Source of the DNA: Taxawa tesnikishii (nom. ined.)
Taxonomy: Eukaryota > Ascomycota > Dothideomycetes > Dothideales
Length of the DNA: 64,000 nucleotides
NCBI GenBank assembly: GCA_030247885.1
Contig: JAPDRO010000013.1
Location: forward strand, 310,001-374,000
Direction of reading: 5' to 3'
Each line of letters starts with the position of its first letter. Positions within the stretch are counted from its first letter, which is position 1. The notes under the pieces are model-generated. The model ran no database searches. It was not told the DNA's origin and was given only the letters and a program-made list of their open reading frames with translations. Both the position numbers and the translations under genes were made by a program. Shown in pieces: positions 1-64,000 of this stretch.

Positions 1-1306
1 GGTTGCTCACAATGAATGTTCCCGGCTTGAAACGTCCGTCGTGGAACGCACGCTGTTGCGCCAGGTCCGCCGCATCCTTTGTTCCACTATTCTGTTGTAG
101 AATGTGTGGCACGAGAACCATCTCGTGGAGCTGACTGCGGATGTGGGGAGGGAAAACGAACCAGGTTTTTCGACGGCGGGCATCGAAGCCCCAACCGGGA
201 TAGCCTTCGCTGAGGAGGATGTGCACGAGGAGACCGTTTCCGCAGCCGATGTCGACGAAGCCTGGGAAGGGTGGCGGAGTGTTCTTCTTCCCTTCCTTTT
301 CACCTTTTGCAGCATCCTCTTGACCCTCTCCGTCCGCCTCCGCTGGTCTTTTCTCGCAGCGCTGCTGCTGCTGCTGCTCGGGAAAGGAGTACATATCCCT
401 CCACAGCTCGATGAGGAAGCTCGCGATGCCCAAATCTTCGAAGACATGCTTCCCTGGATCAGTTACCTCGACCCAGTCTGCAATAATCTGCTTCGCGTAC
501 TTCGCCTTGAGCCGCGAGTACGTGTCCTGGAACCGCTGCTGCGGGACCACGAGGTCATGGTGCACACGCTTCACGTAGCCCGCCGCCTGACCTTGGCCGT
601 GCTTGTGCAGTGTCCGCAGTAGCTGCAGCGCTGTGCGCTCTAGACGAGTGTCGAGTGGGTAAGAAGGGAAGAGGGAGAAGTGAATTGAGACTGTAGCTTT
701 TGCCTCATCGTCCGCGTTGCCGTTAGCTGCGGTGGTACTTGTTTTGCTCAAAGGAGCGGAGTTGGACCACTGGTGTAGAAAGGCAAGAGAGGGTACAGTA
801 GGATGGTACCAAGGCATCTCGTCGGGTGAGTCCAGGTGCGGTATATAGAGAACTAGAGAGTGACATGTATTCTCATACTGCGCCCTCCTACTCCAGAAAT
901 GGCACGTTTGCACCAGATGTCGGTCCAGCTGCGGGTTACGCGGTACGAGCTGTCGTACATAAGTCCTTTGCCACTCCCACCCTTCAGGTATCTTCACTCG
1001 AACGGGCTGGTACTCGGGCTTCAGATGCTTTGTGATGTTGCTGAAGTGCTCCGAACTGGGAACAGTGCTGACAGAGACGTCATGTTCGCTGTCGTAGAAG
1101 ATGTCGGCTCGGAACAGATGCGTAGACATAATGTTAGGATTCTTGATCAGGTTGAGCATAACTCGTTCGAAGATCTCCGGTGAAAATGTACATGAGGAGG
1201 ACAGCATTGTCTTCCATTGTGCATTTTCCGATAACCGTAGCCAAGGCTCGTCCTGTGTGTGATTTTGAGGATTGAATGCACCACCGCTCTTTTGTGAAGC
1301 CGACAT
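1..1306 (-). CDS. TRM44: tRNA (uracil-2'-O-)-methyltransferase, partial (3' end beyond window)
   Basis: An uninterrupted minus-strand frame of 435 codons runs from an ATG at 1306 off the left edge, so the C-terminus is missing. The family places a 2'-O-methyl on U44 of tRNA-Ser in the cytoplasm using S-adenosylmethionine. The call rests on the SAM-binding signature DIGCGNGLLVHILLSEGY (near 260-205), followed by GWGFDARRRKTW and a downstream GTFIVSNH, in the order seen in Trm44. The N-terminal part has an HLFRADIFYDSEHD segment and a low-complexity Gln/Glu/Lys insert just before the SAM motif (about 300-390). No intron is needed. The start is the first in-frame ATG and opens MSASQKSGG. The methyltransferase family is certain; TRM44 is very likely from the motif context. 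Confidence 0.88.
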   Translation of the reverse strand, partial: MSASQKSGGAFNPQNHTQDEPWLRLSENAQWKTMLSSSCTFSPEIFERVMLNLIKNPNIMSTHLFRADIFYDSEHDVSVSTVPSSEHFSNITKHLKPEYQPVRVKIPEGWEWQRTYVRQLVPRNPQLDRHLVQTCHFWSRRAQYENTCHSLVLYIPHLDSPDEMPWYHPTVPSLAFLHQWSNSAPLSKTSTTAANGNADDEAKATVSIHFSLFPSYPLDTRLERTALQLLRTLHKHGQGQAAGYVKRVHHDLVVPQQRFQDTYSRLKAKYAKQIIADWVEVTDPGKHVFEDLGIASFLIELWRDMYSFPEQQQQQRCEKRPAEADGEGQEDAAKGEKEGKKNTPPPFPGFVDIGCGNGLLVHILLSEGYPGWGFDARRRKTWFVFPPHIRSQLHEMVLVPHILQQNSGTKDAADLAQQRAFHDGRFKPGTFIVSN

Positions 1307-2001
1307 GACGGTGAGCCGTTTCGAGCAGAATAGCAGCCAACACCGGCGCTCTTTTCTACTCCTCCACCTTTACCCTCTTCTTCTTCCTGTTTGACGACCG
1401 TTTGATGGAGGAAGAAATGCGTAAGACTAAATCTGAAACGAAGCCTTGAGAAGCCTGAACAGGAATTTTTGCCTTACTCCAACAGCTGGTCAGGAAAGTG
1501 TTTGATGCCTGAACAGTACACTTCCCTTTCTTGTAGCAAGAGCCAGAAATCCGGAGGTGAGTTGTTGTTGTTGCTGTTGTTGTTGTTGTTCACAAGGAGC
1601 TGTTGCCAGATGAGTTATTTTATGATGACGTTGGCAAATATAAGAAAACGCTGCACGAGGAGGCGAGGTTGGAATCCTACTGCAATCGTGCAAAGCAACG
1701 CCTCTTTGATCACGAAGAAAGTAAACGTGGATCACAGGAGGTTGAGTTTGATGTAAAATGGTTGAACTGTCATTTCTCATGTCTAAACATCTTCCGAAAA
1801 TATAGCCTCGTAATCCATCTACCCATCAACTCAGCGTACAGAGCCCACAGCCACGTGTGAGTGAACAATACGGCCTTTTGCGAGTAATGCTCGTCCATTG
1901 AATTTCAACCGAGCGATATTAGGATTCGTTCGCCTCGTCTCTTCAGCGCCTCGGCCTCTAAACAAGCCTGGGAAGCTTTCAGAAGCGTCCTAACGCAACC
2001 C
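1307..2001. other. Intergenic, with a decayed or unspliced coding-like stretch
   Basis: Between TRM44 and GNA1. On the plus strand one frame from about 1406 to 1860 looks protein-like (EEEMRKTKSETKP, FALLQQLVRKVFDA, then HKELLPDELFYDDVGKYKKT) but is broken by several stops and carries a GTT-rich tract at 1561-1590. It may be a gene relic or an unspliced gene; a GTGAGT donor at 1555 is compatible with an intron ending near 1609. I cannot assign a family. Confidence 0.3.
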
Positions 2002-2759
2002 TCACGAGGCCTCATACTTGCTCTTCGGCGGCTCGTAGTAATGCGCCATCTCCAGTCCCGCTCTCTTGAAGCCGCACTTGACGTAGAAGCCTTCGTTCGC
2101 TTCCGAACAATCAAGGATGGTCTACCGTTGCATGTCAGTGTGAGGATCAGCGTGGATGTCCGTGTGTATGAGACAAAACGCACCTTGTAGCAGCCAACCT
2201 TCTCCGCAACGTAGTCCAACGCTTGTATGATGCGCAATCCGAGCTTTTTGCCTTGCTGGTCCTTTGCTACTGCAATGTCCTCAATGTGGCCTACAAGACC
2301 GAGCTGGTGGATGCTGTGATAATGTCCAAGTTAGCTCTGCTGTTCACCATGAATCCAACAACCACAGTAGCCGGAACACACTCTCCTCCTCTTAATAATG
2401 ACATCCTACTCCTTCTCCTTCGATACCTCCACCTTTTCCTCTCTCGCAGCAAATATCCGCTTTACTCACAATTTCTTCTCCACGATCAATGCGCCCGTCC
2501 CTACGATCTTTCCCTCGCCGTTCAGAATCACCAGAATATGGTACCCACCCTTTCCCAATCCGCCGTTCTTCATCTCTTCGAACCTAGATTGGAAGTCTTG
2601 TTCGCTGATATCACCGACAGTGGTCAAGACGCGCAGAACGTCTAAAAATCCGGCATTGTAGTCCGATTTGGCCAATGGACGGACCGAGTAGCCTTCTGGG
2701 AGAGCCGAAGCAACGGTAGGAGAGATCAGGTCCTGGGAGAAGAGGTAATCGGTCGACAT
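2002..2759 (-). CDS. GNA1: Glucosamine 6-phosphate N-acetyltransferase
   Basis: Three exons (2759-2470, 2313-2184, 2121-2002) joined across introns 2314-2469 and 2122-2183 give 179 residues, the usual length for fungal Gna1. The enzyme transfers acetyl from acetyl-CoA to glucosamine-6-phosphate, a step to UDP-GlcNAc for chitin, N-glycans and GPI anchors, in the cytosol. Family marks are the N-terminal YLFSQDLISPTV, the central EKKFIHQLGLVGHIEDIAV (split by the first intron) and the GNAT acetyl-CoA loop VAKDQQGKKLG, ending ILDCSEANEGFYVKCGF. The first intron has a GCTAAC branch site and GTGAGT donor. The frame is preserved through both junctions. The second intron has an ordinary donor, GTGCGT. 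Confidence 0.95.
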
Positions 2760-3540
2760 GGTGAGCGGGGTCCGACCGGTAGGTGTTGGATCGGTATCTC
2801 AAATCAAGCAATCGATATCACCTAGGTAGTTGACCTTGTTGCGAGACCAGAAAGAACGGGTAAGAAAAGGAGTGAAATCAACTGGGATATATAAGTAGAG
2901 CGGTTGAGTACGGGGTTGATTATAAGTGGTGTTGCTGCAACATGTTCACAATCAACCCTGAAGCGCCAAGCAAGCGGAAGATCGACAAAAGCGGCGGTAC
3001 CTGCATGAGTTTTAAAATGGAAACACGGAGTCAGCAAGCAAGGCGCAGTCAGGAGAGCCCTTTTCAGCTGCACTCATCAAGGCCTCCCTCCCTCTTGCTG
3101 CTACGGATAATGCTCGTGCTTGCTCATGGTCATCTGTGGAGCAGCCAGCCATTGGCAGTGACATCGTTTCATTTTGAATTGCCTTTGAGGATCTGCGTAG
3201 CGACAAATGAACATTGTTTATTCATCCGTGTCCTCCTTCATCACCCAAGCAGATAGCGAGGGCATTGGAAGCTGATCGACACAAGGGAAGGATGACCTTT
3301 GTCAACTAGACTACCATCATTAGAAGGCCCCCCGGAGATCCAGCTGGGTGAGCATGCTTTTGAAAAGAAAGAAACATAACATCTGAAACGAATGGACAGA
3401 ATAAGGGTATACAGCGTCCAGAGCACTAACTCCATGCTCCATGCGTCTGAGCCAGCCATCAACCGAGCAACGCCATCACTGCAGACATATACCTCCGAGT
3501 CTTCATGAACAGGATTTTCGAGGACATGATGGTCGCTCAA
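2760..3540. other. Intergenic, no gene recognised
   Basis: Holds the GNA1 upstream region and the 3' side of the Rax1-like gene. Short overlapping open frames on both strands are below 110 codons and resemble no family I know. Confidence 0.5.
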
Positions 3541-5321
3541 TCAGTAAAGGTTACCGTGAGGTACGGCACAGAAGATGCCGACGAAGATGCAAGAGCCGAT
3601 GAACGCCGCCAGAAGGGACTGCAAGAAGATCGTGTCCTGGATCTGACGCAGTGCTGGTTCCTCGATCCAGATCTCCCGGTCGAAGATTTTGCGAATAACG
3701 AATCGCTTCTTGTACTTGGCGACCCAAGGCTCGTCCTCGTAGCTATTGCTTGCACTGCTCCTCAAGGACTCTTGCGACATGTCACCGGCCTGCTTTTCAT
3801 GGGCAGCGTCTCCGTCATCGGCAAAGAGCTCCCATGGACGAAGGTGGCGATGGTGCATACCGTGCAGGACCTACAGTCATCAACGGGCATACTAGGGCAT
3901 TCGGGTAATCAATTTCCACTTACCACACACATGCCCTTCCAGGCCGCAACGAGAGTAGAGATGCCAACGAACCAGCCAACGAACGGGAGCACGCGCCAAC
4001 CGCGTCCAGCATGGCTCAGAGTGATAAGCAAGTCCGCAAGGAAACCGGCCAGGATGCCGAAGATGCCGAGACCGCGAGCAAAGATGACACGAGGACGATT
4101 GCCGTTGCAGATAGTCCAGCGGATGAAGTTGGGGTGCGCCTGGTAACGAAGAGATTGCTCTATGACGGCCACGACCTCACGGAAAGCCGAAGGGTGAGTT
4201 GTCTGCTGAAGGGCACGAAGCAAATTGGTCCGGTTCTTCTCAGACAGATTGAGCTGGCGAGGACCCTCATTGGCGATGTAGACGGTGATGATGCGGACAA
4301 CCTCCTGGCGGAAGGGCTGTGCAGTGACTGGAACATTGGTCAGTCGTTCCTAAAGATTGCCACTTGCGAGTTGACTGCCGGGGCAATACAAGCCGGCCAG
4401 AGCAACGGACCCCTTTTCATTCCATGATTAGGGCGGATGAAACTTACATGGCTGCCACTTTGTTCCAGCAGTATCAAAAGCCTCCTCTGCCTTCTTCACG
4501 TACAGTGTGCTTCCGGCGAGGGTCTTATCATCGCCAAAGGATGATCCGTACACCGAAAAATCGCGCTTGTCTTCGGTAGAAGGGGTTCTGGAGGGCTCCT
4601 GGAATGGATCTGGCTTTTCGGTGATGCTCGCTCCCGGAGATCCACTTGCAAAGTCGGTTCCCTGGAAGGACTGGCTGACGATGCGGGCCACGTCGGGGTC
4701 GGAGGGCTTGTAGATGGTTGGTTGGTGCGCCGTGGCAGCGGCTGCGGTCTCAGCCTGCGCCGAAGTCCACTCTGGAGACAACGCCTGTTCGCTGAGAGGG
4801 AGCTTCTCAAATCGCTTTGAGTAGTCGCGGAACCACAGGAAGAATTGGAGGTTCTCGGCACTGCGCTCGATGTACTTCAGGTAGTTCAAGAAATCCCGGG
4901 TCGTGCATGGCTAACAACGGATGTCAGTTTGGTCACGCACAGGAAACTCAGTGGGTTCACGGAGCCCTCGTGCTGGCAGGTGACTGCTAGCCGGCTGGGT
5001 TGTGGGGGCAATTCGCAGGTTCATGACAGCCAATGGCCTGTCGAACGGTGTTTTGGACAGAGCGGCCTCCTCAATCGCAGGTTGGGTGGGAGAATGACTC
5101 GGTAGGGCAGAGCAGAGCAGTGCAGGCGAAGAAAAGAAAACAGACTAACAGTTACTCACCGGACAGGTACCGCCACTGATGATGCGGTCAAACGACAATG
5201 CCTCAGGAATGCCGTGCGACATGCCAGAGTTGCCGGTCTTGAGAGACCCTTCGCTTCCACTCTCCGAGCCGTGAGACGAAGAGACGCGGGATGGGCGACG
5301 GTAAGAAAGACGTCCCATCAT
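3541..5321 (-). CDS. RAX1: Rax1-like RGS-domain transmembrane protein
   Basis: Four exons (5321-5160, 4910-4448, 4327-3924, 3870-3541) with introns 4911-5159, 4328-4447 and 3871-3923 give 452 residues, all in phase. The N-terminus GRLSYRRPSRVSS leads into an RGS-type domain opening CTTRDFLNYLKYIERSAENL (from about residue 55) and closing near the conserved HPSAFREVV segment. After it come hydrophobic segments: VIFARGLGIFGILAGFLADL, a second around WRVLPFVGWFVGISTLVAAW and a third near the C-terminus (IFLQSLLAAFIGSCIFVGIF). In yeast, Rax1 is a bud-site landmark with this RGS-plus-membrane-helix layout. The start uses the first of two adjacent ATGs (5321/5318). The 249-nt first intron is long for this genome and could hide a small exon. 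Confidence 0.78.
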
Positions 5322-6308
5322 CTTGAATGGTGGTAGCAGTGTGGCGAAGGGAGGAGATACGGAGACGATGATGGCCAAGCACAGCCAAGTGTAGCCTCCC
5401 ACGGGAAAAGCAGACTGAGGAAGAGAAGAATCACACGACAGGATGTTTCTGGGTGGAGGTGCGTGATGTGATGCAGCAGGACAAACTTGCGTCAGAAGGG
5501 TGGAAACGCCTCGCGCTTTAAGTTCCCCGCGCTTTCTGTGTTGGGAAGGAGTGCCTCGTGTTCCTCGATAACCGGTGCGCGGGGCTTGGCGCTGCTCTTT
5601 GGCAGAAAACGTCGGGCTGCAGATGTTGGGGACAGGGGAGCGAAGTGATTGTCGCCGTTATGGCGCGAGATATCGAGTGGTACGGGTCAGTCGCAGAGCG
5701 CGCAGAGGCATAGCACAGGCAGGGCACCGGCAGGGATATAGGTACTCGAGTAGAGAGACGCTGGCTGTCAGGGCTTTTTAGCGAGCTGTCCCTAGGGCAA
5801 GTCTCTGCAAGCTCCACCGGCATGGTTTGCGCCATCGTGGTTCGCCCGCGCGATTGGTAAACATTTGAATCGGCCGAGAGCTATGCCTAGTATAGGCTTG
5901 CGCCACGAAACGACAGGTGTACATGGACATGAACAAGCACGGGGATCCTAGCAATTGCACGCTCAAGTTCACCATTCGACGGCCAAGCCCGCTCAAACGA
6001 GAGAAGATGGATCAGCATCCGCACCAGTTTGGTCTCTCCAGATCAGCATCGGACTGGAGGGGTCTGCCGCTGTCAACGGCTAGGCTAACTCATGTGCCGG
6101 ATCGTGCAACAGCCCCGTTGGTTGTGCAACGGCAGACCGCGAGGAGAAGGGCGGTCGGTGGTGTGAGCATAGGCATAGACAGTCCTCCCAAAAGCATGTC
6201 CTAGCCATGGCTTGCAGCGACGCAGTTACACGTAGCTGCATGGCGACTCTTCTTTTCCGGGAGGTGTGAGCTTTCCCCCGCTGCATCTCTCCTCTGAAGA
6301 GGCGAGAG

Positions 6309-7100
6309 GTGTCGTGCTGTCGTCGAGCTAATCTGCTACATCCCTGTCGTCGCACCCGTCCGATCTGCGACGGGTACCACTTCGGGGCAAACGTAAAGCC
6401 ACGCGCTGGAAACCCGGAGTCGTCTTGCGCAATCTCATTCGTCGACTGTCGGCGACGCCATGGCTCCGCTCAGAGGCTCCCTCTCCCTCACACATGGAAA
6501 AGAGCTTGCAACGGCGCTGACGTCGCCTCGCAGATCGCTCAGACAGCCACAACTGGCACGGCTGGAAACGTGGAAGACGCGTGCTGGGCCGAGCTCGAGT
6601 CTCCAGTGCCGACCGTCCGTATTATCAATATCAAACAAGCCAAGTGTTTGTGTCGACGTCTGGTGTCTCTTCGGAAGTGCCGTCTCAGGTGTTCTTCCTC
6701 TCCGCCTGGGCGACGGTCGTCGAGTCTTTGCGAGTTCATTTCTGCAGACCCGAGCAAAGTCGCGGATCCTCGGCAATACCGTAGGCCTGGGACCGCCGAT
6801 CTTGGGCCGGACTTCCTCGATAAGCATATGCAGCCGGAGTCAGCACTCAATCACAACCCTCTGCAGTGCCTCGATCAACCCCCTCAGGACAGGACCTCAA
6901 GAGCTCTTAAAAGAAAGGCGTCACAAATCTCGTCGATTGGCCGCTCGTGCCCACAAATATCAACAATCTCTCAATGCGCAGAGCGTGACGTTCCCGAAAG
7001 GTGGTCACACAGTCCGCATGCATTGATTCGATGGGTCAGCCGAGTAACAAAACGGCACTGCATTGCATGCGTTCCTAGACACATACGACGGCGTTGCTAG
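6309..7100 (+). CDS. Doubtful orphan ORF
   Basis: A 263-codon open frame with no recognisable domain. A 188-codon frame on the same strand and a 130-codon frame on the other strand cover the same bases, which is typical of chance open frames in GC-rich DNA. Composition is rich in Arg, Cys and Ser. It starts at GTG or an internal codon rather than a clean Kozak ATG. It is listed only because it is the longest frame in a long empty interval. Confidence 0.12.
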   Translation: MSCCRRANLLHPCRRTRPICDGYHFGANVKPRAGNPESSCAISFVDCRRRHGSAQRLPLPHTWKRACNGADVASQIAQTATTGTAGNVEDACWAELESPVPTVRIINIKQAKCLCRRLVSLRKCRLRCSSSPPGRRSSSLCEFISADPSKVADPRQYRRPGTADLGPDFLDKHMQPESALNHNPLQCLDQPPQDRTSRALKRKASQISSIGRSCPQISTISQCAERDVPERWSHSPHALIRWVSRVTKRHCIACVPRHIRRRC

Positions 7101-8109
7101 CAGCACAATGGTCAATCAACCCGTCTTCGACCCGTCGCATGCATGCCGTCCACCATACACACCTTCATCATAGTGATTTGTACCTCACTCTATAAACGGT
7201 GCGGTCCGATCCCCTCCGTTTCATCCGTTCCATCGTACCATCACATCATGCGGCAACGTGCATCTGTTACCGTGCCCGTTTTGCGACTGACGGTGTTCAA
7301 CCGGGTCTGGACTCCACTTCTCTGCTAGCAGCTGCACTATGGTTTGCTGCGTCCGGGCGCCAATCCTGAGAGGATTTGTGTTCACTCGCAGTGAGACATA
7401 CGGCGCATGGTGCTTGAATATAGTCTTGCCACAGTCGCGTGAAGTCTTACGGGCGCGCTCTTGGACTGACTAGAGCGTGCAGCACAACCAGTAAGATGGA
7501 GACGAACTAGGGCTGCGCACGTTACAGTTGGTTCTATTCGTTTGTTAAAACAATGCGGACAGACGCAGAAACACAGTGTACTCAAGTTACGCCTGGTGAT
7601 TCTCAGTAATCACACCTGAAGATGTGGCCCGTAACTTCAATCGGACGGCAGCAGTTCCGCCCACATCTCTACCCATACTCAGAACGCATCGAAAGCTCGG
7701 CATATGTTTTGACAACCCTTTCAAAGCTCAACGCAGGGCCGATGCCTGCCAATGAGCAGAGGCGAACATGGAGATGATGGGTGGTTCGCTACGTTCATGG
7801 CACCTGTTGGTAGGTAGTCTGGTGAAAAAGGCTGCCAGGAACAGGGTTGTATGGATCTTTCCCAGGACTACGCTAGCAGACGCGGTAAGTAGTAGCGTAG
7901 GCTCATGAACAAATTGTGTTAGTAAGCATATGCGCATCTCTCATCCGTCATAGCTAAGTGAATTGACATCTTTGTCGCAGGGTCTTACTTTGAGTACGTA
8001 AGATCAGAGAACTGTTTTGCGATTGTACCGCACTTTCCACGCGCAACTGAAAGCAAACAGAGGGTTAGAGTCAAAGTGAAGTCTGAGTCGGAACTCCAGT
8101 AAAACTTTG

Positions 8110-8151
8110 AAGTGAAGCTCAAGTGAAGCTCAAGTGAAGCTCAAGTGAAGC
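8110..8151. repeat. 11-bp tandem repeat
   Basis: AGTGAAGCTCA is repeated about 3.7 times head to tail, followed by a degenerate copy. No function inferred. Confidence 0.8.
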
Positions 8152-8446
8152 CTGAATGAAGTGTGGATGTGTTTGCCGGGTATCTGCACGCTTTCGAATA
8201 TCGACAGGATAGGGTAGTAAATCTTATTCGTAAACAGATGGGTATGCAACTAGCGTAAGGGTATTCTAACGAGAGAACATCAGCGCCCACATGCAGTCAT
8301 GACAAAGTTTAGATCTTGTCGATCTTCAGAAGCAGCGCCTGAAATGCATCTCATAAACCCCCAACTCCCAGTCAGGCGTAGACACATGAATTCCTCTGTC
8401 ACACCATCCCGGCGCTAGGGCGCCGTGTTTGTGAGCGACCCGGAAA

Positions 8447-10673
8447 TCAGTACCCGAACGCCTCGGTATGCAGCCAGATACCCTGTGCACCAGTCCCCTT
8501 GTGAACGGCTCTTTCGTCGCTCAAGGCCACAACACTCGTCCGCACATCATCAACCAGTCCCTTGGGCCCGCAGACGACAACAGCGCTCTCACCGAGGGCC
8601 TGCTCTAGAGACTTCCTGATGATAGTTCTGGGCATTGGTCGGCCTGAGAAGAGTCCGATGGCCGGGTGTAGCAGTGGCTGGCGCTGCTTGGTCTTCTTCT
8701 CGTCCAGCGTCGAAGAAGAACTGCTAGATGCGGAGCTTGGTGTGGAAGAAGAGCCGCAATTGCAGCTGCAGACGGCGGGGTTGATGGCGTCTGCGTCCTC
8801 CTCGTCGATAGAAGCAGTGCAGCAACAAGTCCCATTCGGGCCACAAGACTTCTTGGCAACCGGGGTGGCAGATTCAGACGAGGTGGTCGAGCTGTCAAGC
8901 TCACGAACTTCGAACTTGTTGTCTTTGCCGAGAACTTTTCCGTCCTTCCCGTCAGATGCACAAGACGTGTAAACTTCCTCCACTTCTCCGTGGAAGGAGC
9001 GAGCACTGGATTGCAAGGGTTGCAGAGCATCCAGAATACTCTTCTGCTCGGTCGTAAAAGTCTCATCACAGGTGATATAGACGCTGATGTCGACATTGAT
9101 CTGCTGGCCCTCCTCTCGGAGAGCTTTAACGTCCTCGATAACTTGACTCAACTCCCGCGAGAACCAATTCAGCTGACTTCCGGACTTGACCACCCACACA
9201 AACTTCGCGTGTCTAGTCACAATACCCTGCTGAAGCCACATACTTCCCCTTGGTCGTCCTTGGCCCGACGATCGCTTGTTTGAATGAACCAGATCACGCA
9301 ACAGAGGCATGGTGAAAGTCACACCTGTGCTTCCAGCAAGGAGTACTACGCTGTCAAACTGTCTCAAGGGGCGGATCCGGCCATAGGGTCCTTCGACAGA
9401 AACGCTTTTCTTTCCGGTTGTACAGAGGTCTCCGTTTATGCTTGGAAGGTTCAGTTCGACCCTCTCAGCGTGGCGCCTGATTCTCCTTGTTCCGCCCTTC
9501 TGAGACTGGACAATGAACTCCATCTTGCCGTCGCTCGGGAGTGTGGATATGGTGAAAGGATGTGCCTGGAGAGGAGCAAGAGAGTGGCAAGACAGGAAAA
9601 CATGTTGGCCGGGCTGCCATGAGATTGGCGGATTGCGTATGGTGATGCGAGTCGTGTTCTGCGGCAAAGGCGCGAACTCGGCATTGCAGGACCACAACCC
9701 GCCCATGTTACCTTCTCTCCTTTGCTTCGGGTGCAGAAGTGACATGTTGTTGTACACATACCAAAATCCACGGAGAAGCCGGTCCGCAAAGAAGAGACCG
9801 ACACAGATCCAGATCCAGTGGTGCACCTCTGCAGGCACATGCAGGTACACGAACCCGATGAAGACGGCAAAGGAAATGATGTGCTGGATGACGAAGAACT
9901 CGTAGTTCCAGCCCCGGATAGGTGTCATAGAGCTGATGACGATCCACACCAAGATTGCCCAAGAGATCACACCGTGCTTTGTGATAGAGTCGGTACGAAT
10001 CTTGGTTCCAATGTAATCGTACGGCGCCCAGTCTGCGAACCAGTATCCCATGTGTATCGTAGCGCTTAGCAGCAGCACACGCGACGCCCATCGGTGCAGC
10101 CAGTTGATGCGCTCATATGATGTGCCGACCAGTGCAGCGATGATATTCCGTTTGGCGGCCAGCAGGAAGAGAAGTGGCAGCTGGCAGATAGTGATGAAGC
10201 CTGTCCGGTATCCGATGTCCTCGTACGACCACCGATCGTTGACATCCAGTTTATAAAAGCAGAGTACAACGACTACGACCACTTCTGCCAGCACGATTGC
10301 GGTAGGGCCGAGGCTCGGTGTAGGCGATCTCCATTTCCTGATGGCGAAAGCGGGCAGGGAAGCACTCGATAGCTCGCGCATGATTGCTGTTGCACTGGCC
10401 ATAGCGATCGAAAGAAATGACTTGGGTTTCGCTGGCGTCTTGCTTGATGATCTCAACCTGAACCGAATCCTCAGCGTTACAGACGGGTTGTGCTTGGAGT
10501 TGTTTGGCTTACCTATGCCAACATAGAAACCAGCTATATGCGTTGACGAGCGTGAACGCAGCGATGGCGGCACCCACCACGGCCCAGTACATCTTCTGGA
10601 GATAAAAGAGACCTGGGACGCCGTTGCCCATGTCCATGTTGCCGGCGCCCATGTCCATCCCACTCATGTCCAT
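8447..10673 (-). CDS. Ferric/cupric reductase, Met-rich N-terminus
   Basis: Exons 10673-10513 and 10457-8447, joined over a 55-nt intron (10458-10512), give 723 residues. The chosen start yields an N-terminus MDMSGMDMGAGNMDMGNG, rich in Met-x-Met copper-ligand motifs and lost if the long downstream frame is used alone. FRE-family marks are two His pairs 13 residues apart (HRWASRVLLLSATIH and HIISFAVFIGFVYLH) for bis-haem, FAD motif HPFTISTLP, and NADPH motifs LLAGSTGVTF and VVVCGPKGLVDDVR. These enzymes reduce extracellular Fe(III)/Cu(II) with cytosolic NADPH. Unusually, a Cys-rich insert (SCGPNGTCCCTAS then AVCSCNCGSSS; about 8750-8850) sits in the cytosolic domain before the last NADPH motif. 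It is divergent from the copper transporter at 11623, which with the Met motif suggests a cupric role. Reductase certain; metal preference inferred. Confidence 0.93.
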
Positions 10674-11622
10674 GTTGTTCGGTAGGCCAGTTGGCGCGGA
10701 TGATTCGACCAGGTAGAGGGCGCGTCCAGGCGACTAAATGAGGGACGGCGAGGGCACACACGCACAATAGTCGCAGAGGAAGGTTGGGAGATGTGGTGTT
10801 TGCAGAGGGAATACATGTGTGTATGTGCGAAGCATGACTTGTTCATTCCTCAGACCCCAAGCTTCCGGGAGAAACTGGGGCGCATCGATAGTGGATAGTG
10901 AACAGTGGATAGTGGATAGTGGATAGTGCACCACGTAACCTGCTCTTTTCCCGACACAAAGTCGCGGCGCAGGCCCCACTGCTCACGCTCACCGTAGTCC
11001 GAAAATGGCGGGCCGAGTCAGCTTCGAGACCTTGGAGACCGCCTTTGTCCCAGCACGCCCACGCCGCGCAGCTTGGCGGCTCTGGATAAAGCCCAGATGG
11101 CGATCAGCTAGCCGGAAGGGGCTTAACGGGCAGGCGGCAGCAGCTCGAAAATTAACTCAATCGCTCTCGTCGCCCCGCCTAACCGGCTGGCCTGACGTCC
11201 AACACTCCGGAGACCCATGGCTGGCAATCCTCAGTCTACCGAAGTTTGATCCCAACACGACGACTTCCATGTGCGCGCGCCAGGCCTGAGCGGAGCGAGG
11301 TGGATGTGACTCGGCAACCAAGAACCCTTTCGTGCTCATACTGCCTCTGCTTCTTGTCGAGCCGACTGTCGACTTCCTTGAGGACACCCATATCCTCGCC
11401 CGCACAGCCACTTCACAAGCAATCCGCTGCTTCTTTTTCGCCTTCACAGACGATCACATACCATTACCCGCGGACTCCCAAACATACGCACTTCTGCGCG
11501 ATCACGATTCTTTCAACACTGTCCCGTGAAGACTGCGGATGCTAGGCTATTGTCGCGAGGGGAAATTTACGACTTTGTGAGAGAACTCTCTTGAAACAAC
11601 TCCCGACGTCGGCGCAAACACG
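10674..11622. promoter_or_regulatory. Shared divergent promoter of reductase and copper transporter
   Basis: This 949-bp interval separates the two start codons and must hold both promoters. It carries a 7-bp tandem repeat (GTGGATA, about five copies, one altered) at 10886-10928. I did not find a copper-regulator site that I would defend. Open frames within it are short and overlapping. Confidence 0.55.
10886..10928. repeat. 7-bp tandem repeat in the divergent promoter
   Basis: Copies of GTGGATA lie head to tail, with one copy altered to GTGAACA. The spacing is close to a helical fraction rather than a full turn, so a protein-binding role is only a guess. Confidence 0.75.
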
Positions 11623-12233
11623 ATGAACATGGACATGGCGTCAATGAACATGTATTTCTTCACCAGCACAACCACCCCTCTCTTCTCCAAATCATGGACG
11701 CCTTCTTCGACAGGCCAATATGCCGGTAGCTGCATCTTCCTCATCGTCCTGGCCATCGTCTCGCGCTGTCTCGGAGCCTTCAGGCACTTCCAGGAAAGGA
11801 AATGGCTCGACAAAGCAATCAACCGACGATACATTGTCGTAGCCGGTAACGACGAGGAGGGCGAGCGCACACAACCGCAAAAATCGGCCGAGGACGAGAA
11901 GAGCGAGACGGCAGTGTTGACGGTCCGCGGTGTCAATGAGAACGTGCGGGTGGTCAAGACGAGTGCGCGCGACAGGGAGGGCACTCCATTCAGATTCAGC
12001 ACCGATCTGCCTCGCGCCTGCATATTTACCGTGCAAGCTGGCGTGGGCTACTTGCTGTGAGTGACCGTATCGAGAGATACGCCTAAATAGTACAGATGCT
12101 AATGTGATGCTTTAGCATGTTGGCAGTCATGAGCTTCAACGTCGGCTACTTCCTTTCGGTGCTTGCGGGGTTCTTTCTAGGAGAAATAGCTTTCGGAAGA
12201 TTCACGGCTCTCGATGGAGGCGCGTTGCACTAG
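11623..12233 (+). CDS. Ctr-type high-affinity copper transporter
   Basis: Exons 11623-12056 and 12116-12233, joined across a 59-nt intron with a GCTAAT branch site, give 183 residues. Ctr proteins are plasma-membrane or vacuolar trimers importing Cu(I). Five of the first ten residues are Met (MNMDMASMNM), the extracellular copper-gathering motif. TM1 follows (TGQYAGSCIFLIVLAIVSRC), then a cytosolic loop of about 80 residues, TM2 containing the essential Met-x3-Met (MLAVM, directly after the splice) and TM3 with a Gly-x3-Gly-like packing face (GYFLSVLAGFFLGE). The order is the complete Ctr layout. It stands head to head with the metalloreductase and directly upstream of the X325 gene. There is no Cys-rich tail; it ends GGALH. 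Confidence 0.95.
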
Positions 12234-12832
12234 AAGCGAGCGTCGGCTCCGTCGAGGCTCTGGATGTGGGAACGTTGCAATTCTGCGACTTGATTGAAAC
12301 TTTGAAATACCTGAATTGGGATCATACCTAAGTTGACCGCTCCTCGTCGTATTGTGACTTGGACATCGACGCCTTGATGGATTCGGAAACAGTAGTGTAC
12401 GAGTAGGATCGTCAAACAGCCCCCGCTAGGCCGGATCCCTGCATGCTCAGCCGCGTGAATTAACGTGCTCAAATTCCGCAACTGCGCAAGTTTATGCCCT
12501 CGTAGGCCGTGGCGTGTTTCTTTTGGTGAACGGTGCCACTCGCTACGCCGGCACATGGCGTTCCTGAGACAAGGTCAATGATCGGCATTTCGGCATAAAC
12601 TAGCATTCCAGACTGCTGCTAAACAAACGTGGGTCAATGCTCTCTCCGTGATGGGATGCTATCACCATATAACTTCACCATCATGTCTGCATCGAGCGCT
12701 GCTTACTCCAGCCCACCCTCTCCACATCTACAGCGAGCTTCCCTACCGCAAGCCATCCACCCTTCCGTCCGTTGAGCCCGACAACTGCTCTGCTGTACCA
12801 CCTTCCAACACCGCTCTTCACACCAACTCGCA
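12234..12832. other. Intergenic between Ctr and X325 genes
   Basis: It includes the promoter of the X325 gene. A CT-rich leader precedes the ATG at 12833. No other gene seen. Confidence 0.5.
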
Positions 12833-13607
12833 ATGCGCTCCCAGTTCATCCTCTCGGCGCTCCTGCCGCTCGCCTCCGCCCACTTCAAGCTCGTCTACCC
12901 CGCTGCTCGTGGATTTGACGAAGACACCCTCGCAACCTTCCCTTGCGGAGGTCAAAACACCGTCTCTTCGAACCGCACAATGTTCCCCATTAACGGCGCA
13001 CCAATCCAACTCAACATGGGCCACACCCAGACCAACCTTCAAGTTCTCCTGGCGCTAGGAAACGACCCGGGCAGCAACTTCAACATCACTCTCGTGCCTA
13101 CCTTCACCGAGGAGGGACCCCAGAACTTCTGCATTGGTGCTGGTGCCATACAGTACCCAGAGGGTCTGAATATCACCGACGGGATGAACGCGACGATCCA
13201 GGTTGTTTCCAACGGTGACCCATCCGGTGGACTGTACAACGTAAGACATGACCGGTTATGCAGCGCGCACCTTTACAAACCGCTAACTCCTTGTCTCGCA
13301 GTGCGCCGACATCACCTTCACCTCCACCCAACTCAGTCAAGCCGAGTACAACAATGACTGCAAGAACAGCACTGGCGTCAGCACGCACGCTCTCTCCGGC
13401 GCTCAGGTGAACGCTAACCAGACAACCGAGAGTGGATCGTCTTCGAGCGCATCCGGTTCTGCCAGCGTGAGCGCGAGCGGATCTTCTGCTTCTGCTACGA
13501 GCTCTGCTGCAGCCTCTTCCGCCAGCGCAGGAGCTGCGTCGCAGGCCACCCTTGCTGCGTGGGCATTGGGTGCTATGGGTGTCGTCGCTGGTGTTGTTGC
13601 GCTCTAA
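12833..13607 (+). CDS. Bim1/X325-family LPMO-like copper-binding GPI protein
   Basis: Exons 12833-13240 and 13302-13607 (intron 13241-13301, GCTAACT branch) give 237 residues. A signal peptide (MRSQFILSALLPLASA) is cut just before His17, so the mature protein starts HFKLVYPAARGFDEDT, the N-terminal His of a copper His-brace. A second candidate ligand is His64 in QLNMGHTQTN, the family's usual place. Four Cys (38, 100, 137, 156) fit two disulfides. A Ser/Ala-rich linker and a hydrophobic tail (AAWALGAMGVVAGVVAL) indicate a GPI anchor. X325 proteins bind copper at the cell surface but do not oxidise polysaccharide; Cryptococcus Bim1 works with Ctr1 in copper import. The Ctr neighbour fits this. 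A cell-wall role is the alternative. Confidence 0.9.
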
Positions 13608-14538
13608 ACGGGTTGTGCAAGGCGTTGGTGAAACTACAGAAAAGTGTTTCCAAGTTTCATAATGGTGGACTTAGCTTGTATACCCTATCTTTTCGGTTGC
13701 AGTTGCATGCCTAGAGGCACTGTTGAGGATGTGTCACGAAACGAATGAGACGATCGGTGTTTGTACGCCGACTTTGTCGACTCTCCTACTTGTACTTGAT
13801 TAGCGTCACCTATTTCGCGTTATTCACGTATGTGCCGCCGACCTGGCCAATTGGGGGAACAACTAGGCCATCCGTTCGTGAAGGCGTATCACGAAGGCCA
13901 TTATCATAGGCTCATTTATCGAGCAATTGCAAGACGAGAAATTGCAAGACGAGAAATCCTGCACCTCGTCTTGCAATTGCTCGATAAATGAGCCTAAGTA
14001 GCACTTAACGATCGATTGTCGTGATAATCTGGACTAAATAACCACATTTGATACGGTCAGTAGCGGCTAATTCGTAGACGCATTAGCTCTGCTGATTAAC
14101 GGAGTTCGGCAATCGGAAGACAATCCAACCGGTGATCAATGCAGGGTTCTCGACCTCAAACAAAGAGCTGTCATAGCCTGTTAGCGTTGACGAAACTGTC
14201 AGCTTACACACACACAACCTCAGTGCATTTCTCAGCACGGAATTCCGCAAATTGGATTTGAACGGTAGGCAAGAACGTATAAGATGGGGGCGTAGCATGT
14301 CTCCGTGGTGTGCCTGAATTCGAACAACAAGCAGTTCGGCTCTCCGCAATCTACGAATATAGCAGCATACAACCCTGCATATCTCGCGCTAAGCCAAGCA
14401 GTCAACAAGTTATTCTCCGATACTCAACTTTAATTTCGTGCCGGACTCCCACAGCTTCCTTCTTCTCCATCACCTACCTTTGTATCGGCTTTTGCCATTT
14501 TCTTTACTCTCCTTAATCGCGACTTCAGTCTAGCCAAC
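13608..14538. other. Intergenic with a long perfect inverted repeat
   Basis: No gene recognised. It holds the 32-bp-arm inverted repeat described separately. Confidence 0.6.
13907..13996. repeat. Perfect inverted repeat, 32-bp arms, 26-bp spacer
   Basis: The arms 13907-13938 and 13965-13996 are exact reverse complements (the left arm starts TAGGCTCATTTATCGAGCAA). The spacer begins with a 14-15 bp direct copy of the inner arm end (AAATTGCAAGACGAG). It could fold into a strong hairpin in DNA or RNA. It could be a foldback mobile-element remnant or a 3'-end structure downstream of the X325 gene. I see no target-site duplication. Confidence 0.92.
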
Positions 14539-15784
14539 ATGTCCGAGTCTCGCAACGTCGTCATTCTTGGAGCTTCCTACGCCGGTCTCAGTGCGGCGCA
14601 TTACTTCCTCAAGCACGTCCTCCCAGGTTTGCCGAAGAATGGCAACTACCATGTATACCTCGTCAACCCTTCGACACACATGTATCACCGCGTTGCCGCG
14701 CGCGCGCGGCCGCATCTTCCGAGTTGATGCCGAACTCCAAGATATTCCTCGAGATCGCGCCTGGCTTCAAGAAATACCCTTCCAATGTCTTCACCTTCGT
14801 TCAAGGCAAGGCCACCGCCATGGATACCAATGCGCGCACCGTCACCATCTCTCGCACTCATGGCGGTGAAGAAGTCCTCCCGTACCACGCACTGATCCTG
14901 GCGACTGGTACTAAGACGTACCACCCTATGCTCTCTTTGCAAGGGGTGCTCATGAAGAGACGCAGAGCGCCCTATCGGAATTCCACACGGAAATCAGCAA
15001 GGCCAAGTCCATCGTTGTCGTTGGAGGTGGACCGGCAGGTGTCGAGACTGCTGGTGAGATTGGCGAGTTCCTGAATGGAGCGGCAGGCTGGTTCTCCTCA
15101 AAGCCAGCACACCCTAAGGCAAGCATCAAGCTGGTCGTGGGCGGAAACAAGATGCTTCCTATCCTCAGGGAGTCCCTGTCAAAGCAGGCCGAGGTCCTGC
15201 TCAACCGCGTCGGCGTCGATGTCATCTATGATGCCAAGATGGAGCGGACGGAGAAGCTGGCCGATGGCCGCACCAAGATCCTTCTCGATAACGGCAAGGC
15301 GTTGGAGGCGGATGTCTACGTCCCTGCTATGGGCGTTGTTCCAATGACCGAGTACGTGCCCAAGGAGCTGCTCAACGCCAAGGGCTACGTCAAGACCAAC
15401 GCAGTCACTCTCCGTGTCGATGAAGCCGGGCCATGCGTCTACACCGCCGGAGACGTCAGCTCAGCCACCCGCGGCGGTATCATGGACATGTACGAGGCCA
15501 TGCCCGTCCTCATGACCAACTTGAAGAGAGACCTGCTTGCAGCTGCCAAGGACCCCAACGGAAAGCCTACCGGACCCGACAGGACGTTCAAGGCGAGCAC
15601 TGCTGAGTCTCAGCTCGTGCCAGTTGGCCGGAGTAAGGGCGTCGGTGCGTTCAACGGCAACAAGCTGCCCAGTATCATGGTTTACATGATTAAGGGCAGA
15701 GACTACATGAACAGTGCTGCGGTCCAGGTTGTCACCGGCTCGAAGTGGGAGAAGGAGAAGGGTTGGAAGCCTACCGACGGTTGA
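14539..15784 (+). CDS. AMID/FSP1-like NAD(P)H flavoprotein, frame broken twice
   Basis: Conserved sequence reads in three successive frames. 14539-~14700 holds the FAD fold start VVILGASYAGLSAAHYF; ~14712-14947 holds KIFLEIAPGFKKYP and ALILATGT; 14948-15784 holds the second nucleotide fold SIVVVGGGPAGVETAGEI, a C-terminal YTAGDVSS and the stop. The family oxidises NAD(P)H and reduces quinones or similar acceptors and is related to AIF. Breaks fall at a CG-dinucleotide run (about 14696-14709) and a GGGG run (14943-14946). Each is too short for an intron and each is solved by one missing base. The rest is intact, so sequencing loss is likelier than decay, but a pseudogene is possible. The family is secure. 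Confidence 0.85.
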
Positions 15785-17087
15785 TTAAGGAGAAGTTGGA
15801 AGAGGATGATCAAGATTGTTGCATTCAAGATGTTTTTGTTTGGCCGGTTGATTGCTTGGTTTGGTGATAATTAGGAGTGCTGGCGGGCGTTGAAGGAGGG
15901 AGTACCCTTTGCTTGCATACATGAAGCGTAGCGTAGCGTAGCCTTTCTTGTGTCTGATCGAAGCCATATATGACAACGATATCGAGCAATTCACTGGCGT
16001 CTCGGAGACGATAAGTAGTTGTACATAGACACAGATGACCCATAGGTGTCATAAGCTTCGTGGCGTCAAGATCGTACCCTGATCAACACGTTCGAACGAT
16101 TTGAACCCTGCGTTAGGTACAAAAAGACAGCGCATCATCGCTGTGATTGGGAGAAAGCAGGTGCGGAGGTGGACGGGAGGCGTTTTCCATTTGCCGGACG
16201 CCACCGAGATTGTCTGGGGAAGGAGCAACACGACGTCATTTCCTGATCGAAATCCAGACTAGGCACGCATGACCGTGAGCCGCAGTACATGACGACGCGA
16301 AAAACAACACCGCTTATATATTGTCACCGCCGCCGTGCCTTGCTATGCAGGTTCTGCTCTACCATTGTCTACTCTGTCGTCGCGTGCCCCTATACCCTGC
16401 GGTTATATCACTCTGCTTTCCGTCGCTCCCCGATCCCTACAACCATTCTTCTTGCGTGCTCCCTCCAACGGCGTTTGATAGCGGAGCTCGACATTTGGTC
16501 CTTTGTATTGCCGTTGGTTGCGCGCGCAGCGATTTGGTTGTTGTTGTTGGTGGAATCGAACTCTATCGCCCCGTTCTACTTGGCTTAACTTTCACTTTCA
16601 CCTGTTACGCGCTTCCACGAGTGACCCCGCGCACCTGCTGTCACAGTCGCCATGGCTTCCCTTGGTCTGAAAGCGTATGTCGAACCTTTTCCTTTACTTC
16701 TCCTTGTCCACCACCTCCCACTCGCCATCGCCCATCGCCCGAGCAGCGAGCAATTGTGTGGCATATCCCAATCCCAATCCCAATCGCGCAACATTCCACC
16801 TTCCTCCGCATCATGACAGCTACGGCAATACCGCTCTTGACCGCTGCCATATTTGAGGTCATTCTCACAGGGTATGTTCACGGCCTCGAGATCCCTGCCC
16901 AGCGTCCCACTCGCACCCGCACCCGCACTCACTCCTTCCCTTTTTGACTCTCACAAACAACCCCCGCTTCCGCAACCGCTCGCTGCTTCTCGTTTTGACC
17001 TGCACCCGAATAATCCCATCCATCCACACACTTACTTCACCACTCACTCCTTCCTTCCCTTTCCACTACCGCTCTCCTCCTTCCAAC
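15785..17087. other. Intergenic; possible 5' exons of the next gene
   Basis: Mostly unrecognised. Two short stretches (16652-16674, opening MASLGLKA, and 16816-16871) can be spliced in frame onto the glycine-zipper gene through an acceptor near 17130, so part of this may be coding. Overlapping frames near 16321-16947 are otherwise unconvincing. Confidence 0.4.
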
Positions 17088-18317
17088 ATGCCCATCAATC
17101 CCACTGGACTAAAAGCTCTTTGTTGGAGTCTTTCCTACGGCGCAGACAAGATTCCCGACTCCTGGTTCGAAAAAGTCCCCGGTGGCTACTACAAAGCCAA
17201 AGAAGACCGAGAGAGAAAAGACGACAAGCGCGAATCGAAAGGCAAATCACGCCGTCACTCCGACGACCGTCGCTCCAGATATGCCAGCCGCTCACCTTCG
17301 GCCGATGGTCATCACTCTGAAGACTACGACAATCGGGGAGGCAGGAACAGGCGGATGAGCTACGATGCTTATGATGACTACGCAAGCAACAGAGGTGGAA
17401 GGGCTCGACGAAGAAGCATGGGAGGCGAGAGAGGAGGGCTCGATGGATCCAACAGTAAGAGACCAAGCTTCGGGGGACCGTACAAGCCGTACAACCCTGC
17501 CGAGTACGGCCCAGTCGGAAACTCGGAGAGGGAAGAGTATTACACTGGCCGGCCTCAGCAAACTGCGGGCAACAGTGCGCCATATGGTCCAGTGAGTCAT
17601 AATCCTGGTCGGTCACATGGTCGATACTGACTGTTGACAGTATGCAGCCGCAGCCGGGGCTAGTGCTGGTGTCGCTGCTGCTGCTCCTTACGCTGATGGA
17701 GGTCGTCCAGAATCTTCTGGTGGTCCAATGAACGGCTATGTTCCGTACTCGGACATCTATGCGCCTCAACAACAGCAGTCCCATCCGCAACAATACGGTC
17801 AGTCCCAGCAAGCTTACCCACCCCAACAATACCAGCAACCATACTCGCAACCACCGGACGCTTATGGTGCCCAACGCCATGACGGAAACTACTCCGATTC
17901 TCACTCATCCGGTCGCTCTCGCCGTCCGCGTAAGGATCGCGACTCCTCTCGCTCGCGCCAGAAGTCACGCCCTCGTTCTCGCAGTCGCGCTCGGTCCAGT
18001 ATACGTGATCGCTTCGACTTGTCTGACAAGGGTGTCGGCTACGGTACACTCGGTGGACTTGCTGGTGGGCTTGTCGGAAGTGAGGTCGGCCACGGTGGCA
18101 TTCTGCCCACTGTTGCAGGAGCTGTGATTGGAGCTCTGGGCGCCAACGCCTTCGAGAAGTGAGTATTCGCCTGAATCCGACCCAGCGGATACCGTGCTGA
18201 CTCCCAAAGGCGCGATTCTCAAAGCGCAGAGACCGCAACTCCGGTCGCGGCTACGATGACGGTCGTCGTGGCGGTAAGCGCAGCTCCAGGGCTCACGACG
18301 ACGACTACTCCGACTAG
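17088..18317 (+). CDS. RS-rich glycine-zipper protein, function unknown
   Basis: Exons 17088-17591, 17641-18158 and 18230-18317 give 369 residues, with introns 17592-17640 and 18159-18229 (GCTGAC branch at 18196). The N-terminal piece has SYGADKIPDSWFEKVPGGYY, then Arg/Ser/Asp-rich sequence, a Gln/Tyr/Pro-rich segment, an RS stretch (SRSRQKSRPRSRSRARS) and a glycine zipper (GTLGGLAGGLVGSEVGHGG, then AGAVIGALGANAF), which usually means a membrane-inserting hairpin. The C-terminus ends HDDDYSD. The last acceptor was chosen because only 18229 keeps that tail open. The start at 17088 has a good Kozak context and a CT-rich leader. Upstream exons joining at 17130 would replace the first 14 residues with a hydrophobic segment. 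Confidence 0.72.
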
Positions 18318-20099
18318 GTGTCGCAGATTGGCAGGATTACAAGAGTGGCGCGAGGATGACGGTACTATCAACTCCATACTACCATGTTGTCTAGGTTACC
18401 AAATGGCCTTGCCAGAGCATTTACGGGAGCGATTCACAGACGACGTTAACGAACCTTTTACGATAACCCATACGAATTCACGAGAGCATTGCTGGTGTCA
18501 TTTTGTTTCTACAACCATGGCAACTGCTTTCTTACTATGTTTACTTGGTCATGTTGCGATTTGCTGCGATCACTTCTCTCCCGATGGTGTGCATGATTGT
18601 ACCACAGGAGTCTATACTTTATGACACGACTATCAGAGGAAGATGATGGCATGGCAGAGGCGATGATTTCCTCTAGTACTGCAACAATACAAATTCTGGG
18701 GTAGTTTCCTGCGTGTTAGTTAATGCCGTTGAAGCGGACATCCTCCCACATATGACTGCATCAAGCACGTTCGCACCCACACGTAAGTGCTTCGCCCCTT
18801 AGACAGTATTTTCAAGGGAGGCGGACTCGCTGACGATCCACACCGGAGAGTTTCTTGAGGGCAATCTACAACGCCGTACGCAAGATTGGACTTTCAAGAT
18901 ATCACGGTGTGATTGTTTCTTGTTTCCATAGCTGTATATAACTACCAACTACCCTCCTCTACGTCTCTGTCCCTCTGTGGACGAACATGCTTTCACGACG
19001 ATGCGTGCTATCTGTTTCAAATTCAGAGCCTTGACGCGCTCCAACGTCCTGATCCACTGATCCTGCAGTGTGGTGTCCAGAGTACTGTATGACGTCCTCG
19101 CCAGCGATAAGGGAGAGGAACGGCACGTACAGAACAGTCATATTATAAGTATCACTCTCACCCAACTCGAAGGTGCCCGTGTGTGATATAGAGGTATGTT
19201 AAGCGCTTGTCCGGGATGGTGTTCTTGATTTGCTCGACCGAGTCGGTGCATCGACGGGTATGGCTCTATGAGTAGAGCATATCACGCCGACGATACAGGT
19301 GAGAATGTCCGATTGGTAAAGTGAGAGAAATGCAGAGGAAGTCCAGGTGTCTAGTAGACGGTGGATTGTTAGTGGCTACGATAACGAGGCCCATGAGGTT
19401 GGGCGGTGTAGTTGGTAGAGCCTAATGGAACCAATTAGAGTAAAGAGAGCAAGGGTGGATCACATGGTTGTGAAGAGGAAGACTTGAACAACTTTGTTGA
19501 GGAAGCCTTCCCAGAACAGGAATGCGGAAAAGATACTTACTGTGTAAAATAGCGAATTCTCTCGCACATTCTCCGTCAACTGTTACTGCCACTTTCTACG
19601 TTGTCTAGAGCTATATTGTCTATATTGACTAGGAGATACACAAGTTTGCCGTTTACACCCTTACACTGGCGAAACGCGTAGAGAGCAGAGTTCCTCTAAC
19701 CTCTTTTGTTTTCGTAACCTCGACAACTTATCGTCACGTGGATTGTGCAACTTCAAGCTAGTTTGTCTTCGTTTGTGTCACTTTAGGAGTTTGTGACGAT
19801 GTCTGCATCTTACACGTTACACATTGTATATTGGATACTACACATTGTCCGGTTTTGCTGTCCGTTCGACACAACCTCAATCGATATTCAACGTGAAAGG
19901 TCTGGCCCCAGTCGTTGGTCGATCTGTTCTTGTCAAAGATGGCGAACCAGTATCTTGCACTGTGATGGATTGATTTGCCGTAACAAATAAGGGTTTGCTG
20001 TACGGGCGACATACATCTCCTGATAGATCCGCAACATTGTGTCACAGCACGTCCAGATGAGCCCTGGTTCTCGTTAGTTGTTTCTGTCTTATGCGATCC
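18318..20099. other. Intergenic, no gene recognised
   Basis: About 1.8 kb with only short overlapping frames on both strands and nothing family-like. It is somewhat AT-richer than the flanking genes. Confidence 0.5.
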
Positions 20100-20109
20100 A
20101 AGACCCACG

Positions 20110-20545
20110 CGGATTGCCTAGTGACGGGTGTACGCTGGCGTTAGCCTTTTCAAGAGCTTGAAGGCAAGGTCTTCATAAATTTTGCGTCGGGCAAGGGCTC
20201 GATCCGCGACGAGAAGGTAGATTCTCTCTTCATGGCGATTAATCGCGACAGCCGAAGGATCAAAGCCGATAGGAGACGTATCGAAGTCGGAGTCGTTATC
20301 AGGTTCTGGCTCTTCCCAGCAGTGTTGAATCGTGGATGTTGGATACGAGGTTTCAGTCTGTTTGGAGTATGAGAGTGTTGAGTTGGGATGGATCGTTCAT
20401 TGTCAGTTCCTTCCCAAAAGCACTATACCAATCTAAGGGAGAGCATCAGTCTCTCTGATGCCCTGTAGCGCTGGTCCTTGAGCAAATACACATTCTCAGT
20501 GACCAGCAAAGGCTGGCCGGCAGATACCGTCTTGTGCACCTCACC
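20110..20545 (-). pseudogene. Coding-like stretch, unassigned, broken frames
   Basis: On the minus strand, successive frames read like protein: LLVTENVYLLKDQRYRASER (about 20505-20445), then DWYSAFGKELTMNDPSQLNT (about 20430-20370), then a long clean frame including FDPSAVAINRHEERIYLLVA and ALARRKIYEDLAFKLLKRL, ending at a stop near 20120. No in-frame ATG and no clean splice joins them. It lies downstream of, and in the same direction as, the unrecognised gene at 20567-22719. It might be that gene's lost C-terminal part or a separate damaged gene. Not assigned to a family. Confidence 0.35.
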
Positions 20546-20566
20546 ATTCCTCTAGCCTTTCCATAG

Positions 20567-22719
20567 CTATCTTCCAGCCGTCTCTTGCGACTTTTGGGAA
20601 CCCTCGACATCACGCTTGTCGTTGTGTTCCTCTGTTTTGCTGGCTTCTATCATGCCATGCTCCACGTCCTTCTCAACGACCCTTTCATCCTCGCTCATCT
20701 CCGGCTCGGTCGGTGGTAAAGCCTTGTACTTCTTCCCAAACGCCAGCTCACGAATCTTTCCCTTGTTGCTCGCTGGATCAACGTCTTTCGCTATGTTGGC
20801 AAACTTGAGCTTCTTCCTATCATCAGCAGCAAATTCACCACCAGTGTGTTTGTCCTTTGCGACTAGCTCAATTGGAGGCAGCGGGGCGCCTCTTAGAACA
20901 GTCAGAGCGTCACTGACTAGATTATAGTGTGCGATGCGCTCAGGAAGATTGTCAGGAATCTTGTGGTAGTTGGGATATAGGTAATCCGTGATGTCAGACA
21001 CTGTGGCAGGTCAGCAAAGTGTAGGCAGGCAAGCAAACCAAAGGGGAAAGGAAAGGAGCAGCCGAGCACGTACACTGGTAGCGCTGCTCGCGAATCCACT
21101 TTATGAAAAGCTCGTTGTTGCGTGGTCTGCCTCGGATGGAGAGGTAGAAGATGACATCCCATAAATCTGCTCTTGCTGTGTCGCGGTCGGGAGAATAGAG
21201 GTGAGAGCGAGCGCAGTTCTTAGCGATGTCGAGCTCCCACTTCTCAACCGCGCGATAGGTTTTGTGGAGCCGACTGCGCAAGTAGTGACAGCCTCTGTAG
21301 AGTTGCTCAGGTTCTTGCCAATTGCCCAACTTCAAGAGATCGTCAAAAGAAAGAACAGGCCTTTCGCCTCAAGCTCGTCCAGAGGAGCGAAGCGTGTGGC
21401 TTTCTTAGGGTACTCGATGTTGCCATGCACCAAGCTCTCGTGGTTGAAATACTTGACTTGTAGGTTGTTCGCCTCGTATGTCTGGTGCCAGTCTGGGTAA
21501 CCCATCACTTCGAAGGTTGCCATCATGTCCGGAGCTGCATAGACTTTGACCTGACGTCCAGATGGTGTGGTCATCTTCCTTTGATCCATGATGCAGATAT
21601 AGATCTTGCCTTGACCTAACTCGCGGCGACGCCAACCATGGAAGATGACGAAAATTGGTGAATTAGTGAACGAGATCAGCTCACTGAAGCCAGTAGGCCG
21701 CCAGAGCAGATGAACGCCAATCATCAGCAATGCCTCGTCAAGAGGCATATCGTACATTGATGCATGGAGACTGTGGCGGTTCCATTCGGCGTTTGGCATA
21801 AGGAACGTGGGAGAATTGAAACCGGCCGACCGGTATATTCCTTCCAAGCTAAACGAACGAGCCAATTTGATGGGACTGTCTTCAATCGAAGCTATAGCAA
21901 CGATCAGCTTTGCGCTTCGTACTCCGCTGGCAGGGCTTGCCTTCAAGAGCATCTATCGTATCCTTACTGAGGCTCACATTCTCCCGTGCAACCTTCCGTT
22001 CTGGCTTAATCCTGGCGTCGAAGGGTTTTTGCTCCTTCTCGGAGGTTGGTCTCATTTTCAGCTTTTGCTGGAAATCATCCGGAAAAGGCTTGCTTGTCTG
22101 GAGAGACTTGTCAGCTCAGTGCATGATATGCTTAATTGAGGCGCTTTACCTTTCGACGCTTGTTCTTCTGGGCCCCAGCGACCCTGGCAGGTTGCTCGAC
22201 AGATTCATGGTCGTCTTCATGGTCATCCTCGTCAGATGCATCTGATTCAGCTGCCGGTGCGTCAACTTTGCCGGGAGGTGAATCCGAAGAAGCAGCCTCA
22301 GCCTTCACGCGTTCCGCTCTTTTCTGTGCCTTTCTCTTCTTCTTCTTCGCTGCGTCTATGCGCTGTCGGCGCTCAGTTCCTGCATTAATCCTGGTCCTCA
22401 CTTTCAGAGAGAGCTCACTCGACAGCCATGGGTATGCTGCGGCAGACTCGGCACTAGGCGTTGTAGTAGAGACCGCGCTGATAGCATCTAAAACTAGGGC
22501 AGCTGGTTTGACGTTGTGGTCACAGGCGTCTGGGGCCTTTCTCTTCGCCGCCTTCATTTGTTTGTGCTCCTTATACTCGGTCTCTCCCGCTACATCTCTT
22601 GACTCCGCCACCTTCTCTTTCATGGCCTGTGTAAAGGTTGAAAGTACAGCTAGATCTGGCATAGCAACCAGGGCCAGGCCTGGAACAGTTGTGCTAGGTA
22701 CACCGACGTTGTCTGCCAT
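20567..22719 (-). CDS. Unrecognised multi-exon gene with Lys-rich N-terminal half
   Basis: Exons 22719-22150, 22097-21968, 21891-21074 (with a problem inside) and 21000-20567 join in phase through introns 22098-22149, 21892-21967 and 21001-21073, each with good donors. The N-terminal half is Ala/Lys-rich with a basic run (KKKKRKAQKRAERVKAEAA) and an acidic patch. The central part looks folded and conserved: GWRRRELGQGKIYICIMDQR, MMATFEVMGYPDWHQTYEAN, then LKLGNWQEPEQLYRGCHYLR. The tail is charged. Near 21360 the frame changes. Either a 53-nt intron (21361-21413, poor GTACCC donor) is removed, or one base is missing after LDELEAKGL. I favour a missing base because the would-be intron reads as good protein. 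I do not recognise the family. Confidence 0.7.
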
Positions 22720-23418
22720 GGTGTGCCTGTTGAGACCTCGTGTGAGAGCAATTCAAATCAGTGATCCTCTCTTGTTGCGACCCTCGTGTGGAGCGAAGAG
22801 GCGAACAGTCTTCCTGTCCTTCCGGCAAAGTAATGGTAGGTGATTTGGGGTGGGATGAAGAGCCTTATCTGGGAAACGTTCGGTTGAACGATTTAGAGGG
22901 AAAAGAAGGCGGAGCCGAAACAACGTACGGACCAAAGAACACGTCCGCTGGTTGAGGCCGTGCTTGCTGCACTGGCTTAGGATGGCTCAGAAGAGAATTG
23001 AATCGTTCTTAAAGAGATCCAACTGAAGAACCATAGGCGCGAGAGAAGAAACCAGAGGAAAGAGAAGATTGGACGTCTGAATACGTGGTATGGGTTGTTC
23101 TGCTAGAGGCTGGCTAGAAGGAAGATCTAGCCTGAGCAGGAAAGAGTGTAGCAAGAGACAAGAAGGTTGAGTGAAGCTTTAGTGAAACAGAACTGAAGCA
23201 TGCCAACCATACTTTGTGCAACCATCCTAGGTCTCGTCTGCGATTCGTAGACCTGAAAACCTGGCCCTGACCGTAATGAACAGCTGCTCTTAGCGACCGT
23301 CTCTCGATACTTCCGTCTGACACGAGTAATGCCAGAAGAAGATAGGCGACGCTTATTCGACTTGGAACGGGTATATTGTGCCTACAGCACGAAAAACACG
23401 TAGACTGAGGATGCATCC
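22720..23418. other. Intergenic, no gene recognised
   Basis: Promoter side of the gene starting at 22719 and 3' side of the gene at 23419. Only short overlapping frames. Confidence 0.5.
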
Positions 23419-23898
23419 TCACCGCTTCTGTGAGGATACTATCTTCCGCAAAAGCCACTTGCAAGCCTCCTGGACGTCCGTGTAAGGCGCTGTAATAGTT
23501 GATGGGTCTACAGTCACCGCTAGAGCCCCCTTCAGACCTTTACTCCTGGATCCTTTCGACACATCACTCGCCTTTTCCAGTAGTTCTCCTGATGATCCAT
23601 ATCCTCTCCTCTTCAGTTCTGCCACAAAAGCCGCCTTGTACCTCCTAACAGCCCAGACTCGCACGGCGCGTTTAGTGGACAGAGCAAGGGGCGCCCGAAT
23701 AGCCCAGTATAACTTGTTCGGATTCCATGCTTGTAGGCGCCGCTGGATTTTGATATGGTGGGGATGGCGTCCGTCATTCGCTGCCTGCTGGGTTGAAGTG
23801 AACGTGGTAATGTTGATGGGTTTCGGCGCGCTTTCAAAGCGGTATAGCGGGAGTGCGACTTTGGCGGAAGCTTTTACGGTAGCAGCTGCTCGTGACAT
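23419..23898 (-). CDS. Small basic protein, unrecognised
   Basis: A single-exon frame of 159 residues from an ATG at 23898; upstream codons in the same frame lack a good ATG context. The N-terminus (MSRAAATVKASAKVALPLYR) is basic and amphipathic, as in a mitochondrial presequence. The body has HHIKIQRRLQAWNPNKLYWA and AVRVWAVRRYKAAFVAELKR and the protein ends WLLRKIVSSQKR. Overall it is strongly basic, in keeping with a small mitochondrial or ribosome-associated protein, but I cannot name a family. It sits head to head, about 315 bp away, with eIF1A, so they probably share a promoter region. Confidence 0.6.
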   Translation of the reverse strand: MSRAAATVKASAKVALPLYRFESAPKPINITTFTSTQQAANDGRHPHHIKIQRRLQAWNPNKLYWAIRAPLALSTKRAVRVWAVRRYKAAFVAELKRRGYGSSGELLEKASDVSKGSRSKGLKGALAVTVDPSTITAPYTDVQEACKWLLRKIVSSQKR

Positions 23899-24212
23899 TT
23901 TTCGGGTGTAGCCCGGGTCTACATGATCCGCATGAACACTTGAGTCGAAGAGAAAAGAAAGATGGGTGTTTGGCGTTGGGCTGCTAGAGCGCGTGTGATG
24001 TGACGTCTTGGCGCGAGTTGAGTGAAAAGACGACGTTAGCATCTGATTTGCCCCACACGGGATGTGTCATATCTCTCGCCCTTTGTGCATCCCACCTTCT
24101 CTTTCCCTTTCAATCAAACAAAGCACTCCCCACACAACCTCTCTTGTCCTAAGAGACTCACAAGGCGAAGAAGCCGCACGTCGAAGAAGAGTACTTTCAA
24201 ACACCGACCGCT

Positions 24213-24867
24213 ATGCCCAAGAACAAGGGAAAGGTACGAAACCCCGCCACGCTTCCAAGAACAAGCGCCCACTACGCCCACCGCTTTTTCTGGCAATGCC
24301 AAACAACACCTGCTGACACTAGGGCGGCAATAGGGAGGAAAGAACCGAAGAAGGGGAAAGAACGAGAACGACAACGAGAAGCGCGAGTTGACCTTCAAGG
24401 AGGAGGGACAAGGTGCGACATCCCACCATCCCGCCAGCACCCCACCAGAAGCTGGTGGCGAGGCCCTTCTTTCGCCTAATCTTCTGTCTTGGGGTATTCC
24501 GACTGACACACTGTCTACAGAATACGCACAAGTCCTGAAGATGCTCGGCAACGGCCGACTGGAGGCCATGTGCTTCGACGGCGAAAAGCGACTGGCACAC
24601 ATCCGAGGCAAGCTGAGGAAGAAGGTCTGGATCAACCAGGGCGACATCATCCTCCTCTCGCTGCGTGACTACCAGGACGAAAAGGGCGACGTTATTCTCA
24701 AATACAGTGCCGACGAGGCACGGTCTTTGAAGGCATACGGGGAGCTGCCCGAAAACGCTAAGATTAACGAGACTGATACCTACGGCGGTGAAGACGAGGG
24801 CGGCTTCGAGTTCGGAGAGGACGAGGACGACGAGAGCGGCGGCGAGCTCGACATTGACGAGATTTAA
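24213..24867 (+). CDS. TIF11: Translation initiation factor eIF1A
   Basis: Exons 24213-24233, 24343-24412 and 24521-24867 give 145 residues. eIF1A binds the 40S A site and aids scanning and start-codon choice. The OB-fold signature is intact: [40 protein letters not shown] and [20 protein letters not shown], then [11 protein letters not shown] and an acidic tail ending ELDIDEI. The second exon starts at 24343 ([16 protein letters not shown]) because that keeps frame and lies 25 nt from the CTGAC branch site at 24313; an AG at 24322 is too close to the branch and changes the frame. As spliced, the usual Gly-Gly-Lys after MPKNKGK is absent, which may mean a slightly different exon edge or a missing base. 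Confidence 0.94.
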
Positions 24868-25236
24868 GCGTGCATGGAAAAGATGGCGTTGGGCGGCATA
24901 TGGATTTACGACTTGCGGACTAAGGACTAAGGATGTTCTCTAGGCGGCAGAGGATCAAGGTGACCATCGACGGTGAGGACGATTCACTGGACGAGAGGGT
25001 GAGGGCTGACGAAGCGGCAATTCACGAAGGTCATGCGTTCCAGCGGATATGCATGAAATTGGAGGACGGTCAGGATTTGTTAGTGGTCATTCAAATGCAT
25101 GATTCCTTCTCCTTAGTCGCCAGTGTACGGGATAGGTCCCGTGTCGTACGCCCCACACTGTGTTCATGTCGAGCGCTTGCCGCATCGCACCGTTTCCGAA
25201 AAAGCCGAATATGACAGGACTCTTGGTGAGGGCTTT

Positions 25237-25265
25237 GTGCGGTGCGGTGCGGTGCGGTGCGGTGC
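25237..25265. repeat. GGTGC tandem repeat
   Basis: Five to six head-to-tail copies of the 5-bp unit upstream of LAS17. Simple-sequence repeat. Confidence 0.85.
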
Positions 25266-25334
25266 CAAGATTGGCATCTACGTAACGCTCAATGCGCAGC
25301 AGCCGCACCGGTGCCCAAAACGTCTCCGATGCTC

Positions 25335-25362
25335 ACTGCCACTGCCACTGCCACTGCCACTC
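25335..25362. repeat. ACTGCC tandem repeat
   Basis: About five head-to-tail copies of the 6-bp unit upstream of LAS17. Simple-sequence repeat. Confidence 0.8.
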
Positions 25363-25583
25363 TCTCCAATACACTCGCGTCCACGCAGCCTTTGCAGTAT
25401 CTGTACCACGAGACATCGCCAGCTTCACGTGCGGACTGGCGCAATCGATTGGGACATCAAGACCAGAGACGCAATATTTCTACGTTCCTCCACGTCTCCG
25501 CCTCGAGCACCATCGTGCTATGCATACGAGCATATAACCTCTCACCCGTCATATGTTGAGCGCATTGTTGGGATCCACCGAAG

Positions 25584-27529
25584 ATGCCTTCCATATTGTC
25601 CGACGACGACAAGACGACTGTCAAGCGCGTAGTCCCGAAAGCCTCCAACAAGATCCATGCAGTTGCCGTAGCGAAGCTGTACGTCGCATACCCCAACAGG
25701 CACCGATGGACATACACCGGACTGCAGGGCGCCGCCGTCCTGGCAAACGACCTGGTGGGAAACACGTTCTGGATCAAACTCGTCGACGTCTCGGTAAGCC
25801 CTTGTGAAAGAGACTCGTATTGTCCCCACTGACACCTTCCAGCCATCAAACCGCGGTGTCTTATGGGACCAGGAAATCTACGATACATTCCAGTACAACC
25901 AGGACCGGACGTTCTTTCACAGCTTCGAGCTGGAGGACTGCATGGCCGGACTGTCGTTTGTGGACGAGAAGGAAGCAAAGCAGTTCAAGAAGAAGATGGA
26001 CGAGCGGGAGAAGAACGCCCACAAGAACACGAGGAACAAGCCGTTTGGGAATGCAGCCCAACCAGGATACCATGGAACAGCCGGTGCTGCCGGTCACCAC
26101 GGAGGAGGTGGAGGGAAGTCTCATAGCAGATTCGGACTTGGAGGTCTTCTTGGACACAGACACTCTTCGGCCTCGCAGCAACCCCCGGCACAGTCTATTA
26201 TTCCTCCTCGGGAAGTCCAGATCAACACACCTCCACAGCCTTCGCCTGCTCGGAGTCGTGCATCATCTACTATCGACTTGACCGACCCAGCGGTACAGGG
26301 TGTCTTGAACGATCTGTTGGCTATGGGTATCACGGAAGATCAAATTGAAGAACATTCTGCATTCATCAGAACGTACCTGGAGCAAAACAAAGCGACACAA
26401 GCTGCAGCCACCGCGGAAAGCGACCGAAAATTAAGGGCGCCTCCACCACCGCCTCCGAGCGCAGCCCCGGCTCGTCTTGCATCAATCTCTCCACAAACCA
26501 CGGGCGGCAGTACGACAGCGTCGAAGAGAGGACCGGCACCTGCTCCCCGCCTTCACGACGAGCTGGAGCAGCTGCAGCAGTTCAAAGACCACCTTCTCCA
26601 TCACCGTCCCCTCCACGTGCGCCTTCTCCGCCGCAGCCACGTTTCAGAGCACCTCCTCCTCTTGCAGATGCGGGCAAGTTTGCTAACAGCAATGCGCCTG
26701 CTCCTCCCAGCAGAGCAAGAGCTACATCTCAATCCACTCCGACGCCGGGTCCACCGCCACCACCTCGGCCGGCTAAGACACCTCTTGATGACGAAAGCTC
26801 CGGCCATAGGTTTGGCGTTCCTCCAGCGTTCGCAGGCAACCGTGTGCCATCCGGCTCTGTCCCGCCTCCGCCGCCAGTACGAGGTCCAGTTCCACCTCCT
26901 CCGCCAGCAAGAGACTCCGTGGCATCTCCGGCAAGCGTACCTCCGCCGCCGCCTCCACTCCCGCCCAAAGCGGCAGGCGGTCCGCCTCCGCCACCGCCTC
27001 TACCACCAAGCGCAAATCGCCCCGTTCCACCACCGCCCGCTGTAGGAGGTCCACCACCGCCGCCTCCACTTCCACCAACATCGACTGGACCTCCTCCACC
27101 GCCACCAATGCCACAGTCAGGCGGTGCACCGCCCCCGCCCCTCTTCCTCCAGGTCGTGCTCCCGCAAACGCACCCGCTGCTTCACCATTGCCAAAGGCGC
27201 CTGGCGGGGGCGGACGCGACAACCTTCTCGCAGATATTCGTGGAGGAGCCAGGCTCAAGAAGGTCTCGGATAACGAAAGAGAGACCGCAGTGCGGCTATG
27301 GTACCGGGATCCGAGACAGCGGCACCGACACCGGCTGCTTCAGGAGGCGGAGGAGGAGATGCTGCAGGTGGTTTGGCGGGTGCGTTGGCCAGTGCACTTG
27401 CGGCGAGGAAAAGTAAGGTTAGCCATAGTGGTGAGTTTCTACCCCAACCTGATGACTGCTAATATGGAAGGAACTCAAATGCTAATGTGTGCGACAGATG
27501 ATGAGGACAACAACGATGATTGGGATTGA
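25584..27529 (+). CDS. LAS17: Las17/WASP, Arp2/3 activator (three apparent frame breaks)
   Basis: Exons 25584-25793, 25843-27430 and 27498-27529, with introns 25794-25842 and 27431-27497. A WH1 domain spans the first 115 residues (AKLYVAYPNRHRWTYTGLQG; FFHSFELEDCMAGLSFVDEK). A Gly/His-rich linker and a helical segment (GVLNDLLAMGITEDQIEE) follow, then long poly-Pro blocks for profilin and SH3 partners. Next come a WH2 actin-binding motif (RDNLLADIRGGARLKKVSD) and an acidic tail DDEDNNDDWD with the terminal Trp that contacts Arp2/3. It promotes branched actin at endocytic sites; ARPC4 lies 20 kb away. The frame changes at three places where one base seems missing: CCCC at 26545-26548, CCCC at 27138-27141, and AGAGAG near 27276-27284. 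All domains lie in order, so the gene is probably functional. Confidence 0.92.
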
Positions 27530-28648
27530 AATAGGTAGAATCCTTTCGGCAATCAAAACATCTCATTATGAAACCGCTGCCTGTGACAGCGTTGTCCCTG
27601 CACGCTGAAGTTTACCGTACCTTATCCTGCTGCAGGATTGCCCAGATGTTGAGATTATTCCCCTTGCCATGTGCTGGAGTAGAGTATCGGGGTAAGACAT
27701 GTGGCTGTCATTGACGGTTGTTGATGTGCTGTTACGTGGCTGCGTGACTCGAGCGTTCTCCGAACCAATTTGCCCTCTGAAGCCCAGCGGAGAGGCTGAT
27801 GCAATCAACGGGCTACCTGCCTCCCATGGCTAAGCGTATCCGACGGTGGTTCTTGGCTGTATATGAGTCGAGAACGGAGAGGAGAGCAGAGGAGAAGAAG
27901 AGATAGGCGAATATATGCTCTCCAAAACCGCGGTAGTTGAGGCGGTAAGAGTTTAGCGTGACGGGAAGTTGCCGCCATGGTTCGATATGTGCTGGAACGT
28001 CTCGATTGAGAATATCTTCGCGTGGAAGCACGAGCTGGCTGGCGGACACGTGAATGACCCCATGATCAAACAAACGACGAGGAACAAAGCATATCTCGTT
28101 GAGGTCGGCAAGAGCCTCGGGGGCTTGTGCTTGTGGCAAGGCAAACGGTGAAGACGAAGTGCTGATGATATTGCTGGCGTGCCACGCGGTTTCGGCAGCG
28201 TTGAAGACACGCATGGGTTGGCGGACCGTATGTGGTTTGCACGACTGTAGTTGCAATCCCTGCCACCTCCCGTCATTGGTATGTCCGGTCCTACTGCAAT
28301 CTACTATGCGTTACAGCCATGCACACAGGAAACATCACTGCGGTACTGATGCTTGCTGCCCACGTGTGAAGGTAACACGCAGACTTGCGCTTCGGAAGAA
28401 CACACAGCATATACAATGAGCTACGTATTCCTAGTATTCCAATTCAGGCGTATCTTGCATACAGCCCTACATGACCAAGAAACCATCGTCTTCACGAGAG
28501 CTCGATAGCAGGCAGCGGTGTCTGGTCAGTCTGGGTACCAAATCAGCCTCTCGCTCGTCCGTTTTTTCACAAAGTCCCATTTGCGCATTCCAACGCCACA
28601 AACACCCAGTCCCGCAAGTCGTTAATTTTGCTTTGCCCAGCTGGGAGC
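27530..28648. other. Intergenic between convergent LAS17 and malate synthase
   Basis: One 147-codon minus-strand frame (28256-27813) is listed separately with low confidence. Otherwise unrecognised. Confidence 0.45.
27813..28256 (-). CDS. Doubtful small ORF
   Basis: A 147-codon open frame with a reasonably protein-like middle (EALADLNEICFVPRRLFDHG; ASQLVLPREDILNRDVPAHI) but no recognised domain and no clear promoter. Several other frames overlap it. It could be the last exon of an undetected gene or chance. Confidence 0.2.
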   Translation of the reverse strand: MQLQSCKPHTVRQPMRVFNAAETAWHASNIISTSSSPFALPQAQAPEALADLNEICFVPRRLFDHGVIHVSASQLVLPREDILNRDVPAHIEPWRQLPVTLNSYRLNYRGFGEHIFAYLFFSSALLSVLDSYTAKNHRRIRLAMGGR

Positions 28649-30507
28649 TCACAGCTTCGCAGCAGCAGCGGGGCTACCCACCTTGGTGATCTCGTTGTAG
28701 AGCAGCCTGTAGTTCTTGTTAGCGACCATCCACTTTTCTAATCCCAGAAAATCCGACTTACGAGGTCAGGAACTCAGCGTAGTCCTCTCCCGTCACCTGA
28801 GTAGCGAAGTATTTCTCTGCAAGGTGGTACTTGTTGCCCTCACCGGCCTTCTTGGCCAGTTCCTCGGCCTGCTCGTGCAACAACCTCAATGCGTACTGCT
28901 TGTCTACGCGTTTGCCCTCAGCGGTGTTGATCTGGTGCTTGCACCACTGCCACAGCTGGGAACGGGAGACCTCGGCCGTCGCCGCGTCCTCCATGAGGTA
29001 GTTGATTGGCACGCAACCGACGCCGCGCAGCCAACCCTCCATGTACCCGAGACCGATATTGAGGTTCTTGCGGATGCCCTCTTCTGTGATCTTGCCAGGC
29101 ACGTTCATGTTCAAAAGGTCGTTAGCGGTGATAGAAACGTCTTCGCGGCGTACGTGCATCTGGTTAGGAGTGGGCATGTGCTTGTTGAAGACTTCGGAGG
29201 CGATTGCGGCGAGTGCCGGATGTGCGACCCAGGTGCCGTCGTGACCGGCGCGCACTTCGCGGAGCTTATCGTTTCGGACAGAGTCCATGGCTGCTTCGTT
29301 GGCCTTGGGGTCGTTCTTGATCGGAATTTGGGCTGCCATGCCGCCCTATGATGAAGGTGTTAGCCTTGATCGCAGCTGTGCTCGCTGTCAACATACCATT
29401 GCGTGCACACCTCTGCGATGGCAAGTCTTGATGAGCAGCTTCACATAGGCGTCCATGAATGGCACAGTCATGGTGACATCAGAGCGGTCGGGAAGGACAA
29501 AGTTGGGGTGCTTGCGGAACTTCTTGATGAAGGAGAAGATGTAATCCCAGCGGCCGCAGTTGAGACCAGAAGAGTGGTCGCGGAGCTCGTAGATAATCTG
29601 CGAACAGGTAAGCGCATTGTTCGGGATGGCTCTGTCGCGCAACTCACCTCGTCCATCTCGAAGGCAGCAGGAATGGTCTCAATGAGCACAGTTCCTCTGA
29701 TGGTACCTCTCCTCATGCCGATGTAGTCCTGAGCGAGGTTGAAGACGTCATTCCAGAGTCTGGCCTCGAGGTGGGACTCCATCTTGGGGAGGTAGAAGTA
29801 AGGACCGTGGCCGCGAGCAACCAGCTCCTTGGCGTTGTGGAAGAAGTAAAGACCAAAGTCGAACAAGCTGCCAGAGATAGGCTCGCCGTCCACAGTAAAG
29901 TGCTTCTCGTCAAGGTGCCAGCCTCGAGCACGAGCAATCAGGGTGGGAAGGGCGCGGTCTGTACGGAGCTTGTACTCCTTGTTTCCTTGCTTGAAGTCGA
30001 CCTGCTTGCGGATGGCGTCGTAGAGGTTGAGCTGGCCATTGATCATGTTGTCCCATGTCGGGGCACTGGAGTCTGAGGCAGAACTGGTTAGGATGCTTGC
30101 CAAAATGCGCCGCATGCGAGCCAGAGGAACTCACCCTCGAAGTCGGCCATATAAGTCCACACATTCGAGTTCAGGGCGTTAACAACCATCTTCCTGTCGG
30201 TAGGGCCAGTGATCTCTACTCTACGGTCCACAAGACCTGGAGCTGGTGGTGCACCCTTCCAGGCATCGTTGTCACGGATGTGCTTGGTCTCTGGGAGGAA
30301 GTCGAGAGTGTTGCCCTTGTCGAGCTCGGCCTGGCGGATCACGCGACGCTGGAGGAGAGCTTTCCTCGTGCCGTTGAAGGTGCGGTGGAGCACAGCAAGG
30401 AAAACAGCAGCGTCCTTGGAGAGGATCTTGCGGGTCTGGTCGCTGAGAGGACCAAGGACCTTGACGTCCTTCAAGGTCTCGTCTGCGTTTGGCGGGATAG
30501 CTGTCAT
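28649..30507 (-). CDS. MLS1: Malate synthase, peroxisomal
   Basis: Five exons (30507-30135, 30072-29648, 29597-29397, 29345-28762, 28706-28649) join in phase to 546 residues, normal for the family. Introns are 50-63 nt. The enzyme condenses glyoxylate with acetyl-CoA to malate in the glyoxylate cycle, needed for growth on acetate and fatty acids. Marks are [40 protein letters not shown], the signature [16 protein letters not shown], and [15 protein letters not shown], which is split by an intron. The last short exon encodes [18 protein letters not shown], whose terminal AKL is a type-1 peroxisomal targeting signal. The long upstream region with tandem repeats is described separately. Also known as acuE in Aspergillus. 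Confidence 0.97.
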
Positions 30508-30859
30508 GGTTGCTGTTTCTGTATGTATGTGCGTGTCTTCTGTTCTGGGGATGTTGTGTTGGAGAAGGCTGGATTGGGGGGTATCGGGTTTGAAGTTTGA
30601 AAGAGAGAAAGAGAGATACGGGGAGTGCTGAGCTTTCTTTATGTCGTCACTTGAGGAGGGTCTATAGGTTATCATGGACTGCCGAGGGATGATCGGCGCG
30701 GTTATTCGATTGCATCGAGTTAGCACTGTCATCCCCGCCATCATCGGCTCTCGGGCGGGGGAATAATGTGTGAATGCAGATCAATTGGCTTGTCAAAGCT
30801 CTCTCCCCACAACAGCCAAGGCACCTGTGCTAGCTGTGCCGGCTGTGCCTAGCCTGGAG

Positions 30860-30972
30860 GCTGTGTGCTGTGTATTGTGTACTGTGTGCTGTTTGCTGTG
30901 TGCTGTGTGCTGTATGCTGTATGCTGTGTACTGTGTACTGATTGCCGTGTGCTGTGTGCTGTGTGCTGTGTA
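30860..30972. repeat. Degenerate 7-bp (GCTGTGT) minisatellite
   Basis: Some sixteen head-to-tail copies of a TGTGCTG-like unit with base changes (TATGCTG, TGTACTG). It lies about 350 bp upstream of the malate synthase ATG. Confidence 0.85.
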
Positions 30973-31063
30973 GTCGATAAACGGATGATGTTAACCTGAC
31001 CTGACCTGCCTACCGAGACCTCTCGTCTCCTCCGCCGTCTCTGTCTCTGCTTCTGCTGTCTTC

Positions 31064-31066
31064 ACG

Positions 31067-31098
<32 letters not shown>

Positions 31099-31108
31099 TA
31101 CACACACC
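31064..31108. repeat. (CA)n microsatellite
   Basis: An almost pure CA tract of about 45 bp with a few interruptions, upstream of malate synthase. Confidence 0.9.
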
Positions 31109-31631
31109 CAAGAAGAGAGTGCTGCTACAACGCGCGTTCCTGAATGGTCGAGAGTGCCGAGGTGTGGTCGTCATTGAAGCTGCATCGAACAGCCCACAAA
31201 GGAAGTTGACAGCTTAGCTGCTGCGGGTCTGCCACCGTGCGCGGTCGCGTCCCCCCCGGCCGCGGCTGTCCTGATCCGCAAACGCCCGAGCCATGCCTTA
31301 TCGTCCCCGTCTGTTTTCGTGTACATGTACCTGCATCGACTCATGTGCATCCGGATAGCGCAGGATAACACCGCTCCAGAGTTGGCTTCGCTGCCGTAGC
31401 ACTGTTTGTTGGCGATGCTTATCAGTGCGAAGCGCGGAAAGATTCAAGTATGGAATCACGGTTCAGCTTCACACTTCTGCTCGTCTTTGAGCTTTCTTGG
31501 TGCACTTCGGGCCTGCGGGTTGTTCCACCCCTCGGCAGTCCGGGACTTGCATGACAAAGCAGTTCCGCTTTGGCATGACAGGATTTTCCCCAGTTTGCGA
31601 GATATGCTTCTGCAGTCACCGCTTCTGAATG

Positions 31632-31664
31632 CTTGCGCTTGCACTTGCACTTGCACTTGCACTT
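31632..31664. repeat. CTTGCA hexamer repeat
   Basis: About five head-to-tail copies of CTTGCA, the first one altered. Confidence 0.85.
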
Positions 31665-31846
31665 TCCACCTGGGCGATACACGCCCTCGCATCATCCGTC
31701 CCTGAGGCCTGTAGTCTTGACCAAAATCAACTGTCCGGTTTCCAAAACCGACAAGTCAACGATTCGACAGTCTATTCGTCCACGAATCCTTTTGGAATTG
31801 AGATTTCTCTTCGGCATCAAAGTCAACACGGCAGCCTAAGCCCGTC

Positions 31847-33050
31847 TCACGCCTTAATGTCCTCCTCATCCCTATACCACCCGAGATACTTTGCCAAATA
31901 CTCCCCGCAAGGCCCAGCGCTATGCCTCCACCTGTAAACCAGCATCCATTCTTAAACCACCACCAGCAGTCCGACACACTCTTCAGATTGACCCTCGTGA
32001 TCATGACACCCGTCGTCAACAACGCACTTCCGCATGTTCCCACAAAATACACCGGTCCCGCACCGATCGCCATTCCCGCAGCAGCCAACAGACCCGTCTG
32101 CACGACCGCCAGCCCGCTCAGCACGGCCTTGGTGTTGTGTTCGTGCGCGAGCGCGATGCTCTTGATCCCGGCTTTGACGTCGTCGCGGATGTCCATATGT
32201 GCGTAGATCATATCGTACAGCACTGTCCAGGCAATATTGCTTCCGTACAGACAAGCGGCGGCCATCAGTGCGGCGCTGTTGGCCAACAAATCCACACCGA
32301 GAGCCGGAAAACCCATGATGGCGCCCCAGGAGAAGGTGAGCCCGAGAACAGCTTGTGGATAGTTCGTCACACGCTTTGCGAGCGGGTAGGTACAGACTAG
32401 CAGCAGGGAGGGGTGGCGTAGAAAAAACAAGTGAGCGGAAATTGCAAGAGCACGGCTAGTCCGGTGAGTAATTGACCACCCGTGAAGACGAGGGCATTGA
32501 GGGGAGTTATGGCGCCCCGTGCGATGGGCCGTAGACGTGTGCGTGTGACGTGTGGATCTAGGTTGCGGTCCCATAGATCGTTGATTGTGCAGCCGGCGCC
32601 GCGCATGACGAGGGCGCCCGTGAGAAAGAGCGCTGTTGTCCCGATGATGGTGCTTGGTGCTGCCATAGGTGTTGCGAGTGGTGCGGCCATGAGAGTGCTG
32701 AAGAGGCACGGGAAGAAGAGGTAGTAGGTTCCCGTTGGCTTGTCGAGACGGACGAGCTCGGCGTAGGGTATGACAGGTTTGGGGAGGTGGGAGAGAAAAC
32801 CGGTTGTAGGAGAGATGTAGGCTGGTGGCGGTGCTGCTGAAGGTACTGGTGCATCATCCTGGAGGGCGGAGGTTGATTGGAGGCGCGATGGCACTATATA
32901 CAGCGCTGGGCGTGCATGCCTGGGAGATGGTATCCGAGAGATATGACTTGATCGGAGTGATTGCCTCAAGCCGAGAAAGGAATGCGGTGGATTCGTCGCT
33001 CTTCCTATCAATCGGCGCGCTCCGGCGCGAGGGAGCAAGGTAGGAATCAT
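31847..33050 (-). CDS. COQ2: 4-hydroxybenzoate polyprenyltransferase, mitochondrial
   Basis: About 401 residues from ATG 33050 with no intron. The enzyme attaches the polyprenyl tail to 4-hydroxybenzoate in coenzyme Q synthesis at the mitochondrial inner membrane. The N-terminus is basic and Ser/Arg-rich as in a presequence. The two Asp-rich UbiA motifs are present: [20 protein letters not shown] and [20 protein letters not shown]. Two breaks each need one base restored. One is a G/C run at 32406-32413 (FFYATP to [13 protein letters not shown]); the other is CCCC at 31903-31906, after which the family C-terminus [18 protein letters not shown] appears and stops at 31847. Without the second correction the frame runs to 31756 through unrelated sequence. 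Multiple membrane helices fit UbiA topology. Confidence 0.93.
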
Positions 33051-33966
33051 TCTTGTTCGTTGAGACCGAAACCAAACTTATCGTACAAGAAGCGAAGGAA
33101 ACTGCCACCTAACTTGATGAGATAATCCTCCTTAACAACCAGCCATGCCACGTACTTTTGAGATACCATACACCGACAGAACGAGCAAAGATGCTGCTCC
33201 GAATGCTCCCAAGCGACTTGAAACCTTCTTCAACGGCCTACCATTGCCCCGTGCAGAAAGGGTATGCAGTGAGATTTCTTGCCGGATGTGGCAGCTGCTA
33301 CAGCTTGCTTGATGCTGTGATGCCAAGCTGAAGTTTGATCGGATGAGGGTGATCTAAACAAAGTGGGTCGGATGGTATATGAACAGTGTTGTACACACGA
33401 CTCAGTTGACGGGAAAGAGTGAAGTAGGATGAACTTCACATGTAAAAGCCGAGTTCCAGGAACAAGAACAAGAACAGGGTCCGTGCTTTTAACCGGTGAT
33501 TAGCGCGAACCTGCTCCGCGTCGAATGCAGTTGCCTTCTCAAGCTCCGTCTCCGCCTTCCACCATCTTCTATACAGCAACTTGCGTGCGTGCGCCCGCGC
33601 TCAACACCTTGCTTCGCCTCACCTCACCTCACCTCACCTCGCCTCACTCCGCCTCGCCGCTGGATGCTGCGTGGGGGCCCAGACGGAGAAACTGTCGTTA
33701 CTGTGCACATCTGCCATGCGCGTGGCCGCTCAAGCTCTCACGAGCTCGCGCATTCACGGCTAGCGGCAACGTGCCTTTCCCTTCCTTCCCAATCCTCACC
33801 TGCAGGCCTTGCCATATTCGGCCTCGACAGCGTTCCCAGCCAGAACAGTGCACCTTCATATACAAACACTCATAGCGATTACCCTCCTTGTACCACGCTA
33901 CCTCGTCTATGCGCTTCACTTGATCACTCGACCGACTTGGCGGGAGCAGGCTAGCTATCTGACAAG
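33051..33966. other. Intergenic with a CCTCA repeat and a small open frame
   Basis: A plus frame from 33145 (MPRTFEIPYTDRTSKDAAPN) is open for about 55 codons but lacks support. CCTCA is repeated five to six times at 33616-33648, in a CT-rich leader before the JmjC gene. Confidence 0.4.
33616..33648. repeat. CCTCA tandem repeat
   Basis: Five to six copies of the 5-bp unit in the upstream region of the JmjC gene. A similar GTGAG/ACGAG array lies near 41551-41585 upstream of REC8, read on the other strand. Confidence 0.8.
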
Positions 33967-36900
33967 ATGCCTGCGCAGCGGCCTCGGGCAGCCTTCGAGC
34001 CAATCCCTCCCGATTTCGACCTCAATCGACTAGTGGAACGGAACGAGAACTTCCGCTATGTCGACCGAATCTCATGCGAGCAGATCGACGAACAAGGTGT
34101 CGCAGCATTCGAGAAGCTTGTCCTACTTCATGTCGTTATCGGCGGTAAGCCCCTCATCGTGGACACCTACGACCAGAAGCTAGATCCGTGGACCTTCACA
34201 CCAAAGTGGTTGCGCGACAACGTTGGGGAAAAGATAGAGCAGGCGCGCAACATCACGGCAAAAGAATATCTTCCCTTGACGATCGCGCATTATCTGAAAA
34301 ACATGGGCTTGTTGACCAATCAATATTTCGAAAACGAAACAAATTACAAAGACAGAAGCCGGCAACGCATCTACTTGAAGGACATCGATTGTCCCCAAGT
34401 ATGGCATGACAAGCTGCAGGAGCAGATACCAGCAGGACTCTTCTACCTGAACGAAAACACAGGTGACCATGGTGGACCCGGTGCAAGAGTTGACGCTACA
34501 TCAAATGTGCCAGGAAGGCGCCTGGGCCGCGGCATTGCTAGAGCTGGAGACTTGATGAGCAGTCTCCCACCGGAGATGCGTGCGGAGAACATGATGTGTT
34601 ATATTGGGCACGAGGGCACGTACACTCCCGCGCATCGAGAGATGTGTGCGACTTTGGGACACAACATCATGGTTGAAGCATCGGGTGAAATTGGAGAGGA
34701 TGGGAAGCCGGAGAAACCCGGATCGTCCATCTGGTTCATGACGGAATCAAAGGATCGTGCCACGGTTTCTGAATACTGGTTGTCGGTCCTCGGCCATGAT
34801 ATCGAGGTCGAAAATCATTTTTCACAAATCTCCGCTTGGAAGAGAGCGCCCTTTACCGTATATGTCGCGCAGCAGAGGCCGGGTGATTTCATCATCATCC
34901 CTCCTCTTGCTCCTCACCAGGTGTGGAACCGAGGCACTCGAACTATGAAGGTCGCATGGAACCGCACCACTGTGGAGACGCTGGAAATGGCCATGAACGA
35001 GGCTCTTCCCAAGGCCAGGATTGTCTGCCGAGACGAACAATACAAGAACAAGGCCATCATATACTACACTCTGATCAAGTATTCTGGTCTGCTCCAATCG
35101 GCCAAGACCCAGGCTGAAAGACAGCCTACTCAAGAGGCAAGCTTTGCGCTGCTCAACAGTTCGAAAATCAGGCAGCTCTACAAGGACTTCAAGCGCTTGT
35201 TCGCGCTTTTCAAGAACATCATGCTATCAGAGATGTTCTCGCCTGACGAACGTGCGGAGAAGTGCGACTTTCTTCCATTTGATAGCAACGTCACTTGCGC
35301 GTACTGCAGAGGCAACATCTTCAACCGTTTTCTATCCTGCCCGTCATGCAAAGACGCATTGGGTCACAGCGAGGAGGAGCCTTATGATGTGTGTATGGAC
35401 TGCTACGCCATGGGCCGGTCCTGTGGCTGCATCTCCAATCTCAAGTTCCACGAACAGTTCAAGTGGAAGGAGTTGACTCAGAAATACGAGGCTTGGCGCA
35501 AGCAGATTATCGAGTTTGAAGGCGGTCAAACCAATACGGACACGCCTCTCAATCTTGCAGACGAGCGGAGGCGCTACCCCAAGAAGACTCTTGCCGAGGT
35601 TTGCAGAGAGCAGTTAAAGCGTCGGCCATTCATGGATATCAAGAAGTCCAAAGAGGACCAAGTGGACCACGAAGAAAGTGAGGAAGAAATCCTTGTAGAT
35701 GACGAAGGTCGCGTGAAGAAGACGGTTAAGAAGCGATCCAAGACTTGGCTGAAAAACCATACGCCCTGCCATGTTTGCTGCCACCGTCATCCGAACTGGA
35801 AGATGGCGAAGTGTACTACATGCGACCGCTCGTGGTGTTATGGCTCGCTCTTCCGAGGTCACGACGATATGCCGTTCACAGTTATGGAAGATCTCAATTG
35901 GTCTTGCCCGCACTGCCAGGGCGTATGCTTCGCTGGCGGATGCCGCAAGGATCCAAACCAGAAGCCGTACGAACCCAAGGGCACTTTGTTAGGGCATGAC
36001 ACCAAGAAAGTCGCCGATGCACGGAGCGTGGAATGTCTGGTTGATTTTGGTGTGTCCAATCTCAACTGGATCCGGGACGATGAGCAGGCCACCGAGAGCG
36101 CTCGGATTCGGCGCGCCCGTGAAGAAGCCCAGCGTGCTAAAGCTATCGACCCTACACTCCAGGGCGATGACCGCTATGCTGATGATGGAGATCACCACCA
36201 CACGTTTGATGATCGCGTTGATGAGAGTCAGGTACAATTTGAGTACTCTCCAGATGCGAACCTCGATCCCGCCCTAGGAGGTCCAGGCCACTCACCCCAC
36301 CCTTACGCAGCATCACACCCGCGGGTTGACTTTGATGAGACCTCACTCCTCGAGCATTTGCAGCGCGCCGATGGCACCCTGCCTCCGTCAGCCGCTATAT
36401 TGCAGGGAGCGCCCGCTGCACCAGGGGTTACACGCCTGCCACGACAAGTGGTTTCGCTCCCGTCGCGAATAAGGGTTACCCTGACCCAAACGCTGATGAT
36501 CAATACCAATATCCTGATCCGACGGAAGGTCGCGAAGAGGACGAGGAAGACGATGACCACGAGCCGCGGACTTCCAGGTTCAAGCCTTTTAGAAAGGTTC
36601 ATGGAAAGGGTGATAAAGGAAAGGGGAAGCGCAGACACACAGAAGGGGAAGGCGAAGGAGACGATGAGATCTTCATGAACCCTAGTAAGAAAAAGCGCCG
36701 GGTGACCGAGGATGCCGCAGTGGTTCTGGCGCAACGTCCCCGCAACGAAGCGACTGTTCAGTTCCAAAAGAAAAAGAGCGCAAGGCGTTGGAAGAAGCGA
36801 AGAAACAGGGCCGGTTCGTTGCAGTCAGCGCTGCCCTCAAAGGCAAGAAGAAGCTTGTCAAGCTTCGTGTGCCTGGTGCGCGACTCGCTCAGCTTCTTGC

Positions 36901-37975
36901 ACGGCAGGCTACCCAACAAGCCCCGCCACTTGCCTCCCCTGTCGCAGACCAATGGAGAGGATGGAGGCGGAGAAACTGTTTTGCTCCGCTCGGATATTCC
37001 TACCGTCAACAGGAAAGAGAAGCCCAAGAAGAAGCAGGACAACCCCAAAAGGTCCGCGTGCCAGTCGAGCGCGATGAGGATTTCAGTATGCGTGGGGACA
37101 GACGGGAACGAAACGCGACGAAGCTCAAGAAACGGGGCTACTTCTCCGAGTATGAGGAAGTCGACGTCGCAACAGACGAAGAGGATAAGGCTGTTGACGT
37201 AGCACCGCCTCAAACCACCTATGATGCAAACGGCAAGAGGAGGGTTTCCAAATATCTGCAGCACAAGCACCAGGACGATCCCGAACTTCCAGACGTCTTG
37301 CCAGATAACCATCGCGATCGAGATCCGCGAGAATCACGCCGTAAAGCAGCAGCACGTCGTGCGTCTCCGTCGGGTGCAACCGGTGCCGAAAATCGACCAG
37401 CTATGCGTCCCGCGTCTGGACCTGCAAAGAACAAGCCGCAATTCTTTGATGGAGCCCTTGATGACGATTATCTGGATACGGACGCTATCTCCGACGACGA
37501 GGCATTGGTCGACGTTGATCACGACGCAGCTCCACTGCCCTTCAGCGCCATCAACGCCGTTTCCCATGTTCAGAACGGTCACGACAACAGGTTATCTCCT
37601 GCCTCAACGCGTCTATCTGCTGGCCCTAGCACCGCGGAAGAGGAAAACCGCTTAGCCAAGCTGCAAGCCCTCAAGATGGTTGAGGACGAACTGGAGCTCT
37701 CCTCTGCTGAGGCGTCACCCGCACCACAGCCTCGTGCTCCCGTCACGAACATGATGTCCGGTGGCAAAAAGAGCTCTATACTACACAAGTCAATCTTCGA
37801 CAGAGGAAAGAAGATCAAGATTGTCTCCGCAGCTGCCAAGCGTGCCTCGACCGGAGCGAAGAGCGCAAGGGCGGGCGCTAGTAGGGATCGGGATGAGGAT
37901 GACAGCGATACTGATACCGGAGACACCATCCCAGCACGTAGGGTGAGCAGAAGGAGTAGGGCTGGAAGAGATTGA
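33967..37975 (+). CDS. JmjC-domain protein with 4CXXC zinc region (several frame breaks)
   Basis: A very long gene (about 1,335 codons) starting MPAQRPRAAFEPIPPDFDLN. The JmjC core lies at about residues 205-340: the Fe(II) pair is probably His223/Glu225 in TPAHREMCATLGHN, with the second His at 317 in PLAPHQVWNRGT. A Cys-rich segment follows (CAYCRGNIF, CPSCKD, CMDCYAMGRSCGC; residues about 440-485). Next is a 4CXXC-R1-type zinc region from residue 601 (CHVCCHRHPNWKMAKCTTCD; CPHCQGVCFAGGC). The C-terminal third is charged and low-complexity with nuclear-localisation-like KKKRR. Likely a nuclear histone demethylase or chromatin reader; substrate unknown. Frame changes occur at GGGG 36424-36427, AAAAA 36771-36775, within 36905-36960 and near CCCCAAAA 37043-37050. 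The JmjC and zinc parts lie before all of these. Confidence 0.85.
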
Positions 37976-38994
37976 GAGGGTGGAAGATGGTGCGTGTTTG
38001 TATGTGCAAGTGCAAAGGGCTTGATAGAAAAGAGTTTCGATGAACTATGAACTTTTACTGACGGGAACGGCCGGCAAGCGCGCCTCCCTCGGATTGCTGG
38101 GAACGAAGGGAAGCATACGAGACTCTCTGCGCTACGACATTGGTAATGATGGGTCGCAGCTCTTTTTCGTGGAGCGTTACGGCGAGGTGCAGATTTTGAT
38201 ACTGAAAGAGCGAATAACCCAGAACGGATCTCTACCAATGATCCTTTACCCTACATGCCGCAATCCCGGAGCCACGGCATTATGTCTACAGTAGAACCGC
38301 ACTAGGCAGAGCGGTGAGTATCAGCGTGAATATGAAAACTGCCAGGATAGAACTGCAGGACTTCTTCAACATACGAGGTATTGTATACAAGTTAGCTTTA
38401 CCGCCTTCGCCTGCGTGACATCTTGACAGGCGTTTGTCCGTCCTCCCTATCCTCCCCTTAGTCTTATTCTCACGCGTTCGGCTGGCAAATCTGTCGATTG
38501 CTCACAACAGTCACAAACTCCCGCGGGCTCTATTGCACCATCAGTTGTGGGCTGGTCTGCTGCGTCTGCAACGGGGCAGCGAGACTCGCGAACAAATCCG
38601 AGAGAGGCTGTACAGAAGAGGAGCATTACCTGCCATGGGGGGCCGGGGAGGCGTGAGCTGTGTCCCATCATGACACGGTGAGCAGGATCGTTGTCAATCA
38701 TCAAAAAAACCGGCACACACACACATCGGGAAACGGAGAAAGATTGGTTTTGTCACAGGCCGAATAGCCAACCATTAGCTTTACAGAGGCATAGCAATGT
38801 TGAGCAACACCATACACATGGAGCCATTAATCTGCAAAACCCCTGTGGAATCTCTTCCATGACTATGCCATCTGCATCATGCTTCCGAAGATGTCGAAGA
38901 AGAAAGCCATACCTGTATATCCCTTCCGCAAAACAACTCCAGCAACCTTTACGAGGATTGTACGAACATCAACCGCCTCGTTAAATTCGCGTCC
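37976..38994. other. Intergenic between convergent JmjC gene and REC8
   Basis: No gene recognised. Immediately past the REC8 stop the same minus frame stays open for about 38 codons, which I take as chance. Confidence 0.5.
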
Positions 38995-41413
38995 TCATAC
39001 GAGCCGCATGTTGATAGGGCCGAACGCTTGCTCCTGCTCAACATGCAGGATGTTCTTGGTCGCCAGCGCGAGCACATGCAGCAAGCCCTGCGCAGCAACA
39101 ATGCGCGTGTTGCTCGCCGGCGGCAGCAGTGTCTCGAACTCAACACTTCCTCTGGGCTCTTCATCAGCGTCTGACTCTGCATCGCGGTTCTGGTCAGCTC
39201 TCCGAATACCAGCTTCGACAAAGCCGAGAAAATTGCCCGACTCCGAGTTCAGCGCCTGACGCACCCATGCCGCTGTACCAGCCGTCTGCGTATCCACGCC
39301 CGCAGCGAGGCCGAATGCCTCGAACTCCTCTTCGATGGTGGGGTGTGGATGTGCACCCTGATCGCCTGTGTCATCGAGTGGGATGTGGCAGTCGTCGAAT
39401 TCTTGAACTTGAGGACTGACCCTACCACGACCTAGGAGAGGACTGGCTGTAGGCATACGGCTGCCGCGTCGACTGAGGCCGCCGGCGACAGAGCTGGTCT
39501 GGAAACCACCAGCCGAGAAGATGGCGCCGCTGGGACGAACGGAGGAGACGCGCACCGAGGCGCTGTTCCACGGCATGAGTGGTGAAGGGTCTACGAGAGG
39601 AGTTTGGCCCTGACGTCCCACCTCAATAATCTGAGATGTCTTCTGTTAGCGGGATTCTCGGAAGATGCATGGCGTCAGTGAATGAATGTTCCCACTTGCA
39701 TCATCTCCCGTGATCGCTCCAAAATCACCTGCGTCGTCCATATAGACCTCGTTGCCTCCACGGCCCATCTCTGTACCATCTTCCCTGGGTCTGACTCGAC
39801 GTCCATCCACACCAGAGTCATCACCGGTATCTTCATCGCTTGCACGCTTTTGTCCGGCCACAGTCAATCTCACACCGGTGAGGGACTCGAGGAGGTTGTT
39901 GCCGACAAGCATGCGTAGTGGCTCTGGGATATCTTGGTTGCCGTAATATGTCCGCAATCCACCTAAGCCACTTCCCAGAACCCAAAAATCGGCGTTCTTC
40001 TTCGCGACAGCCGCAGCCCAGAGTTGCTCTTTGTGACGCCTTGCTTCACGCATGTTGGCGAGGTAGTCATTGCTCCATGCGGCAAGGTCTCTGTTGTGAA
40101 GCTCGGTTCGGTGATCGGGAGGAATAACCTTCTTCGCACGCTTAGGGCGAGCCGCTGCTGAGGCTGCGGTTTCATCGGTGTGGACGGCTGCGTCAGGTGC
40201 CGTGGGCTCAACGGGACGAGCCTGAGGTGGGAACGCTTCGGCGTCGGAGTAGAGGTCGTAGTCGTCTTGAGGGTGGAGAAAATCATCTGCTCCCTGACAG
40301 GTTTGTCAGTAAGAGGAACTTCTTTGAATGCATGATAGCCGCTCACAAGAGTGTCAGAAGTCCTGGTGGGACCCAGACCTGGTTGACCTTGAGGACCGAC
40401 AGCCCCAGTGGTACGCGCAGCTCCAGAAGCCATAGGTGCTGTCGGAGCCTGAGGCTCCAGCGGTTCGAAGATGAGATCTCCAGTGTGATCGTCGAAGTGA
40501 AAGCCAGGTTCCTCAAGACGATCTTGCCCATCAAATAAGGTGCTTCCCAGTGCTGTAATCCGCCTGCCATCATCATCGCGAAGAGTTGCGCTGGCGTAAA
40601 CGGATCCCAGTGGGCCTCCTGTAACAGAGCTCGCTGAGGGAGGAATCATGAGGCCTTGAAAGGAGGTGTCATTGGGATCGAGCACTGAACCTAGTATACT
40701 GGCATGAGGAGAGCGCGGTGAAAAAGAGCGCTGAGAAAAGTTCGGGGTCGAGAGGCCCAAGTCCAGTGCCATTGGATCGAGAAGGCGAACAAGGTCTAGC
40801 TCCGGATTGAACTCCGGATCGACCTGCAAGGTGATCTGCTCTGGCCTGTATTGCAGTCAGCAGCCCGCCCCGATTCCATCACGTTTGTGCGATTGCTTAC
40901 CTCGCTACGTGCTCGGCTGAAGGCTCGGTAGCAGCAGGAGCTTTGACAACCTTGAGTAAAGCACGCATCTGATGCTGTGCACGCTCTGCATCTGTAAGGA
41001 CGAAACCGCATTGCTGGAGATAGACTCGAGCAACGCCATAACTGCAGAGTTGTCAGACAGTGCCATCACCTGGGGCTAAAATATGGAGGAGCGGTCTTCT
41101 CACAGTAGGTTGCTCTGCAGTCTCAGCGCCATAGGCGCTTCCGGCGCGAGGATGGTTTCGCATGCTTTTGGCACGTTGACGTTGAGTATGTCCTTGCGGG
41201 TGACTTTCGTTGTAACAGATTTGGCGCCTAAGGTCGCGACGAGCCTGGGCCGGATTAGCCTCCCGACTTGCAAGTGACGATGTGGCGTGAAGTGAGACTT
41301 ACCATACAGTGGCGACACCGTATTTACGCTGGGTGAGGACTGTACATGCGGTTAGAGGACGCGTTTCTTCGCGTTTCGGGAGGCGTTTTCTCACCTTCGT
41401 GGCTGTAGAACAT
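38995..41413 (-). CDS. REC8: Meiotic cohesin alpha-kleisin Rec8
   Basis: Seven exons (41413-41395, 41339-41303, 41244-41104, 41041-40901, 40845-40347, 40293-39700, 39630-38995) join in perfect phase to 688 residues. The N-terminus reads MFYSHEVLTQRKYGVATVWL, then DILNVNVPKACETILAPEAP and MALRLQSNLLYGVARVYLQQ, the Rad21/Rec8 N-domain that binds the Smc3 head. It matches the Rec8 form rather than mitotic Rad21 (MFYSE..). The C-terminus has the winged helix that binds Smc1: NTRIVAAQGLLHVLALATKN, then HVEQEQAFGPI. The middle is acidic and variable with the IIEVGRQGQTPL motif. Five introns are GT-AG. The sixth (39631-39699) is GC-AG with a GCAAGT donor and CTAAC branch. It implies a meiotic capacity. 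No indels are needed. Confidence 0.93.
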
Positions 41414-43040
41414 TACGAACGCGGCGGGACAAGCGGCAAACAATAACCATACAGCAACAGCAGTCAACAGATAGATGGAGGTAGAAGATACACCCGATGC
41501 TGATGCTGCGTGAGAAACGTGAGAGATGGGGACCAGAAAGCCGAGATGAAGTGAGGTGAGGTGAGGCAAGACGAGACGAGACGAGCAATGACTCGGCAAA
41601 ATTCCGCTTTGGGAAAAAGGCGAGCTCGGGACGTGACGAGGCTAGACTCTGCAGCGCCATCAACGTGGTAACCAGTGGCCCTCGTATACTCTAGGAAATG
41701 CGATGTTCGGTACATTTCGGACACTGAACTACTCCATGAGATCCACTGGAGGCTGTGTCGCCGCCACGAGCCAGAAAGAAAGAACAGCAAAAGAGATAAG
41801 ATAGCACACCGGCGAAACTCGAACTCGTATCGCCTCCAGACGCACCTCGAGCAAGCAAGTTTGACTGAACGAGTTGACATCATCCTGAAGGGATCCGCTC
41901 ACGCGAATGGAGTGACCTACCAATTGGTCCACGGGATCGAATTCGTAACTCTTGCAACTCTACAAAACTGATACATCAGCTTATCGCCCGTCCCATGACA
42001 CGACTTGCAATGTTGATAATTCTCGGTCCATATGGAGCGCGTCCCTGTAGGAACTACAGCCATCACACACGACACCCCAAAGCATCCTGCATCTCAGATA
42101 CCGTCCGACCTCTCGAAACCCGAACGTTTCGATAATCGAGTCAGACGTGTGATAAGAGCCCAGACAGGCCGGTAGACGTGGCCGTGATCGACTGAGCTCT
42201 CGAATACGACTCGCCCATTCCGATGAGGGTTGCCGCCACCACTGCAATGCGATTCAACCCTAATGCTATGGCTATCAATGATTCCGCGACGGAAACAACT
42301 TATACGGGTGATGGTGAAGGTAGGTGGCTTGTGCTGGTTCCCAGAACTCCTCCGGATTCGTCTGCGTAGTGAACCAAGACCATCTTTGACGGACCGAAAA
42401 CTGTCCTTCCAAATATTCGGCATGAGGCGATGCTGAATGTGGCTGTTCGGTGTGAAGGTGCTGTTGGAGGTACGGGACTGCGAGAGAGAGGAGAGAGCAA
42501 ATGAGGGCGGAGGCCAGCGATTCTGCTAGGCGGTAATTGCTCTCAATAACCAGACAGCGACCCGACTTTTCAACATAGACGGTTGTTCCAAGGCCACGAT
42601 ATCTGCAAAGACGTCCAGTCTGGAGTCAATGTTGAGCAGCGGCAAGGCTCCCTGGTGAAGACATCAACTACCCGGTATTGCCACGATTAATCCTGTCCGA
42701 TGCGCTGGTAGAGGACGGAGGCTCAAACTAGGCTTATGCTTTCCAGGAGATTCCCACCGCGTCAGAGAAATGAAGCCGACCGGGATCTGGTGAGGTAGTA
42801 CCCAACAACAGAAATGTTGCCGTCGTTGCCAAAGAAGGCCCTTTTGCGTACGGACAACGACCGAATCCCCAGCTGTTTCACTGCCGAGCTGATCAGGAAC
42901 GAATGCTGTTCTATCCAAACACAAAGCGGATCCCGCGGAGTTAGTTGTCCAGAGAACACATCTGGTGCAAGACGAAATCGATGCTTAAAAGAAGGCAGTC
43001 CTCGTCCCCGTTCCCAAGTCCATCACATCATGCATCGTAT
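41414..43040. other. Intergenic, no gene recognised
   Basis: This is 1.6 kb between the REC8 start and the 3' end of the small membrane protein. A GTGAG/ACGAG short repeat lies at 41551-41585. Frames around 42094-42423 and 42664-42924 are short and lack family features. A tRNA-like GTTCGAGT near 41825 (minus) has no matching A box. Confidence 0.5.
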
Positions 43041-43419
43041 TCATCCAGATCCAGACTGCTGCTTCCCCTGTGAAGCTGGTTGTGAGGCTGGAGTAAGAGC
43101 AGGTGTATCCAGTTCCCTTCTCGCAACCAACTCATCAATTTTCTTCTGTAACTCCATCTTCTTCCCAACCAGTTTTGCGCGCATGTCCTCCAGCTGTTCG
43201 ATCTGTTCCGCGGGCGTGGCTTCGAGGCGAGCTTTCTTCTCCTGTAACATAGATACATTAGACTAATTCAAATGCGGAAGAAGGTATGAGTGAACTAACT
43301 TGTTTGAACTCTTGTTGAGTTTTGAGACCTGCACCGTATAGAGCTCCCACTGCGGTGATTGCGGCGACGCTGCCAGTGAGAACCCAGCGCCTGATGGTCT
43401 GCGCTTGTGCGGTTGACAT
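43041..43419 (-). CDS. Small single-pass coiled-coil membrane protein, unrecognised
   Basis: Exons 43419-43300 and 43241-43041 (intron 43242-43299, GTTAGT donor, CTAAT branch) give 106 residues. An N-terminal membrane segment (WVLTGSVAAITAVGALYGAG) follows a short basic stretch. A long charged helix comes next (KTQQEFKQEKKARLEATPAE; QIEQLEDMRAKLVGKKMELQ), and then a Pro/Gln/Ser-rich tail. This layout is common in small mitochondrial inner-membrane or assembly proteins, but I cannot name it. It diverges from HSK3, whose start lies 271 bp away. Confidence 0.75.
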
Positions 43420-43690
43420 GACGAAGTACAATCACAGAGCAGACAAAGATTCTAGCAAATGGACTATTGTGCCATTAGATAACAAAACTCCGAAAGCAGT
43501 AGTTACCGAACAGGATAGATGATAGCAGTCGAAGTGAAACAGAAATCTGGAACCCAGTCTTGGCAGATTTCACATGCTTCAAACCGCGACAACATCATCT
43601 ATCATCTGTAAACAAACTTCCAGCGACAGTTTAATAGCATCTAACTCTCAGCATCTCGAGGCACACACACTCTCACACATTCGCCGTACA

Positions 43691-44151
43691 ATGTCTTACC
43701 CCACCCGTGGCTCCACAACTCGCCTCTCCACCGTTCCAAACAGCGCCTCAAAGGCGCGCCAACTCTCGCACCTGCACGCGCAACTCGCACAACTGACGGC
43801 ACACATGAGCGATCTCGAGAATCTGCTTCGCATGACGGCCGTACAGGCTGATATGATGAGAGGACTTGGTGGATATGCTGGTGGAATGTGAGTGCACTGT
43901 GAACTATGCTACATGAGAACAAGGTCGGCACGAGCGGATATAGTGGGTTAAGGGAGGGCATGGCGGGAAAGAACAGAAGGAAGAAGAGGAGGCAGCAGGG
44001 GAGAATGAGGGTAGGCAAAGGGGTCAGACGAAGGCTGACGCGCGCTCACAGGTTCATGGCGGCGTCGAAGGTGCTGGGTGAAGAGACGGCTAACGAAGGA
44101 GATGCGAGTACCAGTGCTGGGAAACAGGAGGAGAGAGGCACGAGAGGTTGA
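43691..44151 (+). CDS. HSK3: DASH/Dam1 complex subunit Hsk3
   Basis: Exons 43691-43887 and 44052-44151 (intron 43888-44051) give 98 residues. Hsk3 is a small subunit of the fungus-specific DASH ring that couples kinetochores to microtubules. The sequence keeps the family helix: ARQLSHLHAQLAQLTAHMSD, LENLLRMTAVQADMMRGLGG, and after the splice FMAASKVLGEE. The short length fits. A longer frame runs upstream to 43574, but the ATG at 43691 starts the conserved reading (MSYPTRGSTTRLS) and has good context. Confidence 0.9.
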
Positions 44152-44583
44152 ACACTGGTTCCTGACTTATTGAGGGATTCAGGAGCTGAACATGCTCCAT
44201 CTCTGCCATACCCTTCTGCAAGACGAATGGTGTGGTTGCAGGGTTCAGTAGACGTGGCCAAGGACTGCTGGATCAGCGACAAGACGTGGAACGAGAACTC
44301 CGCTCGTCCTTTGCAGCCTGGTTGCGCCGTGAAGAAGCTTTGGGCATGGAAGGAAGTGTGTGGATGGTGGGTCGTCTGGGGTCATAGCTGGATTGTGAGC
44401 GCAGTTGAATGATGGAAAGGCATGCGTTAGGGGTTACGAGTAACGACGGAGAGGCAGCGCTCATGGATTTGTTGTCGTAAATTAATGTCATATTCTATGA
44501 TGCTCGCTAAGACCGCTTCATCAACGATTTACCAGCCCATGCAAGAGTCGTCTAAACGAGCAGGAAAGAAACACGGGAAGCCT
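44152..44583. other. Intergenic between convergent HSK3 and UBP6
   Basis: Shared 3' region of two convergent genes. No further gene seen. Confidence 0.5.
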
Positions 44584-46486
44584 CTACTTCGCAAGGTTCT
44601 TCTCCTGGTCCTCCAGGTCTTGCTTAAAGGGCAGCTCCACAGCCTTGTAGAGAAGGATGAGGGCGGAATGACTTTCGCCTATAAGGACAGTTAGCTCATC
44701 AGAGTTCTCTGGGATGGCATAAGAGACTGCAGACTACTCACCTCCACCAACAAGCGTCTCAATCTTCTCTGGCTCGACCTCGGTGACCTTCTCGTCGTTG
44801 AACCACCACCATTTTCCGTCCTCCTTGCCAGGCTTGCCATCCGGGCCTTTGCGTGCCGCCTTCTTAATGTAGGAGGTGTAGTGACCGCTGTCCGCGCTTG
44901 CGCCCTGATGGGTGATTACGCCACGCAATTCGTAGAGACCAGTCTGGTTGGCAGCCTCGTCGGCAGCAAGTTCCGGAGAAACTGCCGCAAGAAGATCCTT
45001 TTAGCGGCAAGAATCGAAGCGGCACGCTCAGCCTCGATTTCCGCATCAGTCTTGTACGTTTCGGTTCCGCCCATCTCGACATCCTGGCCAGCAGCCTTCT
45101 TCTCGGCAACCAGATCGCTTTCCGTTGCGGGACCCTTGGCCTTGAGCTCACGCTCCTTCTCCTTCTCTTTGCGCTTCTCCAACGGCTCGGAAGCACTGGA
45201 GGAACCATGCAACGTCTCGTACTCATCGTTCTCCTTCTGCATACGCTTCTGCCGCTTGCGGGCGCGCTCCACATCCTCCTCTTCCTTGCGAACCTCCCGG
45301 ATCTTGTCGCGTACGGGGATAAGCTGCTTCTTCAGTGTTTCCGAACAGAATTCGACAGCATCGAACTCCGCGGGGAAGGTGACTTTGCGCATGATCTTGG
45401 CCTTCTTTTGGGTATCCTTGCGCCAAAAGAAGCGAACAAAGTGCACTGGAAGGTACTTCGGCAGACGGGATATCCGAGAAGACTTTGTGTAGGTTGCCTC
45501 ACGTCCCAGGGAAGGAGAGTTCTTCTCGATTGTCTCGTTAAGCGCGATGTTGATGCCCTCTCTCATGTGGTTCGTGTCGCCACGGATGTTGCAGTCCAGC
45601 TTGAAAAAGACATCGTGAGTCTTAACCGGCTCTTCTTGCGCAGCAGGGTCATCGCAGGTCATGACCTGCTCGAATGTGCCCGCCAAGTACTTGTCAATCC
45701 AGCTCGACTGCTTTCCCTCATCATCTTTGATCTTCAGTTTTTGCCGCATAGTCTGAACGATGGACGACCAAGCCTCTTCCGCATCTTGCTGGGCATATCC
45801 GTGACCGCTCTTAGACTTTTGCGCAAACTGGGGGAAGTTGCTGCGTAGAGCGTTGAGGAACATAAGTGGAGGGAAGCCTTCCTGAGTCTCTGACATTTGC
45901 TTGTAGAGGTCACGAAGGGAACCAGTCATATCCATGGATGATCCCAAACCACCAAGGCCAAACTGACTGAGGTTTGCAGCGGAGCTGGAACCAGCATCAC
46001 CGGTTTCGGAATACTTCTGCAGAGCCTCGTTAAGCTCAGGTATAGCCTTCAGTGTCTGAAGTGCAGAGTTCAGGTAGCAAGTGTTTCCCAGGTTCTGCAA
46101 GCCGGCAGGTATTGCGCCCTCGGCTTGAGCAGCCTCAGCTTCTGTCATGTCTTCGGCAAACTTGATCTTCTCGGCCGGTCTGTAGTCCGCTGCTGAAGCA
46201 CTTGCGGAAGGTGTGCCCATCATCATGAATGTCTGGCCCTTCTTCGCTCCAAGAGATGAAAGTGGCGTGTCATCTTTGAGCTGCCCGCCCTTTACGAGTA
46301 TCTTTTGTCTGTCCGGCTCGACGTTGGTCAAAGAGTATAGCTGGTACTTGAAGGTCTCTCCGGTAGCTTCAGGATCGAGTTCGACGTCGTACTTCTTGCC
46401 TTGGTGCTTGACGATTACTAAACTCTATATCAGTACTGCTTGTGTACAAGAAAACAATACAAGAACCCACCTGGTATGGTGGCCAT
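44584..46486 (-). CDS. UBP6: Proteasome-associated ubiquitin hydrolase Ubp6/USP14
   Basis: Exons 46486-46471, 46417-44742 and 44678-44584 give about 595 residues. An N-terminal ubiquitin-like domain (VIVKHQGKK; DRQKILVKGGQLKDD) docks on the proteasome. The USP Cys box is GLQNLGNTCYLNSALQTL, with QQDAEEAW next and the His box GVITHQGASADSGHYTSYIK near the C-terminus. The last exon ends ALILLYKAVELPFKQDLEDQ. It trims ubiquitin chains on proteasome-bound substrates. One break at TTTT 44999-45002 (AAAA on the coding strand) needs one base restored between AASILAAK and DLLAAVSPELAADEA; the exon is then a multiple of three. ARPC4 starts 379 bp away in the opposite direction. Confidence 0.95.
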
Positions 46487-46865
46487 TCTGGAGGTTGGTC
46501 GGAGAAAACTTGAAGGGAGACAGAGGGATATAGGAGGCGGTGTGAGAAGTGGTTGTTAAGTTATGCGAACAGCGGCAAGAAGCCAGAAGCTCACAGAAAC
46601 ACCACGACGCGGGACAGATCGTCATTACCCGTTTCTACACTTTTGCAACCGAGAATCGCTTAACTTACCCCAGATTCAATAGCCCACTTCGTGCCCGACG
46701 ACGACGTGTGCTTGGAGAGTCTATACACTTACTTACATATACGAGTTACGGGAACCAACCACCAGCTCTTGGATCGATTACCGCACCAGGAGGGAAGGAC
46801 CAAAGCTTTCTAAAGCTGTGAAGAGGACACAGGGACACACGAGCGCATAGCTCGACGCATAGACG
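46487..46865. promoter_or_regulatory. Divergent promoter of UBP6 and ARPC4
   Basis: A 379-bp interval between two head-to-head housekeeping genes. No specific site identified. Confidence 0.5.
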
Positions 46866-47603
46866 ATGGTCAGACCGTAACAGTCAGTCAACAACTGCAA
46901 CCAAACATATGATAACCTCGAGAACAGTCGCAATCTCTTCGCCCATACCTTCAATGCGTTAGGTCATCTCTTACCGCCGCACTGTCCCTCTCAAACTTCG
47001 CATCCCAGACATCCGAACGGCACAATGTCCCTGAGATCGAGGCTGCCAGTTCCCCGGAAGTCCTTCTAAATCCACTCACCGTCTCCCGCAATGAGAACGA
47101 GAAGGTCTTGATCGAGCCTAGCGTCAACAGTGTCCGCATCAGCATCCGGATAAAGCAGGCAGATGAGATTGAGCACATCCTTGTACACAAGTTCACCCGG
47201 TTCTTGACACAGCGCGCCGAAGCCTTCTTCATATTACGGAGGAAGCCAGTGAAGGTAAACACGCCGGAACTCTGTTAGCTGCATACATGGCCTCACAAGA
47301 CGCAGGGATACGACATTTCGTTCCTGATCACAAACTTCCATACGGAGGAGATGTTGAAGCACAAGCTTGTTGATTTCATCATCCAGTTCATGGAGGAGGT
47401 GGATAAGGAGATATCGGAAATGAAGCTCTTTGTAAGCCATAGCTAGCCCCACTGTCTCGAAACAGGCTGTCACGGTTATCAGAACTAACTCTTCACAGTT
47501 GAACGCGAGAGCACGATTTGTGGCGGAGTCGTTCCTTACACCAGTAAGTTTCTTGGGAGCCATTGTGTGTTCAGATCTAATCCGGCTGCTACAGTTCGAT
47601 TAA
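46866..47603 (+). CDS. ARC19: Arp2/3 complex 20-kDa subunit ARPC4
   Basis: Five exons (46866-46868, 46928-47254, 47306-47431, 47499-47543, 47595-47603) give exactly 169 residues, the family length. It is a core subunit of the actin-branching complex. Nearly every stretch is diagnostic: [95 protein letters not shown]. The first exon is only the ATG, joined to SQSLRP. The donor there is GTCAGA, weaker than the other donors, so the extreme 5' end is the least certain part. The final exon is only three codons. Confidence 0.95.
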
Positions 47604-48582
47604 CGATGTTCGAAACACGCCTCCCATGTCTTGTACACAGCGATACCCAGCATCAGGAATGGCATTAGTGCGGGAAAAGTATTTAGCAGTAGGATTGGTG
47701 TTCGATAGAAGATGTTGTGCCACAAGGCGGAGGCTTTGCTGCGACCTGTGGGTTTTCGTGGGTACCGAAGGGAGCTATCTATCGACAGTAAGATGTGCTC
47801 TTTCCTTCAACTCCGTTCCTGTTGAAAGCACTGTCTTTGACCCCTGGTGCCGCGTGACGGTCAGATGGCATCAAGAAATGTCGAGCGTCAATAAGGAAGC
47901 CATGGTCAATTTGCAAGTAAAAATAAAAATTTGGTAAAACACAGAGCTGAGGGGTGCTGGGAGTATGGATGTCGTGGTTCGGTTGTGGGCAGTAGTATGC
48001 TTTGGAAGATGGCTCTGTAAGAGGCCGATGGCTCTTATATCCCGATTTTCTGCCAACGAGTCATCCTGTCGTGAGGTCAACGCGTTCTCATTTACGGTCC
48101 TTGTCACTGGTGGGCATTGCGACGTAAGGCGTGTATAACGGAGACACCTGAAAGGGCCCAACAAGACTCGGAAAAGGTATGTGCTAGCACTCGCTTTGTA
48201 TCTCGCCGCTTTTCCGGCGTGCTTTTCTCTACTCTGTTCCATGCCTCGACCTTTATTCAGGTGAACAGCTTCGTCAGCCCGCATTGCATCATTCGTCATT
48301 TGATATCTATTAGACCATCACTCCGAGACCCGCTTCCTCTCAGTCACCTACAAAATCTTCTTCACTCCATACTCCACAAACCTTTCCACGCGCATGCCGC
48401 AACACCTTACGTACAGTACACGAACCACGCCCATCGCAAGGACACATCGCCTTGATTCAAGAGTTTGCGGTCGCGCGATACGCGAAACGTCAAGCTCCTT
48501 TCCTGAGTTCACCCGGCGAAGCAGAAGTTGTTCTTGCAAAAACCGGCGGGTACTATACAAGCGCTTTTCCTCACTTACAAAC
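47604..48582. other. Intergenic, no gene recognised
   Basis: The 3' region of ARPC4 and upstream region of the RRM gene. Overlapping frames up to 142 codons on the minus strand look spurious. Confidence 0.5.
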
Positions 48583-51206
48583 ATGTCCCAAGTCGGCAGT
48601 AGCAGTTGTCAGGCTTGCACGTTCCGGCCATCGCATCGCCTTGCTCCATGTCAACACACTGTATGCTACGATCACTGCCTCGCCGGCTTTGATGCAGAAT
48701 CTTCCAATCAGTCACTGTGTGGAATGTGCCGTCAGGCAAGTCAAAGTTCTTTCACAAAACCGTCATTGGCAGCGACCGAGCTAATCTTTCCTTACAGCCT
48801 GTTGTTTCCGTCACCGAGCTTAACAACAACAACCGAAACCTTCCACCACCTTCGACCTCTCCTCCCACCCTTGCAACTTACCTTCCCATCTCACCTTATC
48901 CCGCCGACAACGCTGTTTGGTCTTCCAATCCGAATTCTATCGCTCGACCACCTCATCCCATGAACAACAATAACAACATGTTTTGTTCCGGCTGGGGTCA
49001 CCCCGAGTTCATGCCGCAGACTCCGATGCTACAGGCAGCTCTTCCACTGCGGCAGATACAGGGCACTCAGCAAGGCCAGTTTGGTTCGTTCAATCAAGAC
49101 TACAACTACCAAGGTCCTCAGCAGCCCAGAACTGGTGGCTACGCTGAGGATACTCCCCTCCAAGCTTCTTTCGGACAGCCCGCCCTGCAAGGCCATCTTC
49201 CACCCACGAAGAATGTTTTTGCTGCTTTTGCGCAGGGACCGACCGGCATGCCAACAAACGTGCTCAGTGGACCAAGGAGCGGCTTCTCGCCAGATCCTTT
49301 CGTCGAATCGTCGAATGAGCAAGCTTCCGCTCCGTACACTATCGGTGCCTTGGGTAGGGTTAGATTCAATGAACCTGCTCCACCTACCTTTGCCGCTGCT
49401 CGTACCAATTCGGGAAGCAACGCCAGCGTTAGTAGTGGTACGCAGCGCAGCGAAGAACACAGGAGCACGGCGAAGCAACTCGTTGAGATGATCAAGGCAG
49501 GCGCCTTCGAGGATGATGAGCCTGAGAGCATCATGACCAGTTTCAACCGTCAGCCCTTCACCCCTCATCCTGGTGGTGAGATGATCCTTCATCAGCAGCC
49601 CATGCAGCGTCCTCAGGTTGCACTCGTTGCCATGCTTCCTAACCCGCCTTTCTTCGACAAGCTGCAGCAAGGCTACCGTCCATCACTCGAAGAAGCCTAC
49701 GAGTACATGCCGTTCATTGAGCAGGCTCGCCATACCCCGCCAAGCGAGTGCGGCGTTATCAAGATCTCCAACGTGCGCAGAACGAATCCAACCTTTAACA
49801 AATCTGGTAAACTGACAACTTGTCTAGATTCCCTACGGCACCAACAAGAACGAGGTGATTGCCGCAGTTGGCCGCAATGCCCGCCTCGTCCCTCAGCCGT
49901 CTGGCTCGCCCTTCTACGCCATCCACATCATCATGGAGCGCTCGACCGGCAAGACGATGGACTGCTTCGTCGAGCTCGAATCTGTCGCCGAAGCCCAGCT
50001 CACCATGCAGAACTTCGAGCGCCGTGCCATGGCCGGCCGCCCTCCACGTATCGGTGACCGTCACGTGGACTTTGCCATGAGCAGCCAAGCGGAGCTGATG
50101 AAGGAGCTCTTCCCCGCACGAAGTGCGTTCGCTGGAACGGCCAGATGCCGGAGGTTTTCGAAACGGACGAGCCGTACAACAGCGGCTTCCAGGGATTCTT
50201 GACCGGCGAAGAGATGGTTATGCTCGCCAAGCATGCAGAGACACCGGCGCGTGTAAGTACAACCCTTCCATCCCTTCGTTACCGTCCCTCATGATGGACG
50301 CTGACGGTTCATGCGACATTCCAGTCTCCATTCGCTCAACGCTGCCTCAACCGTACATACGAATCCCTGATCAGCACCCTGCACAAATATCCCTGGTTCG
50401 CCGCGCCGCACGTCACGATCCATGAGCGGCACCTGCTCTTCAAGTCCCTCATGACCCAAGTCGGCGCGCTCATGCAGGCCATTCACAAGTCCACCAGCCC
50501 AGCCGTGCTCACACGCCAACTGCTGCAGGAACTTGTATTCGCTGGCTTGACCACTCCAGGCTTCAGTCAGATGCAGAAGGCTTTCTTGGCAGGCAACATC
50601 GTGAATGGAGGCTTCACACCGCTGCTCGCCAATGCGGAGTTCGGCTTCATGAATGGTATGGCGGCTCACTGGCCCTTTGAAGTATTGGCGCCGAAGAAAG
50701 ATGTTCGTCCCGAGGTCGTTGCCGTGAGTGCTCACCTTCCCTTCCTCCCTCCTTCCCTTTTTGTTGTGATGTCCAGCTTGCTAACGTGATCTGTTCCCTA
50801 GTACTACGTCTCCCTTCTCCACAATGCCACCACCGCTTCCCCGACCTCAATCGTTTCCACCCGCGTCTCCTCCGCAGACATCCAGCACAACCTCAGCGGC
50901 AACCCATTCTTCGGCAACGCGGTTGTCAACTACGGACCCCAGGCACAAGTCGGCTCACTCACCCTCGAACAGGCCGCGAACAAGGAGTGGGAGATGATTG
51001 ACGAGCTCTTGCGCAAGGCTATGAAGCCCGCCGCGCCGGGTTCTATCGCCGAGACTGCTGCCTTTGCTGCCACCGTCTCTACAGACGGTCGAGCGTCCAT
51101 TACGAGCGAGAGTAGTGGCGCTGCGGCTAGTGAACTTGCTGAGAAAGTTAACAGGTTGTTCATAGATCTGTCGTCGCCGTCGAAGACGCGCAAGCGTAGT
51201 CAGTAG
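48583..51206 (+). CDS. RNA-binding (RRM) protein with N-terminal Cys/His zinc motif
   Basis: Exons 48583-48735, 48798-49772, 49828-50252, 50325-50723 and 50802-51206 give about 785 residues. The N-terminus (SCQACTF, APCQHTVCYDHCL, LCGMC) is a short Cys/His module like a degenerate RING. A long Asn/Pro/Gln-rich region follows. The RRM comes next: GVIKISN, split from IPYGTNKNEVIAAVGRNARL, then HIIMERSTGKTMDCFVELES. A helical C-terminal domain follows (RCLNRTYESLISTLHKYPWF; GFSQMQKAFLAGNIVNGGFT). The first intron (48736-48797) is GC-AG with GCAAGT donor and CTAAT branch. One base is missing in CCCC at 50112-50115, between KELFP and TKCVRWNGQMPEVFETDEP. Probably binds mRNA; targets unknown. Confidence 0.85.
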
Positions 51207-51801
51207 ACGCTTGGCTGAGACTGGCGTCGAGAGACGTCGTGTCCTTCCCATTACTCACAATGCTCTAGGGCAGGATTGTTCCAAATGCATGGTTCGGCGA
51301 TGGTTCTGTTTTCAGCATATGCAGGGTCGGGAAAAGAGCGGGCTCGAGGTCCAGATGATGCTATGATGCGATGACTATGCACGGCAAAACACGGCGTTGA
51401 ATGCTCGATGAGAGGACGGAGCAATCGCTGACGGAGAGCCCCAATTATTTGGCCACATAGCTTAGCAAAATTGTAATGATAACGGATCGTGTTGACACTC
51501 TGCTTGCGTCGTGGACGGTGTTCCCGACAGTCAGTTCAACCGACTGACTAGTCGTTGTCGCGATGCAACCCCAATCGCCAGCTCTCTCGTCGTACGTTTC
51601 AACATGCCACAGCAATCATTGCTTCAAACTATCCTTCAGCACTGTACATCTGCGGCACATGTATCGCGAGAACAAATTGTGTTGGTGAGATTCAAAAGTT
51701 CTTTCATGCCCCTTTGCTCTCCCACTATCCACTCCGTATAGTATCTCTCCTCTCCCCTTCACTTTCATCTGCGCAGTGTCCCTGCCGTGTCTCCAGTATT
51801 C
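51207..51801. other. Intergenic, no gene recognised
   Basis: The 3' regions of two convergent genes. Only short overlapping frames. Confidence 0.5.
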
Positions 51802-52422
51802 TCAGCTGTTCGAACACTTGGGCGTACTGCCCGCACACCAGCCGCCTGCATTGCAGCACTTGTAGCTCGAAAGGCGGACATTCAGGTCCAGTGGGCCGGC
51901 AGGCAAGCCTCCGAATGGGTTGGGGGACACACCTGCCCGAAATCCGCCGTCGTACCCGTGCGCGCATCGCTGTGGTCCTTTTTGCAGTCGCACTCCCTGC
52001 ATGTTGGTGAGGCGAGTTAGTGTAAGTCCAGTGCAGCCTGTGCAAGGAGGGGGAGGAAGTAAAGTTAGAAGGTATACACTTACGTCCAGAAAACACACTG
52101 CTTACCACCCGAGACCCAGGCCTATACGACCTTGTCGTTCCAGTCATCGTGGATGTTGTCTGTATCATGATGAGCATTTTCCGTCCGGATTGTTCCGATT
52201 GGCGATATAGCATTACGGCCACTGACTGCATTTGCCGTCGTCTTCGACATTGACTGTGCGGCAGTCTCCGCTCAGGTTGGTACCCTTGCAATATTTCACC
52301 GTAGCCGTGGCGTGGGCCTGAGATACGAGAGTCATAGATTCGAGGATCGTTAAAGCGAATGGAAGAAGCACCCTCAATTGTTTGTGTGACCGTTTGTCGG
52401 TGGAAGTACCAATCATGGACAT
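51802..52422 (-). pseudogene. Small Cys-rich secreted protein, reading frame interrupted
   Basis: Pieces on the minus strand: exon 52422-52227 with a signal-like hydrophobic stretch (LRVLLPFALTILESM), then CKGTNLSGDCRTVNVEDDGK; exon 52159-52084 with NIHDDWNDKV and, after a stop, WVSGGKQCVFWT; exon 52037-51802 with CTGLTLTRLTNMQG, SSYKCCNAGGWCAGSTPKCS and a stop. The first two exons join through a GTCAGT intron (52160-52226), the last two through a GTAAGT intron (52038-52083). Problems are an in-frame TAG at 52124-52122 and a one-base frame change at the last junction. The DDGKC/NDKVSS-like pattern recalls beta-gamma-crystallin-type fungal secreted proteins. Either a decayed gene or sequencing error plus mis-set exon edges. 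Role unknown. Confidence 0.5.
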
Positions 52423-52840
52423 AGGGTAGATGAAACGCTGCACTTGGACATACCTCTACTTTATAGTGCAAATGCAAGCTGAACCTAAGGAAGGTATGAG
52501 GAGAATTTCGTTTTCGAAGAGTGAGCTGTGACTCGAAAAGGGTACCAGGAACCTGAGATGTTTACAACACCTTCCGTGCAAGGAAGGTAGCCCTGAGCCA
52601 TTGGAACACACTCCCAACACAGAGACTGAAGGAAAGAATGGTTGAACCCAAAGAAGGCGTCAGAGAGCTCCATCGCATAGCAAGTGATGACAAACGAAAT
52701 CGGCGTGTCAAGCTGTCTGGCTGGTCTGACTGGGTCGCCAACCTTAGAGTTTGCATAATCGTTACATGTCATAGTATGTTGTACATCTTCTGTCTGCTGC
52801 CTACTGCGCCTGCTGGTCCTCTGACTGTGCTCAAAAGTCT
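52423..52840. other. Intergenic, no gene recognised
   Basis: A 95-codon minus frame (52772-52485) has no family features. Confidence 0.5.
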
Positions 52841-54362
52841 CTACAGATCAATCTTAGCATCGACGTAAGGGTCCATTCTCTCAACAAACTCTTCAACGGT
52901 CATCTCCTCCTCACCGGTCCAGAAGTCCCACTTGATGACCTTGTTCCTGAGGCCGTTGATCTTCTTTGGTGGGATCAGGACATCACCGACGACCTGAATA
53001 ACACCGTCCTCGGCAATACCGTCCTGGACAACAACACGGGCGAAGGCGTTGACCTTGATGCTGATGAAGCCACCGTAGCGGGCAATATCGACAGCGAGAC
53101 TGCGGTCATCGAGCATGGTTGGCAGGTCAACGTGAAAGTAGCCCTTTGGCACTCCCTCCTGCGCAGCAGCGTCTGCCTTGTAGTATGCATCGGAGTAAAG
53201 AGTGTTGTTTGGCACGACGTGGTACTCAAGCAGGGCCTTCAGGTACTTCTGACCGTAGGTCGAGAAGAGGAACGCGTTGACCTTGGGGCCAAGCTTCCGG
53301 AAGGCGAAGTTGGAGGGAGCGAAGAAGGTTCCACCTGGATGATCGGTGCTGTTGAGGAGATCAAGGAGACCAGTCTTGCCGAGACCGAGCTCAAGAGTGG
53401 AGAACTCGGATGGCAGGAGGTCGATGATCTTGACCACACCTGGAGGAGGGAGGATGAGGCTGTCAACGCCGTGGATGACACCGTTGGTGCCGAACTGTAT
53501 ACATGGTTAGCTTGCACTGCTTTCAATTGTAGGAGGTTACGTACGATGTCAATAGCAACGATGCGGCTGTAGAAGTTGAGGGTCAGACCCTTCAGTCCAA
53601 GGTTGACGCTCAGTCTCTGTGGCCTCGGCTCAGACGCGAGGTGCTCGCCCTTCAGCAGGGTTGGGATAGTGTGGGTGACGAGGACCCTGCCAGCCGGGTA
53701 GAAGTCCGGCGAGACGTGGTAGCTGAGGAGAGCCTTGAGCTGCTCCTTGGATGGCTTTGGAGCGTGCTCCGGGATCTTCTCGAAAGCCCTGTCGGTAGGG
53801 GCAAAGACAGTGTAGTTGGCCTTAGTGCCGTTGAGAGCCTCGACGAGGTCCGGGAACTCATCGATCAGCTTGGCAAGCTTGGTGGTGTACTTTGACTTGG
53901 AGATCAGCTCGTATACGGTCTGGTTGGGCTTGTCGTGGTGTGGAGGGTGGTGTGGTGGCTTGTGGTGAGGCGGGCCATGGTGGGGCGGCTCGTGGTGCGG
54001 AGGGCCGTCGTGGTCATCAAAGGCACTGTATGGGTTGTTCACGGCGGTGTCGAGCCATGCCTGAGCATCGTAAGCGGACTCGTGAATCCTCGCGCTCGCT
54101 CTCTGGCCGGCATCAGTGGCGTAAGCCAGGGCATCGTCCAGGACGCTCTTGGCTTCGTGGGAGGCCTCCTTGACACTGTCGGTGACCTCGGTGAAGTGCT
54201 TTTGAAGCCATCGAGGATGGCGTCCTTGGACCAGGCTGCGTCGTCAACGACGTGAGCCTGATGGCGGTTGTCCTCAATGGCGAGCTCGTTGAAGACGTGC
54301 TCGCTCGGGACAACGAAGGCCGCGGACAGAGCCGCAAGCGGCAGGATGTGGGAGAACTTCAT
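52841..54362 (-). CDS. Secreted protein with two fasciclin (FAS1) domains
   Basis: Exons 54362-53545 and 53494-52841 (intron 53495-53544, GTACGT donor, GCTAAC branch) give about 490 residues. A signal peptide (MKFSHILPLAALSAAFVVPS) opens it, then a helical stretch and a His/Pro-rich hinge (PPHHEPPHHGPPHHKPPHH). FAS1 domain 1 runs from TVYELISKSKYTTKLAKLID through NYTVFAPTDRAF to the intron. Domain 2 covers VHGVDSLILPPPG-like IHGVDSLILPPPG, GGTFFAPSNFAFRKLG and VVGDVLIPPKKINGL. There is no GPI tail, so it is probably a free secreted or wall-associated adhesion protein. One missing base at TTTT 54200-54203 (coding AAAA) splits DGFK from HFTEVTDSVKEASHE. The His/Pro hinge could bind metals, an inference only. 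Confidence 0.92.
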
Positions 54363-54565
54363 CTTCGAATGGGTGATGTTTCGAGAGATGGATCAGAGGA
54401 AGGGAGATGTACAGAGATGTTCTACCGCTATGTAGGTGTTCAACTGGGACGGAGGCAGCAGTCGGCCACGCAACAGTGGTGTGAGCCTAGAGGCAATCGA
54501 TGACGAGCTGTCTGAGGCCGCGCGGTTGCGGCGGATTCGGCATGACGACATGGCGAGGGGCAGTG

Positions 54566-54600
54566 CGAGCGCAAGCGCAAGCGCAAGCGCAAGTGCAATT
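54566..54600. repeat. GCAAGC hexamer repeat
   Basis: About five to six head-to-tail copies, ending in altered AAGTGC/AATTGC units. Confidence 0.85.
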
Positions 54601-55002
54601 GCAATGTGCGACACGCGCCGCACGCTTCTCCAGCACGCACAGCTTCGGTACTTTTTGTATCTGGCCTGTGTCTGTATGGTGAGTAAAGAGTCAGTATCTG
54701 ATGAGGACGGCGAAGGGAACACAGGGCAGTCTTCGTATGGTTTGACCGCAGAAAAGGTCGATGCTGTCTTTCGACCGTCCCTTATCCCTTGGTCGGCGGG
54801 TGTTGAACGTCTTGGCCTGGGCTTGCTATATCTGGTTAGCTCAGCATGCACCTTCCATCCTTTCCCCGCCATCGTGTCGACTGCTAAGGTAAACAACTCG
54901 TCAATCTCAAAAGTGCTGCCGACTCCAACAACCAACACCTCGCTTCTGCAAGCGACAGTGACACGTTGAAGCTATGTGTGTTCTGGCGGCGTTTGTGCAG
55001 GG

Positions 55003-55062
55003 CAACAGCAACAGCAACAAGAACAAGAACAAGAACAGGAACAGGAACAGGAACAGGAACAT
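55003..55062. repeat. AAC-AGG/AAG hexamer array
   Basis: A 60-bp purine-rich array of AACAGC, then AACAAG, then AACAGG units. Confidence 0.85.
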
Positions 55063-55562
55063 GAAGGGGTCAGAGGCCAGCTTTATCATCTGCCGGTCCC
55101 AAAGCCTGTCTTCTCGATTCCGTCGGCCTGGCTTCTTCGTTATAACTAGTCAAACTTCGAGAACGACCATCTCCACTACACGCGCGAGACATCGCACTAC
55201 TCTTTACATGCAAGATCGTCAGGGACATGCGAATTTGTCCACAGATAGATTGTTTGCAATGCCTTACCTCAGATGTTACTAAGCACAATCGAGCTTCCTG
55301 GAGCGAAAGCTTGGACGACCCGGTATCAACTGGCATCGGGTTGCCTGCCTCGCCACGCCAGACATGCAGTGAGCTCTATGCGGAAAACCACTTAGAGAGG
55401 TCGGCGAGACCCCACGTGTAAGTGAGCTCGCCAGAGAAATACTACCAGGAGCCCGGCCGAGTGTTTTCTTTCTCCATCGTCCCTTACCCCAACCAATTCC
55501 TTCTTCACATCATCTATCCTTGAAACAACTGATATCAACTAAAAACGGCCGGACTCGCGAGA

Positions 55563-57243
55563 CATGTAAGTGCTAGGCAATTCAGCAGCTGTCAATCGAG
55601 TACTACACGGCGTCTGTCAGATCGACCCAGACTAGCTCCTCGAGCAGCTGGAGAAGCAACCTCATATACATGGCATCCACACCAGGAACGCCGTCTCGCA
55701 CACTATTCCGTACTCTTCCCGCTACAATGCCCAGAGCGAGATCCCAAAATCCAGAATCCCGCGCGATGGCGCTCCTGCTGATGCTGTCCACCAAATGCTC
55801 AAGGGCGAGCTCGACCTCGATGGCAGACCAAACCTCAATCTGGACAGGTAGTGGCAACAATCTGTCGTCCCTACCATGGCTGACACCTCGCTTTTAGTTT
55901 CGTCGGTACATACATGGAAGAGCAGGCAGAGAAGCTCATGGTCGAAAACCTGAACAAAAACATGTCTGACGCGGTAAGGGTTCCTTGCGGGGTGTGGAAG
56001 TCCGTGCGAAGATAGGAGCTGATGCACGCCTAGGACGAGTAGCCAGCCATGATGAACATGCACACTCGTTGCGTTAGCATCATTGCCAACCTTTGGGGTG
56101 CACAGAAGGGAGAGAAGCCTATCGGAACTGCGACTACTGGTTCTTCTGAAGGAATCCACCTCGGTGGCCTTGCCATGAAGCGTCGCTGGCAGGAAAAAGG
56201 GACAAGGAGGGCAGGGCCAAATCGAAGCCAAATATCCTCATGGGCGCCAACGCCCAGGTGGATTCACTGCTCCTTTCACACACGCAAAGGTTGGCGGACC
56301 TAAATGGAATTTCGAGCTTCCACGTGTCAAACCGATCAACACTTCCGGCCACAAGTTCGGTCTGGTCTACGCTGGTGTTGGCTGGATCATTTGGAAGAAT
56401 GAAAGCTTCCTTCCTAAGCATCTGATCTTGGAGCTTCACTACCTTGGAGGAACCGAGGAATCCTACACGCTCAACTTTTCAAGACCTGGTGCTCAAGTTA
56501 TCGCCCAATACTACAACCTCATTCATCTCGGCTACAGCGGTTACCAGGCTATCATGGAGAACGCCCTTGCCAACGCCCGTCTGCTGTCCAATTTCCCTAG
56601 GGGCCACCGGCTGGTTCAGATGCATTAGTGATATTCACAGACAAAACGGCGTGCACCACTACACTAAGGGAGGCAAGCCCTACCCCAAGGATAACGAGAC
56701 AAGCGCGGACTTCAAACGCTGGATTGCCAATTGTCGCTTTCACGCTGTCTGACGATTTCAAGAAGGACTTCCCACATGTGAAGCAGGTCGCCGTCAGCAA
56801 TCTGATGAGGGCCAAGCAGTACATCATCCCCAACTACCCACTGCCGCCAAATGAAGAACAGACGGAGATCTCGCGTGTCGTCGTCCGTGAGTCTATGTCC
56901 TTGGACCTCCTCGACCGCCTCGTCTCAGACAGGGTTGGCAATGACTGAATATTCATCATCATAAAGCACTGAATAACAACTGAATATTCAGCATATTCAG
57001 TGTATTCAGTTGTTATTCACTTCTTTGTAATGTATAATTATCCGTGCATTGCCAACCCTGGTCTCAGACCTCTGCTCCGTCATAGTCAACATCATGCAGA
57101 CGAGCTCAGAGATCGACCTCTCGGTCTGGCAGCCATTGGAATCCAGTGCGGAGAAGAAGCACGGAAGTGTCGGTGTGGAACACAAGAACAGGCACAAGGC
57201 TAACAGGCCCATGAGTCAGGGTGTCCGCAGGGGTGTCTGTTAA
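55563..57243 (+). pseudogene. Glutamate decarboxylase pseudogene
   Basis: The PLP enzyme turns glutamate into GABA. Remaining family pieces, in order: LLEQLEKQPHIHG, IPRDGAPADAVHQMLKGELD, SFVGTYMEEQAEKLMVENLN, a splice, MNMHTRCVSIIANLWGAQKG, TGSSEGIHLGGLAMKRRWQE, then INTSGHKFGLVYAGVGWIIW with the PLP Lys, HYLGGTEESYTLNFSRPGAQ and KQYIIPNYPLPPNEEQTEIS. Lesions: TAG at 55633-55635 (usually Lys), TAG at 56040-56042 (usually Tyr in DEYPAM), frame changes near 56194 and later near 56590 and 56715, and an out-of-frame deletion of about 80 codons at about 56256-56262 that removes the co-substrate region between NAQV and GGF. A 131-bp MITE splits the C-terminal exon; after it the tail ends MSQGVRRGVC. 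Introns at 55852-55896 and 55975-56033 are still recognisable. Confidence 0.9.
56930..57060. mobile_element. hAT-type MITE, 131 bp, inserted in the decarboxylase pseudogene
   Basis: Terminal inverted repeats are perfect over 14 bp: CAGGGTTGGCAATG at 56930-56943 and its reverse complement at 57047-57060. The insertion is flanked by a perfect 8-bp target duplication GTCTCAGA (56922-56929 and 57061-57068). An 8-bp duplication and ends starting CAGGG are the hAT signature. Removing the element and one duplication restores the decarboxylase C-terminus in frame. The interior has a 17-bp inverted repeat (56970-56986 and 57003-57019) and codes for nothing, so it would need a transposase from elsewhere. 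Confidence 0.93.
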
Positions 57244-60200
57244 GCGGTGGTGCGTCGTCTTGACGAAGGATGAACAAACGATATGACGAGTTGTAACATA
57301 GTTCCTAGAAGTAACGAATGACGGAGCTTGCTTGACTGCAGCTCTTATTGCGTGAAGCCCTTCGAAGCCATGAAACAGCCTTTCTTGCTTACGTCTGGCG
57401 AGTGATAAGTCATCTTGCGCGCCCCCACGAAGACAAGAAAGATGAGGCAGGTCACCTTATATGGTTGGATCGGGACCACGCTAACATGGGCGGTGAGAGG
57501 TAGCGTGGCCTCGAACTGCACCATACCTACATCTACGCAACACAACTCAATAGTAGGGAGTTAGTAGCAGGCAGAAGGGCTATTTGGGATTCCCAACGAT
57601 GGACAGCGATCTTATTCTTTCGCGATGTTCCATGACCAGTATGTAAGTGGATCTTTTGACTCAAGCTACACGGCCCTCCTGATGTCACTCGTAATGACTG
57701 GTCCGGTGTTCTAGTGTCATAGATCGGCGTGTTGTCCTTCGCCTTGCAATGGTCCTAATCCAAGCCTCGTCCCGACATTTTTATCGTCTCCACCGCCTCG
57801 CTCGTGTCAAATAGATTGCCTATCAACGTCTTTACGCAGATCGATATGCCTCCAAAGTCCAGTTTAGACCAATGCGATCGTTGAGACCACCCGCTGTTAA
57901 GCCAACGAGCAACGACTTGGAAGCCGAATAGTGTGGTCCAACAAGTTGCAGACAAGCAAGTGGTGTCCTAACGAGGACATATTCAAGTACAGCAAGGAGC
58001 ATTCAATCACGCTACTCATACCGCCTTCCGCAGAAGTTAGAGGACTCGCTAGCAGCGTGTATGTGGGTGGTCCGATTGATTGTAACCAACCCTGGGCTGG
58101 TCTGCAGACGAGATCGTGTGCAATCGGCCATCCGCTAGTCAATAGAAGGAAATGTTGCCGACGCCTCGGATGCAGGCCCAGAAAGTTCGGGCCCAAACTC
58201 GGAGAAGTTCCAACAGCTCTAACATGTGATGCAGGGCTTGGTTCGAACTATCGCGCTATGGTCATCTCTCCTAGCGGTCATGAGACATTCATACCATACC
58301 TTTACATGTAAGAGAACCTCTGCTCTTCGCTGGTCTTTGAGCAACTCATGACCTGTAGGGTTGAGCTTTGATGATTCATCAACAGCTCGCAGGTCGCACA
58401 CCCGAGTAAAAGGCCATACGGCTCTGTGGAGTTGACTCTGAGGCTGACACGTAGTCTCTGACAAGTCCTTCTATACCGTGACTGCCGAAGAGGTAGAGGA
58501 AAGTCAGAAGGAACCTAGTGAAAGAGTTCGAGGAGCCCCGCGAGGAGCCCCGAATTCCCGGGCGAGTTTGGTTACATTAAGTCTCTATGTGACAGGGTTG
58601 TAGCTGGTATGCTGGTTGGATCTTCGATAGACTCGCGACCCCTTGATCTACCATATACTAGTGAAAGACCGATCGACGGTGCACTGCTCAACTATGTCCA
58701 CAGAGCTTGAGTCCATAGAGATCCGACGTAAAAGAGCTTGACTGTTGGATTGAGGCTCTTATCTAACGAGGACGGGCCACCGATCAACATTGAGGGGTCC
58801 CGCGCCCATCTGGAATACGTGACGGAAGACAGGGCATTAAGCCAATCAGTGGGGCAAGATGGCTTCCTCTGCGCCACTGTCGGATCTGCTTCTTCGCAGG
58901 GTACTTCTCTACGACGTATATGACATCTTTCCGAAGATCATCGCAATTTCAAAAGATACCGTGTGATTAGAGGTCGGACAAGCTGCCCGCAGATGGTGCA
59001 TACTAAGCCCAATGCCACGCACGCAATTTGATGCGCTGGATATGGCATTGTAGATCCCTGACAGATATTTTGTCGCGCTCGTGCAGAAGGATGCACGCTA
59101 TCAACCTTAGGTGGTGATGGACACTGCAATGCCCGTGTCGGTCTGTCCGTACATAGAGCTCGCGCTGCTACTGCTTGGTAATACCCAAGTCCAGGTTGGT
59201 CGCCATGCTCGCTAGATCTTGATGGGGTGCCTCCAGCAATCTACCAGGAGTGTCGACCACAGAGAGGCCTACAATTCTGGCCAAGCAGCTACGCGATTGA
59301 TTGACATGGACGCGATTTCAGTATCGGTATGTTCTTAGAGAAATCCACGATCAGGTCCTTTTTGAATGATTACGATGGAATAAGGTTATGGTCTAGTGGA
59401 GCGGTCTAGAGCGGCGCCACACATCGAACCCTGTAACGGCGGAACCTGCCAGCTTCGAGGCTTCGGGACTCGTGTCAGCCTTCAAGACGTCAGACCAAAT
59501 CACTGGAAGCGACTGCGAAATGCGGCTCCAAGCAATCCTTATCCGAGAATCGAGATTCGCATCTGCGTCGAGGCGAATGCCTGCAGTTACCGCGACCCCT
59601 CGTTTTAGGCGCTACATGGTCAGTGGACGACATGCCCATTTATCCGCGGCAAAGCAGCCCGACCTGCCAATAGCAATCAGGCGCCTCTTCTGGGATGCCC
59701 GCTACTACCACTGGGCAGCGAGCGCATGCTTCCTCCATCTAGTCCTCTAAAGATCTCCGTCGATCTGATACTTGCCTTTTCAGATTTAGCGCCGCCTGCT
59801 GCATCTGACCAAAACTCACCATCACCACTAGGGAGAGCTAAAGCTACCTTGACAAAAGCGAACCGGCCGTGCAAACGTTTCTCGAAATCGTGCATTCCCA
59901 CCTATCGCCGGCTGCATCCACTGCCGGACTTGTGGCGGGATCTACATCGCTGATGTTTCCACTTTGTGCCCAACTGGCGGCACTACATGTGTCAAAACCG
60001 ACTTGAGCTGACAGGGTAGTCCAACAACTATATGTGTAGCCGCGTTCCACATTACTGGACTAGTCATTGTTGCGACACACGTGGCAATTTGGGCGCTCCT
60101 TCTGAGTCGAAATGTAACTCCGCCATCAGCATTCTCTCAGGCTCAGGACCCGGACGCGGCTTTACCATCCGTGCTGTGGATTATCTAATCCCGGCTTCAA

Positions 60201-60469
60201 ACCATTCTCAATCCGTCTCCTTGAACTTCTGACCCCTCCCCTCTGTGCACGTTCGTCTCTCTTTGTTTCCTAAAGTAACCTCTTTTGTTTGTTTGAATTA
60301 CCTTCTTTCCTTGGCCTGATTTCTCCTCTCTAGCCGAACGTTCGAAAATCTTAACCCTAAGAAGATATTTGGTTGTTGACTGCGGAACCTTCATATATTA
60401 CAACTAAGCCTGTTACTCATTCCACCAGCCGACTGTGCTCACCCTTGCATCGCTGCGACACACAACATC
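57244..60469. other. Gene-poor 3.2-kb region
   Basis: No gene recognised. Frames up to 126 codons (for example 57931-58311) overlap others and resemble no family. A short GAGGAGCCCCGC duplication lies at 58528-58553. The stretch next to the MITE-bearing pseudogene may be old, degraded sequence. Confidence 0.5.
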
Positions 60470-62431
60470 ATGTCGCAAAAGCAGCGCATTGCCATCTATG
60501 TTTTGCGCCGCGATTTGCGGATCGCTGACAATCCGGTCTTTCATGAGATCTGGCGTCTGTTCCAGCAGCCCGAACAGCCATTCACCCACTTGCTTCCGGT
60601 CTACACATTTTCGGCCAAACAAATAGAAGTATCTGGATTCATATCCCCTCCAGGGGACAAATCGCCATACCCTGAAGCCAGAAGTGACGTGGGGAAGTTC
60701 TGGCGATGCGGACATCTTCGAGCTCAGTTTCTTGCCGAGAGTCTGTGGGACCTTAAGGAGGACCTCGGGAAGCTGGGCAGCGATCTGGTACTGCGGGCTG
60801 GTATGACACCGGCTGTGATCCGCGACATCCTCCAGGTTTACCACGACAAACAGGACGAGTTCGAGGTAACCGGGGTCTGGTTGACCACAGACAGTTGCTC
60901 CGAGGAACTGGAAGAGGAACGCGGGATCAAGAAGGTATGCGAAGAGTTCAAAATCGAGTTCAAGTCCTCGCAGGACAACAAGTATTTGATCGAGGAGTAA
61001 GTCCTCCCTCTTCGAGACGTTGCTCGTCAGTGAATACAACTGACGCAATCTGGTCACAGCCGGGACCTGCCATTCAAGGATCCCAGCGAACTTTCGGACG
61101 TTTTTACTACCTTTCGAAAGACGGTGGAACCCCTTCACAACGCGCCGCGCAAATGTTGGCCTACTCCCACCGTCCTCCCACCGTTACCGTCTCTCGTACC
61201 CTCTCAACCTGGCCCTTTTGTTATCCCGGAAACGCTCGAAGCTATCAATCTTGCCCTATCTAGACCGCTGCTCACGGCTCAAACAACAAAAGGCATGCCC
61301 GAAGGGCCGGATGACGCGGGAACGGCACATCCCTTCAAAGGAGGTTCAGCAGCTGCGCACGAACGTGTCAAGCACCTGATCACGAGCGGCAGGATGACCA
61401 CCTATAAAGAGACGAGGAACGGTCTCATTGGTCAGGATTTCAGCACCAAACTGTCAGCGTGGCTAGCTTTGGGTTGCATAACGGCGCGCCAAATCCATTG
61501 GTACCTGGTTGACTTCGAAGACGGAAGAACTGGCATAGGCAAGAACGCGCAAGGCTACGGTCAGGGCGAAAACACGGGCACGGCCGCCGTACGCTTTGAG
61601 TTACTATGGCGCGACTACATGCATCTGTGCACACGCAAATTCGGAACGCGCTTGTTTAAGGTTGAAGGCTTTCGTGAGGACTCGAATGCCAAATGGAATT
61701 ACACTAGCAACAAACCCCACACCGCCGATTCTACGTTCCGCAAGAACCGCAGAGAAGTCAGCAGGACCGAGGCCGACACAGCTGAAGTCGTCCGCCGCTT
61801 CATTACTGGAACGACCGGGACTGGCCTTGTCGATGCTAGCTTGAGAGAACTCTACTTGACCGGCTACACGTCCAATCGCGCGCGGCAGAACGTCGCAAGC
61901 TACCTGGCTAAACATCTGGGGATCGACTGGCGCATCGGCGCCGAATGGTACGAGAGCAATCTGATCGACTACGACGTGCACAACAACTGGGGTAATTGGC
62001 AATACGTGGCAGGTGTGGGCAACGATCCCCGCGGCGACCACCGCATCTTTAACCCGGTCAAACAGGCACTGGATTACGACCCTCAAGGCGACTACATTCG
62101 GACCTGGATCCCCGAGCTGCGCGATGTCAAACGCGAGAAGCCTGAAGACGTTCTAGGTGTGTATCAGGCTTGGTGTCTACCCAAAGATGAGAAGAAACGT
62201 CTAGGCCTTGAGGGCGTCGAATGGGTCGAGAAGCCCCTCGTGCGCATCGATTTCTCACTCAACCGGCGTAGTGGTGGTTCTAGAAGGGACAGAGGTGGTA
62301 GGCCAGGAGGAGGAGGAGGAGGAGGAGGAGGAGGTGGAGGTGGAGGTGGAGGTGGTGCAGGCCGTGGAAGGGGTTCGAGTAGGGGACGGAGAGACGATAT
62401 GGGAAGGTCCGGTCTCACCGGTCTGACTTAA
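60470..62431 (+). CDS. DASH-type cryptochrome
   Basis: Exons 60470-60996 and 61060-62431 (intron 60997-61059) give 632 residues. The photolyase N-domain opens QRIAIYVLRRDLRIADNPVF. The FAD/DNA-binding helical domain holds RMTTYKETRNGLIGQDFSTK, LSAWLALGCITARQIHWYLV, ELLWRDYMHLCTRKFG and TGTGLVDASLRELYLTGYTS, then VASYLAKHLGIDWRIGAEWY and VHNNWGNWQYVAGVGNDPRG. These are CRY-DASH features. Such proteins bind FAD and MTHF, repair UV lesions in single-stranded DNA and may signal in blue light. The C-terminus carries an Arg/Gly tail with an unbroken run of 17 Gly encoded by a GGA repeat, then GRGRGSSRGRRDD, which could bind RNA. The frame is complete without correction. Confidence 0.95.
62304..62352. 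repeat. (GGA)n repeat encoding poly-Gly
   Basis: An almost pure GGA/GGT tract inside the cryptochrome C-terminal exon. Its length could vary between strains. Confidence 0.9.
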
Positions 62432-64000
62432 GTGGAAAGAGCCTGGAGGAACATAAAGGTTTGTGGATGGAGTTACTGTGTCACTGGGGTGGTGTGGTAG
62501 CGCTGGAGGTGCGCGAGTCTGGAATGGCATGATTGGGGGTACGGTCATGGATACGGAGAGGGGACGGAGGGACATCAATGGGCTTGTTAGGGCACAAAGA
62601 GAGGCATTATGGGCACATTCGCGGAGGGTCAAGAGGGACCACTCGCTTCGCGAAAAACGATACCACCTTCGCATCTAGTTAGGTTGTTAGGCTGTTCAAC
62701 TCTGGGTACTCATGGATAAAAGTTGTCGCGTTACGCACTGTTGTCCATTCCTTTCTGCTTCTATCCCTCAGCACTCGCGGCTTTGCGGAATCGAATACAG
62801 GATGAACTCGAAGTCATGAGACAAAGCAGTGTCAGGAAATGCCTAGTCGTCCGAGAAGTAGAAGATCTGGATGCATCTAGATGGCCCTCCCCAAGGGTCC
62901 AGATCTACGGAATACGATCGCATAGGAGTCCGTTCAGAATTAGGAATAGGTGATAGTTCCCTCATCCACATTAATCTGCAAACGCACGGGAAGTCCCAGT
63001 ATACAGGAAGCCAATGAGGTCCAGATAGACGTTGAGATACTGACAAGTTTACAGGCCCACCACATGGTATAGACATCTGTGCGGGCAAAGGTCTAGACTT
63101 CAATGGCCGGTTGAAAACGGCAGGAAAGCCCGTCGAAAGCCCAGTGATGCGCTGTTGAACGGGGCAAGGGCAACTTCACTCTACCCTGAGCCGGTCGCCC
63201 CTCGGAAAAACGCAACCTAGAAGATACAGCAAAACGTCGGCAGTTAATCAAGGGTGTGCCGTCGCAGGCGCATCTCAGGAAAACTGCAAAAGTAACACTC
63301 CGGGCTCTTCAACACCAACGATCTTCCTTAAACCATCACGCGTCTGACGGAACGGCTTTCGGCTACGGCACTCCTGCCGTCAATACTCAACAGCGGTCAT
63401 CGGATGCTACAGCGAACCCTTACCGCTAGTAGTGTATGCCTCCGCAAGCGCCTAGAAAATGAGAAAGGCGCTAGCGGGCATCTCAATCTCGATCTCATGT
63501 CGCGACGGGAGTGAAAGTGTGACTGTCTCGACCGCCCATGACGGCGCGTCCGTGCAGTTTCCGACAATCTGACGCTGCGGCCTTGAGCGTGCGTCGCTCT
63601 GAAGCCGTCCGTACTTGCAATGTTCGTTCCGGTACGAACGTCGAGAAGAGGGCGCGCGACATCCAGGGCGGTGTGACGACCACTCGTCAGTTGCTCTCGT
63701 CCATAATTGCTGGTAGGTGGTAAACACCAATTGTTGTCGCAGTTCGTGATGTCTTTGGGCAGGCTTCACACCGGCGCTTCGTACGACTTCTCCACGTGCG
63801 TAGCCTGGGATGTAGCACAGAGCTGCTCGTGGCCCCAAATCTCTCTACAGGGTGTTGATGCGTAGTTTCTTGGCATTAAACCTTCCGGAAAAAATACGTG
63901 GCATCGAAAAGAGACGGCGTGATTGGTATCCTGCCTGGGGCATTCGCAAAATCACATCTTCTGCCGTAGTTGAAGAGGTCGCTGCTCCTGACTCAGCTAG
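62432..64000. other. No gene recognised to the right edge
   Basis: The 3' region of the cryptochrome and 1.5 kb of sequence with frames up to 128 codons (minus 63838-63452), none with a recognised domain. Confidence 0.45.

What the first reader, a model, noticed from the sequence alone, without database searches (positions are those of the whole stretch)
8447..13607. Three-gene copper acquisition cluster: metalloreductase, Ctr and X325/Bim1
Seen: a reductase with a Met-x-Met N-terminus (MDMSGMDMG) diverges from a Ctr transporter with a matching Met-rich N-terminus, and directly downstream is a signal-peptide/His17/GPI protein of the X325 type. Known: Cryptococcus Bim1 (an X325-like protein) works with Ctr1 in copper import, and FRE reductases make Cu(I). 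Inferred: reduction, surface copper capture and import are encoded side by side as one physical and probably co-regulated unit. I do not know of this exact arrangement being described as a unit.
Basis: partly seen in the sequence, partly recalled or inferred. Interest (0 to 1): 0.88.

Follow-up and report, generated by a model that had tools for sequence, protein, structure and literature searches.

The report
Fungal copper-import gene trio
Three neighbouring genes in a fungus encode a surface copper reductase, a copper importer and a cell-surface copper-catching protein; the same kind of trio was reported in another mould in 2008, so the arrangement is a known, conserved unit, but its reductase carries a striking cysteine-rich loop that may be undescribed.

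Summary
The window lies in a 29.4 Mb fungal genome; its X325 protein is identical to one from Taxawa tesnikishii (Dothideales). Side by side lie an FRE reductase (8447-10673, -), divergent from a Ctr copper transporter (11623-12233, +), then a GPI-type X325/BIM1 protein (12833-13607, +). Family models, a fold match to LaX325 and conserved ligand residues support this. Locus tags give the full trio in two other Dothideomycetes and adjacent or near-adjacent pairs in eight more genomes. The arrangement is not new: in Aspergillus fumigatus the homologous trio was reported adjacent, co-induced and deleted in 2008, and FRE beside CTR in 110 of 127 species in 2020. P. destructans (CTR elsewhere) and Fusarium (no X325 named) suggest a modular unit. 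Mac1-type TGCTCA sites in both promoters are only weakly above background. Possibly new: the reductase's NADPH domain has a mostly disordered insertion with a CCC...CxC island, invariant in 41 of 41 aligned homologues and not found in nine other NAD_binding_6 loci of this genome. Best reading: a low-copper acquisition module; the island may be a cytosolic Cu(I) sensor.

The parts
8447..10673 (-). FRE-type metalloreductase gene (723 or 727 aa; one intron, 10458-10512 or 10470-10512), Met-rich N-terminus, heme, FAD and NADPH domains
   Evidence: Pfam PF01794, PF08022, PF08030; AlphaFold model of the near-full-length P0241 matches NOX2, NOX5 and DUOX1 structures; splice options
8753..8845 (-). 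Cys-rich island CGPNGTCCC...CSCNCG inside an insertion of about 120 aa in the NAD-binding domain of the reductase
   Evidence: CCC codons start at 8827, the ends counted from the sequence; conservation; mostly disordered in the model
10674..11622 (.). Shared divergent FRE/CTR upstream region with TGCTCA (Mac1-type core) at 10980 and 11333
   Evidence: background
11623..12233 (+). Ctr-family copper transporter (183 aa, exons 11623-12056 and 12116-12233), Met-rich N-terminus, MxxxM (MLAVM) and GxxxG (GFFLG)
   Evidence: Pfam PF04145 E 3.9e-44; splice; motifs read directly, their meaning recalled
12234..12832 (.). Upstream region of the X325 gene with TGCTCA at 12444 and 12466
12833..13607 (+). 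X325/BIM1-like copper protein (237 aa, exons 12833-13240 and 13302-13607): signal peptide, His17 as mature N-terminus, His64, Asp139, Ser-rich stalk, hydrophobic GPI-type tail
   Evidence: Pfam PF20238 E 1.2e-37; identical to P0001; LaX325 by sequence and fold; ligand conservation

Best explanation
It is a high-affinity copper acquisition module. The FRE reductase takes electrons from cytosolic NADPH through FAD and hemes to reduce Cu(II) at the cell surface; the GPI-type X325/BIM1 protein binds copper with a histidine brace at the wall and hands it on; the Ctr channel imports Cu(I). The genes stay together so that a low-copper (Mac1-type) regulator can switch on FRE and CTR from one divergent promoter and X325 from the next. 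Shown here: gene identity, intact reading frames, order, and recurrence of the order in related fungi. Shown in other species by papers: co-induction of homologues and Mac1 binding at CTR-FRE promoters. Inferred: the biochemical relay and the regulation in this species.
For: Families and folds. Ligands: His17 and His64 in 120 of 120 listed homologues, Asp139 in at least 90% of 38 aligned. Order: X325/CTR/FRE tags g6092/g6093/g6094 (NU459) and 003756/003757/003758 (Neodothiora); in 10 of 10 genomes where I could read sequential tags of at least two members on one contig they lie within two numbers. Shared contig lengths: 12 in all three lists, 12 X325+CTR only, 17 X325+FRE only, 10 CTR+FRE only (before the exclusions told in the report). 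Literature: A. fumigatus trio adjacent and co-induced; reductase beside Ctr in 110 of 127 species; F. oxysporum Mac1 ChIP on divergent ctr3/fre9 and ctr1b/fre12; P. destructans FRE VC83_03096, X325 VC83_03095 and CTR1a all induced by copper withholding. A copper-fist gene exists in this genome.
Against: No expression or biochemical data for this species. TGCTCA enrichment is weak (4 in 1545 bp; Poisson P 0.019; 3.9% of equal windows reach 4), and no site is TTTGCTCA or TGTGCTCA. P. destructans CTR1a (VC83_00191) is not next to its FRE and X325 by tag. For the A. fumigatus triple deletion the phenotype reported in the passages I read was menadione sensitivity, without loss of growth on iron-limited medium; a copper-starvation test was not in those passages. 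Under high copper Afu6g02820 was more strongly up in wild type than in the aceA mutant, which does not fit a purely low-copper gene.
Confidence: 0.87

Rival explanations
1. The cluster serves oxidative-stress defence: copper is taken up mainly to load superoxide dismutase, and the NOX-like reductase handles reactive oxygen, so the trio answers oxidative attack rather than copper shortage.
For: A. fumigatus trio higher with normal than with CGD neutrophils (log2 11, 8, 3), and triple deletants fail on menadione.
Against: Deletants were not more sensitive to hydrogen peroxide or to neutrophils; homologues in P. destructans respond to copper withholding; CTR/FRE promoters are Mac1 targets in Fusarium.
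Confidence: 0.08
2. The unit works in reductive iron uptake: the FRE is a ferric reductase and copper import feeds the ferroxidase.
For: The FRE is annotated ferric-chelate reductase in many relatives; the 2008 authors discussed iron.
Against: Partners are Ctr and X325, not an iron permease or ferroxidase; Met-rich ends in FRE and CTR; the triple deletant showed no reduced growth on iron-limited medium (data not shown in that paper).
Confidence: 0.03
3. X325 is a cell-wall protein that lies beside a genuine CTR-FRE pair without working with it.
For: CTR-FRE pairs are reported without a named X325 (Fusarium; T. harzianum pca1/pca2, passages); Bim1/Cbi1 is also tied to cell wall integrity (passages); this genome has further BIM1-like matches elsewhere.
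Against: X325 shares contigs with CTR or FRE in many genomes and has the largest change of the three in A. fumigatus; X325 and FRE keep adjacent tags in P. destructans although CTR1a is elsewhere.
Confidence: 0.1

Closest known systems
A. fumigatus Afu6g02800 / Afu6g02810 / Afu6g02820 (GPI protein, copper transporter, metalloreductase; PMC2481287, passages and one section read)
   Same: Same three kinds of gene, adjacent and co-induced; Aspergillus relatives of the window X325 carry the name AFUA_6G02800 (P0097 48% identity over 99%, P0109 47% over 97%)
   Different: The passages read do not recognise the GPI protein as X325/BIM1 and read the set as iron/copper assimilation and oxidative stress; I had no sequence of the A. 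fumigatus CTR or FRE
A. nidulans freC (AN3208) - ctrA (AN3209) pair (PMC7705104, one section and passages read)
   Same: Reductase and Ctr side by side with a shared promoter that has a Mac1 site, both down under high copper; position reported conserved in 110 of 127 species
   Different: X325 not mentioned in what I read; exact Ctr orthology to the window not tested
F. oxysporum ctr3/fre9 and ctr1b/fre12 divergent pairs (PMC11563359, one section and passages read)
   Same: Divergent CTR/FRE with TGCTCA Mac1 sites bound in low copper
   Different: Third gene of the ctr3/fre9 cluster is annotated SAM-domain (FOXG_07771), not X325
P. destructans BLP2 (VC83_03095) and FRE (VC83_03096) (PMC12113139, passages and part of one section; PMC13208438, passages with table pieces)
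   Same: X325 and FRE have adjacent tags; transcripts of both and of CTR1a rise on copper withholding; listed A. fumigatus homologues XP_747795 (FRE), XP_747796 (CTR) and XP_747797 (X325) are consecutive numbers
   Different: CTR1a (VC83_00191) is not adjacent by tag
Cryptococcus Bim1/Cbi1 with Ctr1 (reviews PMC10952591 and PMC7924993, passages)
   Same: X325-family GPI copper protein acting with Ctr1
   Different: Basidiomycete; genomic clustering there was not examined

Membership tests
X325 / BIM1-like | N-terminal His after signal-peptide removal and a second His (histidine brace) | tested here: met
   His17 and His64 in 120 of 120 listed homologues; His17 aligns with residue 1 of 6ibh
X325 / BIM1-like | Asp as additional copper ligand | tested here: met
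   Asp139 in at least 90% of 38, aligned with the Asp of the CAD motif of 6ibh; Asp ligation is stated in PMC10952591 (passage); that this is the very Asp rests on the alignment only
X325 / BIM1-like | LaX325 fold | tested here: met
   AlphaFold, 133 of 237 residues at pLDDT 90 or more; Foldseek 6ibi E 7.5e-11, TM 0.78 by target length; next best are AA11 LPMOs at E 7e-4, TM below 0.4
X325 / BIM1-like | GPI anchor | tested here: inconclusive
   Ser/Ala-rich stalk and C-terminal hydrophobic helix 221-236; no GPI predictor was available
X325 / BIM1-like | Copper binding and delivery to Ctr | not testable with these tools
   needs protein and cells
Ctr copper transporter | Ctr domain, Met-rich N-terminus, MxxxM and GxxxG | tested here: met
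   PF04145 E 3.9e-44 over positions 1-151 of 151; MLAVM and GFFLG read in the sequence (meaning recalled)
FRE metalloreductase | Two pairs of heme His, FAD HPFT motif, NADPH-binding domain | tested here: met
   H103/H117, H174/H188 and HPFT (P0241 numbering) invariant in 41 of 41 (their roles recalled); three Pfam domains
FRE metalloreductase | Reduces Cu(II) rather than Fe(III) | not testable with these tools
   inferred from neighbours and the Met-rich N-terminus only
Mac1 regulon | TGCTCA sites in promoters beyond chance | tested here: inconclusive
   4 sites in 1545 bp, P 0.019, 3.9% of equal windows; 3 of the window's 23 DHNTGCTCA matches are here, no TTTGCTCA or TGTGCTCA

The most novel reading that the evidence does not exclude
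The Ctr-linked reductase is a self-sensing cupric reductase: besides an outward Met-rich end, its cytosolic NADPH domain carries a long, mostly disordered loop with an invariant CCC-x(n)-CxC island that binds incoming Cu(I), so that electron supply is throttled (or copper is passed to chaperones) once import succeeds. The three-gene unit would then contain reduction, capture, import and a built-in post-translational copper gauge.
Probability: 0.35. Interest if true: 0.68.

Novelty: new member of a known kind. Interest (0 to 1): 0.45.

Why it matters
It places the histidine-brace X325 proteins, whose partners outside Cryptococcus are poorly defined (my understanding), physically beside the reductase and importer in a number of ascomycetes, which makes a direct test of their shared role possible. 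The invariant cysteine island in the reductase, if it binds Cu(I), would be a feedback device inside a metalloreductase, and it sets this reductase apart from the paralogues of the same genome.

Tried and rejected
DNA of the same neighbourhood in other organisms was sought and not found: plasmids with X325 exon 1, genome contigs with X325 (33 pattern matches, none confirmed), viral contigs with FRE (21 pattern matches, none confirmed). So synteny rests on locus tags and contig lengths of protein hits, not on aligned DNA, and no promoter footprint across species could be made.

Rejected: chance adjacency (recurs elsewhere); X325 as an active LPMO (fold matches LaX325 best, and a review reports no polysaccharide-degrading activity for several X325 members); Mac1 sites as strong evidence. 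The second Ctr (C34, L025) has no match to the FRE or BIM1-like families in its 10 kb and one TGCTCA about 410 bp upstream. Pattern searches for the Cys island in the nine other NAD_binding_6 loci gave hits only in other frames, on the other strand or across stops; an island split by an intron would be missed.

Literature searches behind the statements on what is in print: (listings); for the Cys island in particular and passages of PMC3591440 (where cysteine occurs once, in a reference). Other papers seen in passages only: PMC6354809, PMC8425704, PMC12855858. Subscription papers (Kusuya 2018, Labourel 2020, Garcia-Santamarina 2020, all recalled) were not read.
Full report
What is there. One search gives the sequence. 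On the minus strand, 10673 to 8447, lies an FRE-type reductase with one short intron. On the plus strand, 11623-12233, lies a Ctr transporter with one intron, and 12833-13607 an X325/BIM1-like gene with one intron; its protein is identical to NCBI H2203_006080 of Taxawa tesnikishii, Dothideales. The FRE acceptor site is uncertain between two in-frame options that end in AG. The CTR and FRE of the window's own species appeared only as rows without source (P0121, P0241, both on a 5818-base contig), so the NCBI tags of these two neighbours were not seen.

Identity of the parts. Pfam gives BIM1-like E 1.2e-37, Ctr E 3.9e-44 and the three FRE domains. By sequence the only solved relative of the X325 protein at E 0.001 is LaX325 (6ibh, E 1e-13), whose residue 1 aligns with His17. 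The AlphaFold model (38 sequences, mean pLDDT 77.5, most of the core above 90) matches LaX325 best (E 7.5e-11), with two AA11 LPMOs far behind. His17 and His64 are present in 120 of 120 listed homologues, and Asp139 is in at least 90% of 38. The FRE model (P0241, 651 aa, lacking part of the N-terminus; 41 sequences, mean pLDDT 69.6) matches human NOX2, NOX5 and DUOX1.

Conservation of order. Names and contig lengths in the three homologue lists were compared (the best 120 of 508, 696 and 759 hits; candidates were capped at 8000). Full trios with consecutive tags: Dothideomycetes sp. NU459 (g6092, g6093, g6094) and Neodothiora populina (003756, 003757, 003758). X325 and CTR consecutive: Sphaceloma murrayae (2104, 2103), Aureobasidium pullulans QM012 (004428, 004429), Coniosporium apollinis (003091, 003092). 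X325 and FRE two numbers apart, leaving room for one gene: Bathelium (003148, 003146), Bogoriella (002449, 002447), Thelocarpon superellum (005027, 005029). FRE and CTR consecutive: Thelocarpon impressellum (002484, 002485) and Glutinoglossum (002451, 002450). That is 10 of 10 genomes in which I could read sequential tags of at least two members on one contig. Not counted: JGI-style tags, which need not follow position (Xylona heveae has FRE 249662 and CTR 249663 with X325 270121 on the same contig; Aplosporella has CTR and FRE six numbers apart on a 39.5 kb contig; Patellaria, Myriangium, Lophium, Amniculicola and others have distant numbers), and Paraphaeosphaeria minitans, whose two names come from different assemblies. 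Against: Cryomyces minteri has X325 and FRE on different contigs (12.9 and 25.2 kb) with distant tags. Saccharata has all three on one 17.3 kb contig. Thelocarpon, Glutinoglossum and Xylona lie outside the Dothideomycetes (recalled).

I discount 5818 (rows without source, the window's own sequence), 953 (short, may be chance) and 7117 (different organisms named). Same contig is no proof of adjacency for the large contigs; the lists are cut at 120 rows, so a missing partner means nothing.

What is known. In A. fumigatus Afu6g02800 (GPI protein), Afu6g02810 (copper transporter) and Afu6g02820 (metalloreductase) were reported adjacent on chromosome 6, higher in hyphae with normal than with CGD neutrophils (log2 11, 8, 3), and deleted together; the deletants failed on menadione but were not more sensitive to peroxide or neutrophils. 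In A. nidulans freC and ctrA share a promoter with a Mac1 site, and 110 of 127 screened species have a reductase beside the ctrA orthologue. In F. oxysporum Mac1 ChIP-seq covers the divergent ctr3/fre9 and ctr1b/fre12 promoters, consensus DHNTGCTCANNN. T. harzianum has a ferric reductase (pca1) and copper transporter (pca2) with a potentially bidirectional promoter in a metabolite cluster (passages). In P. destructans X325 VC83_03095, FRE VC83_03096 and CTR1a VC83_00191 rise on copper withholding; the A. fumigatus homologues listed for them are the consecutive accessions XP_747797, XP_747795 and XP_747796; that these are Afu6g02800-02820 is my inference. The ten searches named in Tried and rejected brought up no paper that I saw name X325 as third member of a conserved FRE-CTR unit; the library lacks most subscription papers.

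Regulation. TGCTCA occurs at 10980 and 11333 in the FRE/CTR promoter and at 12444 and 12466 upstream of X325. Against a background of 0.65 per kb (window plus 14 fetched loci, the four sites included) this has Poisson P 0.019, and 3.9% of equal windows of the 64 kb reach four. It fits the Mac1 reading but does not prove it. One copper-fist match was found (L031); whether the gene is of Mac1 or AceA type was not resolved.

An unexpected feature. The reductase has an insertion of about 120 residues in its NAD-binding domain (155 profile positions spread over 276 residues), mostly disordered in the model (residues 447-526 and 537-575 of P0241 below pLDDT 50). In it sits CGPNGTCCC...CSCNCG. In 41 aligned homologues the CCC and the next two Cys (CxC) are invariant; the first Cys is kept in 83% and the last in 54%, one further Cys of the stretch (481) is not conserved, and non-Cys positions average 0.31 identity. 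Of 120 homologues, 118 have four or more Cys in a 40-residue stretch of the last 300 and 104 fit the stricter C-x(2-7)-CCC...CxC in the last 330; of the other 16 most are variants, while P0288 and P0342 show only 2 and 3 Cys there. The pattern was not found in the reading frames of the nine other NAD_binding_6 loci of this genome. By homology to NOX proteins this domain faces the cytosol (recalled). The Met-rich N-terminus precedes a helix followed by basic residues, so it is probably outside (positive-inside rule, inference); 66 of 79 homologues of at least 690 aa that start with Met have an MxM-type motif in the first 45 residues. A cytosolic Cu(I) site that gauges import is the natural hypothesis; none of the calls tests metal binding.

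Verdict. The Cys island of the reductase is the part most worth new work.

Noticed in passing
window 14539-15784 (+): Next gene downstream looks like a Pyr_redox_2 oxidoreductase (15137-15784 above, 14724-15074 below the Pfam cut-off) whose reading appears to change frame at two places; pseudogene, assembly error or unrecognised introns are all possible.
   Followed up: partly
window 13907-13996: Perfect 32-bp inverted repeat with a 26-bp spacer downstream of the X325 gene; possibly a small mobile element or hairpin.
   Followed up: partly
window about 8110-8155 and 10888-10930: Short tandem runs (gtgaagctcaa-type; gtggatagt-type, the latter in the divergent promoter) seen directly.
   Followed up: no
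P0064, P0093, P0108: In three fungi (Lophiotrema, Delitschia, Clohesyomyces) the X325 protein is annotated as fused to a NAC-domain protein (PF01849 + PF20238), suggesting that a NAC gene is the next neighbour there and models were merged.
   Followed up: no
G000:C34:94684-95425 (L025): Second Ctr of the genome (MDMDHGGMGHGGMDHGGG N-terminus) stands near a 3-hydroxyanthranilate-dioxygenase-like ORF (name from memory), without an FRE or X325 match nearby.
   Followed up: partly
A. fumigatus Afu6g02820 in PMC8425704 (passage): This reductase was reported more strongly up in wild type than in the aceA mutant under high copper, which is odd for a low-copper acquisition gene.
   Followed up: no
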